This document shows, piece by piece, positions 1 through 64,000 of a DNA stretch of 64,000 nucleotides (positions are counted from its first letter, which is position 1; each line of letters begins with the position of its first letter). The notes below the pieces were generated by a model that had not been told where the DNA came from, made no database searches, and was given only the letters and a program-made list of their open reading frames with translations. The stretch is from Mycobacterium mantenii (GTDB lineage Bacteria; Actinomycetota; Actinomycetes; Mycobacteriales; Mycobacteriaceae): contig NZ_AP022590.1 of assembly GCF_010731775.1 (NCBI RefSeq), forward strand, positions 496,001 through 560,000, written 5' to 3'. The position numbers were made by a program, and so were the translations under genes.

Positions 1-189
1 ACGCTGGCGGTGGCGGTGGGCGAGGAGGCCGCCACGGTCGAGGAGGTGTGCGAACCGTTCCTGGTCCGCGCCGGCATGGTCGCGCGGACGCCGCGGGGCC
101 GGGTCGCCACCGCCCAGGCGTGGACGCACCTCGGCTTGGCCCCCCCGGCCGGGGTCACCGGCCTCGGGCAGGCCGGCCTGTTCGACTGA
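1..189 (+). CDS. ruvB: Holliday junction branch-migration helicase RuvB, C-terminal fragment
   Basis: The window opens inside this gene; only the last 62 codons and the TGA stop are present. The fragment matches the winged-helix C-terminal domain of RuvB, with the typical run [22 protein letters not shown] followed by a short tail. RuvB is the AAA+ motor that, with RuvA, drives branch migration and hands junctions to RuvC. The start and the ATPase motifs lie upstream of the window. The very C-terminus reads GQAGLFD, a QxxLF pattern resembling sliding-clamp binding peptides. In mycobacteria ruvC-ruvA-ruvB form one SOS-regulated operon, so this is probably its 3' end. Identification is firm. 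Confidence 0.93.
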
Positions 190-208
190 TCGCGACCAGT
201 AGGTAGCT

Positions 209-224
209 GGGCCGTCGACGGCCC
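209..224. terminator. 16-bp perfect palindrome after ruvB
   Basis: GGGCCGTCGACGGCCC is a perfect palindrome starting 19 bases after the ruvB stop. As RNA it could fold into a short GC-rich hairpin. No T-run follows, as is common for mycobacterial terminators. It may end the ruv transcript; an operator for the next gene is also possible. Confidence 0.35.
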
Positions 225-325
225 CGGATGCGTTTCGCGACCAAATCGTGACCTTCGCGCCGAGCCATGGCCCGAACGTTCGGGTAACCAGCCTCACAGC
301 AGTGATATCTGTGAAGGAGGTTCCG

Positions 326-1015
326 ATGAGGACCACGAGCCACGACTACGACCGCCCTCGCGCGCTGTACATGCCACGTACCCGCGGCGCGCTAACCGGG
401 TCACTCCTGATACTCCTGGGTGCGTGGGGTGCCTTGGTGCCGTTCTTCGGCCCCAACATCGATTGGGTCTACATGACCGACCCGGCATGGACGTGGACCA
501 CGGCCAAGGGCTGGCTGGAGGTGCTGCCCGGGGCCGCCGCAGCGGTGGGCGGCCTGCTTGTGCTCATGTCCGGTAACCGTGCCAGCGCCGTGTTCGGCGG
601 GTGGCTGGCGGTGGCCGGCGGCGCCTGGTTCGTCGTCGGCCGCGCGTTCGCATCGACCCTGGGCATCGGCGACGTCGGTCAACCGATGGCGGCGACGGAC
701 CTCAAACGCGCCCTGCTCGAGGTCACCTACTTCACCGGTCTGGGCGCCCTGATCGTGTTCCTGGGCGGGGCCGCCGTGGCCCGCCTGGCCGTTCGGCACG
801 CACGCGACGTCGTGGTGACGCCCCCGGCGCCCGTGGCGGGCGAGGCCGTTCCGACGGCTGAGCCGGCCATGTACGACGAGACGCGCGCCCCGGCGGCGGC
901 GCGGGCGGACGCCGCGGCGGCCGGGGCGGAGCCCCGCGGGCGCACCGGTCGTGGCTTGTTCCGTCGGCGCGCCGGCGGCGGCCTGTTCCACCGGCATCAC
1001 CACGCGGGCGCGTAG
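326..1015 (+). CDS. Membrane protein of unknown function, paralogue 1
   Basis: 229 residues. The ATG at 326 is chosen because a strong ribosome site (GAAGGAGG, 313-320) sits 5 bases upstream; in-frame codons upstream lack one. About four hydrophobic segments are visible (roughly residues 21-42, 64-82, 88-106 and 134-156), followed by an Ala/Arg-rich cytoplasmic-looking tail that ends in a His-rich stretch (HRHHHAGA). The first two thirds are closely similar to the product of the gene at 1689, including the motif MPRTRGALTG and the segment W-x-WTTAKGWLEVLPGAA. The family function is not known to me. A hairpin terminator follows directly. Confidence 0.8.
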   Translation: MRTTSHDYDRPRALYMPRTRGALTGSLLILLGAWGALVPFFGPNIDWVYMTDPAWTWTTAKGWLEVLPGAAAAVGGLLVLMSGNRASAVFGGWLAVAGGAWFVVGRAFASTLGIGDVGQPMAATDLKRALLEVTYFTGLGALIVFLGGAAVARLAVRHARDVVVTPPAPVAGEAVPTAEPAMYDETRAPAAARADAAAAGAEPRGRTGRGLFRRRAGGGLFHRHHHAGA

Positions 1016-1037
1016 CCGGTAACCAAGCACGGCGGGA

Positions 1038-1066
1038 GGCACCGGTAGCCCTGGGCTACCGGTGCC
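1038..1066 (+). terminator. Hairpin terminator, 13-bp stem
   Basis: GGCACCGGTAGCC (1038-1050) pairs perfectly with GGCTACCGGTGCC (1054-1066) across a 3-base loop, 22 bases after the preceding stop codon. There is no T-run, so it would be a mycobacterial intrinsic terminator of the tract-less kind. Confidence 0.65.
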
Positions 1067-1173
1067 GATTCGCGTCAGGCTGGCCCGGCCAACCGCTGGT
1101 CGGTAAAGTTCACCGGCGCCGAAATATGCGCAATCCGGCCGCCGCGCCGGCCTCGACCAGCGAGGAGGAAGCG

Positions 1174-1557
1174 ATGATCACCGCCGGATTGGTCGTCGCC
1201 GCGCTGGCGGCGTTGCTGCATGTCTACATCTTTGTGATCGAATCGTTGACCTGGACCTCGCCGCGCACCCGCGCCACGTTCGGCACCACCGAGGCCGAGG
1301 CCGAAACCACCAAGCTCCTCGCCTTCAACCAAGGCTTCTACAACCTGTTCCTGGCCATCGTCACCGGCGTGGGCATCGCCGCAGTTACCTTGGGGCACAA
1401 AGGCATTGGCGCGGCGCTCATCTTCGCCGGCGTCGGGTCGATGGCCGCGGCCGCGGTGGTGCTGGTCGCGTCCGACCGCGAGAAGGCGCGCGCCGCCGCG
1501 ACGCAGGGCGCCTTTCCGGCGATCGCAATCGTGCTCTTGCTGTTCGGACTTCACTAG
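1174..1557 (+). CDS. DUF1304 family membrane protein
   Basis: 127 residues, almost entirely hydrophobic with four predicted membrane spans. The sequence pattern (N-terminal LHVYIFVIES, then AFNQGFYNLFLAI, then a Gly/Ala-rich span and C-terminal FPAIAIVLLLFGLH) is that of the DUF1304 family of small inner-membrane proteins, whose function is unknown. The ATG at 1174 is preferred over the in-frame ATG at 1126 because GAGGAGG (1162-1168) lies just upstream and the extra 16 residues would be unlike the family. It sits between two paralogous membrane protein genes and has its own hairpin downstream. Confidence 0.85.
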   Translation: MITAGLVVAALAALLHVYIFVIESLTWTSPRTRATFGTTEAEAETTKLLAFNQGFYNLFLAIVTGVGIAAVTLGHKGIGAALIFAGVGSMAAAAVVLVASDREKARAAATQGAFPAIAIVLLLFGLH

Positions 1558-1580
1558 TAACACGAGTCTCAGCAGCCTCA

Positions 1581-1604
1581 AAAGCCACAGCTAGCGGTGG
1601 CTTT
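1581..1604 (+). terminator. Short hairpin after the DUF1304 gene
   Basis: AAAGCCAC (1581-1588) pairs perfectly with GTGGCTTT (1597-1604) around an 8-base loop, 24 bases past the DUF1304 stop. Confidence 0.5.
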
Positions 1605-1617
1605 CGACTCTCCCGTG

Positions 1618-1642
1618 GGTTAGTAGTGGAAAGCGCTGGGTA
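1618..1642 (+). promoter_or_regulatory. Possible SigF-type promoter
   Basis: GGTTA (1618-1622) and GGGTA (1638-1642) are separated by 15 bases. This resembles the mycobacterial SigF consensus (GGTTT, 15-17 bases, GGGTA). It lies about 45 bases upstream of the ATG at 1689. The match is short and one base differs, so this is only suggestive. Confidence 0.35.
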
Positions 1643-1688
1643 ACCATCCCAGGCCGGAATCAAGCCCGGTATTCAACGAGGGGATGTC

Positions 1689-2381
1689 ATGAAATACGCA
1701 GAAGACGGCCAACCGCGCGGGCTGAGCATGCCGCGCTCGCGCGGCGCGGTCAGCGGATTGCTCCTGGTCATTTTGGGAGCTTGGGGGGCGTTAATACCGT
1801 TTGTTGGTCCGCATTTTAATTTCGCCTACACACCGGACCGGGATTGGGCGTGGAGCACAGCCCGCGGCTGGCTGGAGGTGGCGCCGGGAGCGGCCACCGC
1901 GTTGGGCGGTTTGTTGCTGATCGTCGCCGGGAACCGGGTCGCCGCCATGCTGGGCGGTTGGCTGGCCGTGCTGGCCGGCGCCTGGTTCGTGGTGGGCGGT
2001 CAGGTCGCACCATTGTTGGGCATCGGCTCCGCCGGTGATCCCATCGCCGCGACCGAACGCAAGCGCGCGGTGCTCGAGGTCACGTACTTCTCCGGCCTGG
2101 GCGCGCTGATCATCTTCGTCGGTGGCGTCGTGCTGGCGCGCACCGCCGTGCGACTGGCCCGCGACGTGCACCCGGTGGTGGGCGAACCCGCCGCTGCCGC
2201 GCCGAGCGTTGAGCCATACCGGGATTCGGTCTACGAGCCGGCCGAGGTCTCCTCGGGCGCGCTTACCAAGCCGCGATCCTCGGCGGACCCCGAGCCCAAG
2301 CGGGGATGGCGCCATAACCGTGCCGGCGCCGGGACGGGCGCCAAAGCCGCGTATCTGCGCTGGCCGCACCCGCAGCAGTAG
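1689..2381 (+). CDS. Membrane protein of unknown function, paralogue 2
   Basis: 230 residues. It is a paralogue of the gene at 326: both share MPR(T/S)RGA near the N-terminus, a W-rich segment around residue 53, and four hydrophobic spans in the same places. The divergent tails differ: this one ends in a basic stretch without the His cluster. The start at 1689 is preceded by GAGGGG and a 3-base gap to ATG. Upstream is a possible stress-type promoter (1618-1642). The two paralogues bracket the DUF1304 gene, suggesting a local tandem duplication or a functional trio of membrane proteins. No catalytic motif is visible. Confidence 0.8.
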   Translation: MKYAEDGQPRGLSMPRSRGAVSGLLLVILGAWGALIPFVGPHFNFAYTPDRDWAWSTARGWLEVAPGAATALGGLLLIVAGNRVAAMLGGWLAVLAGAWFVVGGQVAPLLGIGSAGDPIAATERKRAVLEVTYFSGLGALIIFVGGVVLARTAVRLARDVHPVVGEPAAAAPSVEPYRDSVYEPAEVSSGALTKPRSSADPEPKRGWRHNRAGAGTGAKAAYLRWPHPQQ

Positions 2382-2390
2382 TTTCCACAC

Positions 2391-2434
2391 AAAACAAGTC
2401 GCCCAGCCCTGAAAAGGGCTGGGCGACTTGTTTT
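2391..2434. terminator. Bidirectional terminator, 20-bp perfect stem
   Basis: The arms 2391-2410 and 2415-2434 are perfect reverse complements (core AAGTCGCCCAGCCCT / AGGGCTGGGCGACTT) around a GAAA tetraloop. The stem starts with AAAA and ends with TTTT, giving a T-run on both strands. It separates two convergent genes and should end transcription from both sides. Confidence 0.92.
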
Positions 2435-2444
2435 TCGGCCTACC

Positions 2445-5400
2445 TTAGAGCAGTCCGAGCAACTGCAGGTTGGTGATGTACTTGACGATGACCGGCGCCG
2501 AGACATGTGGAATGTCTTTGTCGGGGCCGATTTTCGCTTCCTGCACCGCCGCGCGGAACACATCGGTGGGCGCCATCGAGCCGTTGATCGGCACTGAAGG
2601 CTTCTGGTAGTTGTGCAACAACGGCAGCAGCGAGTACTGGCGCTGCCGATCCGGCAGGGCCCGCAGCGACATCTCGAACCGCCGCAGCCACTCGGAGTAA
2701 TCGTCGATGCGCTCGATCGAATACCCGGCCTCGACAAGCCAGTCGATGTACTCGTCGAGTCCGACGCCGTCGTCGTACGGGTTCATCACGTGGTACGTCT
2801 GGAAACCGTTGTCGCTGTCGGTGATCTGTGCTCCCAGCGTCGAGATCGCGGCCGCGATGAACTCGACCGGCAGGCCGTCGTAGTGCGCCCGCTGCCGGTT
2901 GCCGTCGGCGTCGAGCTCGTAGAACGAACCGGGCGCGATACCGGTGGCGACCAGGCTCAGCATCAGCCGGGTGAACATGTCCGGCAGGTTGAGCTGTCCG
3001 GCATAGGTGGTGTCGGCCAGGATCATGTCGCAACGGAACACCGAGACGGGCAGACCGCACAGGTCGTGGGCCTCACGCAGCAACACCTCGCCGGCCCACT
3101 TGCTGTTGCCGTAGCCGTTGGCGTAGTTGTCGTTGATCTCGCGGGTGGCGCTGATCTGCCGGATGTCGGCGTTCTCGACGAACTTGCCCGGCTCGATCTG
3201 GTCACCCACACCGATCGTCGACACGTACGTGTACGGCTTCTGCTTGGACGTCAACGCAATCCGGATCAGCTCCGCGGTGCCCAGCGCGTTGGGCCCGAAC
3301 AGCTCGCTGTAGGGCAGCACGTGGTTCACCAGCGCCGCCGGGTCGACGATGACATCGACCGTGTCGGCCAGCCGCTGCCAGGTCTGCTGGTCCAGGCCGA
3401 GGTTGGCCTCGCCCTTGTCACCCGCGATGACCTCGAGGTGGTCGGCGGCCAGCTTCTGGTAGTGCGCCAACAGCTTCGGGTCGCCTTCGGGAGAGCCAAC
3501 GCCGAACGTCTTGTCCAGCCGGGCGCGCGCCTCCTCGTCGGACTTGGCCCGCACCAGGGCGATCACCTTGCCGTCGACCATGTCCATCCGCTCGAGCCAG
3601 TCCAGCGCCAGGTAACGGCCCAGGAATCCGGTCGCGCCGGTCAACAGCACCGTGCGCACCTCGGTCGCCGGCTTGGGCAGGCTCGGCGCGGCGGCCAGGA
3701 TGGCCTCGTCGAGGAACTTGTCCAGGGTGAGGTCACTGGCGCGCACCGTGGTCGCGCCGCGTCCGTGCACGGCGGCGAACGTCGGCCGCTTGGACCCATG
3801 CCGCTCGGCCTCGATGTAGTCGGCGATGGCCGCCAGGTCGTTGGCCGGGCTCACGATGACACCCACCGGCACGTCGACGTCGAAGATCTCGCGCAGCAAG
3901 TTTCCGAATGTCAACGCCGACAACGAGTCTCCACCGAGATCGGTGAAGTGGGCGTCGGGGGACAGGTCGCCGGCCGCCGCGCCCAGCATGGCGGCCGCGG
4001 CCCGGCTCACGGTCTGCAGCACCGGCGCCTCGGCACCGCTGCGGCGCAGTTCGGCCAGCTCGTTGGCCTGTCCAGCGGCCAGGTCGGCGTAGATCTGCTC
4101 GAGCCGTTCCCCGTAGTGCTGCTTGAGCTTCGGCCACGCCAGCTTGCGGATCCCGGTCAGCAAACCGTTTTCCAGAGTGAACGGGGTGGTCTCGATGATG
4201 AAGTCGCGCGGCACCTCGTAGGACTGCAGGTCGGTCTCTTTCGCGACCTTCTGCAACGAGTCGGCGATCTTCGGCTTGAGTGACTCAACGTCGTTGTCCG
4301 CCAAGGCTTCTTCGGTCGGCACCACCACGGCCAGCAGGTAGGGCTGGGCGCTGTTGCCGTAGACGTAGATCTGGCGGATCAGCGGGCTGTTGCCGAACAC
4401 CGCCTCCAGCTTGGCCAGCGTCACGAACTCGCCCTGCGCAAGCTTGAGCACATTGTTGCGGCGGTCGACGTACACCAGGCGGTCCGGGGCGATCTCGGCG
4501 AACACGTCACCGGTCCGGTAGTACCCGTCTTCATCGAAAACGTTGGCCGTGGTCTCGGGCCGCTTGTAGTAGCCGGGGAACATGTTCTCGGTCCGCAGCA
4601 ACAGCTCACCGCGCGGATGCGGCCGGTCGGTGCCGAAGTAACCCAGATCCGGAACGTCGACCAACTTGTAGTCGACCACCGGCGGACGCTGAATCTCGCC
4701 GTCGAGCAACACCATTCCGGCCTCGGTCGAGCCGTAGCCGTCCATCAGGTGCATCTGCAGCAGCGACTCGGCCCACTTCTTCAACTCCGGTGAGGTGGGT
4801 GCGGAGCCCGTCATCGCGAAGATGAACCGCCCGCCCAGCAGGTACTGGCGCTGTTCCTCGAGCACCGCGGCCTCCACGGTCTCGCGGTCCGCGCCGTCGG
4901 CCAGACGCCGCTCGACCTGGCGCTGGAATTCACCGAACAGTGTCTCCCAGATCCGCGGGACAAAGTTCATCTCGGTGGGCCGCACCAGTTCGAGATCCTC
5001 GAGCAGGGTGGACAGGTCGCTGCGGGCCGCAAAGTAGGCGGTGCCACCATTTCCCAACGTGCCGTACAGGATTCCGCGTCCCATGACGTGGCTCATCGGC
5101 ATGAAGTTGAGGGTGATCGATGCGGCGCTCTCGCCGAACCAGTTCTTGCTGCCGCGCCGCCACATCTTGCCGACGTTGCTCTGCGGGTACATCGCGCCCT
5201 TGGGCGCGCCGGTGCTGCCGGAGGTGTAGATCAGCAGGGCCAGCGAGTCCTCGTCGGTCGCCCGCTCGGCAACCGCCGGCAGGTTTTTGCCGCGCTGCAG
5301 CACGTCGGCGAACGTCTCGACGGCCACGCCGGTGCCGGCCAGCCGCGCCACGGCGCCGCCCACGGCCTCGCGCTGGTCGTCGACCTCGGGCTGATAGTCG

Positions 5401-5969
5401 AACACGACCAGCTTGTCCGGCACGTGGTCGCCGGCCAGGATCAACTGCACGGCGTCGGGCAGCTGGTTGACGCTCGACGCGATCAGGGTGGGCTCGGTCT
5501 CGGCCACGATCGGCTGCAGCGACGTGATCGCCGCGCTGGTCTGCAGCGGCACCGACACGGCCCCGATCGTGCCCAGCGCAATGTCGATGGTGGCGTAGTC
5601 GACGCTGTTGAAGCCCAGCACGCAGACCCGTTCGCCGGGGTTCACCGAGTCGGCGGCCCAGGCGCGGCCGAGGGCTGAAACCCGTTGGCCCAGTTCGCCA
5701 TACGTGATGGTCTCGAAGCGGGGGAGCAGCTCGGCCGATGTCCGTCCGGTCTTGGCGTCCTTGACGAACTCCACCACCCGCTGCGCCAGCGCCGGCCGCT
5801 CGGCGTAACCGTCGAGCACGGTCCGGATGATCTGCGGCAGCCGCAGCCCGGGCTGTTCGAGGGCGGCGATGATCGCCGGGTCCGGTTGGGCCGCGGCGAA
5901 CTGGGGGTCGTTGGCAATGAGTTCCTCGACGCGACGGTCGAGTTGTTCGTCCCGAATAGGAGTCGACAT
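2445..5969 (-). CDS. car: Carboxylic acid reductase (FadD9-type), 1174 aa
   Basis: It reduces carboxylic (fatty or aryl) acids to aldehydes with ATP and NADPH. Three parts are visible. An N-terminal adenylation domain has the AMP-binding loop [11 protein letters not shown] near residue 250. A carrier domain has LGGDSLSAL, where Ser682 would carry phosphopantetheine. A C-terminal thioester-reductase domain has the NADPH loop [12 protein letters not shown] near residue 775 and the catalytic pair Tyr953-x3-Lys957. Length and order match the mycobacterial CAR/FadD9 family. The ATG at 5969 has an upstream AAGGGA. A phosphopantetheinyl transferase is needed and is not in the window. The gene follows gabT in the same direction, 159 bases apart. 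Confidence 0.95.
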
Positions 5970-6128
5970 AAATGATCCCTTGCAAATGAAAGTTAGCGAG
6001 TCAAATTGCGCTGTCCGCGCTGACAGTTAGAACGTTAGCTAAAGTAACGGTATTCCACCATGATCCGGCCGCTGCGGCGTTTGTGACGTTGCCCACGCGG
6101 TGGGCGCGCTGGCGAGGCTTCTCCGGGT

Positions 6129-7469
6129 CTAGAGGTCGCGCAGCAGTCCGCCGAGTATGTCGATCCCCTCGGTCAGCAGCTGATCGCTGATGGTCAGCGG
6201 GGGCAGCAGCCGGATGATGTTGCCGTACATGCCGCAGGTCAGGACGACCACCCCGGCGGCCGCGGCCGCGACGGTCAACTTCTGGGTCAGTTCCTTGTCG
6301 GGCTCGGCGGTTCCCGCCTTCACCAATTCGATGGCGATCATGGCGCCCCGACCGCGCACGTCGCCGATCCGGTCGTCGCCGGCTTGCAGGCGCAACAGTG
6401 GTTCGGTGATCAGGCGTTCCAGGTGCTGGGCTCGTTCGATCAATCCGTCGTTCTCGATCGTCTCGATCGTGGCCAACGCTGCCGCGCAAGCTAGAGGGTT
6501 TCCGCCGAAGGTGCCGCCCAAACCGCCGACATGGGGCGCATCCATGATCTGCGCGCGGCCGGTGACCGCCGACAGCGGCAGTCCGTCGGCGATTGCCTTG
6601 GCGGTGCAGATCAGGTCGGGTTCGATGCCCTCGTGCTCGCACGCGAACATGGCGCCGGAGCGGGCGAACCCGGTTTGCACCTCGTCCGCGACGAACACCA
6701 CGTTGTTCTTGTGGCACCAGTCCAGCAGGGTGGGCAGGAATCCCTCGGCCGGCACGATGAACCCGCCCTCACCCTGGATCGGCTCGATGATCAGGGCGGC
6801 CAGGCTGTCGGCGCCGACCTGGCTCTCGATGATGTTGATGGCCCGGGCCGCGGCCTTCTCCCCGTCGGTGGCCAGTTCCTTGTCGACCAGGCCGTCGCGA
6901 TAGGGGTAGGACAGTGGCGCGCGGTAGACCTCCGGGGCGAACGGGCCGAAGCCGCCCTTGTAGGGCATCGACTTGGCGGTCAGCGCCATCGTCAGGTTGG
7001 TCCGGCCGTGGTAAGCGTGGTTGAACGCCACCACGGCGGGCTTGCGCGTGTACGCGCGCGCGACCTTGACCGCGTTCTCGACCGCCTCGGCGCCGGAGTT
7101 GAACAGCACCGAGCGCTTCTCGCCGGCTCCCGGGGTGATTCGGTTCAGCGTTTCGGCGACGGCGACGTAGGACTCATACGGCGTCACCATGAAGCAGGTG
7201 TGGGTGAACTCGGCCACCTGCGCGCGCACGGCTTCGACCACCCGGGGAGAGGAGTTGCCGATCGTCGTGACCGCGATGCCGGAGCCGAGGTCGATCAGCC
7301 GGTTGCCGTCGACGTCCTCGATGATGCCGCCGCCGGCGCGGGCGACGAAGACCGGCACTGACACGTTCACCGCGTGCGACACCGCCGCCGCCCGGCGCTT
7401 GCTCAGTTCCAGCGATGCCGGACCGGGGATCTCGGTGACCAGCTGGCGAGTCTGCTCGAGGCTGGCCAC
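6129..7469 (-). CDS. gabT: 4-aminobutyrate aminotransferase
   Basis: 446-residue class III PLP-dependent transaminase. It moves the amino group of GABA to 2-oxoglutarate, giving succinate semialdehyde and glutamate. Diagnostic stretches are FNSGAEAVENAVK (phosphate-binding region), VFVADEVQTGFARSG (the PLP-ring Asp) and CTAKAIADGLPLSAV, where Lys291 forms the internal aldimine. The start is GTG at 7469, with GGGGAGGAG (7476-7484) just upstream. The same gene pair (gabT beside fadD9) occurs in M. tuberculosis. Succinate semialdehyde dehydrogenase is not in this window. Confidence 0.95.
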   Translation of the reverse strand: MASLEQTRQLVTEIPGPASLELSKRRAAAVSHAVNVSVPVFVARAGGGIIEDVDGNRLIDLGSGIAVTTIGNSSPRVVEAVRAQVAEFTHTCFMVTPYESYVAVAETLNRITPGAGEKRSVLFNSGAEAVENAVKVARAYTRKPAVVAFNHAYHGRTNLTMALTAKSMPYKGGFGPFAPEVYRAPLSYPYRDGLVDKELATDGEKAAARAINIIESQVGADSLAALIIEPIQGEGGFIVPAEGFLPTLLDWCHKNNVVFVADEVQTGFARSGAMFACEHEGIEPDLICTAKAIADGLPLSAVTGRAQIMDAPHVGGLGGTFGGNPLACAAALATIETIENDGLIERAQHLERLITEPLLRLQAGDDRIGDVRGRGAMIAIELVKAGTAEPDKELTQKLTVAAAAAGVVVLTCGMYGNIIRLLPPLTISDQLLTEGIDILGGLLRDL

Positions 7470-7688
7470 TACATACTCCTCCCCGCGGCGCGCGTGTCAC
7501 GTCGCATCAAAAGCCTATCGAGCTTGACGCCGGCGGGCACTCGGTGCACCGCGGCGGTCGGTCGCGACCCGTGGCCTGCCAGACTGGACGGGCACACTGG
7601 ACCGTTACGAGGTGCGCGACGCCCGTGTCGTACCGGCATCCACCCCCTCGTAATACCCCGATAATCACGACGAAAGACAGGCGCGTCC

Positions 7689-8015
7689 ATGCAGAGTTTG
7701 ATCCTGTTCCTGCCGTTCTTGCTCATCATGGGCGGGTTCATGTACTTGGCGTCGCGCCGCCAGAAGCGGGCGATGCAGGCCACCATCGACCTGCACGAGT
7801 CGCTGCGTCCGGGCGATCGGGTGCACACCACGTCGGGCCTGCAGGCCACCGTCGTCGCGATCAGCGACGACACCGTCGACCTGGAGATCGCACCCGGCGT
7901 GGTCACCACCTGGATGAAGCTCGCGATCCGCGACCGGATCCTGCCCGACGACGACGAGGACCTTGCCGAGGGCGACGGCGCCGCCGGCGAGGGCTCGGTC
8001 GCCAACGATTCCTGA
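7689..8015 (+). CDS. yajC: Preprotein translocase accessory subunit YajC
   Basis: 108 residues: one N-terminal membrane span (about residues 3-19, followed by SRRQKRAMQ) and a small cytoplasmic domain with the family signature LRPGDRVHTTSGLQATV and an acidic C-terminal tail. YajC associates with SecDF at the SecYEG channel. It is divergent from gabT and heads the yajC-secD-secF run. The 219-base region between it and gabT must hold both promoters; no clear box was seen. Confidence 0.93.
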   Translation: MQSLILFLPFLLIMGGFMYLASRRQKRAMQATIDLHESLRPGDRVHTTSGLQATVVAISDDTVDLEIAPGVVTTWMKLAIRDRILPDDDEDLAEGDGAAGEGSVANDS

Positions 8016-8126
8016 CCGGGATTCCCATCAATCGCCCCACGGCGGACCGCTTGCGCAGCGGGCAACTGCGGGCCACGTAGGCTCTGTCCGGGGTAAGTAA
8101 CCGATTTTCGAGGAGATATAAGGAAC

Positions 8127-9929
8127 GTGGCATCGTCTTCGGCGCCGGTGCACCCTGCCCGCTACCTGTCGGTCTTCTTGTTGTTGCTCGTCGGCGTCTA
8201 CCTGTTGGTGTTTCTCACCGGGGACAAGCGAGCCGCCCCCAAGCTCGGTATCGACCTTCAGGGCGGCACCCGCGTCACGCTGACCGCGCGTACCCCGGAC
8301 GGGTCAAAGCCCAGCCGTGAGGCGTTGGCGCAGGCCCAGCAGATCATCGGCGCCCGGGTCAACGGCCTCGGCGTCTCCGGTTCGGAGGTCGTGGTCGACG
8401 GCGACAACCTGATCATCACGGTCCCGGGGAACGACGGCAACGAGGCCCGCAACCTGGGGCAGACCGCCCGCCTCTACATCCGGCCGGTGCTCAACTCGAT
8501 GCCGGCCCAGAGCGCCGAGCCCAAGCCCGCGCCACGGCAGCCCGCCCCGGGCCAGCCCGCACCGGGTCAGCCTGCTCCCGGTCAGCCCGCCCCGGGGCAG
8601 TCCGCTCCCGGCCAGCCGGCGCCCGGTCAGCCCGCTCCCGGCCAGCCGGCGCCGGGTGCCCAGCCTCGGCCCTATCCCCAGGACCCGCCGCCGACGCCCA
8701 GCCCCGCACCGCCCGCACCCGCCCCGAACGCGCCGGCTCCCGCTCCCGGCGCGCCGGCCGGGCAGGCGCCGCCCGCCGAAGCGCCCGCCGTGCCGGATCC
8801 GCGCAAGGACCTCGCCGACCGCATCGCCGAGGAGAAGAAGTGGCGGCAGAGCACCCGTCAGGGCATTCAGTTCCTCGCCCTGCAGTTCCAGGCGACGCGC
8901 TGCGACAAGGACGACATCCTGGCCGGCAACGACGATCCCGCCCAGCCGCTGATCACCTGCTCGACCGACCACAAGGTGGCCTACCTGCTGGGCCCGTCGA
9001 TCATCAGCGGTGACCAGATCCAGGACGCCAGCGCGAGCCAGAACCAGCGCGGCATCGGCTACGTCGTCGACCTCCAGTTCAAGTCCGCCGCCGCCAACAC
9101 CTGGGCCGACTTCACCGCCGCCCACATCGGCACCCAGACCGCGTTCACCTTGGACTCGCAGGTCGTCAGCGCGCCGATGATCCAGGAAGCGATTCCGGGC
9201 GGCCGGACCCAGATCAGCGGCGGCGATCCGCCGTTCACCGCCTCGACCGCCAAGCAGCTGGCCAACGTCCTCAAATACGGCTCGCTGCCGCTGTCCTTCG
9301 AAGCCTCGGAGGCCCAAACCGTCTCGGCGACACTGGGATTGACCTCGCTGCGAGCGGGACTGGTCGCGGGCGCGATCGGGCTGATCCTCGTGCTGCTGTA
9401 TTCGCTGCTCTACTACCGGGTGCTGGGACTGCTCACCGCCCTGTCGCTGGCTGCCTCCGGAGCAATGGTCTTCGCGATCCTGGTGATTTTGGGCCGTCAG
9501 ATCAACTACACCCTGGATCTGGCGGGCATCGCGGGTCTGATCATCGGTATCGGCACCACCGCCGACTCGTTCGTCGTCTTCTTCGAGCGCATCAAAGACG
9601 AGATCCGCGAGGGCCGTTCGTTCCGGTCTGCGGTGCCACGCGGCTGGGCGCGCGCCCGCAAGACGATCGTGTCGGGTAACGCGGTCACCTTCCTGGCCGC
9701 TGCGGTGCTGTACGCCCTGGCGATCGGCCAGGTGAGGGGCTTCGCGTTCACGCTGGGCCTGACCACGGTTCTCGACATCGTGGTGGTCTTCCTGGTGACC
9801 TGGCCGCTGGTCTACCTGGCGTCCAAGTCCCCGACGCTGGCAAAGCCGGCCTACAACGGCCTAGGCGCCGTTCAGCAGGTCGCCCGCGAACGCCGGGTGT
9901 CCGCGCAGGTCAAGACGGGACGGGGATAG
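8127..9929 (+). CDS. secD: Protein translocase subunit SecD
   Basis: 600 residues. With SecF it uses the proton-motive force to complete protein export. The order is a first membrane span (about 12-32), the periplasmic P1 domain starting [14 protein letters not shown] (the conserved D1 motif), a long low-complexity Pro/Ala/Gln/Gly linker (about 128-225), the rest of P1, and five C-terminal spans with the motif [28 protein letters not shown]. The start is GTG at 8127. The leader just upstream contains GAGGAGATATA, like the efp leader. The linker holds eight tandem QPAPG units, a mycobacterial peculiarity; E. coli SecD has no such insert there. Confidence 0.97.
8538..8657 (+). repeat. Eight tandem 15-bp units inside secD (QPAPG repeat)
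   Basis: Eight in-frame 15-base units encode seven QPAPG and one QSAPG (residues 138-177 of SecD). Synonymous differences between units show that they are not freshly copied. Being multiples of three, unit gain or loss keeps the frame, so length may vary between strains. Confidence 0.9.
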
Positions 9930-9932
9930 CGT

Positions 9933-11225
9933 ATGACTTCCTCCAAAGCCTCCAAAGACGCAACCGAGATCACCGAAGCCTCTGAGGGCGCGACCGAGCT
10001 GACCGAGAGCGCCACGAGCGCCGGCACCGCCCCTCGTCACGGCTTCCTGTCGCGCCTCTACACCGGCACCGGCGCCTTCGAGGTGGTCGGGCGGCGCCGG
10101 TTGTGGTTCGGCATCAGCGGCACGATCGTCGCCGTCGCCCTCATCAGCATCCTGCTGCGGGGCTTCACGTTCGGTATCGACTTCAACGGCGGTACGACGG
10201 TGTCGATGCCGGCCGCCGGGAAGACGGGCACGGTGCAGACCTCGCAGGTCTCCGAGGTGTTCCGTACGGCCCTCGGCAACGATCCGGAGGCGGTGGTCAT
10301 CGTCGGCAACGGCGCGGGCGCGACCGTGCAGATCCGTTCGAAGACGCTGACCAACGACCAGACGACAAAGCTGCGTAACGCCCTGTTCGACGCCTTCGGG
10401 CCGAAGGGCGCCGACGGCAAACCCAGCAAGCAGGCCATCAGCGACGCCGCGGTCTCCGAGACCTGGGGCGACCAGATCACCGACAAGGCGCTGATCGCGC
10501 TGGCCGTCTTCCTGGTGCTGGTCGGCTTCTACATCATGGTGCGCTACGAGCGGTACATGGCGATTTCCGCGTTGACGACGATGGTTTTCGACCTGAGCGT
10601 CACCGCGGGGGTGTACTCGCTGGTCGGTTTCGAGGTCACGCCGGCCACCGTCATCGGCTTGCTGACGATTCTCGGTTTCTCCCTGTACGACACCGTGATC
10701 GTGTTCGACAAGGTCGAAGAGAACACCAAGGACTTCCAACACACCACCCGGCGCACCTTCGCCGAGGAAGCCAATCTGGCGATCAACCAGACCTTCATGC
10801 GCTCCATCAACACCAGCCTGATCAGCGTGCTGCCGGTGCTCGCGCTGATGGTGGTCGCGGTGTGGCTGCTGGGCGTCGGCACCCTGAAGGACCTGGCGCT
10901 GGTGCAGCTCGTCGGCATCCTGGTCGGCACCTACTCGTCGATCTTCTTCGCCACCCCGCTGCTGGTGACGCTGCGCGAGCGCACGGAGCTGGTGCGCTCG
11001 CACACCCGCCGCGTCGTCAAACGACGCAGGCCCGGCACGCAGAAACAGACGAGCAGCCCCGGTGAAGACGCCTCCGGCACCGAGCCGGAGACCCCGCCGG
11101 CCGCGGAGGCCTCCAGCGAAGCGCCGTCGAAGCCGGCGCCGAGCAAGCCGGCACCGGGTGCCCGTCCCGTGCGGCCGACCGGGACCCGGCGTCCCACCGG
11201 TAAGCGGAACGTCGGCCGGCGGTAG
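9933..11225 (+). CDS. secF: Protein translocase subunit SecF
   Basis: 430 residues, 3 bases after secD, so co-transcribed. It shows a hydrophilic N-terminal extension, a first span (about 52-72), the periplasmic domain starting GFTFGIDFNGGTTVSM, and five C-terminal spans with TILGFSLYDTVIVFDKVEEN and the conserved SINTS motif. The C-terminal 70 residues are a charged Pro/Ala-rich tail with repeated KPAPSKPAPG, reminiscent of the SecD linker. SecF forms the proton-driven SecDF complex that pulls preproteins out of SecYEG. Confidence 0.97.
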   Translation: MTSSKASKDATEITEASEGATELTESATSAGTAPRHGFLSRLYTGTGAFEVVGRRRLWFGISGTIVAVALISILLRGFTFGIDFNGGTTVSMPAAGKTGTVQTSQVSEVFRTALGNDPEAVVIVGNGAGATVQIRSKTLTNDQTTKLRNALFDAFGPKGADGKPSKQAISDAAVSETWGDQITDKALIALAVFLVLVGFYIMVRYERYMAISALTTMVFDLSVTAGVYSLVGFEVTPATVIGLLTILGFSLYDTVIVFDKVEENTKDFQHTTRRTFAEEANLAINQTFMRSINTSLISVLPVLALMVVAVWLLGVGTLKDLALVQLVGILVGTYSSIFFATPLLVTLRERTELVRSHTRRVVKRRRPGTQKQTSSPGEDASGTEPETPPAAEASSEAPSKPAPSKPAPGARPVRPTGTRRPTGKRNVGRR

Positions 11226-11231
11226 TAGCCA

Positions 11232-12935
11232 ATGGCCACCAGGTATCGGGGAACTGGGGCCGGTCGTGGCGCGCTCGTCGGCCGTCGGGCCCTGGGGTGG
11301 ATCGGCGTCGGATTGGCGGTGGTGCTGGCGGCGGGTTTCGCGCTGACCGCCTGCGCGGGTAGCGCCGCCGCCCAGATCGACTACGTGGTAGACGGGCCGC
11401 TGTCCACCTACAACACGAACACCGTCGTCGGCGCGGCGTCGGCCGGAGCCCAGGCGTTCGCTCGCACGCTCACCGGCTTCACCTATCACGGCCCGGACGG
11501 GCAAACCGTTGCCGACCGCGACTTCGGCACCGTCTCGGTGGTCGGCGGCACGCCGCTGGTGCTGGACTACCAGATCGCCGACAACGCCGTCTACTCCGAC
11601 GGCAAGCCGGTGACCTGCGATGACATCGTGCTCGCCTGGGCGGCCCAGTCCGGCAAGTTTCCCGACTTCCATGCCGCCAGCCAAGCGGGCTACCTCGACA
11701 TCGCCAACGTCGAGTGCATGCCTGGGCAAAAGAAGGCGCGGGTGTCATTCATCCCGGACCGCGGCGTCGTCGACTACAACCAGCTGTTCACCGCGACCAC
11801 GCTGATGCCGTCGCACGTCATCGCCGACCAACTCAACGTCGACGTGACCGCGGCCCTGCTCAGCAACAACGGACCGCTGGTGCAACAGATCGCGAAGCTG
11901 TGGAACACCATCTGGGACCTCAAGCCCGGGTTGAAATCTGGAGAGATCCTCAAGCGTTTCCCGTCGTCGGGGCCGTACAAGATCGAATCCGTCCTGGATG
12001 GCGGCGCGGTGGTGCTCGTCGCCAACGACCGGTGGTGGGGGCCCAAGCCCATCACCAAGCGGGTCACCGTGTGGTCGCAGGGGCCCGACATCCAGGATCG
12101 GGTCAACGGCCGCAGCGTCGACGTGGTCGATGTCGCCGCGGGATCCTCGGGGGCGCTGACCACGCCGGACAACTACGAGCGCTCCGACGGGCCGTCGGAT
12201 GGCCTCGAGCAGCTGATCTTCGCCCCACGGGGGCCGTTGGCGGCGCCCAAGGCCCGGCGCGCGGTCGCGCTGTGCACGCCGCGCGACTCACTGGCCAAGG
12301 ACGCTGGGGTGCCCATCGCCAACTCGCGGCTGGACCCGGCCGCCGACGACGCCGTGTCCGCCGGTGACGGGGCCGGCGCGGCCGACCCGTTCACGAAGGC
12401 CGATCCGGTCGCCGCGCGTAACGCGCTGGGCGGGGCGCCCCTGACGGTGCGGATCGGCTACCAGGGGCCCAACGCGCGGCTGGCGGTCAACGTCGGCGTC
12501 ATCACCAAGGCCTGCGCCGCGGCCGGTATCACCGTCTCCGGCGTCATCCTGGACAGCTCGGGACCGCAGGCGCTCACGGACGGGAAGATCGACGCGTTGC
12601 TGGCCAGCACCGGCGGGGCCACCGGCAGCGGGTCCAGCGGCTCGTCGGCGCTGGACGCCTACACGCTGCACACCGGCAACGGCAACAACCTGTCGGGATA
12701 CACGAATCCGCAGGTAGACAGCGCGATCGGCGCGCTGGCGGTCTCCGCCGATGCCGCCGAGCGAGCCAGGCTGCTGACCGAAACCGCCCCCGTGCTGTGG
12801 GGCGACATGCCCACCCTGCCCCTCTACCGGCAGCAGCGCACGCTGCTGACCTCCAAGAAGATGTACGGGGTGAGCAAGAACCCGACGCGTTGGGGCGCGG
12901 GATGGAACATGGACCGATGGGCCCTGGTGCAGTGA
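11232..12935 (+). CDS. Lipoprotein, family 5 extracellular solute-binding protein
   Basis: 567 residues. The N-terminus has a basic start, a hydrophobic stretch and a lipobox LTAC, so Cys41 would be lipidated. The rest fits the peptide/nickel-binding (SBP family 5) fold: conserved features include the early [19 protein letters not shown] segment, [16 protein letters not shown] and a C-terminal [10 protein letters not shown]. No permease or ATPase gene is adjacent, so it may act with a distant transporter or have a separate role at the membrane beside SecDF. The start lies 6 bases after secF. It corresponds to the M. tuberculosis Rv2585c lipoprotein. Confidence 0.88.
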
Positions 12936-12942
12936 GGTTTTC

Positions 12943-13485
12943 ATGACGAACTCCGGCGGCCCGGCGGCGCTGGCCGAGCTGATCGAGACGCTGACGCGCA
13001 AGGTGCCCGATTTCCCCAAGCCGGGGGTCCAGTTCAAGGACCTCACCCCGCTGTTCGCCGATGCGACGGCGATGTCGGCGATCACCGGCGCGCTGGCCGA
13101 CTTCGCGTCCGGTGCCGACCTGGTGGCCGGCATCGACTCCCGCGGGTTCCTGCTTGCTGCGGCCGTCGCCGACCGCCTGCGCACCGGCGTGCTGGCCATT
13201 CGCAAGGGCGGGAAGCTACCGCCGCCGGTGCACGCCGAGCGGTACGACCTGGAATACGGCAGTGCGACGCTGGAGATCCCCGCCGACGGGATCGACCTGC
13301 GCGGACGCAACCTGATGATCATCGACGACGTGCTGGCCACCGGCGGTACCCTGGCGGCGGCGGCCCGGTTGCTCGAGCGCACCGGGGCCCACGTGCTCGC
13401 GGCGGCGGTGGTGTTCGAACTGGGCGCGCTGCGTGGCCGGGAAGCGGTCGCGCCGTTGGCGGTACACAGCCTGACTTGCGAGTAG
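12943..13485 (+). CDS. apt: Adenine phosphoribosyltransferase
   Basis: 180 residues. It salvages adenine to AMP using PRPP. The PRPP-binding motif [13 protein letters not shown] spans residues 124-136, and the family stretches [13 protein letters not shown] and AGIDSRGF are present. The gene begins 7 bases after the lipoprotein gene and ends 43 bases before rel, so purine salvage and (p)ppGpp metabolism are probably co-expressed, as in other actinobacteria. Confidence 0.95.
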
Positions 13486-13528
13486 CCCTGAAGCATTGGA
13501 GATATCCTCGAATTCGGAGGTGACCACC

Positions 13529-15898
13529 GTGGCGGAGGAAAACAGCGCGGCGCAAGCGCTTGAAGCGCCCGAGGAGCCGCCGGCCACCACGCAGCCGATG
13601 GAGATTCCGGAGCCACCGACGGAATCCCTGAAAACGTCCAGCAGCGCGTCGCGGCGGGTCCGGGCCAGGCTGGCCCGCCGGATGACCGCCCAGCGCAGCA
13701 CCCTCAACCCGGTGCTCGAACCGCTGGTTGCGGTGCACCGGGAGGTCTACCCGAAGGCGAACGTGTCGCTGCTGCAGCGCGCCTTCGAGGTCGCCGACCA
13801 GCGGCACGCCAGCCAGTTGCGCCATTCCGGCGACCCCTACATCACCCACCCGCTGGCCGTCGCCACCATTCTGGCCGAATTGGGTATGGACACCACCACT
13901 TTGGTGGCCGCGCTGCTGCACGACACCGTGGAGGACACCGGGTACACCCTGGACGCTTTGAGCGAGGAATTCGGTGAGGAGGTGGGCCATCTCGTCGATG
14001 GCGTCACCAAACTGGACCGGGTGGTGTTGGGCAACGCCGCCGAAGGCGAGACCATCCGCAAGATGATCACCGCGATGGCGCGCGATCCCCGCGTGCTGGT
14101 GATCAAGGTCGCCGACCGGCTGCACAACATGCGCACCATGCGGTTCCTGCCGCCGGAGAAGCAGGCGCGCAAGGCCCGTGAGACGCTGGAAGTCATTGCG
14201 CCCCTTGCGCATCGGCTGGGTATGGCCAGCGTCAAATGGGAACTGGAAGACCTGTCGTTCGCGATCCTGCATCCCAAGAAGTACGAGGAGATCGTTCGGC
14301 TGGTCGCCGGGCGCGCCCCGTCGCGGGACACCTACCTGGCCAAGGTACGCACCGAGATCGTCAACACCTTGAACGCGTCGAAGATCAAGGCGACGGTGGA
14401 GGGCCGCCCCAAGCACTACTGGTCGATCTACCAGAAGATGATCGTCAAGGGGCGAGACTTCGACGACATCCACGACCTGGTCGGCATCCGCATCCTGTGC
14501 GACGAGATCCGGGACTGCTATGCCGCTGTGGGCGTGGTGCATTCGCTGTGGCAGCCGATGGCGGGCCGGTTCAAGGATTACATCGCCCAGCCGCGCTACG
14601 GCGTGTACCAGTCGCTGCACACCACCGTCATCGGTCCGGAGGGCAAGCCGCTGGAGATCCAGATCCGCACCCGCGAGATGCACCGCACCGCCGAGTACGG
14701 GATCGCCGCGCACTGGCGCTACAAAGAAGCCAAGGGCCGCAACGGCGTTCCGCATCCGCACGCCGCCGCCGAGATCGACGACATGGCCTGGATGCGCCAG
14801 CTGCTCGACTGGCAGCGGGAGGCCGCCGACCCGGGCGAGTTCCTCGAGTCGTTGCGTTATGACCTTGCGGTACAAGAGATCTTCGTGTTCACCCCCAAGG
14901 GTGACGTCATCACCCTGCCGACCGGCTCGACGCCGGTGGACTTCGCCTACGCGGTGCACACCGAGGTGGGCCACCGCTGCATCGGCGCGCGGGTCAACGG
15001 GCGCCTGGTGGCGCTGGAACGGAAGCTGGAAAACGGGGAAGTCGTCGAGGTTTTCACCTCCAAGGCCGCCAGCGCCGGGCCGTCGCGGGACTGGCAGCAA
15101 TTCGTGGTGTCACCGCGCGCCAAGGCGAAGATCCGGCAATGGTTCGCCAAGGAGCGCCGCGAGGAGGCGCTGGAGGCCGGCAAGGACGCCATGGCCCGCG
15201 AGGTGCGTCGCGGTGGACTTCCGTTGCAGCGCTTGGTCAATGGTGAAACCCTGGGGGCGGTGGCCCGCGAGCTGCACTACACCGATGTGTCCGCCCTCTA
15301 CACCGCGATCGGTGAGGGGCACGTGTCGGCCCGGCACGTCGTGCAGCGGCTGCTGGCCGAACTCGGGGGCATCGACCAGGCCGAGGAGGACCTCGCCGAA
15401 CGGTCGACCCCGACGACCATGCTGCGGCGGCCCCGCAGCAGCGACGACGTCGGCGTCTCGGTCCCCGGCGCCCCCGGCGTGCTGACCAAGCTGGCGAAAT
15501 GCTGCACCCCGGTGCCCGGCGACCAGATTATGGGGTTCGTCACCCGCGGCGGCGGGGTGAGCGTGCACCGCACCGACTGCACCAACGCCGCCTCGCTGCA
15601 GCAGCAGTCCGAGCGCATCATCGAAGTGCACTGGGCGCCGTCGCCGTCGTCGGTGTTCCTGGTCGCCATCCAGGTCGAGGCGCTCGACCGGCACCGGCTG
15701 CTGTCGGACGTCACGCGGGTGCTGGCCGACGAGAAGGTCAACATCCTGTCCGCGTCCGTCGCGACGTCGGGTGACCGAGTCGCGATCAGCCGCTTCACCT
15801 TTGAGATGGGCGACCCCAAGCATCTCGGCCATCTGCTCAATGTCGTGCGCAACGTCGAAGGCGTTTACGACGTCTATCGCGTCACGTCGGCGGCCTGA
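13529..15898 (+). CDS. relA: Bifunctional (p)ppGpp synthetase/hydrolase Rel
   Basis: 789 residues from the GTG at 13529. That start is chosen because GGAGG (13516-13520) lies 8 bases upstream and the length then equals the 790-residue mycobacterial protein; an in-frame ATG at 13496 would add 11 residues. Domains: HD hydrolase (His93, HDTVED 131-136), synthetase with the RFKD signature of bifunctional enzymes and [15 protein letters not shown] domain ([16 protein letters not shown]), zinc-finger-like KCCTPVPGD, and a C-terminal ACT domain. It makes and degrades the stringent-response alarmone in the cytoplasm, regulated through the ribosome and the C-terminal half. Confidence 0.97.
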
Positions 15899-15906
15899 CC
15901 CTGGGG

Positions 15907-15924
15907 TGAGCCCGCCCGGGCTCA
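15907..15924. terminator. Hairpin between convergent rel and the kinase gene
   Basis: TGAGCCCG (15907-15914) pairs with CGGGCTCA (15917-15924). It lies 8 bases past the rel stop and overlaps the stop codon of the opposite gene, so it could serve both directions. The stem is short and has no T-run. Confidence 0.45.
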
Positions 15925-17688
15925 GGTCAGCCGCACCGCGGTGATCTTCACCGGGTTGGTGGGCGCACCGCTCTGGCGATTGCCGGCGATGCCGGCCCGG
16001 GCGATCTTGTCCAGAGTCGCCAGCCCCGCCTGGTCGATGGTGCCCAGCACCGTGCTCTGCGGTTCCATCTCGGAATCCTTGAAGATCAGTGCGAACTGGC
16101 TGCCGTTGGTGTTGGGTCCCTCGGTGGCCATGACGATGGTGCCGCGCGGATACACCACCGTCGCGCGCAGTGCGGGGTCGTCGGGTTTGTATTGGTCCGC
16201 GGGGTACTCGTCGGCGAATTCGTAACCGGGGCCACCGGAGCCGTCCACGTCGGGACCCCCGCACAACAGCGACCCGCCATCCTGGGAGCTGATCAGCCGG
16301 GCGCACTGGGTGTTGTCGAAGAATTGCTGCCTGGCCAGGCTGACGAAACTGTTCACCGCGCACGGGGACTCGGAATTGGCGAGCTGGATGGCGATGTCGC
16401 CGAAGTTGGTGGCGATGACGGCGCCGATCTGCGGGGGAGTGGTGGACACCCTGCCCGTCGGCGGCGGGTTCACCGACCGGGCGGCCGGGTCGGGCACGGA
16501 GCGGTATTGGCAGTTGGCGCCCAGATCGGGTGGCGGTGCGAACGCCGGCAGTGGCGGGGCCGTCGCCGACGCCGGGTCGCTCGTACCGGGGTTGGAGCCG
16601 GACCTGCCGGGCACCCGGGCCCGGGTCTGGGTGGACGATGCCGCGCTGTCGGCCGAACCGTGACTCTGGGTCACCACTGCGATGACCAAGACCGCCACGG
16701 CGGCCAGCGCCAGTGCCGAGGCGCCGAAGACGCCGGCCAGCAACCGCCGCGAATGGGTCGGACGGTGTTGTTGCGCATCGGGTTTGCTCCCAGGCGGGGG
16801 ACAAGCCGGCCCCAGCGGCGCCGTGCCGGGCGGTGGTGACGTGCTCGACGTGGTGGCCAGGCCATCGGCGGCCAGCACTGCCCTGGCGGCCGCGGCGAGC
16901 TCCATTGCGGTCTGATAACGCTGTTCGGGATCCTTGGCCATTCCGCGGGCGACGACCGCGTCGAAACCCGTTGGAACGCCGGGTGCGGTTGCCGACGTTC
17001 GCGGTGGCGGCGCGTTCAGGTGCGCGTTGAGCTGTTCTTCGAGGCTTTCCCCCGCGAAGGGGCGCTTCCCGGTCAGGCACTCGTGCAAAACGCAGGCCAG
17101 CGAGTAGACGTCGGCACGGTGATCCGTTTTGCCCTTGAAGCGCTCGGGCGCCATGTACGCGACGGTGCCCATCGTGGCACCGGTCTGCGTGAGTTGAGTG
17201 TCGGCCTCCGCGCGGGCAAGACCGAAGTCAATCAGGTAGACGAAATTGTGTGCCGTGGTGATCAAGATGTTCATCGGTTTGATGTCGCGGTGGATCAACC
17301 CCGCGTGGTGGGCGCTGTCCAGCGCCGCGGCAACCTGCTCGATCACCGCGACCGTCTGCTCCGGGCTGAGTCGGTCGCCGTTCTCCTTGATGTAGTGGGA
17401 CAGGTCGCGGCCCTCGATCAGCCGCATGTCGACATAGAGCCGACCGTCGAGCTCGCCATAACCATGGATTGGCACCACGTGCGGGTCGTTGAGACCGGCC
17501 GCTATGCGTGCCTCCCGGCGGAAACGCTGCTGAAAATCTTGATCCTCAGCCAAATGCGGCGGGAGCACCTTGAGAGCCACCACCCGGTCCGTGGTCGCGT
17601 CGTAGGCGCGGTACACGCGTCCCATCCCGCCGCGCCCCAACAACTCCAATATCCGGTAATGACCGAATGAGTCCGGATCCAGATTCAC
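15922..17688 (-). CDS. Receptor Ser/Thr protein kinase with a cyclophilin-fold ectodomain
   Basis: 588 residues. Residues 10-270 form a complete Hanks-type kinase: Gly loop GRGGMG (18-23), Lys40, HRDIKPMN (133-140), DFG (154-156), Thr-containing activation loop and APE (180-182). It most resembles the PknE/PknH group (MRLIEGRDL). A Pro-rich juxtamembrane part leads to one membrane span (about 316-339), then a Ser/Pro-rich linker and a cyclophilin-type domain (about 420-588) with NTNGSQF. The outer part is plainly paralogous to the neighbouring PpiB (GANCQY, four shared cysteines, ESPC-VNSF, GGPGYEFADEYP). His and several pocket residues of cyclophilins are replaced (see findings). The start is GTG 17688; TATGGT 6 bases upstream suggests leaderless transcription. 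Confidence 0.93.
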   Translation of the reverse strand: MNLDPDSFGHYRILELLGRGGMGRVYRAYDATTDRVVALKVLPPHLAEDQDFQQRFRREARIAAGLNDPHVVPIHGYGELDGRLYVDMRLIEGRDLSHYIKENGDRLSPEQTVAVIEQVAAALDSAHHAGLIHRDIKPMNILITTAHNFVYLIDFGLARAEADTQLTQTGATMGTVAYMAPERFKGKTDHRADVYSLACVLHECLTGKRPFAGESLEEQLNAHLNAPPPRTSATAPGVPTGFDAVVARGMAKDPEQRYQTAMELAAAARAVLAADGLATTSSTSPPPGTAPLGPACPPPGSKPDAQQHRPTHSRRLLAGVFGASALALAAVAVLVIAVVTQSHGSADSAASSTQTRARVPGRSGSNPGTSDPASATAPPLPAFAPPPDLGANCQYRSVPDPAARSVNPPPTGRVSTTPPQIGAVIATNFGDIAIQLANSESPCAVNSFVSLARQQFFDNTQCARLISSQDGGSLLCGGPDVDGSGGPGYEFADEYPADQYKPDDPALRATVVYPRGTIVMATEGPNTNGSQFALIFKDSEMEPQSTVLGTIDQAGLATLDKIARAGIAGNRQSGAPTNPVKITAVRLT

Positions 17689-17763
17689 CCAACGACCATA
17701 AGCTCTCGGCGGTGCAGGCCGGGCGAATCTGGCCGATCAGAGGGTGTTTCGCGTCGGTCCGGC

Positions 17764-18666
17764 CTAGTCGAGCGCCACCGAGGTGATGGTCACCTCGGTG
17801 GCGGGTGCGCCGTCTGCACCGCCGCCGGCGACGCCGGCCTTGGCGATCTTGTCCAGGGTGGCCAGCCCGTCGGCCTGGATGGTGCCGAAGACGGTGTATT
17901 GCGGCGGCAGCTGGGAGTCCTTGTAGACCAAGAAGAATTGGCTGCCGTTGGTGCCGGGTCCGGCGTTGGCCATGGCCAGGGTGCCGCGCGGATAGAGCAC
18001 GGGTTCTTGGGCCTTGGGGTCATTCGGTGGGAATTGGTCGGTCGGGTACTCGTTGGCGAATTGGTAGCCCGGACCACCGGTGCCCTCGCCCTTGGGGTCA
18101 CCGCATTGCAAGACGCTCAGGCCCTGCGAGGTGGTCAGCCGGTGGCACTTGGTGTTGTCGAAGTATTTCTGGCCGGCCAGGCTCGCGAAACTGTTGACGG
18201 TGCAAGGTGATTCGTTGTTGGCCAGCATCAGACCGATGTGGCCCTGGTTGGTCACCATGCTAACGCTCACCTGGGCTGGATCGGTCGGTATCTTGCCGGT
18301 CCGCGGCGGCTTGACCTGCTTGGCCGCCGGCTCGGACGAGGCCGGGTACTGGCAGTTGGCGCCGACGGTGTCCGACGGCTTGAAGGGGGGCAGCGGCGGA
18401 ACCTGACCCGGCTGGCCGGGAGCCGTCGTGTCCAGCGAGCTGCTGCTGCTGCTGCTGGTGGTCGTCGTCGATGCCGCGGTGTTGCTCTTGTGGTCGTGCT
18501 TGGTGTTGACGATCGTGATCACCACCGCTGCGATCACGGCCACGGCCACGATCGAGCCGGCCGCGATCAGTACGATCCGGCGGGTTTTGGCTTGCTTCGC
18601 GCGCCGCTCCAACTGCCGTTCGAGCTTGCGTTTGGCGGTGGCACGTCGCTGTTCGTTGGTCGGCAC
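17764..18666 (-). CDS. ppiB: Membrane-anchored peptidyl-prolyl isomerase (cyclophilin) PpiB
   Basis: 300 residues from the GTG at 18666. It is chosen because GGAGG sits 10 bases upstream and the protein then starts PTNEQRRATAKRKLERQ, as in mycobacterial PpiB; longer in-frame starts read through unlikely sequence. A basic N-terminus is followed by one membrane span (about 31-52), a Ser/Pro linker and a cyclophilin domain outside the membrane. Cyclophilin residues seen are CHRL (the catalytic Arg), LQCGD and NGSQFF. Four cysteines are shared with the kinase ectodomain next door. It would catalyse cis-trans isomerisation of proline bonds in exported proteins. It is divergent from the hydrolase gene at 18785. 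Confidence 0.93.
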   Translation of the reverse strand: MPTNEQRRATAKRKLERQLERRAKQAKTRRIVLIAAGSIVAVAVIAAVVITIVNTKHDHKSNTAASTTTTSSSSSSSLDTTAPGQPGQVPPLPPFKPSDTVGANCQYPASSEPAAKQVKPPRTGKIPTDPAQVSVSMVTNQGHIGLMLANNESPCTVNSFASLAGQKYFDNTKCHRLTTSQGLSVLQCGDPKGEGTGGPGYQFANEYPTDQFPPNDPKAQEPVLYPRGTLAMANAGPGTNGSQFFLVYKDSQLPPQYTVFGTIQADGLATLDKIAKAGVAGGGADGAPATEVTITSVALD

Positions 18667-18771
18667 GGCCGCTATGCCTCCATGCTTGGTGAGTCGGAGC
18701 CCTCTGAACCGGTGAAGGTGCCAGCTCAGGCTAATGTGAGCGCGGCGTGCAGTGTCAAGCGGCCCCCATGG

Positions 18772-18777
18772 GAAAAT
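18772..18777 (+). promoter_or_regulatory. Possible -10 box of a leaderless promoter
   Basis: GAAAAT ends 7 bases before the GTG at 18785. The same layout precedes several other genes in this window that lack ribosome sites. It fits a leaderless transcript starting at the GTG. Confidence 0.4.
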
Positions 18778-18784
18778 GGGCGGT

Positions 18785-19441
18785 GTGTTGATCACCGGAT
18801 TTCCCGCGGGCATGTTGCAGTGCAACTGCTATGTGCTGGCCGAGCGGCCGGGAACGGACGCCGTCATCGTCGATCCGGGGCAGCGGGTGATGGGCCAGTT
18901 GCGCAACATCCTGGACAAGAACCGGCTGACGCCGGCCGCGGTGTTGCTGACCCACGGGCACATCGACCACATGTGGTCGGCGCAGAAGGTGTCGGACACC
19001 TACGGTTGCCCGACCTACATCCATCCCGAGGACAGGTTCATGCTCACCGACCCGATCTACGGCCTGGGCCCGCGCCTGGCGCAGATGGTGGCGGGCGCTT
19101 TCTGGCGCGAGCCCAAACAGGTCGTCGAGCTGGACCGCGACGGCGACAAGCTCGACCTGGGCAGCGTGACCGTCAACGTCGATCACACGCCCGGGCACAC
19201 CCGCGGGTCGGTGGTGTTTCGGGTGTCGTCCGACAAGGACGTCGTTTTCACCGGCGACACGCTCTTCGAACGTTCGGTGGGGCGCACCGACCTGCACGGT
19301 GGCAGCGGCCGCGACCTGCTGACCTCCATAATCGACAAGCTGCTGGTGCTCGACGACAAGACGGTCGTGCTGCCGGGGCACGGCAGCGCCACCACCATCG
19401 GCGCCGAGCGGCGCCTCAACCCGTTCCTCGAAGGCCTGTAG
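18785..19441 (+). CDS. Metallo-beta-lactamase fold hydrolase (glyoxalase II-like)
   Basis: 218 residues. The zinc-binding signature THGHIDH is at 56-62, with further ligands in DHTPGHTRGS, FTGDTLF and LPGHG. This is the pattern of the glyoxalase II/hydroxyacylglutathione hydrolase group, although mycobacteria lack glutathione, so the true thioester substrate is uncertain. The start at GTG 18785 gives the MLITGFPAG terminus usual for the orthologue (Rv2581c); an ATG at 18776 is in frame 3 codons upstream. It ends 3 bases before hisS and is probably co-transcribed with it. Confidence 0.88.
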   Translation: MLITGFPAGMLQCNCYVLAERPGTDAVIVDPGQRVMGQLRNILDKNRLTPAAVLLTHGHIDHMWSAQKVSDTYGCPTYIHPEDRFMLTDPIYGLGPRLAQMVAGAFWREPKQVVELDRDGDKLDLGSVTVNVDHTPGHTRGSVVFRVSSDKDVVFTGDTLFERSVGRTDLHGGSGRDLLTSIIDKLLVLDDKTVVLPGHGSATTIGAERRLNPFLEGL

Positions 19442-19444
19442 CCC

Positions 19445-20725
19445 GTGAGCGAGTTCTCCGCGTTTTCGTCGTTTTCTGGGCCCAAGGGCGTGCCCGATTA
19501 CGTCCCGCCGGACTCGGCCCAGTTCATCGCGGTCCGCGACGGCCTGCTCGGCGCCGCCCGCCGGGCCGGCTACGGCGACATCGAGCTGCCCATCTTCGAG
19601 GACACTGCCCTGTTCGCCCGCGGTGTCGGCGAATCCACCGACGTGGTGTCCAAGGAGATGTACACGTTCGCCGACCGCGGCGATCGTTCGGTGACGCTGC
19701 GGCCCGAAGGCACCGCCGGCGTGGTGCGCGCGGTCATCGAACACGGGCTGGACCGCGGCGCTTTGCCGGTCAAACTCTGTTACGCGGGCCCGTTCTTCCG
19801 CTACGAGCGTCCGCAGGCCGGCCGCTATCGCCAGCTTCAGCAGGTCGGCGTGGAGGCGATCGGGGTCGACGACCCGGCTCTGGACGCCGAGGTGATCGCC
19901 ATCGCCGACGCCGGCTTCCGGTCACTCGGGCTCGACGGCTTCCGCCTGGAGATCACCTCGCTGGGCGACGACAGCTGCCGTCCACAATACCGGGAACTGT
20001 TGCAGGAGTTCCTCTTTGCGCTCGACCTGGACGAGGAGACGCGACGGCGGGCGCAGATCAATCCGCTGCGGGTGCTCGACGACAAGCGGCCCGAGGTGCG
20101 CGTCATGACCGCCGATGCGCCGGTGCTGCTCGATCACCTGTCCGACGCGGCCAAGCAGCACTTCGACACCGTGCTGGCGCACCTGGACGCGATGGGGGTG
20201 CCCTACGTCATCAACCCGCGCATGGTGCGCGGGCTGGACTACTACACCAAGACCACCTTCGAGTTCGTGCACGACGGTCTGGGCGCGCAGTCCGGGATCG
20301 GTGGCGGTGGTCGCTACGACGGCCTGATGCGGCAGCTCGGTGGACAAGACTTGTCCGGCATCGGGTTTGGGCTCGGCGTGGACCGTACGGTGCTGGCGCT
20401 GCGCGCGGAGGGCAAGAGCGTGGGGGAGACGACGCGCTGCGAGGTGTTCGGCGTGCCGCTGAGCGAGCAGGCCAAGTTGCGGCTGGCGGTGCTGGCCGCA
20501 CAGTTGCGCGGCGGCGGTGCCCGCGTCGACATCGCCTACGGCGACCGCGGGCTCAAGGGCGCGATGCGCGCGGCCGACCGCTCCGGTGCCCGGATCGCGC
20601 TGGTGCTCGGCGACCGCGACATCGAGTCCGGAACCGTCGGGGTGAAGGATCTCGGAACCGGAAAGCAGGTTCCCATTGCTCTAGATTCCGTTGTCGCCGA
20701 GGTGCTTTCGCAACTGGGCCGGTAG
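19445..20725 (+). CDS. hisS: Histidyl-tRNA synthetase
   Basis: 426-residue class II synthetase that charges tRNA-His. Visible are motif 2 ([19 protein letters not shown]), the two HisRS-specific segments ([15 protein letters not shown] and GGGGRYDGL) and motif 3 ([10 protein letters not shown]), followed by the anticodon-binding domain. The start is GTG 19445, 3 bases after the hydrolase gene. It is convergent with the small membrane gene at 20729, with only 3 bases between. Confidence 0.97.
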
Positions 20726-20728
20726 CGC

Positions 20729-20953
20729 CTATTTTTTGCTGGGAATGATGATTACGACGATCAACGTCAAGATGGAGAAGAAGAGCCCGAGAATTCCCCA
20801 GCCCAGCGGATTGCGGCCCTTCATCATGGCGATGATTCCGCATACTATTGCGGCGATAATGCTGCCGATGGCGACGAAAATTCCTTTGATGCCACGGAGG
20901 ATAAAACCGGCCGCGACGGGGTCCGAACTCGCCAGAATCACCGAGTGCAACAT
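20729..20953 (-). CDS. Small membrane protein, 74 aa
   Basis: Two long hydrophobic segments (about residues 26-45 and 50-70) joined by a short polar loop MMKGRNP; C-terminal PSKK. There is no signal peptide or known motif. The ATG at 20953 has AAAGGACC upstream. The gene is AT-richer in places than its neighbours (runs of ATT and ATA codons), which may mean recent arrival or a selected hydrophobic composition. Function unknown. Confidence 0.72.
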   Translation of the reverse strand: MLHSVILASSDPVAAGFILRGIKGIFVAIGSIIAAIVCGIIAMMKGRNPLGWGILGLFFSILTLIVVIIIPSKK

Positions 20954-21079
20954 GATAGGTCCTTTCGTGAGGGGCCCCGAGATAGTACCCGAACAAATGC
21001 CACGTGAAACCGAACTCTAAATTCCTCGCGCACCGAAAATCGATGGGCAACACGGTGTGTGGCACCGGCTTGGTGCGGT

Positions 21080-21565
21080 TTATCCGCGCGGATAACCGCG
21101 GCGCACGGTGCGGTCGAGAATTCCGAGCGTCGCGCGCAATGCGCCCTCGGACAGAATCGGGAAAATTCCGGCTTCCCGCCACTTCGGGTCGATGTCGGAC
21201 CAGTCGTAGAACGAGGTAACGGTCGTGGCCGACGCGTCCTCGGTGGGGGTGAGCGCATAGCCGTAGACATGGCCGATCGGTGGCTGGATTTGACCCAGAA
21301 CCGTCCACGCAATCAGGCGATCCTGTTCGAACTCCTTGATGTCGACGGTGACGTCGTATTTGCCCAATTCCGGGAAATCGTTCAATGATTCGCGATCCAT
21401 GTGCACCACGAACTGGTCACCCACGCCGCGCACCGGATCGCCCTCGGCGTCTTGAAGCATCCCGGACGAGTCGATCGCGACGTGGCCCTGTGGGTCGCAC
21501 AGCACGGCGAAGATGGCCTGCGCCGGGGCGGCGATGGTGCGGGAAGTCTCGATGCGTTCGGTCAT
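21080..21565 (-). CDS. SRPBCC (START-like) family protein
   Basis: 161 residues from the ATG at 21565, which has GAGGACC upstream; the frame continues further upstream but without family similarity. The N-terminal pattern IETSRTIAAPAQAIFAVLCDP, the mid-segment and the C-terminal helix IFPILSEGALRATLGILDRTV fit the START-like hydrophobic-ligand fold (polyketide cyclase group). Such mycobacterial proteins bind lipids or small aromatics; the ligand is unknown here. It is divergent from the SOS-controlled HNH gene. Confidence 0.78.
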   Translation of the reverse strand: MTERIETSRTIAAPAQAIFAVLCDPQGHVAIDSSGMLQDAEGDPVRGVGDQFVVHMDRESLNDFPELGKYDVTVDIKEFEQDRLIAWTVLGQIQPPIGHVYGYALTPTEDASATTVTSFYDWSDIDPKWREAGIFPILSEGALRATLGILDRTVRRGYPRG

Positions 21566-21667
21566 AGGTCCTCGCGGCCGGCGTAGGGGCGATACGACCC
21601 GAAGCTTAGCCTCGGTGCGGCGCTCCGGGGATGGTCGCGCCGTCAGGAAATTGTCGCCGCCCACTGG

Positions 21668-21688
21668 CATAATCGAACATATGTTCGA
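21668..21688 (+). promoter_or_regulatory. LexA SOS box overlapping a -10 element and start codon
   Basis: TCGAACATATGTTCGA (21673-21688) is a perfect match to the mycobacterial SOS box TCGAAC-N4-GTTCGA. It includes the ATG at 21681. CATAAT (21668-21673) ends 7 bases before that ATG, consistent with a leaderless promoter. Bound LexA would cover both the -10 box and the start site. Confidence 0.85.
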
Positions 21689-23180
21689 AGAGGCGATTGC
21701 TCGGCTGGACGAGCTGTTCGAGCGACACCATCCGTCGGCGACGCCGGAGTCGGCGGCACTGTTGGAGCGGATCGGCGTGTTTTCGCGGGTCGAGAACCGC
21801 GCGGCGGCCGAGCAGTTGACGGCGATCGGCGACTTGTTTGCGCATCGGCTGTCGCGCTGTTCGGAGTGCGAGGAGTGGGCGGTCGACACCGAGGCGGCGG
21901 TGAGCGCGGAAGTGGCCGCCGAGCTGCGGATCGGTCAGGGGCTGGCCGCCAGCCGGGTGCGGTATGCCCGCGCGCTGCGCGAACGGCTGCCCGAGGTCGG
22001 TGAAATCTTTCGGGCCGGCGACATCGACTTTCGGCTGTTCACCACGATCGTGTACCGCACCGATCTGATCACCGATGCGCAGGTGCTCGCAGCGGTGGAC
22101 GCCGAGTTGGCAACGAAGGTCGCGCGCTGGCCTTCGATGACGCAGGGGCGGCTGGCCGCACAAGTGGACAAAATCGTGGCCAGGAATGATGCCGATGCGG
22201 TGCGCCGGCGCACCGAGAGCCGGGCCGACCGGCAGGTTTGGGTCGCCGATATCGAGGGCGGCCTGTCGCACATCGAGGGCAGTCTGTTGAGCCCGGATGC
22301 GCATGCGCTGGATCGGCGGCTGGACGCGTTGGCGGCCACGGTATGTGAGAAGGACCCGCGCAGCCGCGAGCAACGCCGCGCTGATGCGTTGGGGGCGTTG
22401 GCCGCTGGCGTGGACCGGCTGGGATGCCGGTGTGGGTGCCCGGACTGCGTCGCCGGGAAACGGCCGGCTGCCGGGCCGGTGGTGATCCACGTGATCGCCG
22501 AGCGCGACACCCTGGACGGCCGCGGCCAGTCGCCGGGCGCCGAGGTGGGTGCCGAGGGGTTGATCCCGCCGGAGCTGATAGCGGAGCTGGCCGCCTCGGC
22601 GAAGCTGGCGCCGCTGGTCCATCCGGTCGGCTCCGCGCCCGAGCCGCATCGTGTGCCATCGAAGGCGCTGGCGGATTTCGTGCGGTGCCGTGACCTGACC
22701 TGCCGCTGGCCCGGCTGTGACCGCCCGGCCACCGACTGCGACGTGGACCATACGATTCCTTACAGCGAGGGTGGGCCCACTCACGCGTCGAACCTCAAAT
22801 GTTATTGCCGCACACATCATTTGGTGAAAACCTTCTGGGGCTGGCGCGAACAGCAGCTGCCCGACGCGACGCTGATTCTGATCTCCCCATCCGGGCGCAC
22901 CTATGTCACCACCCCGGGCAGCGCCCTGCTCTTTCCGAGTCTGTGCGCGCCGACCGGCGAGATCCTCGCGCCCGCTGGGCCACGGACCGAACCGTGCGGT
23001 GACCGCACCGCGATGATGCCCCGGCGTCACAAGACTCGCGCCCAGAACCGGGCGCACCGCGTCGCGACCGAACGCAGGCAGAATCGCCAAGCCCGGCAAG
23101 CTAAACGTCGAGAACGCGAGGCCGCCTACTTTGGCCCGGCTCCACCGGCCGACGGCGACGACGACCCCCCGCCCTTCTAG
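21681..23180 (+). CDS. DUF222/HNH endonuclease family protein (13E12-type), SOS-controlled
   Basis: 499 residues. The N-terminal two thirds fit DUF222 of the mycobacterial 13E12 repeat family (LLERIGVFSRVENRAAAEQLTAIGDL, then alternating helical segments). The C-terminal part has an HNH motif starting near residue 331: zinc-type CRWPGCDRP, the catalytic DVDHTIPYSEGG, and CRTHH. A basic tail follows. Such proteins are thought to be nucleases, but activity is unproven. The ATG lies inside a perfect SOS box (21673-21688), so expression should rise on DNA damage. Longer in-frame ORF upstream (from 21513) is rejected because it would place the operator inside the gene. Confidence 0.88.
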   Translation: MFEEAIARLDELFERHHPSATPESAALLERIGVFSRVENRAAAEQLTAIGDLFAHRLSRCSECEEWAVDTEAAVSAEVAAELRIGQGLAASRVRYARALRERLPEVGEIFRAGDIDFRLFTTIVYRTDLITDAQVLAAVDAELATKVARWPSMTQGRLAAQVDKIVARNDADAVRRRTESRADRQVWVADIEGGLSHIEGSLLSPDAHALDRRLDALAATVCEKDPRSREQRRADALGALAAGVDRLGCRCGCPDCVAGKRPAAGPVVIHVIAERDTLDGRGQSPGAEVGAEGLIPPELIAELAASAKLAPLVHPVGSAPEPHRVPSKALADFVRCRDLTCRWPGCDRPATDCDVDHTIPYSEGGPTHASNLKCYCRTHHLVKTFWGWREQQLPDATLILISPSGRTYVTTPGSALLFPSLCAPTGEILAPAGPRTEPCGDRTAMMPRRHKTRAQNRAHRVATERRQNRQARQAKRREREAAYFGPAPPADGDDDPPPF

Positions 23181-23199
23181 CGCGGTGCTTGACTCGATC

Positions 23200-23215
23200 T
23201 CGAACTGATGTTCGA
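23200..23215 (+). promoter_or_regulatory. LexA SOS box upstream of the radical SAM gene
   Basis: TCGAACTGATGTTCGA is a perfect match to TCGAAC-N4-GTTCGA, ending 8 bases before the ATG at 23224. The orthologue Rv2578c is, as I recall, among the reported LexA-regulated genes. Confidence 0.88.
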
Positions 23216-23223
23216 ATAGACGG

Positions 23224-24252
23224 ATGCGGTGGGCAAATCAGGCCGTCGCGGTCAACGGGAAGCCGGTCGAGGACGGGGCGTTGCCGGGGCTGCAACGCAT
23301 CGGCTTCGTGCGCAGCGTGCGCTCGCCGCAGTTCGAGGGGATCACCTTCCACGAGGTGCTATGCAAGTCCGCGCTCAACAAGGTGCCCAACGCGTCGGCG
23401 CTGCCGTTCCGCTACACCGTGAACGGCTACCGCGGCTGCTCGCACGCCTGCCGATATTGCTTCGCCCGGCCCACCCACGAATACCTGGAGCTGGACTGCG
23501 GCAACGACTTTGACACCCAGGTCGTCGTCAAGACCAACGTCGTCAAGGTGCTACGTCGCGAGCTGCGACGGCCGGCCTGGCAGCGCGAGACCGTCGCGCT
23601 GGGCACCAACACCGATCCGTACCAGCGGGCCGAGGGGCGCTACGCGCTGATGCCCGGCATCATTGGCGCCCTGGCTGAATCCGGCACGCCGCTGTCGATC
23701 CTGACCAAGGGCACGCTGCTGCGCCGCGACCTGCCGTTGATCGCGGATGCCGCCGCGCGGGTTCCGGTCTCGGTCGCGGTGTCGCTGGCCGTCGGCGATC
23801 CGGAGCTACACAAGGACGTCGAGCCCGGCACGCCCACACCACAGGCCCGGCTGGGCCTGATCAGCGCGATCCGTGCCGCCGGGCTGGACTGTCACGTGAT
23901 GGTCGCGCCGGTGCTGCCGCATCTCACCGATTCCGTGGAGCACCTCGACGGGCTGCTCGGCCAGATCGCGACGGCCGGTGCCAGCAGCGTCACGGTCTTC
24001 GGCCTGCATCTGCGCGGCTCGACCCGGGGATGGTTCATGGCGTGGCTGGCGCGCTCGCATCCAGAACTGGTCGGCCCCTATCGCGAGCTGTACCGGCGGG
24101 GTGCCTACCTGCCGCAGGACTATCGGGACGCGCTGCGGGAGCGGGCCGCGCCGCTGATCGCCAAGTATCGGCTGGCCGGCGACCACCGCCCCTTCGCACA
24201 GGCGGTCTCCGCCGCGCCGGCGCCGGAACCCATTCAGCCGACGTTGTTTTGA
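23224..24252 (+). CDS. SOS-controlled radical SAM protein (Rv2578c-like)
   Basis: 342 residues. The radical SAM iron-sulfur motif is CSHACRYC (Cys72, Cys76, Cys79, CX3CX2C). Conserved stretches include LGTNTDPYQRAEGRYALMP, SILTKGTLL and HVMVAPVLPHLTD, as in the spore photoproduct lyase-like group of radical SAM enzymes. The substrate is unknown; DNA repair or DNA modification is inferred from the SOS box 8 bases upstream of the start. The C-terminus is QPTLF (338-342), which matches the QxxLF sliding-clamp binding pattern. It is convergent with the CLC gene (1 base between). Confidence 0.92.
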   Translation: MRWANQAVAVNGKPVEDGALPGLQRIGFVRSVRSPQFEGITFHEVLCKSALNKVPNASALPFRYTVNGYRGCSHACRYCFARPTHEYLELDCGNDFDTQVVVKTNVVKVLRRELRRPAWQRETVALGTNTDPYQRAEGRYALMPGIIGALAESGTPLSILTKGTLLRRDLPLIADAAARVPVSVAVSLAVGDPELHKDVEPGTPTPQARLGLISAIRAAGLDCHVMVAPVLPHLTDSVEHLDGLLGQIATAGASSVTVFGLHLRGSTRGWFMAWLARSHPELVGPYRELYRRGAYLPQDYRDALRERAAPLIAKYRLAGDHRPFAQAVSAAPAPEPIQPTLF

Positions 24253-24253
24253 G

Positions 24254-25885
24254 CTAGCCGGGATCGGTGACCCGCGGGGCTCGTCTCCGGGCGAACGCGA
24301 CGAAGTGCCGGGTGCGCTGGGTGTCTTCGTTGATGTCGTGTAGGCGGGCGGCGAGCAGATCCTGCAGCAGCAGGTGACCCTGTTCCGTGCCGTCCGGCGA
24401 CAGGACTCGCAGCGCGCGGCCGCCCGATTCGGCGAGGACGTTCGCGGCGTGGCGGAGGGTGTCGCGGGTGCTGACGCTGCCGTCCGTGGGTATGTCCGTG
24501 GGCTCGGGATGCATGACGTCGGCGACGAAGAACGCTTCTAGCGGATCGGTGGTGTAGTCGCGGGTCAGATGCAGCCCGCGCCGGGCGATCTTCTCCGTCA
24601 GAACGGATCGGTCGAGCATCATCACCGATGCGGCATAGGCCGTGGTGGAGGCGACGATCAAGGGAAGGAGTGCGGGCCAGGCATGCGTGAGTTCGAGGGT
24701 GAAGACGATGCCGGTCAGCGGCGACCGCATGACGCCGCCCACCACGGCCGCCAGCCCGAGGATCGCCCAGAAACCCGCGAACACGTCCGGCAGCCCTTGT
24801 CCCACAAGGGCTCCGAGCGCACCGCCGATCATGAACACCGGTGCGAGTACCCCGCCCGACGTGCCCGAACCCAATGACAGTGACCAGATGGCGGTCTTCA
24901 CGATGAGGATGCCGACGATCAGGGAAAGGGTGGCACGGCCGGTGAGCAGCGCGTCGATCACGTCGTAGCCGACGCCGAGGGCCCGCGGTTCGATCAGCCC
25001 ACCCGTTCCGATCACCAAGCCGCCGATCGCGGGCCACCACATCCAGTGGATCGGCAGGCGCGAGAAGGCGTCTTCGGCCAGATACACCAACCGCGTGGCG
25101 GCGATCGCGACCACGGCGCCGCAGGCTCCGATGACGAGCGCCAACAGGTCGATCTTCCAGTCGATGCGAGTGAGGTGCGCAACGTCGACCGGGAAGACCG
25201 GGTCGCCGCCGAGAATGAACTGGCGCACAACGGTCGCGACGACGACCGATGCCGTCACCGGAATCAGGCTGCGGGGCCGCCATTCGAACAGCAACAGCTC
25301 CACTGCCAGCAGGATGGACGCCAGCGGGGAATTGAAGGTGGCCGCCATCCCGCCGGCGGCTCCCGACACCAGCAGGATCTTGCGCTCGTCGGCGGTCAGA
25401 TGCAGGTGCTGGGCCAGGATCGACCCGAGCGCCCCGCCGGTCATGATGATCGGTCCTTCCGCGCCGAACGGACCGCCGGTGCCGATGCTGATCGCTGCCG
25501 AAACAGGCTTGAGAATCGCGACTTTCGGTTCAACACGGCTGCCCTGGGTGAGAATCGCCTCGATCGCTTCGGGCATGCCGTGACCGCGGATTTTCTCCGA
25601 GCCCAGCCGTGCCATGATGCCGACCACCAGACCGCCGGCGACCGGGGCGCCCAGCAACAACCACCACGGATGGGGGTGGGATCCCGGTGCGACCAGGCCG
25701 ACCGCCCATCGTTGGTAGAAGACGAGGTTGGTGACCAGCCCGATCAGCCGGAGCAGGCACCACGCCGCACCCGCGGCAAGGGCTCCGATCGGCACCGCGA
25801 GCGCCGTGATCATCAGCATGCGCCGATCCACGACGAAGTCTGCCAAGCGTCCCCCGACGACCGGACCCGGCGGCGATTCAACCAT
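24254..25885 (-). CDS. CLC-family chloride channel/antiporter with CBS domain
   Basis: 543 residues. About ten hydrophobic helices with CLC selectivity signatures: GHGMPEA (101-107, in place of GSGIPE), GPFGAEGP (the gating Glu is Glu143) and GTSGGVLAP in the second half. After residue 430 is a CBS-type cytoplasmic domain (VADVMHPEPTDIPTDGS...). The gating Glu favours a proton-coupled or gated chloride transporter. The His replacing the first-motif Ser occurs in many bacterial homologues, so it is not evidence of loss of function. It ends 1 base from the radical SAM gene. Confidence 0.9.
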   Translation of the reverse strand: MVESPPGPVVGGRLADFVVDRRMLMITALAVPIGALAAGAAWCLLRLIGLVTNLVFYQRWAVGLVAPGSHPHPWWLLLGAPVAGGLVVGIMARLGSEKIRGHGMPEAIEAILTQGSRVEPKVAILKPVSAAISIGTGGPFGAEGPIIMTGGALGSILAQHLHLTADERKILLVSGAAGGMAATFNSPLASILLAVELLLFEWRPRSLIPVTASVVVATVVRQFILGGDPVFPVDVAHLTRIDWKIDLLALVIGACGAVVAIAATRLVYLAEDAFSRLPIHWMWWPAIGGLVIGTGGLIEPRALGVGYDVIDALLTGRATLSLIVGILIVKTAIWSLSLGSGTSGGVLAPVFMIGGALGALVGQGLPDVFAGFWAILGLAAVVGGVMRSPLTGIVFTLELTHAWPALLPLIVASTTAYAASVMMLDRSVLTEKIARRGLHLTRDYTTDPLEAFFVADVMHPEPTDIPTDGSVSTRDTLRHAANVLAESGGRALRVLSPDGTEQGHLLLQDLLAARLHDINEDTQRTRHFVAFARRRAPRVTDPG

Positions 25886-25939
25886 TTCTGAAGTATTTCA
25901 CAGGGAAAAAGTCCGCCGTGGTGATGTTGCTGAGCCGGG

Positions 25940-27541
25940 CTAGCCGGCCTTGTCGCCGCGCGGCTTGGTGAGCGTGAATTCGTCGATGACGGCGACTTCA
26001 CCGAACGGACCCCGCAGCGCGTAGTGCGTGGCCTTGATCGCGGTGTTACCGCCGGGCCGGCCCGGATCGACGTCGAAAGCCGCGAAACCGTAAGGGTTGT
26101 CGCGGTCGCGAAAGGCCGACCACGGCGCGTCCTCGAGGACGTAGATGGGCGCCTTGCGGCCCAGCCCGGGATCGAAGGCGCCCACGCCGGTCACCACCCG
26201 GCACCGAGGGTCGGGGAAGAACATCGCGTTGCTCGGCGCCGAGGTGCCGCCGCCGCCGATGACCAGGTGCACCGTTCCGCGCGTGGCGTCGATGAGATCG
26301 TTTCGGGTGTCGACGGGTATCGGCGTGCGGGTGTCGGTCCCGAGCGCGCCGCGCAGCGGGTGCGAGCGCTCGTAATGGTGTTCGTGACCGCACACCACCA
26401 GATCGACCTGGTACTGGTCGAACAGCGGCAGCCATTCCTCGCGGATGCCCAGGTCGGCACCGTTGGTCCTGTCGGCGGTGGAGATCGCCGTCTGATGCAT
26501 GCACACCACGATCCAGTCGATGTCCGGATCGCGCCTGGCCGCGGCGAGTTCGCTTGCAAGCCAGCGCCTTTGCTCGCCGCCGGAGTAGCCGTGCACGTAG
26601 AAGTTGCCGCCGTCCTGAAAGGCGACGTCGTCGTTGCTGAGGCTGATCACCCGCACCGAGCCGGCGGTGAACGAGTACCACATGCCGCGGGTCTCCGGGC
26701 TCGACCCGGAATCGGGCACCGCGAAGTAGGCCTGGTAGGCGCCGTAACCGATTGGCCCATTACCCAATTCGTTCTCGTGATTTCCGGCCGCCGGCATCCA
26801 CGGCCGGTATCGCGCCGAGCGGGTGTTGTTCTCGAGCCAGTTCGACCAGGTGCGCACCCGGTCTCGGGCCAGGTTGGCGTAGCACAGGTCGCCATTGATC
26901 AGGTTGAACAGCGGGCCCATCCGCTCGATCGCCATGGTGGTGTCGGCCGCGGCCGGCGAGCCGATGTTGTCGGTGGCGTAGCTGCCGTCGGGCATCTTGG
27001 CCAGCGCCGGCGTGGACTGGTCGCCGAAGCTGGTGAACAGCAGTTTTTTCCGGCCCGTCGGCGCGGTACGCACGGTGCCCTGCTCGGGTTCCGCGCCGTC
27101 GTGCACCGCGGCGTACACGTAGTCGGTGTCCGGGCTGAGATTGGTCAGCCGGGCATGGTTGACGCGAACTTCGGTGCCCGACTTCGCATCCCGGTAGGTG
27201 CGGGTTTCCGCGGCCACGGTGTGGCCGAAGCCCGACGCCGGCGTCCCGAGCAGGACGCGGGGATTGCGGACCGCGTCGGTGGTGTGCCAGGACACCACCA
27301 CTTCGGTGCCGGCGTTCTTCCCGAATTGCAGGTGCAGCCCGGCGACCGGCGGTGCGCCGTGGCGATCGGGCCGCAGCCAGGCCATCGGTCCGCGCGGGCG
27401 TGACCACAGCAGCACGGCGCCGCCCCCAATGCCCACCCCGACAGCGGCCGAGACCGCGCTGGTCGTCAGCAATCGGCGGCGGGTCACCGCCGCTTGGGTG
27501 GCATCGGCCGGTTGCGGGGCCGAATGCGGGTCGTCGCTCAT
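25940..27541 (-). CDS. Tat-exported purple acid phosphatase-like metallophosphoesterase
   Basis: 533 residues from the ATG at 27541; a longer frame exists upstream but lacks similarity. The N-terminus has a twin-arginine motif (TRRRLL) followed by a hydrophobic segment, so folded export by Tat is likely. A fibronectin-like domain (about 80-190) precedes the metallophosphoesterase core with TSFGDQST, INGDLCYAN, AAGNHENE and GHEHHYERSHP, the metal ligands of purple acid phosphatases. It would hydrolyse phosphate esters outside the membrane. It is divergent from the MmpS-like gene. The orthologue is Rv2577. Confidence 0.9.
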   Translation of the reverse strand: MSDDPHSAPQPADATQAAVTRRRLLTTSAVSAAVGVGIGGGAVLLWSRPRGPMAWLRPDRHGAPPVAGLHLQFGKNAGTEVVVSWHTTDAVRNPRVLLGTPASGFGHTVAAETRTYRDAKSGTEVRVNHARLTNLSPDTDYVYAAVHDGAEPEQGTVRTAPTGRKKLLFTSFGDQSTPALAKMPDGSYATDNIGSPAAADTTMAIERMGPLFNLINGDLCYANLARDRVRTWSNWLENNTRSARYRPWMPAAGNHENELGNGPIGYGAYQAYFAVPDSGSSPETRGMWYSFTAGSVRVISLSNDDVAFQDGGNFYVHGYSGGEQRRWLASELAAARRDPDIDWIVVCMHQTAISTADRTNGADLGIREEWLPLFDQYQVDLVVCGHEHHYERSHPLRGALGTDTRTPIPVDTRNDLIDATRGTVHLVIGGGGTSAPSNAMFFPDPRCRVVTGVGAFDPGLGRKAPIYVLEDAPWSAFRDRDNPYGFAAFDVDPGRPGGNTAIKATHYALRGPFGEVAVIDEFTLTKPRGDKAG

Positions 27542-27616
27542 GCTTGCTTCATACCCGAGCCGGGCGACCGCGGGCACAGCTGCCGGTAAACAGCGAACCT
27601 TTGCTAACGAATCCGG

Positions 27617-27622
27617 TAGCGT
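27617..27622 (+). promoter_or_regulatory. -10 box of a leaderless promoter
   Basis: TAGCGT (TANNNT) ends exactly 7 bases before the ATG at 27630, and no ribosome site is present, pointing to transcription that begins at the start codon. Confidence 0.55.
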
Positions 27623-27629
27623 TTTCGAT

Positions 27630-28070
27630 ATGACGAACGTGCAAAGGACAGCGAGCGCGATCTCAGCGGTAATGCTGGCAACGGCCGCGGGGGCGGTACT
27701 CACGCCCGCGACCAGCTATGCGGATCCGCCCGGGCATCAGGTGACGTACACGGTGACCAGCCCCAATAATGTGACCGCCACGGTCAACTACGTGAGTTCC
27801 GATCCGCCCAGCCAGGCGGCCTACAACGCGGACTCGTCGAAGTTCATGACCAACGTGCAGGCCCCGCTCAGCGCCGGGCAACCGGTCACCTACAACGCCA
27901 CGTTGGCAAACCCGAACCAGTGGGCGAGCATCACCGCCAGCGGCATGCTGCACTGGCCGGATTCGGGCAACGGGCCCGCCTCGTTCCACTGCGAGATCGC
28001 CGTGGACGGCCAGGTGGTCGTCCAGCAGGACGCCACCACCACCGTCACCTGCACGGCCCCGCACGGGTAA
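27630..28070 (+). CDS. Secreted MmpS-like small protein
   Basis: 146 residues. A signal peptide (hydrophobic 8-27) has a likely cleavage after SYA31. The mature part has beta-strand-rich sequence with YTVTSPNNVTATVNY near the N-terminus, a WASITASG strand and two cysteines (FHCEIAV and VTCTAPHG) probably forming a disulfide. This is the pattern of the extracytoplasmic domain of MmpS proteins, which normally assist MmpL lipid exporters, but no membrane anchor or MmpL gene is adjacent. It matches Rv2576c. Leaderless start at ATG 27630. Confidence 0.85.
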   Translation: MTNVQRTASAISAVMLATAAGAVLTPATSYADPPGHQVTYTVTSPNNVTATVNYVSSDPPSQAAYNADSSKFMTNVQAPLSAGQPVTYNATLANPNQWASITASGMLHWPDSGNGPASFHCEIAVDGQVVVQQDATTTVTCTAPHG

Positions 28071-28084
28071 CCAAGCCGGCTCGT

Positions 28085-29695
28085 TCATCGGTGCACGCGC
28101 AGGGCGAGGTAATACTCGGGTTGCCGGGCGTTGTCGATGGTGTAGCTCACCGCCGTCGCGAGGCCGTCATGGTCGGACTCCAGCCAGCGCTCGGTGTGCT
28201 GGTGCTGAAACTCGCTCCAGGACGGCACCGTGAACCTTTCGAGGACCGCGTCGGGGTCCTCGATGCTGTGATACAGCCGCCAGCTGTGTCCACCGGTGCG
28301 TAACCGCGACCGCCGGACCGCGCTCATCGCTTTGACGAACTCTTGGAGTTTGTCGGCCGCCACGCGGTAGCGGACGGCCACCAGGACGGGTCCGTCATTG
28401 GGACAGGGTTCGAAGACGACCATCGGCGACGGCCATGCCCTGGAGATGTCCCGGCTGAGCTTTCCGGTGGACGGTCGCAACGGAAGGACGGCGACGCTGA
28501 GTGCGGCGGCACCCAGGAACGCGGCCGACAACACCAACGCGAAATCAAGCCCCGCCCGCGTGGCGATGGCGCCCCACAGGTATGAGCCGAACGCCTGGGA
28601 TCCGGTGAAGACGAGAAGGTACGCCGACAATCCGCGGGCCCGAACCCATTGGGGGAGATGGAGTTGCGCGGCGGCGTTCAGCGTCGTGAGGGTGACCAGC
28701 CAGGTCGTCCCGGACAGCACCAGAAACGGCGCCGCCGCGGCGAACGGCAGCAAGACCACGGCGAGCGGCGCCAGCGCATACGCGGCGGCCGAGATTGCCA
28801 GCAACGCGTTGGGCGGCACCGTCTGGCGCACCGGCGCGGGAACCGCGACGGCGAGCACCGCGCCACAACCTATGGCCCCCAACGCCACACCGTAGCCACT
28901 GGCTCCCAGGTGCCAACGGTCGGCGGCGGCCACCGGCAACAGCGCCAGCAGGGCAGAGGCGGGGAAAACGAAAAGTGTTGTGCGCAAAAGAATTCGGCGA
29001 AATATCGGGCCGTTGATGACGTAGCGGAGCCCGGTGACGATGGCCTGGCTGAAGTGTTCCCGTTCGACGGGTGGCTCTTGTTTGGGTCGCCCCCATGCCG
29101 CCAGGGCGACGATGATTCCCGCGAAAGATATGGCGTTGATGGCGAAGACGGCTCCGGGGCCGGTCATGGCCAGCACCACGCCGCCGATCGCGGGCCCGAC
29201 CACCCGGGCGACGTTTACCGAGACGCTGGCCAAAGTCGCTGCGGCGGGTATCTGCTCGCGCGTGACGACCTCGGGCTGAATGGCCTGCCAGGCCGGTGCG
29301 GTCAGGGCGGAGGCGAAGCCGACGGCCAGAGTGAACAGCAGCAGCTCGGTCGGGGTGAGGGTGCCGAGAAAGGTCAGCGCGGCCAGGGCCAGCGTCACCA
29401 GGACCGCATAGGACTGCAGGAAGATCAACAGCCGCCGCCGGTCGAACAGGTCGGCGAGCGCCCCGGCGAAGATCCCCAGCAGCAGCGTCGGTCCCAGACT
29501 CGCGGTCTGGACCAGCGCCACGACGACGGCACTGCTGTGGTCCTCGACCAGGAACCACTGCGCAGCCACACTCTGCATCCAGGTCCCGACGTTGGACACG
29601 AACTGGGCGATGAACAACGCGCGAAACACGCCGTTGCGCATCGGCGCCCATGCCGACACCTTCCCGCCTTCAGTGAGCGTTGAGGTCTGAGTCAC
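28085..29695 (-). CDS. MFS exporter with C-terminal extra domain (secretion-effector type)
   Basis: 536 residues. Twelve hydrophobic spans fill residues 20-410, with LADLFDRRRLL in the loop after span 2 characteristic of the major facilitator group often annotated as transmembrane secretion effector (EntS-like). The last 110 residues form a soluble domain with GPVLVAVRYRVAADKLQEFVKAM and WSEFQHQHTERW, resembling an antibiotic-monooxygenase-like fold often fused to this family. It starts at GTG 29695. It would export a small molecule; the substrate is unknown. It is co-directional with the regulator at 29751, 55 bases apart. Confidence 0.88.
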   Translation of the reverse strand: MTQTSTLTEGGKVSAWAPMRNGVFRALFIAQFVSNVGTWMQSVAAQWFLVEDHSSAVVVALVQTASLGPTLLLGIFAGALADLFDRRRLLIFLQSYAVLVTLALAALTFLGTLTPTELLLFTLAVGFASALTAPAWQAIQPEVVTREQIPAAATLASVSVNVARVVGPAIGGVVLAMTGPGAVFAINAISFAGIIVALAAWGRPKQEPPVEREHFSQAIVTGLRYVINGPIFRRILLRTTLFVFPASALLALLPVAAADRWHLGASGYGVALGAIGCGAVLAVAVPAPVRQTVPPNALLAISAAAYALAPLAVVLLPFAAAAPFLVLSGTTWLVTLTTLNAAAQLHLPQWVRARGLSAYLLVFTGSQAFGSYLWGAIATRAGLDFALVLSAAFLGAAALSVAVLPLRPSTGKLSRDISRAWPSPMVVFEPCPNDGPVLVAVRYRVAADKLQEFVKAMSAVRRSRLRTGGHSWRLYHSIEDPDAVLERFTVPSWSEFQHQHTERWLESDHDGLATAVSYTIDNARQPEYYLALRVHR

Positions 29696-29750
29696 GGCTG
29701 AGTCGCTCGTTTCCTATCCGACATACGGGCAACGCGTGGGGGATAGAAGT

Positions 29751-30317
29751 CTAAGGCACAAACACGTCGCGGAGGCTCCGGGCGCTGGGCTCGGCATGCG
29801 CCACGACGACGACTTCGGGGCGTTCGGCGCCGACCGCCCGGATTTTATGGCTGACCGATGCGTCGAAATAGGCGCTGTCGCCGGGCCCGAGCGTGAACGT
29901 CTGGTCCCCGTAGTCGAGTTCGACGGTGCCGGCGTGCACGAACATGAATTCCTGGCCGGCGTGGTCGGGGTGGGGATCGTCGGCGAGCTGCTCGGTCGGG
30001 CGAACCACGAAGGGCGACATCGACTTTCCCAGCAGGGACGAGGCCAGCACCCGGTAGCGCTCACCCTCGGCGTCGGGGGCGGCACGCTCGACGGTGATCT
30101 TCTCCTGCGCGGCCTCCTCGGAGAACAGCCGCCCGACATCGACGTCGAGGGCTTTGGCGACCTTGAGGGCCACCGCGATCGACGGTGTGCTGCGCCGGCG
30201 TTCGATCTTGGACAGGTAGCTCTTGGTCAGTCCGGTCTGCTCGGCCAGCGCCTCCAGGGTGAGGCCGCGTTGCTTGCGGACCGCGCGCAGCAGTGCGGTC
30301 ACGGCGACCCCTCTCAT
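29751..30317 (-). CDS. XRE-type transcription regulator with cupin sensor domain
   Basis: 188 residues. Residues 7-62 form a helix-turn-helix of the XRE type (LTLEALAEQTGLTKSYLSKIER). Residues about 105-185 form a cupin (EFMFVHAGTVELDYGDQTF, then GDSAYFDASVSHKIRA), which would bind a small ligand or metal. Such regulators often control neighbouring catabolic or detoxification genes and themselves. The gene is divergent from the aldolase gene; the 35-base gap holds a 9-bp inverted repeat. It is followed in the same direction by the MFS exporter. Confidence 0.9.
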   Translation of the reverse strand: MRGVAVTALLRAVRKQRGLTLEALAEQTGLTKSYLSKIERRRSTPSIAVALKVAKALDVDVGRLFSEEAAQEKITVERAAPDAEGERYRVLASSLLGKSMSPFVVRPTEQLADDPHPDHAGQEFMFVHAGTVELDYGDQTFTLGPGDSAYFDASVSHKIRAVGAERPEVVVVAHAEPSARSLRDVFVP

Positions 30318-30352
30318 GACACAAGGTTTCCTATTCTGTTACATTGTGTCAT
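30316..30352. promoter_or_regulatory. Inverted repeat in the 35-base divergent gap
   Basis: ATGACACAA (30316-30324) and TTGTGTCAT (30344-30352) are perfect inverted copies separated by 19 bases, filling the gap between the start codons of the regulator and the aldolase gene. This is the expected position for an autoregulatory operator covering both promoters. Confidence 0.7.
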
Positions 30353-31138
30353 ATGGCCAGCACGTTCACCGATTCGAAATCCGAATTGATGCGCCGCGCC
30401 GCCGAGCAGCTGACGGCGAACGTCGCCGATTCGGGGTTGACCACCCGCCAGAAGCTGGCATTGACCTGCCGGGCGCTGTTCGACGCCGGGCATGACTCCG
30501 GGCTGGCCGGGCAGATCACCGCCCGGGCCGAGGCCGACGGCACCTACTACACGCAGCGGCTCGGGCTGGGATTCGACGAGATCACCGACGCCAACCTGCT
30601 TTTGGTCGACGAGGACCTCAATGTCCTCGACGGGGACGGAATGGCCAACCCCGCCAATCGTTTTCACAGCTGGATTTATCGCGCGCGGCCCGACGTCCAC
30701 TGCATCGTGCACACCCACGCGTTTCACGTGGCGGCACTGTCGATGCTGGAGGTCCCGCTGATCGTCTCCCACATGGACACCACGCCGCTGTACGACGACT
30801 GCGCGTTTTTGCCCGACTGGCCGGGTGTTCCGGTCGGCAATGAGGAAGGCGAGATCATCACCGCCGCCCTCGGCGACAAGAAGGCGGTGCTGCTGGGGCA
30901 TCACGGCCACGTCATCGCCGGCGCCAGCGTCGAGGAGGCGTGCTCGTTGTCGATCCTCATCGAGCGCGCCGCCAAGCTGCAGCTGACCGCCATGGCCGCC
31001 GGCGCCGTCAAGGAACTACCCGAAGAACTCGCCCGCGAGGCCCACGACTGGACGCTGTCACCGCAGCGCAGCCGCGCCAACTTCGCCTACTACGCCCGTC
31101 GGGCCCTGGCCCGGCATCCCGACGTGTTGACCGGCTAA
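30353..31138 (+). CDS. Class II aldolase/adducin family protein
   Basis: 261 residues from the ATG at 30353, 35 bases from the divergent regulator. Zinc ligands are visible as VHTHAFH (His120, His122) and a later HHGHV. The family includes fuculose/ribulose phosphate aldolases and decarboxylases of small hydroxyacids; the substrate cannot be read from sequence. It is followed 37 bases later by a DapA-family enzyme, so the pair may process one hydroxy- or keto-acid. Confidence 0.85.
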   Translation: MASTFTDSKSELMRRAAEQLTANVADSGLTTRQKLALTCRALFDAGHDSGLAGQITARAEADGTYYTQRLGLGFDEITDANLLLVDEDLNVLDGDGMANPANRFHSWIYRARPDVHCIVHTHAFHVAALSMLEVPLIVSHMDTTPLYDDCAFLPDWPGVPVGNEEGEIITAALGDKKAVLLGHHGHVIAGASVEEACSLSILIERAAKLQLTAMAAGAVKELPEELAREAHDWTLSPQRSRANFAYYARRALARHPDVLTG

Positions 31139-31175
31139 ACCCGTTATCCGCCAACCCAATCCGAGGAGACCGTCA

Positions 31176-32060
31176 GTGGCGCACACGCCTGAGCCCAAGA
31201 TCCACGGCATCATCGCCTACCCGGTGACTCCTTTTTCCGAAAAGGGCATCGACACCCAGCGGCTGGCCGCGCTGGTCGAGCGGCTGGTCTCCGCCGGCGT
31301 CCACGCGATCGCCCCGCTGGGCAGCACCGGCGAACTGGCCTATCTCGAGGAACCCGAATTCGACGCCGTCGTCGACACCACGCTGGCCACCGTCGCCGGC
31401 CGCGTCCCGGTGATCGTCGGTGTGTCAGATGTGACCACTGCCAAGACCATTCGGCGTGCGAAGTACGCGCAGCAAGCCGGGGCCGACGCGGTGATGGTCC
31501 TGCCGGTGTCGTACTGGAAGCTCACCGAGCGGGAGATCTTCCGGCACTACCAGTGCATCGGCGACGGCATCGCCATCCCGATCATGGCCTACAACAACCC
31601 GGCCACCAGCGGTGTCGACATGCCCCCCGAGTTGCTGGTCCGCATGTTCGACAGCATCGACAACGTCACCATGGTCAAGGAGTCCACCGGTGACCTGACC
31701 CGCATGCGGCGCATCGCCGAGCTGTCCGGCAACCGGCTGCCCTTCTACAACGGCAGCAACCCGCTGGTGCTCGACGCCCTGACCGCCGGGGCCTCCGGAT
31801 GGTGCACGGCCGCACCGAATCTGCGGCCACAGCCCTGCATCGACCTGTACGAGGCGGTGCGAGCGCAAGACCTCGACACCGCGCAGAAGCTCTACGACGA
31901 CCTCAAGCCGTTGCTCACCTTCATCGTCGCCGGCGGCTTGGCCACCACCGTGAAGGCCGGCCTGGAGCTGCTCGACTTCCCGGTCGGCGACCCGCGCGCG
32001 CCCCTGCTGCCGCTCGACGAGCAGGGTCGTGGCGAGCTGAAGGCGCTGCTGGCCGGTTAG
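31176..32060 (+). CDS. DapA/NanA-superfamily lyase (dihydrodipicolinate synthase-like)
   Basis: 294 residues, an (alpha/beta)8 lyase that forms a Schiff base with a keto acid. Signatures: PLGSTGELAYL, YNNPATSGVD (the catalytic Tyr) and MVKESTGD, with Schiff-base Lys168. The start is GTG 31176 with GAGGAG upstream. It is not the housekeeping dapA by context; it pairs with the class II aldolase under the XRE-cupin regulator, suggesting catabolism of a sugar acid or similar. The true substrate is unknown. Confidence 0.87.
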   Translation: MAHTPEPKIHGIIAYPVTPFSEKGIDTQRLAALVERLVSAGVHAIAPLGSTGELAYLEEPEFDAVVDTTLATVAGRVPVIVGVSDVTTAKTIRRAKYAQQAGADAVMVLPVSYWKLTEREIFRHYQCIGDGIAIPIMAYNNPATSGVDMPPELLVRMFDSIDNVTMVKESTGDLTRMRRIAELSGNRLPFYNGSNPLVLDALTAGASGWCTAAPNLRPQPCIDLYEAVRAQDLDTAQKLYDDLKPLLTFIVAGGLATTVKAGLELLDFPVGDPRAPLLPLDEQGRGELKALLAG

Positions 32061-32112
32061 CGGCGGTCGCGAGCGCGGCGGAGCGGGGGGAAGCGGGCCG
32101 CCGCCATCAGGA

Positions 32113-32991
32113 CTAGCCCAGGTCGGGCGCCGAGAAGGTGTCACACTTCTTCGGGTCGCCGGTCTGGTACCCGATGGTGAACCATTTCTGGCGCTGTTCG
32201 GACGAACCGTGCGTCCAGGACTCGGGGTTGACCCGTCCGGTGGATTCCTTCTGGATGCGGTCGTCGCCCACCGAGGCCGCGGCAGACAGGGCATCGGAAA
32301 TGTCCTTGTCGCTCAACGGTTCCAGGTACGGGACGCCGGTGCTCTCCTGCTTGACCGTGGAGGCGTAGTGCGCCCAGATCCCGGCGTAGCAGTCGGCCTG
32401 CAGCTCGGTGCGCACGCCGTTGCCGCCGGCGCCCTGCGCGCCCTGCTGCGAGCGGCCGAGCACACCCTGCAGCTGCTGCACGTGGTGGCCGTATTCGTGG
32501 GCGACCACATACTCCTGGGCGAACGGCCCACCGCTGGAACCGAATCTGTCGACCAGCTCCTGGAAGAAGTCGGTGTCGAAGTACGCCGTCTGGTCGACCG
32601 GGCAGTAGAACGGCCCGACCGCGGTGGTGGCCGCCCCGCAGCCGGTGCTCACCCGGCCGGTGAACAGCCGGACGTGCGGGCGGGTGTAACCGGGCAGCAG
32701 CTGATGCCACACCGCGTCCACCGAGTTACCGGTGGCGACCACCCGGCACTGCACGTACTTGTTGGCGTCGGCGCCGGTCTTGCACTGGCTCAGGTCGAAA
32801 CCCGGCGCCGAGTAGCCGCCGGTGTTGGTCTGCTGGGAGTTCATCACGCGGCCCGGGTCGACGCCCAGAAACAGCGCCCCGATGAGGATGAGCAGCCCGA
32901 TGCCGCCACCCCCGACGGCCATTCCCATGCCGCCGCCACCGGACGAGGACGCGGTGCTGGTGTCGATCTGCATGCCCTCGTTGAAGGTCAT
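32113..32991 (-). CDS. Neutral zinc metallopeptidase (YpfJ family)
   Basis: 292 residues: a polar N-terminus, a Gly-rich stretch with one membrane span (about 24-43), then an extracytoplasmic domain with the zinc motif HEYGH (His165, Glu166, His169) and a downstream QADCYAGIWAH. The gene begins 9 bases after the stop of the SRPBCC gene, so the two are co-transcribed. It is likely a membrane-anchored peptidase facing outward; no substrate is known. The orthologue is Rv2575. Confidence 0.88.
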   Translation of the reverse strand: MTFNEGMQIDTSTASSSGGGGMGMAVGGGGIGLLILIGALFLGVDPGRVMNSQQTNTGGYSAPGFDLSQCKTGADANKYVQCRVVATGNSVDAVWHQLLPGYTRPHVRLFTGRVSTGCGAATTAVGPFYCPVDQTAYFDTDFFQELVDRFGSSGGPFAQEYVVAHEYGHHVQQLQGVLGRSQQGAQGAGGNGVRTELQADCYAGIWAHYASTVKQESTGVPYLEPLSDKDISDALSAAASVGDDRIQKESTGRVNPESWTHGSSEQRQKWFTIGYQTGDPKKCDTFSAPDLG

Positions 32992-33000
32992 GACACTCTC

Positions 33001-33498
33001 CTAATGTTGCCGGGTCGCAAGGGAATCGGTGTAGCTGCGCAGGTTGCGCAGGTAGCGGCGCAGGGCCAGGTTCAGCAGCGGCCCCACCACGACCATCGCC
33101 AGCCTCGCCGGGCCGGCGGGTTTCTGGGCCATCGTCCACGTCAACCGGCAGCCACCCGGGATGACCTCGACCCGGTAATCCTCGGCGAAGGCCGCCACGG
33201 ATCGGGTCGAGCACTCGTTGAACCGAAATGCCATGTGCGTGAACGGTTCCCAAGCGAGGAATTCCTCATTGCCGACGATGCCGCCGCGCATCTCGACGAT
33301 GCGGGTGGTCCCGACGCCGCGCGGCTCGGGGCTGGTCCAGGTGACCTTCGTGATCACCTTCGCCCACCGCGGCCAGGACTGGGCATCGGATAGCACCTCG
33401 AACAACTGCTCGGGGGTGATGGCCAGGTCGACGCTGTTGCGGAACCGGAACGGTGCGGTGTCGGTGAAGCTCGTATCGACGCGCTCGCAGGGGAACAT
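33001..33498 (-). CDS. SRPBCC family protein
   Basis: 165 residues. The sequence starts with a typical ligand-fold strand (FRNSVDLAITPEQLFEVLSDAQSWPRWAKVITKVTW), then GVGTTRIVEM and a C-terminal amphipathic helix LLNLALRRYLRNLRSYT. This is the START-like SRPBCC fold that binds hydrophobic molecules. Its stop is 9 bases from the peptidase start. The orthologous region corresponds to Rv2574. Substrate unknown. Confidence 0.85.
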   Translation of the reverse strand: MFPCERVDTSFTDTAPFRFRNSVDLAITPEQLFEVLSDAQSWPRWAKVITKVTWTSPEPRGVGTTRIVEMRGGIVGNEEFLAWEPFTHMAFRFNECSTRSVAAFAEDYRVEVIPGGCRLTWTMAQKPAGPARLAMVVVGPLLNLALRRYLRNLRSYTDSLATRQH

Positions 33499-33507
33499 GA
33501 CAACAAC

Positions 33508-34407
33508 TTAGCCGGGGCCGTCGCTGGCCGCGGCCAATAAGGGCACCACCACGTCGCTGATCGGCGTGGCCAGGCCGTGGGCCCGGCCCTTGCGAACGAT
33601 CACGCCGTTGCGGATATCCCATTCCATCGGCCGCTGATGTTCCGTGTCGGTCAGGATCGACGTGCCCATGTCCTCGGCGACGTTGCTGAACATGTCGACC
33701 AACTCGTCGACCACGCCGTCGGCCAGCCGGGCGCCCTCGGCCCGCGCGACGGACAGGCACTCGGCGACATAGCGCCGCGACAGCGCGGCGACGTCGTCGC
33801 GGCGGAACATCCCGGACCGCCGGCGCGCCAGCGCCATGAACCCGGCCAGCGCGTTGGAGAGCAGCTTGTGCCAGGCCGCGGTGAGGATGTCGGGGTCACA
33901 GTCGACTCGGCAGCCCGCGCCGCGCAGCAGTTCGGCGACGGTCTCCGCGGCCGGCCCGCTGGGCAGCACCAGGGCCGGCTGCGTGCGCAGCCGCACCCAG
34001 CCGTCGGGCTGGGTCTGCGCCGAGTACCACACGATGCCGGGGATGACGGGCGACAACGGGCAGTGCGGCTGCACCTGCTCGACCTGCTCCACGCCGTTTT
34101 GCAGCACCACGACGATGGTGTGGACGTCGCATAGCCGGGCCAGCCACGCGGCGGCCGCGTCGTTCTGGGTGGCCTTGACGGCCAGCAGCACCACGTCCAC
34201 CGGCCCCGTCACCCCGGCCGGGTCGGTGTGCACGGGACCGGGGACGACGATCGGGTCGGCCCCGTCGGGCCGCAGTTCGATGGCGTCGCGCGGGGTGCGG
34301 CCGCACACCATGACCGAATGCCCGACCCGGTACAGCAGCGCGGCGGCCGTCGTGCCGACGGCGCCGGGACCGACCAGGGCGATGTTGGTAGCAGCGTCTG
34401 TGGCGAT
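33508..34407 (-). CDS. Ketopantoate reductase-like (PanE/ApbA) protein, start unclear
   Basis: The C-terminal part is a full 2-dehydropantoate 2-reductase-like domain (GIVWYSAQTQPDGW, KLLSNALAGFMAL). In the same frame upstream of the ATG at 34311 lies the Rossmann loop GPGAVGTT, which must belong to the protein, so the coding frame extends to about 34407. There the codon at the expected start is ATC, not ATG. A strong ribosome site (34421-34428) with a GTG at 34412 is in another frame. Either a one-base deletion near codon 2 or an ATC start is implied. The function (NADPH reduction of a ketoacid) is inferred. Confidence 0.75.
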   Translation of the reverse strand: MATDAATNIALVGPGAVGTTAAALLYRVGHSVMVCGRTPRDAIELRPDGADPIVVPGPVHTDPAGVTGPVDVVLLAVKATQNDAAAAWLARLCDVHTIVVVLQNGVEQVEQVQPHCPLSPVIPGIVWYSAQTQPDGWVRLRTQPALVLPSGPAAETVAELLRGAGCRVDCDPDILTAAWHKLLSNALAGFMALARRRSGMFRRDDVAALSRRYVAECLSVARAEGARLADGVVDELVDMFSNVAEDMGTSILTDTEHQRPMEWDIRNGVIVRKGRAHGLATPISDVVVPLLAAASDGPG

Positions 34408-34469
34408 GCCACCGAAATTACCTCCTTTAGACTGGTCACTCGTTCAAGCCAGGTGAAAGGGAGTGTTTT

Positions 34470-36241
<1,772 letters not shown>

Positions 36242-36245
<4 letters not shown>

Positions 36246-36673
36246 CCGAAATGCCCGACACCGACACGATTAACGCGTTCAACCAGAGCATCATCGACGA
36301 GTTCCGCACCAACGACGGCAAGGTCGGCGGCCAGTTCGAGAATGCAGACCTGCTGCTGCTCCACACCACCGGCGCCAAGTCCGGGCAGCCCAGGGTGTCG
36401 CCGCTGGCCTATTTCCGCATCGACGGCCGGCTGATCATCATCGGCTCCTTCGCCGGCTCGCCCGTCAGCCCGGCGTGGGTGCACAACCTGCGGGCCAACC
36501 CGCGGGCCCGCGTCGAGATCGGCACACACGAGTTCGACGTCACGGCGCACGAGATCCCCGCCGACGATCGCGCCGCGCTCTTCGACAAAGTCACCGCCGC
36601 CGCGCACGGCTTCGCCGAGTACCAGGCCAAGACCACCCGGGTCATCCCACTCTTCGAGTTAAGCCGGACCTAG
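36242..36673 (+). CDS. Deazaflavin (F420)-dependent nitroreductase family protein
   Basis: 143 residues matching the Ddn-type split beta-barrel family: [21 protein letters not shown] (the F420 phosphate-binding motif), [18 protein letters not shown] and a C-terminal [14 protein letters not shown]. These proteins bind F420 and reduce or protect small molecules; a specific substrate is unknown. It overlaps aspS by 4 bases and precedes the FUSC gene by 3 bases. Confidence 0.88.
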
Positions 36674-36676
36674 CCG

Positions 36677-37744
36677 GTGCGCACGTCGCGGCGGGCGGTG
36701 CCATCGCTGGTTCTCGCCTCCGCGCGTGCGGGCAACAAACGGTTGCGGGTCGTGTGGTTCAACCTGGTGCAGACCGCGACGGCCGCGGGCTTGTCCTGGT
36801 ACATCGCGCACGCCGTCCTCGATCACCCGCAGCCGTTCTTCGCGCCGATCGCCGCCGCGGTGTCGTTGTCGACCAGCAACGTGCTGCGCGCGCAACGCGC
36901 CGTCCAGATGATGATCGGGGTGACCCTGGGCATCGGGCTGGGCTCGCTGGTGCAGGGCCTGCTCGGACCCGGCGAGCTGCCCATCGCGGTCGCGGCGCTG
37001 GTGGCGCTGGGCGCGGCGGTGTTCATCGGTGGCGGCTTCATCGGGCACGGGATGATGTTCGCCAACCAGACCGTGGTGTCGGCGATTCTGGTGCTGGCCC
37101 TCTACCGTGGCGGCGTCGGGTTGGAACGCATCTTCGACGCGCTGATCGGCGGCGCGGTGGCCATCGTGTTCGCGGTCTTGTTGTTTCCCGCCGATCCGTT
37201 GAAGGTGTTGCGCACCGCGCGCGTCGGCGTGCTCGGCGTGCTGCACGATGTGCTGTCGCGGGCCGCGGACGTCGCCGTCGGACGCAAGGAGCCGCCGCCG
37301 GACTGGCCGCTGACGGCCGTCGACCGGGTGCACGAACAGCTCAGCGGACTGCTCGAGGCGCGCACCACCGCCCGCCACGTCGTGACCATCGCCCCGCGGC
37401 GGTGGGCCCTGCGGACGGCGATCGAGGCCGCCGACCACCAGGCCGTGCACGTGGCCCTGCTGGCCGGCTCGGTGCTGCAACTGGCCCGGGCCGTCTCGCC
37501 AAGCGAGGACGGCGATCGCGAACGCCTCCCGCCGCTCGTGCACTCGGTGCTGGTGGTGCTGGCGGCCGCGACCGCCCTGGCCGACCCCGATCCCGCCGGC
37601 GCCTGCGTGTACACCGCCTCGGCGCGTCATCATGCGGCGGAATTGCAGTCCGGCGCGCACGAGAAAACGCAGGTGATCCTCGCCGACGTCGTCAGCGCCT
37701 GCGTCGACGACCTGCAACGGGTCATCGACCTGCGGCACGTGTGA
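36677..37744 (+). CDS. FUSC family membrane protein (aromatic-acid exporter type)
   Basis: 355 residues. The N-terminal 180 residues form six hydrophobic spans with PQPFFAPIAAAVSLSTSNVLRAQRAVQMMIGV, the fusaric acid resistance (FUSC) signature. The C-terminal half is a soluble helical domain. Members export aromatic acids or act in cell-envelope homeostasis. It starts at GTG 36677. It is convergent with the YjbR gene (4 bases between). Orthologue Rv2571c. Confidence 0.88.
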   Translation: MRTSRRAVPSLVLASARAGNKRLRVVWFNLVQTATAAGLSWYIAHAVLDHPQPFFAPIAAAVSLSTSNVLRAQRAVQMMIGVTLGIGLGSLVQGLLGPGELPIAVAALVALGAAVFIGGGFIGHGMMFANQTVVSAILVLALYRGGVGLERIFDALIGGAVAIVFAVLLFPADPLKVLRTARVGVLGVLHDVLSRAADVAVGRKEPPPDWPLTAVDRVHEQLSGLLEARTTARHVVTIAPRRWALRTAIEAADHQAVHVALLAGSVLQLARAVSPSEDGDRERLPPLVHSVLVVLAAATALADPDPAGACVYTASARHHAAELQSGAHEKTQVILADVVSACVDDLQRVIDLRHV

Positions 37745-37748
37745 GCGG

Positions 37749-38141
37749 TCAGCGCGAGTCGGCCAAGAACTCCTGGACCAGTTTCCGTGGCGCCTGGGTC
37801 AGCCACGCCTCGGTGATGAGCTCCTCGAGGTCGCGAACCGAGATCTCGGCCAGGTTGACCAGCACGGCGGGATAGCCGTCGAAATGCGGGGTGGTGAAGT
37901 AGATCCCCGGCTCGTCGTCGATCAGCGCGAACTTGACGCCCTCGTCGGACACCCGCACCCCGAGGATGTCGCCCTGCGGCGGTTGCGGGCCGTTGCGCCC
38001 CAGCGCCTCGCGCTCGGAGGGCCGCAGCGGCCGCTCCCAGGCCAGCAATTTCTTGCCGACCCGCCAGTCGTGCGGTGACGGCTCGGAGGTGAGTGCCAGC
38101 TCACCAACGATGCGGGCGACTTCGCCCCACGTGGCCACCAT
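37749..38141 (-). CDS. MmcQ/YjbR family protein
   Basis: 130 residues from the ATG at 38141; the upstream in-frame extension is not conserved. The sequence (WRVGKKLLAWERPL, GVRVSDEGVKFALI, HFDGYPAVLVNL) fits the MmcQ/YjbR family of small DNA-binding-like proteins with cyclophilin-unrelated alpha/beta fold. Function unknown. Confidence 0.85.
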   Translation of the reverse strand: MVATWGEVARIVGELALTSEPSPHDWRVGKKLLAWERPLRPSEREALGRNGPQPPQGDILGVRVSDEGVKFALIDDEPGIYFTTPHFDGYPAVLVNLAEISVRDLEELITEAWLTQAPRKLVQEFLADSR

Positions 38142-38264
38142 TCGATTGTGCTCCCGTTTTGGCGTGCTTGCCGTTGGATTGGCAAACGGTGGGCGGCCGG
38201 GGCGAATCGCGGACCTCACGCGACCGGGCGGCATGTGATGTGATCAGCGGTGAGGAGGTGGCGC

Positions 38265-39206
38265 TTGCCAGCAGAACCAGGCGACGGTGGGGGCGGGGTC
38301 GCCCGCCGGCATCGCGTGACCCACCGCACCGAGTACCGCTACTCCGACATCGTGACCAGCTCCTATGGTCGCGGATTCCTCACCCCGCGCGACTCGTTGC
38401 GGCAGCGCTGTGTCGCGCACCGGCTGACCATCGAACCGGCCCCCGCCGACCAATCGACCAGCACGGACACCTACGGGAACATCAGCTCGTATTTCCACGT
38501 GACCGAGCCGCACGGCACCCTGAAGGTGACCAGCGATTCGATCGTCGACGTGTATCCGCCGGATCCGGGTCTGTACAGCGGCGGGCCGGCGACCCAGCCG
38601 TGGGAGGCGGCCCGGCCGGTCGGGCGCGGGGGAGCGCTGGCGACCGAGTTCACCCTGGACCTGAATCCACCGGAAATCACCGACGAGATTCGCGACTATG
38701 CGGCGCCCAGCTTCACGGCCGGGCGTCCGCTGATCGAGGTGTTGCGCGACCTGACATCACGGATCTTCACCGACTTCACCTACCGGTCGGGGTCGACGAC
38801 GATTTCCACCGGGGTGAAAGAGGTTCTGGCGGCCCGCGAAGGGGTATGTCAAGACTTTGCCAGGCTGGCGATTGCCTGCCTGCGAGCCAACGGGTTGGCG
38901 GCCAGTTACGTATCCGGGTATCTGGCCACCGACCCGCCACCTGGGAAGGACCGGATGATCGGCATCGACGCCACCCACGCCTGGGCAGCGGTATGGACCC
39001 CGCGGGAGCCCGGCCAATTCGAGTGGCTAGGGCTTGATCCCACCAACGACCAGATGGTCGACGAGCGTTACATCATCGTGGGCCGGGGTCGCGATTACGC
39101 GGACGTCCCCCCGCTGCGCGGCATCATCTACACGGACTCGGAACGCAGCGTGATTGACGTCGCCGTCGACGTGGTGCCCTTCGAAGGCGATGTGCTGTAT
39201 GCGTGA
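38265..39206 (+). CDS. Transglutaminase-like cysteine protease-fold protein
   Basis: 313 residues from TTG 38265, chosen because GAGGAGG (38252-38258) lies 6 bases upstream and the length then matches the 314-residue orthologue; GTG 38250 is in frame. The N-terminal bacterial transglutaminase-like domain (THRTEYRYSDIVTSSYGRG) is followed by the catalytic core: Cys195 in GVCQDFARL, His in THAWAAVW, Asp in LGLDPTND. Such proteins may cleave or cross-link peptides. The gene overlaps the next by 8 bases. Orthologue Rv2569c. Confidence 0.9.
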   Translation: MPAEPGDGGGGVARRHRVTHRTEYRYSDIVTSSYGRGFLTPRDSLRQRCVAHRLTIEPAPADQSTSTDTYGNISSYFHVTEPHGTLKVTSDSIVDVYPPDPGLYSGGPATQPWEAARPVGRGGALATEFTLDLNPPEITDEIRDYAAPSFTAGRPLIEVLRDLTSRIFTDFTYRSGSTTISTGVKEVLAAREGVCQDFARLAIACLRANGLAASYVSGYLATDPPPGKDRMIGIDATHAWAAVWTPREPGQFEWLGLDPTNDQMVDERYIIVGRGRDYADVPPLRGIIYTDSERSVIDVAVDVVPFEGDVLYA

Positions 39207-40254
39207 CTTCACCTGCCCCAACTGCGGTCAGCGCCTGACCTTCGAGAACTCCACCTGCCTGAATTGCGGTAGCGCGCTGGGGTTTTCACTCGACCAGATG
39301 GCCCTGCTGGTGATCTCGGAGGAGGGGTCGACCGAGCACGCCGGCTTCGTGCCTGCCAGCGAGTACCAGCTGTGCGCCAACCTGCTGCTCGCCGAATGCA
39401 ATTGGCTCGTTCCTGTCAACAACCCCCGGCTGTTGTGCACGTCGTGCGCGCTGACGACCGAACGGCCGAACGACGCCGACACCGTGGGGATGGCCGAGTT
39501 CGCCCGGGCCGAGGCGGCCAAACGCCGGCTGATCGCCGAGCTGCACGAACTGAAGTTGCCGATCGTTGGGCGTGACAAGGACCCCGACTACGGGCTGGCC
39601 TTCCGGCTGCTGTCCAGCGCGCACGAGAAGGTGATGACCGGACACGAAAACGGGTTCATCACCATCGATTTGGCCGAGGGCGACGACGCGCATCGCGAGC
39701 AGCTGCGCGTCGAGATGGACGAGCCGTACCGGACCCTGCTGGGGCACTTCCGTCACGAGATCGGGCATTACTACTACTACCGGCTGATCGCGCCGTTCAG
39801 TGACTACGTGGAGCGGTTCAACGAGTTGTTCGGCGATCATGAAGCCGACTATCAGGAGGCGCTCGACCGGCACTACAGCGAGGGCGCGCCCGAGGGCTGG
39901 AAGGAGGACTTCGTGTCGTCCTATGCCACCATGCATCCGGCTGAGGACTGGGCCGAGACGTTCGCCCACTACCTGCACATCCGCGACACGCTGGACACCT
40001 CGGCGTGGTGCGGGCTGGCGCCGGCGTCGGCCACCTTCGACCGGCCGGCCTTGGGCCCGAGTGCTTTTCAGACGATCATCGACATGTGGCTGCCGTTGTC
40101 GTGGTCGCTGAACATGGTGAACCGGTCGATGGGTCACGACGACCTGTACCCATTCGTGCTGCCGGTCACGGTGCTGGAGAAGATGAAGTTCATCTACACC
40201 GTGGTCGACGAGGTGACCTCGGAGTCCCGCGGTCCGGCTTCGGTCGCCGGCTGA
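39199..40254 (+). CDS. Zinc-ribbon plus putative zinc metallopeptidase
   Basis: 351 residues. The N-terminus has a zinc ribbon (CPNC...CLNC, residues 6-25) and a second CxxC around residue 80. The middle has HEIGH (His186, Glu187, His190), and a later EADYQEA, typical of the putative zinc-binding metallopeptidase family. It overlaps the transglutaminase gene by 8 bases, so both are made together and may act in one pathway. The orthologue is Rv2568c; no substrate is known. Confidence 0.87.
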   Translation: MRDFTCPNCGQRLTFENSTCLNCGSALGFSLDQMALLVISEEGSTEHAGFVPASEYQLCANLLLAECNWLVPVNNPRLLCTSCALTTERPNDADTVGMAEFARAEAAKRRLIAELHELKLPIVGRDKDPDYGLAFRLLSSAHEKVMTGHENGFITIDLAEGDDAHREQLRVEMDEPYRTLLGHFRHEIGHYYYYRLIAPFSDYVERFNELFGDHEADYQEALDRHYSEGAPEGWKEDFVSSYATMHPAEDWAETFAHYLHIRDTLDTSAWCGLAPASATFDRPALGPSAFQTIIDMWLPLSWSLNMVNRSMGHDDLYPFVLPVTVLEKMKFIYTVVDEVTSESRGPASVAG

Positions 40255-40311
40255 GCCGCGCCCGGGGCCGTACCCCGATTCGCGGCGCCACAAACGAGAA
40301 CACCTCGACGG

Positions 40312-40990
40312 GTGCGCTTCTCGATGACGGCGGATCTGGTGGTGGGCACCGCACTCGTGCCCGTCGCCGCGGCGACCCTGCGCGAGGTGAAGCACTGGCG
40401 CGAAGTGCCATTCGCGTTGTTGCCGGCGGTGTTCGCGGCGCACCAGTTCATCGAGGCGGCCGTGTGGCCCAACGGCGTTGTCTCCCCAGGGATGGCCCAG
40501 CTGACGGTGCGCGCATATGTCTTCATCGCACTGCCGCTGCTTCCCGCGCTGGCCCCGTGGGCGATCTTGCTGCCGGAACCGCGCGGCGCCCGGCTGCGGG
40601 TGGCGCCTTTCGCGGTGCTCGGCACTGTCGTGTCGGCCTATCTGGCCGTCGTCGTGCTGACCGAGCCGGTCACCGCGGCGACGGGCCCCATGCGCTGCAA
40701 TACCAGACCGGTGTTCACGACGGCTACGGGTGGGCGGCGCTGTACATCATCGCCGTCATCGGGCCGGCGGTGATGTCGGGCTATCGCTCCATCGTGGTGT
40801 TCGGGGTGGCAAACCTGGTGGGCCTGACCGTCGTGGCCGTCCTCTACCTGCAGGCGTTCGCGTCACTGTGGGCATCTACGCCGCCACGCTGTCGGTCCTG
40901 GCGCTGGTGCACATGGTGCGGCGCCGACGACTGCCCGATCCACACCGCTATCACGGCGTCACCGCGGATCGGGCACCATCGAAAGTCTGA
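40312..40990 (+). pseudogene. DUF6629-like membrane gene broken by two frameshifts
   Basis: Three consecutive frames carry consecutive parts of one DUF6629-type membrane protein: MRFSMTADLVVGTAL to about 40682, then LQYQTGVHDGYGWAALYII to about 40868, then YAATLSVLALVHMVRRRR to the TGA at 40990. Each step is a shift of one base in the same direction (one base missing), at a GGGCCCC tract and at a GTGGGC tract. The hydrophobic segments stay in order, so it is one gene with two lesions, or two sequencing errors in GC tracts. Confidence 0.75.
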
Positions 40991-41012
40991 AAGATGTGGG
41001 GAGACAACGCAA

Positions 41013-43682
41013 CTAGGCCGGCATTACCCGACGCTCGTCGGGACCCCAAAGTGGTTGCATATGACCGGGCAACGCCAGCTGGGTGGTGGTGATGAGCTCG
41101 GCCAGGTCGCGTAGCTCGACATGCACCGAATCGAGCAGCTCGGCGAGCTTGGCGCGCCGGCCGTCGGCGCCGACCCGTTCGAGTTCGGCGGGATGGGACC
41201 GCCGCAGCAGGGTGCCGATCTCGTCCACCAGCCGTTCCGGGCGCGACGACCCCGACGAGCCGGGCAGATCCTTGAGATCGGTCCGCAGCCGCTCCAACTG
41301 GTACAGCAACGACCGCGGGTTCTGCGCGTCGAACAGCATCAGCTCGGCCATCGCGGCCACACTGATCTTGCCCACCGTGCGGCGCCGGTAGATGACCGAC
41401 GACTCGCAGGCCACCAGGGTGGACTCGATGACGGTTTGTTCGGCCGCCGCGCCGCGGCCGACGGTCAGCGTGGCCCGCAGCAACGCCGTCAGCCACTGGC
41501 CGCGTTCGATCCGTTTGCCGATGTCCATCATCGTCCAGCCCACGTCGCGCACCATCGACTCGCTGGCCACCCCCGACAGGGTGAGCATGCCGGCCAGCGT
41601 CTGGTTCTGGGCCGTGGTCAGCAGGGCATCGGCCTCGGAAAGCGAATCCGGCGGTTCGCTTTCCAGTGCCAGTGCCCGCTCCACCGCGGCCAGCACCATC
41701 CAGGTGTCGTTGGACATCTGGTCGCGCACCGCCCGGGCGGCCAGCGCCAAACCCTCCACCGACTGCACCAGGGAGCCGGGCCGGTGCGGGTCGACGGTCA
41801 GCGACCACAGGGTGGAGGGGGCGACGGCGATCATCTCGGCGTGGTCGCCGTCGCTGTCGGCCGCGGTGTCGGTTCCGGTGATGCGGCCCAGCGCGGTCAT
41901 CAGCACCGGCACACATTCGCTTTCCTCACTCTGCTGGTGGTGCCGATAGACGTGGAAGCGGTCGCGGGCGACGATGAGCAGCCTCGCCATGCTTTCCGCG
42001 CGCTCACCGTAGCGGCCGATCCAGAACAGGTCGGACAGCACGCGCGGGGAGCTGATGCCCCAGGTGCCCGCGGCCGTCTTCGCCGGCGGCTCCGGCGTCG
42101 GAAAGCTGATGGTCTCGGCGCGCGCCCGTTCGGTGGGGCGCACCCAGACATCCTTGGCCGCAATGGTTTTCAGTGTGTACGAGTCGGAACCCGGTGCCAG
42201 CACGTAGCCGATGCCGCCGATCATCGGCGCGTAGCCGCCGCGCTGGGCAACGGTGAACAACCTGATGCCGATGCCGGCAGACGACAGCACACCGGCGTGG
42301 TCGGTCGGCGCGGACGAGAATTGTGGCAGCTCCTGGCCGATCCACTGCCACGGCAGTTGCTCGATCCGGGCCGCCAACTTCGTCAGCTGGTGAGATGAAA
42401 GCGTCGGTCCGACAAGGGTTTTCTCACCGATGGTGGACTTGATCAGCAACGACGACAGGTTCGCCAGCAGGTGTGAGCGCTCACTGGCGATGCCGCCCCA
42501 GTAGACCGGGGCGGTGGGCAGCTGCAGGGTTTCCGACAGCAGGTGCTCGGCCATCGCGGGCAGAAAACGCAGCAGCCCAGGGTTTTCCAGAATCCCGCTG
42601 CCCAGCGTATTGACGACGGTCACCGTCCCGCGACGCTGCGCCTCCACCAGTCCGGCCACCCCGAGCCGGGAATCGGCGCGCAGATCCAGCGGGTCGGAGT
42701 AGTCGGCGTCGACCCGGCGGAGAACGACGTCGACGCGTTTCAAGGTGCCCAGCGAACGCATCCACAACATGCCCTCACGCACCACCAAATCGGCGCTTTC
42801 CACCATCGGGAAACCCAGCAGGGTGGCCAGGTAGGCCTGGTCGAACGCGGTCTCGGAATAGATACCCGGGGACAGCACCACCACCACGGGGTCCTGGGCG
42901 TCGTCGGGTGCCGCGTCGGTCAGCGCGAGCCGCAGCGCCTGGGCGAACGGCGTCGTCGGCCGCGGCGCGATGCGTTCGTAGAGATCGGGGATCGAGTGCG
43001 CGACCACGCGCCGGTCGGCCAGCGCATAACCGGCGCCCGAGGGCGCCTGGGTGCGGTCGCCGTTGACGACGAAGGCGCCGTCCGGTCGCCGGCTGACGTC
43101 GCAGGCATGCATGAAAAGCTGGTGGCGGCCGGGGATTTCGATTCCATTGGCCGCGCGCACGTACCCGGGATGGCCGAACAGCAGCTCGGGGGGCAGGACG
43201 CCTTCGGTGAGCAGGCTGCGCGGCCCGTACAGGTCGGCCAGCACCGCGTCGAACACCCGCGACCGTTGCAGCAGGCCGGCCTCGAGCGCCTCCCAGTCGG
43301 TCGCGGACAGCACGACCGGCAGGGTGTCCAGCTGCCACGGCCGGGGTTCCTGGCCGCGGCCGCCGGGCTCGACGTCGGTGTAGGTGATGCCGTCGTTGTC
43401 GATGAGGCCGTGCACGACCGAGCGCAGCCGGTCCAGCCCGGCGCGGCCCCGTTCCGCGATGGCGTCGGCCAGCTCGGCCCACGCCGGGCGCACATTGCCG
43501 TCCCGGTCGACGAATTCGTCATAACCGCTTGCCGGGCCGTGCCGCAGATCGAAGAGTGCTTCCTGGGCCCGCGCGGCGCGGTAGGACGCCAGCAGGCGAT
43601 CGGCGTCGTAGCGCGCGGTGCCGGCCATCGGGCCGGACCCAGCCGGTGCACCGGTGCCGAATGTCATGTCCGCAAACGCCAT
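41013..43682 (-). CDS. Circularly permuted ATP-grasp plus alpha-E domain protein
   Basis: 889 residues from the ATG at 43682, whose A is shared with the stop of the preceding gene (TAATG), a sign of translational coupling. The N-terminal two thirds match the type 2 circularly permuted ATP-grasp (FGHPGYVRAANGIEIPG, VLSPGIYSETAFDQAYLA, YWGGIASERSHLLANL). The C-terminal third (from about 560) fits the alpha-E helical domain (FWIGRYGERAESMARLL, WTMMDIGKRIERGQWL). Such proteins are predicted amidoligases that make peptide bonds. The orthologue is Rv2567; a longer frame to 44192 is rejected. Confidence 0.9.
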   Translation of the reverse strand: MAFADMTFGTGAPAGSGPMAGTARYDADRLLASYRAARAQEALFDLRHGPASGYDEFVDRDGNVRPAWAELADAIAERGRAGLDRLRSVVHGLIDNDGITYTDVEPGGRGQEPRPWQLDTLPVVLSATDWEALEAGLLQRSRVFDAVLADLYGPRSLLTEGVLPPELLFGHPGYVRAANGIEIPGRHQLFMHACDVSRRPDGAFVVNGDRTQAPSGAGYALADRRVVAHSIPDLYERIAPRPTTPFAQALRLALTDAAPDDAQDPVVVVLSPGIYSETAFDQAYLATLLGFPMVESADLVVREGMLWMRSLGTLKRVDVVLRRVDADYSDPLDLRADSRLGVAGLVEAQRRGTVTVVNTLGSGILENPGLLRFLPAMAEHLLSETLQLPTAPVYWGGIASERSHLLANLSSLLIKSTIGEKTLVGPTLSSHQLTKLAARIEQLPWQWIGQELPQFSSAPTDHAGVLSSAGIGIRLFTVAQRGGYAPMIGGIGYVLAPGSDSYTLKTIAAKDVWVRPTERARAETISFPTPEPPAKTAAGTWGISSPRVLSDLFWIGRYGERAESMARLLIVARDRFHVYRHHQQSEESECVPVLMTALGRITGTDTAADSDGDHAEMIAVAPSTLWSLTVDPHRPGSLVQSVEGLALAARAVRDQMSNDTWMVLAAVERALALESEPPDSLSEADALLTTAQNQTLAGMLTLSGVASESMVRDVGWTMMDIGKRIERGQWLTALLRATLTVGRGAAAEQTVIESTLVACESSVIYRRRTVGKISVAAMAELMLFDAQNPRSLLYQLERLRTDLKDLPGSSGSSRPERLVDEIGTLLRRSHPAELERVGADGRRAKLAELLDSVHVELRDLAELITTTQLALPGHMQPLWGPDERRVMPA

Positions 43683-46600
43683 TACTGCGCAACGGTACGC
43701 ACGCGGCGCAGGTCGAGGATGCCCGGCGCGCCGACGTCGGTGAAGATCCGGGCCTGCTTCTCCCGGATGTCGGACAGGTCCACTTTGCCGGGGGTGAAGC
43801 CGGTCGCCTCGAAGCGGCGGGCGCGGCGCGCCTCGGCCTCCACGGCGTTGACCGGTGGCGTGTCGTAGGCCCGCCCGCCGGGATGGGCGACGTGGTACGT
43901 GCAGCCCCCGCGCGACGTGCCGGTGGTCAAATCGATCAGCTCGAACTGCAAGGGCCCGTCCGCCGAGATGGTCGAGTGCAGCGCGCTGGGCGGCTGCCAG
44001 GCCTTGAACCGCACACCGCCCACATGAATGTCGGGATTGTCGGTGGCCAGCAACGGCACCGGGTAGCCGTTGACCGTCACCACGTAGCGATGACGGTCGG
44101 CCCCGATGATGCGGACCTGGATGCGCTCGACGGAGGAGTCGACGTAGCGGGCGGTGCCCGTCGCGGTCGACTCCTCGCCCAGCGTGGTCCACGGCTCGAT
44201 CGCACCGCGCAGCTCGATCTCCACGCCGTCGAACACCGCGGTCCCGATGCGCGGGAACCGGAACTCGGTGAACGGATCCAGCCAGCTGGTCTCGAACGCG
44301 ACACCGTGCGCGCGCAGGTCGGCGGCGACGTCGGCGATGTCATGAATCAGGAAGTGCGGCAACAGATATCGACCGTGCAGATTGGCGCCGTGGCGGATCA
44401 GTGGTGCGCGCAGGGGTTCGTCGATGAACCAGGCGACCAGTGAGCGCACCAACAGCGATTGCACCATCGCCATGCGCAGGTGCGGGGGCATCTCGAAGCC
44501 GCGCAGCTCCAGCAGGCCGAGCCGGCCGCGGGCGCTGTCGGGGCTGTAGAGCTTGTCGATGCAGAACTCGGCGCGGTGGGTGTTGCCGGTGATGTCGGTG
44601 AGCAAGTGGCGCAGCGCGCGGTCGATCACCCACGGCTTGGTGGCGCCTCCGCCGCCCAGCCGGGCAATCTCGGCGAACGCGATCTCGAGCTCGTAGAGGG
44701 CCTCGGCGCGGCCCTCGTCGACTCGCGGCGCCTGCGAGGTGGTCCCGACGAACCGGCCGGCGAACAGGTATGACAGCGACGGGTGACGCTGCCAGTAGGT
44801 CAGTAGCGAGACCAACAGATCGGGACGACGCAGCAGCGGTGAGTCCGCGGGCGTCACGCCGCCCAGCGTGATGTGGTTGCCACCGCCGGTGCCGCCGTGC
44901 GTGCCGTCAACGTCGAAGGACTCGGTGGACAGGCGGGCCAAACGGGCTTGCGCGTACAGCGTTTCCAGCTGTTGGTGCTGTTCGGCGAAACTGGCGGTGG
45001 GTGCGACGTTGACCTCGATCACCCCAGGGTCCGGGCTGATGGTGGTCGAGCGCAGCCGCGGGTCGGGCGGGGGATCGTAGCCCTCGATCACCACCGGGCA
45101 GTCGGCCTTCGCCGCAGCGGCCTCCACCCGGGAGATGAGATCGACGTAATGCTCGAGCACCCCGGTGGGCGGCAGGAAGAGGTAGAGCAGCCCGTCCCGG
45201 ATCTCGGTGACCATCGCGGTCGGCGGCGCCCCGTCGGCGTCGACGACTATTGCTTTGCTGGCGCTGGTCTCCTCCGTCGACAGCGCCTCGGCGACGCTGA
45301 GGGGATCGGCGTCGAACGACGGGCGCGGCGGTTGCCAGCTGATCGAATCCAGTGGCAGCCGCAGCCCCGCCGGAGAATCCCCGGCCAGCAGCACGACACG
45401 GCCGCGGCGCAGCCGCCAGTCGGCGCTGGCCCACCCGAGGTCGTCCTCACGCCGGTGCAGAGGCAGCACGAACGCCGCTGGGGCCGTGACGGATTCGTCC
45501 AGACGTGACAGCAGCGCGGCACGGCCTGCGAGGGAATCGGATTCGAGGTCGTCGGCGGCGTCCACCGGAACGCCGTCCGGCTCGCGGACTTCGGTCGCCA
45601 GCCGATGCAGCGGGTCCTCGTATGCCGGCCGCACCTGCGACGCGGGCAACCCCATGCCGTCGGCGATCCCGGCGAGCACCTGGTAGGCCGCTTCGGTGTC
45701 AGCGGGGCGCTGCTGCTCGCCGCCCCAAGGATCGGCGAGCAGTCTCTCGTCGGTCCACAGCGGACGCCCGTCGGCGCGCCAATGCAACGCAATCTGCCAG
45801 CGCGGCAACGGTTCTCCCGGGTACCAGCGACCCTGCCCGCGCTGTATCACGCCGCCCGGGGCCCACTCGGACTTCAGCCGGGCGGCCAGGTCCGAGGCAC
45901 GCTGCCGCTTGTGCGGGCCGTCGGCGGCCGTGGTCCATTCCTCGGCGACCTGGTTGTCCACCGACACGAAAGTCGGCTCACCACCTATGGTCAGTCGGAC
46001 GTCGGCCGCGGCCAGCCGCTCGTCGACCCGCCGGCCGACGTCCTGAATCGTCCGCCACGCGTCGTCGGTGTACGGCAGTGTGACGCGCGGATCCTCGTGG
46101 ACCCGGGTGACGGTGTTGGAGAACTCCAGCGTCGACGTGCAGGGCTCGGTGCCCCCGCTGATGGGTGCCGCGGACGTCGGGTGCGGGGTGGCCGCCAGCG
46201 GGATGTGGCCCTCGCCGGCGAACAGCCCGGACGTCGGATCCAGCCCGATCCAGCCGGCGCCGGGGATGTACACCTCGGTCCAGGCGTGCAGGTCGGTGAA
46301 GTCGGCGGCGGGGCCCGACGGACCGTCGAGCGCCTCGACGTCGGACGCCAGCTGCACCAGGTAGCCGGACACGAACCGCGCGGCCAGCCCCAGCTGGCGC
46401 AGGATCGAGACCAACAGCCACGCCGAGTCCCGGCACGAGCCGACCCCGTTGCGCAACGTGAAATCCGGTGTCTGCACGCCGGGTTCCATCCGCAGGCTGT
46501 AGGCAACGTCGGCGTTGATCGCCCGGTTGAGCTCGACCAGCATGTCGATGGTGCGGGTGCCGTTGGGCACCGAGAAATTGCTCAGCCAGTCCCGCGCCAG

Positions 46601-47017
46601 CTCGCCCGGACCCGAGCCGTCGCCCTCTTCGTCGACGGGCCGCAGATAGGGTTCCAGGTCGTTGGCCAGGTCTGTGGGATAGCGCAGCCCGGCCGGCCCC
46701 CCGGCGGGGGCCCAGGTTTCGGCCCAGTCCTCGATGAAGAAGTCGAACGGGTTGATCACCTTGAGGTCGGCGATCAGCCCAACCGTGATGGTCAGTCGTT
46801 GCATCGGGTTCGGAAACACCAGCCGGGCAAGGAAATTGCCGACCGCGTCCTGTTGCCAATTGATGAAGTGTTCGTCGGGCTCGATCCGCAGCGAGTACGC
46901 CTCGATGGGCGTGCGGGTGTGGGGCGCTGGGCGCAGCCGCACGACGTGCGGATACACCCGGACCAGCCGGTCAAAGGTGTAGCTGGTGCGGTGCTCCAGC
47001 GCAACTTTGATGCTCAT
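43682..47017 (-). CDS. Transglutaminase-like protein with DUF2126 domain
   Basis: 1111 residues from the ATG at 47017 (MSIKVALEHRTSY, as in the orthologue); another in-frame ATG is at 47032. The N-terminal region (about 1-290) has the bacterial transglutaminase-like pair of domains with Cys195 in SCRDSAWLL, His in LHAWTEVY and Asp in GLDPTSG. The rest is DUF2126, with TGGGNHITLGG and DKLYSPDSARGRLGLLELRGFEMPP. It is translationally coupled to the ATP-grasp/alpha-E gene. This pairing is widespread and has been predicted, not proven, to modify or make peptides. Orthologue Rv2566. Confidence 0.9.
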   Translation of the reverse strand: MSIKVALEHRTSYTFDRLVRVYPHVVRLRPAPHTRTPIEAYSLRIEPDEHFINWQQDAVGNFLARLVFPNPMQRLTITVGLIADLKVINPFDFFIEDWAETWAPAGGPAGLRYPTDLANDLEPYLRPVDEEGDGSGPGELARDWLSNFSVPNGTRTIDMLVELNRAINADVAYSLRMEPGVQTPDFTLRNGVGSCRDSAWLLVSILRQLGLAARFVSGYLVQLASDVEALDGPSGPAADFTDLHAWTEVYIPGAGWIGLDPTSGLFAGEGHIPLAATPHPTSAAPISGGTEPCTSTLEFSNTVTRVHEDPRVTLPYTDDAWRTIQDVGRRVDERLAAADVRLTIGGEPTFVSVDNQVAEEWTTAADGPHKRQRASDLAARLKSEWAPGGVIQRGQGRWYPGEPLPRWQIALHWRADGRPLWTDERLLADPWGGEQQRPADTEAAYQVLAGIADGMGLPASQVRPAYEDPLHRLATEVREPDGVPVDAADDLESDSLAGRAALLSRLDESVTAPAAFVLPLHRREDDLGWASADWRLRRGRVVLLAGDSPAGLRLPLDSISWQPPRPSFDADPLSVAEALSTEETSASKAIVVDADGAPPTAMVTEIRDGLLYLFLPPTGVLEHYVDLISRVEAAAAKADCPVVIEGYDPPPDPRLRSTTISPDPGVIEVNVAPTASFAEQHQQLETLYAQARLARLSTESFDVDGTHGGTGGGNHITLGGVTPADSPLLRRPDLLVSLLTYWQRHPSLSYLFAGRFVGTTSQAPRVDEGRAEALYELEIAFAEIARLGGGGATKPWVIDRALRHLLTDITGNTHRAEFCIDKLYSPDSARGRLGLLELRGFEMPPHLRMAMVQSLLVRSLVAWFIDEPLRAPLIRHGANLHGRYLLPHFLIHDIADVAADLRAHGVAFETSWLDPFTEFRFPRIGTAVFDGVEIELRGAIEPWTTLGEESTATGTARYVDSSVERIQVRIIGADRHRYVVTVNGYPVPLLATDNPDIHVGGVRFKAWQPPSALHSTISADGPLQFELIDLTTGTSRGGCTYHVAHPGGRAYDTPPVNAVEAEARRARRFEATGFTPGKVDLSDIREKQARIFTDVGAPGILDLRRVRTVAQ

Positions 47018-47107
47018 AGTCGCTGATCCCATCACACGCGCGGCCACGGCGCAGCACACCGCAATTGCGGCTTACCGCGCCGTAATACGAGTAACCCGTG
47101 CGCAGCC

Positions 47108-48025
47108 TCAGGCCGGTGCGGGCCCCGGTGGTGCGCCCGGCGGCGGACCGGCCTGGTACCCGGCGTACTCGACCGGCACGACGTGGCCGCCCGAAAGCTT
47201 GCGATAGGCGTAGATCCCGACCAGAGCCGCGACCGGGGCACCCACCAGCAGACCGACACCGCACGCCAGCGCACCCACCAGGAACACCGCGACCTCGACC
47301 AGCCAGACCAGCAGGGCGTTGCCGAAGTTCGCCGTGACGGTGGAGAAGCTGGAAGACAGCGCTTTGATCGGCTGCTGGGACCGATCGATCGCGTACGGGA
47401 TGGTGAACTGGGCAAAGATCCCCAGGATCAGTCCGGGCAGGAAGCACAACGCGGAGGCGATCGACGTGAGAACGCCGACCAGCAGCGCGGCCAGGAACAC
47501 CATGGCGAAGTTGCGCGGCTTGAAGAAGGACCCGATGGTCACCGGCCGCCCGTCGGCCAGATCCAGGCAGCCGGACAGGAACGCGGACTGGGCGAACGCC
47601 CCCACCACGTACGCGACGAGATAACCGAGGATGAGCAGCGCCAGCCCGCCGCCGTTGAGGTTCGCCGTGAAGGTGAAGTAGTCGTCGTCGGAACCGCTCG
47701 AGGTGGTGCCCATGGTTTGGCTCCAGCCGATCAGGGCGGAGGCGATGCCGAACAGCACCGCGTAGACCAATGACGAAACAATAAGCGCCACAGGGTTTTT
47801 GGTGAACGTGTTCCAGGCCCAGCTAAACGCGTCGCCCACGCTGAACGCGGGTGGGCCACCGTAGCCGGGTGGAGGCCCGTAGCCGGGAGGCGGTGCGCCG
47901 TAACCCGGCGGCGGAGGTGCGCCGTAACCCGGCGGCGGGGCGCCGTAGCCCGGCGGCGGGTAGCCGGGAGGATTGCTGCCCTGAGGGTCTGCCGGGGTGC
48001 CTGGATACTCGGGTGGTTGGCTCAT
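47108..48025 (-). CDS. Pro/Gly/Tyr-rich membrane protein
   Basis: 305 residues from the ATG at 48025. The N-terminal 65 residues are a repeat of [12 protein letters not shown] units (proline, glycine, tyrosine), likely cytoplasmic and disordered. The rest contains about five membrane spans ([51 protein letters not shown] and two later ones) and a second short Pro/Gly tail. Mycobacteria have several such proteins; no enzymatic motif is visible. Orthologue Rv2560. Confidence 0.85.
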
Positions 48026-48084
48026 GTCCGTCCTTGCTGTCGGATTTCCTCGTGTCTGAAGTTTCCTAGGAGGGAACGCGCGCG

Positions 48085-48153
48085 GAACTTGGCAAACGCC
48101 GAACTTAGCAAAGAAGCGGCCCGGGCGCGCGGATTGCGGCGCGCGCCTGGGCC
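48085..48153. promoter_or_regulatory. Direct repeats and a strong hairpin upstream of rarA
   Basis: GAACTTGGCAAA (48085-48096) and GAACTTAGCAAA (48101-48112) are near-identical direct repeats 16 bases apart. A 14-bp hairpin follows (GGCCCGGGCGCGCG 48118-48131 with CGCGCGCCTGGGCC 48140-48153, one G-U pair), ending 25 bases before the rarA ATG. As the flanking genes diverge, it is not a terminator; it may be a 5' leader structure or operator. Confidence 0.4.
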
Positions 48154-48178
48154 GGCGCGGGCGTCCGCCCATCGTGGT

Positions 48179-49537
48179 ATGCCTGAAGCCGTGTCCGACG
48201 GTCTGTTTGACCTTCCCGGCGCGCCGCAGCCGACCGACCATGGGCTGGGCGCGAGGGGCGGCGCACCCCTGGCGGTCCGGATGCGTCCGGCATCGCTGGA
48301 CGAGGTGGTCGGGCAGGACCACCTACTGGCGCCCGGGTCTCCGCTGCGCCGCCTGGTCGAGGGCTCGGGCGTGGCGTCGGCCATCTTGTACGGGCCGCCC
48401 GGCAGCGGCAAGACGACGCTGGCCGCGCTGATCTCGCAGGCGACCGGCCGCCGGTTCGAGGCGTTGTCGGCGCTGTCGGCCGGCGTCAAAGACGTTCGGG
48501 CGGTGATCGACACCGCCCGCCGGGCGCTGCTGTCCGGTGAGCAAACCGTGTTGTTCATCGACGAGGTGCACCGGTTCTCCAAGACCCAGCAGGACGCGCT
48601 GCTGTCCGCCGTGGAGAACCGGGTGGTGCTGCTGGTGGCGGCGACCACCGAGAACCCCAGCTTCTCGGTGGTGGCGCCGCTGCTGTCCCGCTCGCTGATC
48701 CTGCAGTTGCGGCCGCTGGGCGCCGACGACATCCGCGCCGTGGTGCAGCGCGCGATCGACGACCCGCGCGGGCTCGGCGGGCAGATCACGGTCGCGCCGG
48801 AGGCCGTCGACCTGCTGGTGCGCCTGGCCGCCGGTGACGCCCGGCGCGCGCTGACGGCGCTGGAGGTGGCGGCCGAGGCGGTGGAGCCGGGCGGCGAGTT
48901 GACCGTCGCGGCCGTCGAGCAGTCCCTGGACGAGGCCGCCGTGCGCTACGACCGCGACGGCGACCAGCACTACGACGTCATCAGCGCCTTCATCAAGTCG
49001 GTCCGCGGCTCGGACGTCGACGCCGCGCTGCACTATCTGGCCCGCATGCTCGTCGCCGGCGAGGACCCACGGTTCGTCGCGCGCCGGCTGATGATCCTGG
49101 CCAGCGAGGACATCGGCATGGCCGACCCGGCCGCACTTCAGGTCGCGGTCGCGGCGGCGCAGACGGTGGCGCTGATTGGCATGCCGGAGGCGCAGCTCAC
49201 CCTGGCGCACTGCACGATCTATCTGGCCACCGCGCCGAAGTCGAACGCGGTCACCACCGCGCTGGCCGTGGCGATGGCCGACATCAGGGCCGGCAAAGCC
49301 GGGCTGGTTCCGCCCCATCTGCGCGACGGGCACTATTCGGGCGCGGCGGGGCTGGGCAACGCGCAGGGTTATAAGTACTCGCACGACCATCCCGATGGCG
49401 TTGTCGCACAACAATATCCACCGGAGGAGCTGGTAGGGGTCGACTACTACCGGCCCACCGGCCGCGGCGGTGAGCGCGAAATGGCCGGCCGGCTGGACCG
49501 GCTGCGCGCGATCATCCGCAGAAGGGGGCGGGCATGA
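48179..49537 (+). CDS. rarA: Replication-associated recombination protein RarA (MgsA)
   Basis: 452 residues. AAA+ ATPase with Walker A GPPGSGKT (72-79), Walker [10 protein letters not shown] and sensor [10 protein letters not shown]-terminal tetramerisation helices ([27 protein letters not shown]). RarA acts at stalled replication forks and gaps. The ATG at 48179 is chosen; GTG 48191 is also in frame. It overlaps the YciI-like gene (ATGA). Confidence 0.94.
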
Positions 49538-49869
49538 AGATCTTCACCGACGCGGAGATGGGCGCCCTGCTGCCCACCGCCAAGCCCTATAGCGTGGTCA
49601 TCCTCAAGCGCGGACCGAGATTCGGCGACGAGTCCTCGGCGAGCATCATCTGGGAGCACGGCCGGCGGAACTTCGGGCTGCGCGACGACGGCGTGCTCGC
49701 GGTGGTCCTGCCGGTCAGCGACGAATCCGACATCTGCGGCATCGGGGTGTTCGCGGCGACGGTCGACGAGACCACGGCGATCATGGCCGACGACCCCGGG
49801 GTGGCGGCGGGCGTCTTCACCTACCAGGTGCACGCCTGCCGCGGATTCCCCGGGGACGCACTGCCCTAG
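49534..49869 (+). CDS. YciI-like small protein
   Basis: 111 residues, overlapping rarA by 4 bases. Alpha/beta pattern: [30 protein letters not shown], then [26 protein letters not shown], resembling the YCII-related dimeric ferredoxin-like fold with His in the first half. Function unknown; coupled translation with rarA is probable. Confidence 0.78.
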
Positions 49870-50493
49870 CTAGACCAGCTCGGGCACCCGCAGGTGGGCG
49901 ATCGCCAGGTCGAACTCGGCCACGTCGATCACCTCGGCGCCCAGCTCGCGCACGCGCCTGCTGCGCAGTTCGCTGGCTCGGTCGCGGTTGCGGGCCATCG
50001 CCTCCATCGAGTCGAACGTGGAGCAAGTGACGGCCCGGCGGCAGGCGGGGTGGTCGACCAGCAGGCTGGCGCTGCAGAACCCGTCCAGGTCCTCCATCTC
50101 GGGCAGCACCGCCATCCGATAGAAGTCCAGGGACCGGCTGAGCTGATCCGGCACCACCTTGAGCCAGGTGGCGCGCACGCACGCGCCCGGGCGCGATGGG
50201 TGGTCGCGGTGCAGCAGGGCGATGTCCCACTCCTCGACCCGCGCGCTGCCGTCGAACATCAACGCGGCCCGGTCGCGGATGGGTGCCACCCGCTCGGCGC
50301 TGCCGCGCATCGCCTCCATGGTTTCCCACGAGCTGGTGGCGATGCAGGTGCCGGACTGCCGGTCAACCAACAGCGACAGCCCCACGCACCCGTCGATCTC
50401 GGTGAGGGCGGGCATGACGACATCGCGAACGTGCGCGATTCCGATGTCGACGGACAGCGGTTGCGCCTGGATGGTGGTGGAGCGTGCGTACAC
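49870..50493 (-). CDS. Duplicated ferredoxin-like domain protein (Rv2557/Rv2558-like)
   Basis: 207 residues from GTG 50493, with GAGGAGGGG just upstream. Two similar halves ([35 protein letters not shown] and [36 protein letters not shown]) each fit the antibiotic-monooxygenase-like dimeric alpha/beta fold, so it is an internal duplication. M. tuberculosis has a tandem pair of such genes (Rv2557, Rv2558), reported as starvation-induced; only one is present here. Function unknown. Confidence 0.82.
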
Positions 50494-50633
50494 GGTCGAC
50501 CCCTCCTCTGTCGGGGCGGCGCCCCGGTAGCGCCACCGGTCCCACCAGTTACCTTCCTCCTGCCGGGTGCGCGCCGCAATGCCCTGATGTGGCCGCGCTC
50601 ACAGACGATTGGCTGGTCGTGACGCCCGCGCCG

Positions 50634-50639
50634 TAGGCT
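50634..50639 (+). promoter_or_regulatory. -10 box of a leaderless promoter
   Basis: TAGGCT ends 7 bases before the ATG at 50647; no ribosome site precedes that ATG. Confidence 0.55.
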
Positions 50640-50646
50640 TGTCCGG

Positions 50647-51048
50647 ATGCATACCGATGTGTTGGACGTGGACACCTCGCGCCGCCGCATCGTCGATATC
50701 ACCGAGGCGGTGCGCGGGTTCTGCTGGTCGCGCGGGGACGGCCTGTGCAATGTGTTCGTCCCGCACGCCACAGCGGGGGTGGCCATCATTGAGACGGGCG
50801 CCGGTTCCGACGACGACCTGGTCGACACGCTGGAGCGGCTGCTGCCGCGCGACGACCGTTACCGGCATTCGCACGGCTCCGCGGGCCACGGCGCCGACCA
50901 CGTGATGCCGGCGCTGGTGGCGCCGTCGGTGACGGTTCCGGTCTCGGCCGGGGAGCCGATGCTGGGCACCTGGCAAAGCATCGTCCTGGTCGACCTGAAC
51001 CGGGACAACCCGCAACGCTCGGTCCGGCTGAGCTTTCTGGAGGGTTAG
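50647..51048 (+). CDS. YjbQ/UPF0047 family protein
   Basis: 133 residues. The signature runs are FVPHATAGVAIIETG, HGSAGHGADHVMPALVAPS and PMLGTWQSIVLVDLN, as in the UPF0047 (secondary thiamine-phosphate synthase/YjbQ) fold. Its physiological role is uncertain. The start at 50647 is leaderless by layout. It precedes alaS by 130 bases. Orthologue Rv2556c. Confidence 0.9.
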   Translation: MHTDVLDVDTSRRRIVDITEAVRGFCWSRGDGLCNVFVPHATAGVAIIETGAGSDDDLVDTLERLLPRDDRYRHSHGSAGHGADHVMPALVAPSVTVPVSAGEPMLGTWQSIVLVDLNRDNPQRSVRLSFLEG

Positions 51049-51178
51049 CGGCCCGGTGCCCGGCGCGCCGGGGCAGGTACTGTGAGCGGTCGAAATGCGT
51101 CGTGAGACGGGCTTGCCACGCCCCGGCGAATAGGCTGGGAATGACACATCGAAGTAACAGGAAGAAGCGGGCTGGAAA

Positions 51179-53872
51179 GTGCAGACACACGAGATCAGGA
51201 AGCGGTTTCTTGATCATTTCGTGAAGGCGGGTCACACCGAGGTGCCGAGCGCATCGGTGATCCTCGACGACCCCAACCTGCTGTTCGTCAACGCGGGCAT
51301 GGTGCAGTTCGTGCCCTACTTCCTGGGCGCGCGCACCCCGGAATACCCGACCGCCACCAGCATCCAGAAGTGCATCCGCACCCCCGACATCGACGAGGTC
51401 GGGATCACCACCCGGCACAACACGTTCTTCCAGATGGCCGGCAACTTCTCGTTCGGCGACTATTTCAAGCGCCGCGCCATCGAACTGGCCTGGACCCTGC
51501 TCACCGACAGCGTCGAGCAGGGCGGCTACGGCCTGGATCCCGAACGCATCTGGACGACGGTCTTTTTCGACGACGACGAGGCCGTGCGGCTCTGGCAGGA
51601 GATCGCCGGCCTGCCCGAAGAGCGCATCCAGCGCCGCGGCATGGAAGACAACTACTGGTCGATGGGCATCCCCGGCCCGTGCGGCCCGTCCTCGGAGATC
51701 TACTACGACCGCGGCCCGGAGTTCGGCGTCGAGGGCGGCCCGATCGCGAACGAGGACCGCTACATCGAGATCTGGAATCTCGTGTTCATGCAGAACGAAC
51801 GTGGCGGGGGCACGGGCAAGACCGACTTCGAGATCCTTGGCCCGTTGCCGCGCAAAAACATTGACACCGGCATGGGTGTGGAGCGGGTGGCCTTCATCCT
51901 GCAGGGCGTGCACAACGTGTACGAGACCGACCTGTTGCGGCCGGTCATCGACACCGCGGCCGCGCGGGCACCGCGCGGGTATGACGTCGGCAACCACGAC
52001 GACGATGTGCGCTACCGGGTGATCGCCGACCACAGCCGCACCGCGGCCATCCTGATCGGCGACGGCGTCACCCCCGGCAACGACGGCCGCGGCTATGTGC
52101 TGCGCCGGCTGCTGCGCCGAGTGATCCGCTCGGCCAAGCTGCTCGACATCGAGGGCCCCATCGTCGGGGACCTGATGGCGACCGTGCGCGACGCGATGGG
52201 TCCGTCGTATCCCGAACTGGTCGCCGACTTCGATCGGATCCGGCGCATCGCCGTCGCCGAGGAGACCGCGTTCAACCGCACGCTGGCGGCCGGCTCGAAA
52301 CTATTCGACGAGGTGGCCGGCGCCACCAAAACATCTGGTGCGAAGGCGATTTCGGGCTCCGACGCGTTCACCCTGCACGACACCTACGGATTCCCCATCG
52401 AGCTCACGCTGGAAATGGCGGCCGAGGCCGGTCTGCGCGTGGACGAAATCGGCTTCCGGGAACTGATGGCCGAGCAGCGTCGCCGCGCCAAGGCCGATGC
52501 GGCCGCGCGCAAGCACGCCCACGCCGACCTGACCGCCTACCGCGAGCTGGTCGACGCCGGTCCCACCGAGTTCACCGGGTTCGACGAACTGACCTCCGAG
52601 GCAAAGATTCTGGGCATCTTCGTCGACGGCAAGCGGGTGCCGGTGGTCACCCACGGCACCGACGGCGCCGCCCGGGTCGAACTCGTGCTGGACCGCACCC
52701 CGCTGTACGCCGAGTCCGGCGGGCAGATCGCCGACGAGGGCATCATCAGCGGAACGGGCACCGGCGAGAGCGCCCGCGCGGCGGTCACCGATGTGCAGAA
52801 GATCGCGAAAACCCTGTGGGTGCACCGGGTTAACGTCGAGTCCGGGGAATTTGTGGAGGGCGACACCGTCGTCGCGGCGGTCGACCCGCAGTGGCGCCGG
52901 GGCGCCACCCAGGGCCACTCGGGCACCCACATGGTGCACGCCGCGTTGCGACAGGTGCTGGGGCCCAATGCCGTTCAGGCCGGGTCGCTGAACCGCCCGG
53001 GCTACCTGCGGTTCGACTTCAACTGGCAGGGTCCGCTGTCCGAAGAGCAACGCACCCAGGTCGAAGAGGTGACCAACCAGGCCGTGCAGGCCGACTTCGA
53101 GGTGCACACCTTCACCGAGCGGCTCGAGAAGGCCAAGGCGATGGGTGCGATGGCCATGTTCGGCGAGGCCTACCCCGACGAGGTCCGGGTCGTGGAGATC
53201 GGCGGCCCCTTCTCGCTGGAGCTCTGCGGCGGAACCCACGTGCACAACTCGGCGCAGATCGGGCCGGTGACGATCCTGGGCGAATCCTCGGTCGGTTCCG
53301 GGGTGCGCCGGGTGGAGGCCTATGTCGGACTGGAGTCGTTCCGGCACCTGGCCAAGGAGCGCGCGCTGATGGCGGGGCTGGCGTCGTCGCTGAAGGTGCC
53401 CTCCGACGAGGTGCCGGCCCGGGTGGGCAACCTGGTGGAGCGGCTCAAGGCGGCGGAGAAGGAACTCGAACGCGCCCGGCTGGCCGGCGCGCGGGCCGCC
53501 GCGACCAACGCCGCGGCCGGCGCGGAGCGCATCGGTAACGTCCGGGTGGTGGCGCAACGCATGTCCGCCGGGATGACCGCCGGCGACCTGCGTTCCCTGG
53601 TGGGCGACATCCGCGGCAAGCTAGGCAGCGACCCCGCGGTGGTGGCGCTGATCGCGGAGGGCGAGGGCGGCAGCGTGCCGTATGCGGTCGCCGCGAACCC
53701 CGCCGCCCAGGACCTCGGGCTTCGCGCCAACGACCTGATCAAGCAGCTGGCCGTGACCGTCGACGGCCGCGGCGGCGGCAAGCCGGACCTGGCGCAGGGT
53801 TCCGGAAAGGACCCGAGCCGTATCGACGCGGCGCTCGAGGCGGTCCGCTCCGAGATAGCGCGGGTCGGCTGA
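51179..53872 (+). CDS. alaS: Alanyl-tRNA synthetase
   Basis: 897 residues. Catalytic domain ([34 protein letters not shown]), editing domain with the zinc ligands ([27 protein letters not shown]) and the C-terminal oligomerisation (DHHA1-like) domain. It starts at GTG 51179. It charges tRNA-Ala and edits mis-charged Ser and Gly. The ruvX gene begins immediately at the stop codon. Confidence 0.97.
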
Positions 53873-54388
53873 GTGGTTTCGGCACAGCACCGGTTGCCTG
53901 ACCGGCCCGGAGATCCGCAGCAGGACCCCGGCCGGGGGCGGCGGCTCGGCATCGACGTGGGCAGCGTCCGGATCGGCGTGGCCTGCAGCGACCCCGACGC
54001 CGTCCTGGCCACCCCGGTGGAGACCGTGCGCCGCGACCGCAACGGCAAGCACCTGCGCCGGCTGGCCACGCTGGTCGCCGAACTTGGGGTTGTCGAGGTG
54101 GTCGTCGGGCTGCCGCGCACCCTGGCCGATCGGACCGGCCCGTCGGCTATCGACGCGATCGAGGTGGCCAGCAAACTAGCGGAAGTGCTGGCCCGCCGAG
54201 TTCCTCCCGTTCCGGTGCGGCTGGCCGACGAGCGGCTGACCACCGTGTCCGCGCAGCGATCGCTGCGCGCGGCCGGTGTGCGGGCCAAGGAGCAGCGTGC
54301 GGTGATCGATCAGGCGGCGGCGGTGGCCATCCTGCAGAGTTGGCTGGATCAGCGGCGCGCGGCGGCGGGGGAGCTCAGCGATGGTTGA
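53873..54388 (+). CDS. ruvX: Holliday junction resolvase-like RuvX/YqgF
   Basis: 171 residues. RNase H-like fold with catalytic acids in [16 protein letters not shown] and the C-terminal [13 protein letters not shown] and [13 protein letters not shown]. In E. coli the protein functions in 16S rRNA 5' processing; in mycobacteria junction-cleaving activity has been discussed. The start GTG 53873 directly follows the alaS stop, so translation is coupled. The end overlaps mltG by 8 bases. Confidence 0.93.
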
Positions 54389-55631
54389 CAGCGCACGGCG
54401 GGAACGAGCCGAACCCGAGGCCGTGGGTGCGCCGCGTCGGCGCAAGTCGAGCCGGGTCGCCCGCAATCAGGCCGAGCGGGCCCGCCGGCGGCGCCGACTT
54501 GCCGGCAAGATCGCGCTCGCGGTCTTCGTCGTGGTGGTGCTCGCGGGCGTGTTCGTCGGCGGCAAGCTGTGGCACACCCTGTTCGGGCCCGGTGACGACT
54601 ACACCGGTGGCGGCAAGCGGGACCTCGTGATTCAGGTTCAAGCCGGTGACTCGACCACCAACATCGGCGAGACGCTGCAAAAACAGGAGGTCATCAAGAC
54701 GGTCCGGGCGTTCGTCAACGCCGCGCACGGCAACAGCGCCATCAACTCCATTCAGCCCGGCTTCTACCGGATGCGCACCGAGATCCCGGCCGCCAACGCC
54801 GTCGCGCGGCTGACCGACCCGAAGAGCCGGGTGGGCCGGCTGGTCATCCCGGAAGGCCGCCAGCTCGACGACACCACCGACATGAAAACCAACGTGGTGA
54901 CGCCGGGGATCCTGACACTGATCTCGCGCGCCACCTGCGTGGACCTCGACGGTGACACCCGGTGCGTGCGGGCGCAGGACCTGCGCTCCGCCGCGACCAA
55001 CAGCTCTGCCCTGGCGTTGGCGGTGCCGCCGTGGGCCACCGAACCCGTCGGCGAGCTCGGCAAGGACCACCGCCGGATCGAGGGCCTGATAGCGCCGGGC
55101 ACCTTCAACATCGATCCGTCCGCGTCGCCGGAGAGCATCCTGGCCACCCTGATCGGCGCCGGAGCCCAGGAGTACGTGAAGTCCGGGCTGGTGGACACCG
55201 CCCAGGCCATGGGCCTGTCGCCCTACGACATCCTGGTGGTGGCGTCGCTGGTGCAGCAGGAATCCAATTCCCAGGACTTCGCCAAGGTCGCGCAGGTCAT
55301 CTACAACCGGCTGCACGCCCACCACACGCTCGAGTTCGACTCGACGGTCAACTACCCGCTGGACCGGCGCGAGGTGGCCACCAGCGACGCCGACCGCGCC
55401 CAGAAGACGCCGTGGAACACCTATGTGTCGCAGGGCCTGCCGGCCACCGCGATCTGTTCGCCCGGCACCGACGCGCTGAACGCCGCCGAGCACCCGCTGC
55501 CCGGTGACTGGCTGTACTTCGTCACCATCGACGCGCAGGGCACGACGCTGTTCACCCGCGACTATCAACAACACCTGGCCAACATCGAGCTGGCTAAGCG
55601 CAACGGTGTCCTCGACAGCACGCCCCGCTAG
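54381..55631 (+). CDS. mltG: Endolytic murein transglycosylase MltG
   Basis: 416 residues. A basic N-terminus and one membrane span (about 51-68) are followed by a LysM-like region and the YceG domain, with the catalytic Glu294 in LVQQESNS and [18 protein letters not shown]. MltG cuts nascent peptidoglycan strands in the periplasm and so sets glycan length. It sits between ruvX and aroE, overlapping both (8 and 26 bases). Orthologue Rv2553c. Confidence 0.93.
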
Positions 55632-56436
55632 TACGGGCCCCCGCAAGGCGGCGGTGCTCGGCAAGCCGATCGCCCATTCGAAGTCCCCGCAATTGCACCT
55701 GGCCGCCTACCGTGCGCTGGGTTTGACCGACTGGACCTACGAGCGCATCGAATGCGACGCCGACCAGCTACCCGGGGTGGTCGGCGGATTCGGGCCCGAA
55801 TGGGTCGGGGTGTCGGTGACCATGCCCGGCAAATTCGCGGCCCTGCGATTCGCCGACGAGCGCACCGACCGCGCGCGGCGGGTGGGATCGGCCAACACCC
55901 TGGTGCGCACCCCGACGGGCTGGCGCGCCGACAACACCGACATCGACGGGGTCGCCGGGGCGCTCGGGAGCGCCTCTGGATGGGCGCTGGTCTGTGGATC
56001 GGGCGGCACCGCGCCGGCCGCCGTTGCCGGCCTGGCCGAACTGGGCGTCGCCGGCATCACCGTGGTGGCCCGCAATGCCGACAAGGCGGCCCGGCTAATG
56101 CAGCTGGGCAACGACCTGGGCGTGCCGACCCGGTTCTGCGATCTGGACGGCGCCGGGCTGGCCGGCGAGGTGGCCGCGGCCGAGGTGCTGGTCAGCACCA
56201 TCCCGGCGGACGTGGCCGCGCGCTACTCCGGCACCTTCGAACGCATCGGTGTGCTGCTGGACGCCGTCTACGACCCCTGGCCCACGCCGCTGGCCGCCGC
56301 GGTGAGCGCCGCCGGCGGCCGGGTGATCAGCGGTCTGCAAATGCTGCTGCACCAGGCTTTCGCGCAGGTGGAACAGTTCACCGGGCTGCCCGCGCCCCGC
56401 GAGGCCATGACTTGCGCGGCGGCCGAACCGGATTAG
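55606..56436 (+). CDS. aroE: Shikimate dehydrogenase
   Basis: 276 residues from GTG 55606 (inside mltG); it is chosen because [19 protein letters not shown] reproduces the expected N-terminus. Substrate site SKSPQLHLAAYRALG, the catalytic Lys in MPGKFAAL, the NADP loop GSGGTAPAAVAGLAELG and C-terminal ISGLQMLLHQA. It reduces 3-dehydroshikimate to shikimate in the aromatic amino acid pathway. It heads an aro-rich block with aroC, aroK, aroB and aroQ downstream. Confidence 0.93.
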   Translation: MSSTARPASTGPRKAAVLGKPIAHSKSPQLHLAAYRALGLTDWTYERIECDADQLPGVVGGFGPEWVGVSVTMPGKFAALRFADERTDRARRVGSANTLVRTPTGWRADNTDIDGVAGALGSASGWALVCGSGGTAPAAVAGLAELGVAGITVVARNADKAARLMQLGNDLGVPTRFCDLDGAGLAGEVAAAEVLVSTIPADVAARYSGTFERIGVLLDAVYDPWPTPLAAAVSAAGGRVISGLQMLLHQAFAQVEQFTGLPAPREAMTCAAAEPD

Positions 56437-56446
56437 CCTGCCGCGC

Positions 56447-56899
56447 ATGCGAATTGCGGCGGTGTGTCTGGTGCTGGCCTGGTTGGCGGCGTTGAGTCGC
56501 TACGACATCCGCGAACGACGACTGCCCAACGCGCTGACGCTGACCGGTGCCGCGGCGATCCTGGCGATCGCGGCGCTGACCGGGCGCGGGGCACCGGCAC
56601 TGGCCGGGACGGTGGCATTGACCGCGATCTACCTGATGGTGCACTGCGTGGCGCCGCGCGGCATGGGCGCCGGTGACGTCAAGCTGGCCCTCGGGCTGGG
56701 CGCGTTGACCGGTTGCTTCGGCGTCGGCGCGTGGTTCCTGGCGGCGCTGGGCGCGCCGCTGCTGACCGTGGTGCTCGCGATGGTCGCCCGGCTCCTCGGC
56801 GGGGACGGCGGCACGGCGGCGGTGCCGCACGGGCCGTCGATGTGTCTGGCCAGCGCGGCGGGGGTGGGGCTCGTTCTCGGCAGTGGTGCGCAGATTTAA
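56447..56899 (+). CDS. Prepilin peptidase-like (A24) membrane protein
   Basis: 150 residues, very hydrophobic. The catalytic aspartates of the TadV/CpaA-type aspartyl peptidase are present: Asp20 in RYDIRERRLPN and Asp77 in GMGAGDVKLALG. The N-terminal methylase part of full prepilin peptidases is absent, as in the short Flp-pilus type. It is inserted between aroE and aroC with no pilin gene nearby. Orthologue Rv2551c. Confidence 0.88.
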   Translation: MRIAAVCLVLAWLAALSRYDIRERRLPNALTLTGAAAILAIAALTGRGAPALAGTVALTAIYLMVHCVAPRGMGAGDVKLALGLGALTGCFGVGAWFLAALGAPLLTVVLAMVARLLGGDGGTAAVPHGPSMCLASAAGVGLVLGSGAQI

Positions 56900-56919
56900 G
56901 TCCACTCGGGCGCACATGG

Positions 56920-56925
56920 GAGAAT
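56920..56925 (+). promoter_or_regulatory. Possible -10 box before aroC
   Basis: GAGAAT ends 7 bases before GTG 56933. This is the same spacing as at 18772, 27617, 50634 and 62340 and could be an internal promoter for aroC-aroK-aroB-aroQ. Confidence 0.4.
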
Positions 56926-56932
56926 GGGACCC

Positions 56933-60192
<3,260 letters not shown>

Positions 60193-60196
<4 letters not shown>

Positions 60197-60921
60197 CCCT
60201 TGTCGTGTTCCGCGTCCGGCTTGGTGTGCTTCTCGCCGGTGCGGATCACCTCCGTCTTCGGGTCGTCTTCGGGCTTGGCGATCGTTTCGGTCGGCGATTC
60301 GGTGGTGGCCACCGTGTCGGTGGGCGCGTCGCGCTCGGCCGTGGCGACCGCCGCGGTCCGCGCGTCGGCGTGGGCGCCGGACGTCTGCGCGGGAATCTCG
60401 CCGGTGGGCGCGTCGTCGCCGCGCACCGCGGAGAACACGTCGGTGTCGCCGTCCCGCTCCGGCCGTGCGCCAGGGCCGTGGTGTTTCTCCGGCGTCTTCT
60501 CGAACTGCCGGTCCACCCGCCAACGGCCGATGGTGACGCCGATGATCCCGGGCAGGAAGACGCAGAGCGCGGTGAACGCCGCGAACGTGGTCAGCTCGTT
60601 GATCAGGCCGCCGGTGTAGAGGCCCTTGTACACCAGCGCGATGATCCAGGAGACGGCGCCGGACAGGACGCCCGCCACCAGGCCGGCCAGCAGCCAGATC
60701 ATCGCCAGATCGCGGCGCCGGTCCGGGTCCCGGTTCTCGTTGGCGTCGGCCCGGCCGTCGAGAACCCCCCATACGGCCACGCCGATGATGAACAGAAGCA
60801 GCAGCGCCACGCTGATCAGCCCGGCCTGGGTCTGCCACGCGTTGATCAGTGCACCTTGGAACAATCGGACGACGACCATCGCCGCGGCGTAGACCAATCC
60901 GCGCAGCATCCAGTTACTCAT
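60193..60921 (-). CDS. Four-span membrane protein (B-4DMT type)
   Basis: 242 residues: four hydrophobic spans in residues 5-130, followed by a long Thr/Ala/Glu-rich cytoplasmic-looking tail with repeated (T/S)(E/D) motifs. The name reflects a family annotation, not a proven transporter. The ATG at 60921 opens divergently from pepQ (33-base gap). Orthologue Rv2536. Confidence 0.85.
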
Positions 60922-60954
60922 GGCCCAAAAGCGTAGCGAGTACCGTCAAGACCT

Positions 60955-62064
60955 GTGACACATTCACAGCGTCGAGACAGGCTCAGAGCGCGACTTGAGG
61001 CCAGCGGATTGGATGCGCTGCTGGTCACGGACCTGGTCAACGTCCGTTACCTCTCCGGTTTTACCGGGTCCAACGGCGCGTTGCTGGTGTTCGCCGACGA
61101 TCGCGGCCCCGTGCTGGCCACCGACGGGCGGTACCGGACCCAGGCCGCCGAGCAGGCGCCGGACCTCGAAGTCGCCATCGAACGGGTGCTGGGACGCTTT
61201 CTGGTCGGTCAGGCCGCCGAGGCGGGCGCGCACAAGCTGGGCTTCGAAAGCAACGTGGTGACCGTCGACGGATTCGACGCCCTGACCCGCGAGCTCGACG
61301 ACCGGAATTCGGCCACCGAGCTGGTCAAGGCCGCCGGGACGGTCGAGGCGTTGCGCGAGGTCAAGGACGCCGGCGAGGTCGCGCTGTTGCGGCTGGCCTG
61401 CGAGGCGGCCGACGCCGCACTCGCCGAACTGGTGGCGCGGGGCGGGCTGCGGCCCGGGCGGACCGAACGCGAGGTCAGCCGCGAGCTGGAGGCCCTGATG
61501 CTCGACCACGGCGCCGACGCGATCTCGTTCGAGACCATCGTGGCCGCCGGGCCGAATTCGGCGATCCCGCATCATCGCCCCACGGACGCGGTGCTGGCCG
61601 ACGGCGACTTCGTCAAGATCGACTTCGGCGCGCTGGTCGGCGGCTACCACTCCGACATGACGCGCACCTTCGTGCTCGGCAAGGCCGCCGATTGGCAGCT
61701 GGAGATCTATCAGCTGGTCGCCGACTCGCAGCGGGCCGGCCGGGAGGCGCTGCACGCGGGCGCTGACCTGCGCGGGGTGGACGCCGCGGCCCGCCAGGTG
61801 ATCGCCGACGCGGGCTATGGCGAGCAGTTCAGCCACAGCCTGGGCCATGGCGTGGGCCTGGAAATCCACGAAGCGCCGGGCATCGGTGCCACGTCCACCG
61901 GCACGTTGCTGGCCGAATCTGTGGTGACGGTGGAACCCGGCGTCTACTTGCCCGGCCGCGGCGGCGTGCGCATCGAGGACACCCTGGTGGTGCCGGCGGA
62001 GACCCGTGGCGGGGCCCCGGAATTGCTGACCAAGTTCCCCAAAGAGCTGGCCGTCCTGACGTAG
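60955..62064 (+). CDS. pepQ: Xaa-Pro dipeptidase/aminopeptidase
   Basis: 369 residues. Creatinase-like N-terminal domain (residues 1-130) and pita-bread peptidase domain with the metal ligands: DFGALVGGYHSDMTRTF, SHSLGHGVGLEIHEAP, TVEPGVYLPGRGGVRIEDT. It cleaves Xaa-Pro bonds. The start is GTG 60955, with TACCGT (60941-60946) 8 bases upstream, so it may be leaderless. A minisatellite follows directly. Confidence 0.93.
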   Translation: MTHSQRRDRLRARLEASGLDALLVTDLVNVRYLSGFTGSNGALLVFADDRGPVLATDGRYRTQAAEQAPDLEVAIERVLGRFLVGQAAEAGAHKLGFESNVVTVDGFDALTRELDDRNSATELVKAAGTVEALREVKDAGEVALLRLACEAADAALAELVARGGLRPGRTEREVSRELEALMLDHGADAISFETIVAAGPNSAIPHHRPTDAVLADGDFVKIDFGALVGGYHSDMTRTFVLGKAADWQLEIYQLVADSQRAGREALHAGADLRGVDAAARQVIADAGYGEQFSHSLGHGVGLEIHEAPGIGATSTGTLLAESVVTVEPGVYLPGRGGVRIEDTLVVPAETRGGAPELLTKFPKELAVLT

Positions 62065-62298
62065 CCCGATGGTGCCGACCCGCCGCGCCCGGCGCATGCG
62101 CCGCGCTTGCGATCGGCACTGGCCCGATGGCGCCGACCCGCCGCGCCCGGCGCATGCGCCGCGCTTGCGATCGGCACTGGCCCCGATGGTGCCGACCCGC
62201 CGCGCCCGGCGCATGCGCCGCGCTTGCGATCGGCACTGGCCCCGATGGTGCCGACCCGCCGCGCCCGGCGCATGCGCCGCGCTTGCGATCGGCACTGG
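62065..62298. repeat. Minisatellite: four tandem 58-59 bp units
   Basis: Four nearly identical units (62065-62122, 62123-62180, 62181-62239, 62240-62298) begin right after the pepQ stop. Each has the palindrome CGGCGCATGCGCCG. Unit junctions form hairpins (TCGGCAC ... GTGCCGA). Units differ only by a C/T change and one C insertion, so the array looks recently expanded. It resembles VNTR loci used for typing. Confidence 0.93.
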
Positions 62299-62339
62299 CA
62301 GCAACCCGCGCACGGCTTCGGGGGGCTTGCGCCCGCGAG

Positions 62340-62345
62340 TACAGT
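62340..62345 (+). promoter_or_regulatory. -10 box of a leaderless promoter
   Basis: TACAGT ends 7 bases before the GTG at 62353, just past the minisatellite. Confidence 0.5.
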
Positions 62346-62352
62346 CGGGTGC

Positions 62353-62577
62353 GTGAACGGGGTGGCACGGGGTTTGGCGCGCCTGCGGGATTTCCGGTGG
62401 GACATGTATGCACAGCCCCTTCGGGAGATGCGGCTGGAGATGCAGATCGTCTACTTCGCGATCCACGTGCCATTCGGCAGCGGGGTCACCCTGAACCTCC
62501 CGTTGCTGACGATGATCAAGCCGTTGCCCTCGCCCGACGAGCAAACCGCGCTCGGCTCCGAACGCGTCCATCGCTGA
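62353..62577 (+). CDS. Small protein of unknown function, 74 aa
   Basis: Starts at GTG 62353, downstream of TACAGT, with no ribosome site. The N-terminal half is basic and aromatic (RLRDFRWDMYAQPLREM), then a hydrophobic stretch (QIVYFAIHVPFGSGVTLNL) and a polar tail. No family was recognised. Support rests on the promoter spacing and codon pattern, so it may not be real; similar ORFs run through the repeat in other frames. Confidence 0.45.
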   Translation: MNGVARGLARLRDFRWDMYAQPLREMRLEMQIVYFAIHVPFGSGVTLNLPLLTMIKPLPSPDEQTALGSERVHR

Positions 62578-62703
62578 CGGCGTTTCGCGCGTCACCGCCC
62601 CACCCCGGCCCGCGGGCGCCGACCGCGGAGCGCTCTAAACTGGCCGACAAGTTACAGACAGTTCCGTAGACGACTGTCCATCCTCGAGGAGATATACCGA
62701 ACC

Positions 62704-63267
62704 GTGGCAAGCACTGCCGATTTCAAGAATGGACTGGTACTGGTGATCGACGGCCAGCTGTGGCAGATCGTCGAGTTCCAGCACGTCAAACCGGGCAAGG
62801 GTCCGGCCTTCGTGCGGACCAAGCTGAAGAATGTGCTATCCGGCAAGGTCGTCGACAAGACGTACAACGCGGGGGTGAAGGTGGAGACCGCCACCGTCGA
62901 CCGGCGCGACGCCACCTACCTCTACCGCGACGGCTCGGACTTCGTGTTCATGGACAGTCAGGACTACGAGCAGCACCCGCTGCCCGAGTCACTGGTCGGC
63001 GATTCCGCCCGGTTCCTGCTGGAGGGCCTGCCGGTGCAGGTGGCGTTCCACAACGGCGCGCCGCTGTACCTCGAGCTGCCCGTCTCGGTCGAGATGGAGG
63101 TCACCCACACCGAGCCCGGCCTGCAGGGCGACCGGTCCAGCGCCGGCACCAAGCCGGCCACCGTCGAGACGGGCGCCGAGATCCAGGTGCCGCTGTTCAT
63201 CAACACCGGAGACAAGCTGAAGGTCGACACCCGCGACGGCAGCTATCTGGGGCGCGTCAACGCGTGA
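62704..63267 (+). CDS. efp: Elongation factor P
   Basis: 187 residues. EF-P relieves ribosome stalling at consecutive prolines. KOW-like N-domain with the tip loop PGKGPAF (Lys32), OB domains and the C-terminal [17 protein letters not shown]. The start is GTG 62704, with GAGGAGATAT upstream. No modification enzyme gene is present nearby; actinobacterial EF-P with this loop is reported to work unmodified. The stop overlaps the nusB start (GTGA). Many proline-rich proteins in this window (SecD, the 47108 membrane protein, the kinase linker) would benefit from it. Confidence 0.96.
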
Positions 63268-63773
63268 GCAGGCCCGTCAGGGGACGCCACCAGGCCCGCA
63301 AGCGTGCCGTCGACCTGCTGTTCGAAGCCGACGCCCGTGGGCTGAGCCCGGCGGAGGTCGTCGACGTCCGCACCGGGCTCGCCGAGACGAACCCCGAAAT
63401 CGCGCCCCTGCAGCCGTATACGGCCGCGGCGGCCCGGGGCGTCGGCGAACACGCCGCCCACATCGATGACCTGATCAGCTCGCACCTGCAGGGCTGGACG
63501 CTGGACCGGCTGCCCGCCGTGGACCGTGCGATCCTGCGGGTCGCGGTGTGGGAGCTGCTGTATGCCGACGACGTGCCGGAACCGGTCGCCGTCGACGAGG
63601 CCGTCCAGCTGGCCAAGGAGCTGTCTACCGACGACTCGCCGGGCTTCGTCAACGGGGTGCTCGGCCACGTGATGCTGGTGACGCCGCAGATCCGGGCCGC
63701 CGCCGACGCGGTGCGCGGCGCGGTGGGTTCCGACGCAGCCGGCGCACCGGAGGACCCCGGACCGCAGCCATGA
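63264..63773 (+). CDS. nusB: Transcription antitermination factor NusB
   Basis: 169 residues. All-helical NusB fold: [42 protein letters not shown] and a C-terminal [21 protein letters not shown]. NusB with NusE (S10) binds boxA in rRNA leaders and prevents early termination. Start GTG 63264 overlaps the efp stop by 4 bases; the tail is longer than in E. coli. Confidence 0.95.
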
Positions 63774-64000
63774 CCCGGTTGGAGCTGCGCCTGCTCGCTG
63801 CGGCCGTGCTGGCCGCGACGGTGGTGCTGGGTGCGGTGATCTGCGCCGCCTACGGGCTGACCATCGTCGCCTCGGTGCTCGCGATCTACGCGCTGGGCGT
63901 GGGCGCCTGGCTGTATCACTGCGCCGAACGGGTGGTCGTCGCCCGCCGCATCAGCACGGTGCGCTCCGCGGCCAGGCCGCTGCAGCCGCTGCTGCCGGTG
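63770..64000 (+). CDS. Membrane protein of unknown function, N-terminal part
   Basis: The ATG at 63770 overlaps the nusB stop (ATGA). The first 77 codons are present; the window ends inside the gene. Two hydrophobic spans (about 8-28 and 32-48) are followed by a basic segment (RVVVARRIS). It is probably co-transcribed with efp-nusB. No function recognised. Confidence 0.75.

Follow-up and report, generated by a model that had tools for sequence, protein, structure and literature searches.

The window is the whole 64,000-nucleotide stretch of Mycobacterium mantenii DNA that was analysed here. We take its source to be a slow-growing mycobacterium; this label, like those of fast growers and M. 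avium-like strains, was inferred partly from species names. Positions 15922..17688 on the minus strand hold a gene for a 588-residue protein, with a GTG start at 17688, a stop at 15922 and no internal stop in the frame. Upstream of it, in the same direction and 75 bp away, lies the gene for a membrane-anchored cyclophilin, which we take to be ppiB (17764..18666, minus strand; stop at 17764, start placed at the GTG of VPTNEQRR). The far side of ppiB is flanked by a plus-strand gene, presumably for a glyoxalase-like hydrolase (18776..19438), and the neighbour convergent with the 588-residue frame, 23 bp from it, is presumably relA or relA-like (13496..15898, plus strand). The genome gave 18 kinase matches and three cyclophilin matches, the latter being ppiB, the window gene, and a gene that we name ppiA. 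Two neighbouring kinase genes, presumably pknB/pknA-like, are no more than 4 kb from this ppiA (G000:C1:4377216-4383313; L001, L094, L096).

Pfam assigned residues 11-259 of the protein (16912..17658, minus strand) to Pkinase (E 1.7e-45), and residues 425-585 to Pro_isomerase (E 2.3e-17). The kinase motifs K40, HRD (D135), DFG (D154) and APE (E182) are all present, along with T167 and T169 in the activation loop. Between the two domains, hydropathy analysis revealed one strong hydrophobic span at about residues 316-339 (16672..16743, minus strand), with SRR just before it, from which we infer a receptor with the kinase inside and the cyclophilin outside. The complete catalytic motifs and the single span between the domains confirm, at the level of sequence, a Hanks-type receptor Ser/Thr kinase. 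Residues 378-587 (15928..16557, minus strand) form a PpiB-homologous ectodomain, whose alignment with PpiB is gap-free with 119/210 identical residues (57%, E 4e-74), and cysteines 393, 443, 462 and 476 correspond to the four cysteines of PpiB. The preliminary description of this DNA had proposed a complete kinase with these motifs at these places, one membrane span, and a cyclophilin ectodomain that aligns with PpiB, cysteines included, beside a codirectional ppiB 75 bases away, and all of these features were borne out. The frame holds no stop or frameshift between the kinase and cyclophilin parts. Since one-frame fusions recur in many other genomes, a sequencing artefact is very unlikely, and neither artefact nor chance was retained as the source of the fusion. 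The span may also be related to PpiB: against a PpiB-TM profile it scored 24.8, compared with 18.5 for the best of 75 control segments, the two best controls being one segment fetched twice. As 18 of the 25 spans scored beat all 75 controls and 7 did not, a derivation of the span from PpiB is no more than suggested.

Conservation of the kinase half was assessed in a set of 121 proteins, consisting of the best 120 of 6279 homologues and the window protein. E59, D135, N140, D154, E182 and T167 are present in 121/121, K40 in 120/121 with one gap, and T169 in 111/121. In 37/121, an alignment gap takes the place of the first nucleotide-loop glycine, perhaps because other starts were predicted. The top-scoring other kinase in the same genome is L100 (52.5% identity, 284 bits), which we judge to be PknE by the CPPC in its outer part, in agreement with the PknE-like character proposed in the preliminary description. 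The window protein was rejected as a PknE orthologue, because the kinases of the relA-ppiB locus form a separate clade in the kinase tree (93/88), the PknE of this genome is L100, and the ectodomain is a cyclophilin and not Dsb-like. Its best NCBIfam match was StpK7 (NF052427) over residues 4-356, covering the kinase and the span; membership was likewise rejected, as the score of 444.9 bits compares with a curated cut-off of 900 bits. The explanation that we favour, with fair but not high confidence, would place the protein in the PknE/PknH/PknD group of receptor Ser/Thr kinases.

Other kinases appear to make up most of the 6279 matches of the protein search. Both Pfam domains were found in all of the best 120, and the species named in their sources are all Mycobacterium: M. 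mantenii (96% identity to the window protein), M. avium subsp. hominissuis P0039 (76%), M. marseillense, M. scrofulaceum, M. malmoense, M. parmense and others. Among named records (the best 80 of 333 matches), kinase and cyclophilin were joined in one frame of at least 550 aa in 42/67 loci, with carriers including M. colombiense, M. vulneris, M. nebraskense, M. alsense, M. triplex, M. interjectum DSM 44064, M. sherrisii and M. paraense. Of the 198 genomes of the genus, 70 loci were fetched (own, 59, eight and two), and a kinase match was present at the locus in 34 of the 70; this sample is enriched for carriers, since most were picked from the top of the match list. These results confirm that the window gene is a member of a Mycobacterium family conserved at one locus, relA-[kinase-cyclophilin]-ppiB. 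Tandem double copies were found in L049, L050, L185, L193 and L219. The gene is disrupted or partial, and therefore dispensable, in M. lepraemurium (L167), M. genavense (L054 = L186), M. palustre (L213), M. interjectum ATCC 51457T (L048 = L207), L078 and others.

The ectodomain alone was matched much more broadly, in at least 197/198 Mycobacterium genomes, because PpiB matches too, in at least 97/101 genomes of a family sample (six of them Mycobacterium) and in 73/119 genomes of a phylum sample. When 16 long-frame loci outside the genus were searched by tblastn with the window kinase, a kinase was found in one (L234), as a separate gene, and the 28 outgroup loci (L120-L147; same family, outside Mycobacterium) gave no kinase match above 45 bits. 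L234 (2217-5001) comes from a different genus of the family; there, the separate Ser/Thr kinase gene directly follows the gene of a membrane-anchored cyclophilin, and the kinase has an outer part that we take to resemble RCC1-type repeats. A kinase of the window type of locus at L085:4708-5874, next to ppiB, has a tail rich in threonine, and Pfam detected no cyclophilin domain in it.

Whether the ectodomain descends from the adjacent ppiB was examined in a 121-row tree with outgroups, which was rooted at the midpoint and whose bootstrap was not fully settled. All Mycobacterium cyclophilins of the locus formed one clade of 71 rows (100/99). Within the tree, 25 ppiB1 rows and two kinase-borne rows made up a clade (100/92) that left out the window-type ectodomains, and 22 window-type ectodomains formed a clade of their own (100/99), which L065 joined (99/85, by elimination from the printed part of the tree). 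L061, L063 and L069 were the deepest branches, their order not being recovered. In an AU test on 48 rows, a constraint that united 12 window-type ectodomains with five ppiB rows from the lineage of the window was rejected (p = 0.003), the group having been chosen after a tree was already known. On the strength of the separate clades and the AU rejection, the ectodomain is placed as an old paralogue of PpiB, and a recent duplication of the adjacent ppiB within the lineage of the window was ruled out. Of the local duplication and fusion proposed earlier, the paralogy with the adjacent PpiB thus stood, and the copying of the neighbouring gene did not.

Before the fusion, the slot probably held a second cyclophilin gene already, because 22/28 outgroup loci carry two or more; in 18/28 the two flanking genes, relA and the glyoxalase-like one, were visible as well. 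The outgroup loci had been picked partly for two close cyclophilin matches. By eye, the second gene starts like a lipoprotein in 8/8 printed outgroup loci. In some Mycobacterium it bears a DUF4190 module (2/2 tested), and across other Mycobacterium the second slot holds a kinase-cyclophilin, a stand-alone second cyclophilin (L063, L073, L076) or nothing. The stand-alone second genes of L073 and L076 share a group with the kinase-borne cyclophilin of L058 (100/96), and this grouping connects the kinase-borne form to the slot of the second gene. A locus of another genus (L131:4616-7791) has four tandem cyclophilin genes between relA and the glyoxalase-like gene.

Parts also appear to have been exchanged between lineages. 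In the DNA comparison with L035/L036, the window gene was 78-79% identical in the kinase and 89-90% in the cyclophilin, and with L045 it was 83% and 74%, respectively. The shift in identity sits near the linker, and the neighbours of the window differ between the kinase and cyclophilin trees, each with strong support. RelA identity to the window is 97% for L034-L038 and 94% for L045 and L047, in agreement with the cyclophilin, so that it is the kinase half that looks foreign in the window lineage. Most simply, kinase and ectodomain would have been exchanged between lineages by homologous recombination at the locus. In two other strains, L041 and L057, local copying is seen in the sequences. 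Their kinase is sister to the rest of the locus kinases, and the basic segment, span and cyclophilin that come after it are PpiB-like; the cyclophilin falls inside the ppiB clade, nearest the ppiB of M. avium-like strains (87/92). Over about the last two hundred residues, the L057 domain and the L040 ppiB product are nearly identical, with 233/300 residues identical overall and the segment around the span clearly diverged. This pattern is the one expected from homologous recombination within the cyclophilin gene, with exchange in either direction.

Several assemblies show irregularities at the locus. Mycobacterium sp. 4858 (L171:970-4003) has a 3.0-kb palindrome with 99% identical arms, in which ppiB and the kinase half occur twice, head to head, and which ends at the cyclophilin half; it is either a rearrangement or an assembly error. 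In Mycobacterium sp. E796 (L188 / L044), ppiB and the kinase half are inverted relative to the cyclophilin half. Three draft assemblies (L169/L202, L172/L153 and L190/L223) are interrupted in the stretch that joins the kinase part to the cyclophilin part, and L170:3288-3656 carries a run of N there. Sequencing of the linker DNA may be difficult; a scan of the window linker for inverted repeats found no strong one.

A structure prediction from a deeper alignment gave the ectodomain a cyclophilin fold (pLDDT 95); an earlier prediction had been weak (pLDDT 70.6), with Foldseek matches that were already cyclophilins. We assumed R55, M61, Q63, N102, Q111, F113 and H126 to be the catalytic and pocket residues of cyclophilins. 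The window ectodomain keeps R55 and Q111 and changes Q63 to L, N102 to T, F113 to A and H126 to S, where PpiB has Y, so that its residues are not those predicted for a cyclophilin prolyl isomerase. In the set of the best 120 of 6279 homologues and the window protein, H54 is replaced in 121/121, Q63 in 110, the Tyr of PpiB at H126 in 109 (kept in 12), N102 in 97 (kept in 24) and F113 in 96, and not one of the 121 keeps both Q63 and F113. By comparison, Q63 and F113 are kept in 58/58 ppiB1 rows. Outside the type of the window, 6/6 relatives keep R55, Q63, Q111, F112 and F113, which makes it probable that the architecture started from a cyclophilin that was active; one of the six, L065, differs elsewhere in the pocket. 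Both halves are under purifying selection. The ectodomain evolved fast in two of four groups (dN/dS 0.26 and 0.43, in sets of 4 and 3), as relaxed constraint would also produce.

With most of the catalytic pocket lost, the outer domain is probably a sensor. We favour, at moderate confidence, a receptor Ser/Thr kinase in which a remodelled, catalytically weak or dead cyclophilin serves as the putative sensor. PknB-like receptors are thought to be activated by dimerisation or re-orientation and by phosphorylation of the activation loop. By analogy, the outer domain would no longer be mainly a prolyl isomerase and would bind an envelope ligand, such as a peptide with proline, an exported protein or a further cyclophilin. 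On binding, the receptor would dimerise or change its orientation, after which the kinase would phosphorylate its own activation loop at T167 and T169, and then cytoplasmic targets. The retention of R55 in most of the proteins, the disrupted copies in several genomes and the rapid evolution of the ectodomain in two groups speak against this reading.

It is unlikely that the ectodomain works as an isomerase, although the cyclophilin fold is kept, R55, Q111, F112 and A101 are each retained in 110-121 of the 121 proteins, and a PpiB-like pocket persists in L041_K1, L057_K1, L058_K1, L061_K1 and L069_K0. The failure of all 121 proteins to keep Q63 and F113 together and the replacement of each of five positions in 96-121 of 121 argue against it, as does an intact ppiB only 75 bp away. 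R55 is the residue most needed for cyclophilin catalysis, and because it is mostly kept (110/121; jointly with Q111 in 108/121), a residual weak isomerase activity is possible. More doubtful still is a receptor that senses its partner, in which the pseudo-cyclophilin would pair or compete with PpiB for clients and the kinase would read the folding load of the envelope. The closely spaced, codirectional ppiB and the retention of PpiB-like cysteines and linker around a different pocket are consistent with it, but an ancestral tandem cyclophilin pair explains the adjacency equally well. We give least credence to a neutral or selfish by-product of recombination, kept for a time and then lost, for although the mosaic structure suits it, as do copies that are disrupted, inverted or cut short in a number of genomes, both halves are under purifying selection and the catalytic kinase residues are present in 120-121 of 121.

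The receptor with a remodelled cyclophilin as putative sensor leads to a wider reading of the locus, to which we give somewhat less than even credence. The relA-ppiB locus would be a workshop for receptor kinases, where homologous recombination between cyclophilin genes would furnish a kinase with new ectodomains, which in one lineage would then have lost the isomerase pocket and become a lineage-specific sensor, a pseudo-cyclophilin receptor. Few of the signals sensed by bacterial receptor kinases are known. The step from enzyme to sensor is open to study here with purified domains, because the parent enzyme, itself well understood, is encoded alongside, some relatives have an intact pocket and the altered residues can be named. 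Among the 70 genomes, 34 have the locus with the kinase and 36 without it, and the one locus shows kinase and sensor halves traded between lineages. The main new point is the loss of the pocket alongside kept kinase residues.

The architecture itself has been known since 2005, while its spread and part-swapping seem undescribed. The preliminary description knew of no such mycobacterial kinase, but Krupa & Srinivasan (2005) described a kinase-TM-PPIase protein in M. avium subsp. paratuberculosis (gi|41407147), then limited to M. avium among available genomes, and proposed a help in folding (PMC1262709). In the open-access PMC literature, as far as its texts were accessible, this was the one description found, with no functional study and no account of how widely the architecture occurs, its origin in a tandem slot, the loss of the pocket or the part-swapping; subscription journals lay mostly outside this scope. 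The accessible parts of a 2018 review of bacterial kinases contain the words cyclophilin and isomerase 0 times (PMC6213207), and those of a 2026 review of pathogen cyclophilins contain the word kinase 0 times (PMC13162259).

The window protein shares with gi|41407147, known here by its description, the order kinase, TM, PPIase, and the M. avium P0039 protein has the same residues as the window protein at 15 pocket and cysteine positions. Unlike the present analysis, the parts of the 2005 paper that concern gi|41407147 deal with neither locus, pocket nor origin (PMC1262709). StpK7 (MSMEG_1200), a kinase tied to phage TM4 susceptibility in the available portion of its report (PMC13355554), matches the window protein over the kinase and span and not over the cyclophilin part. 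PknE (Rv1743) is described, in the sections available, as a receptor kinase whose ectodomain resembles DsbA (PMC3792642); the comparison with it is not new, since the 2005 paper lists the kinase-TM-PPIase beside the Dsb-like kinase of M. tuberculosis (PMC1262709). PknE and the window protein are alike in having a kinase, one span and an ectodomain resembling a folding enzyme, and the PknE kinase is the closest by score in the same genome, whereas the ectodomain folds differ and the locus kinases stand in their separate clade. PpiB resembles the window protein in its ectodomain sequence, four cysteines, linker and span score, but has no kinase and keeps Q63 and F113.
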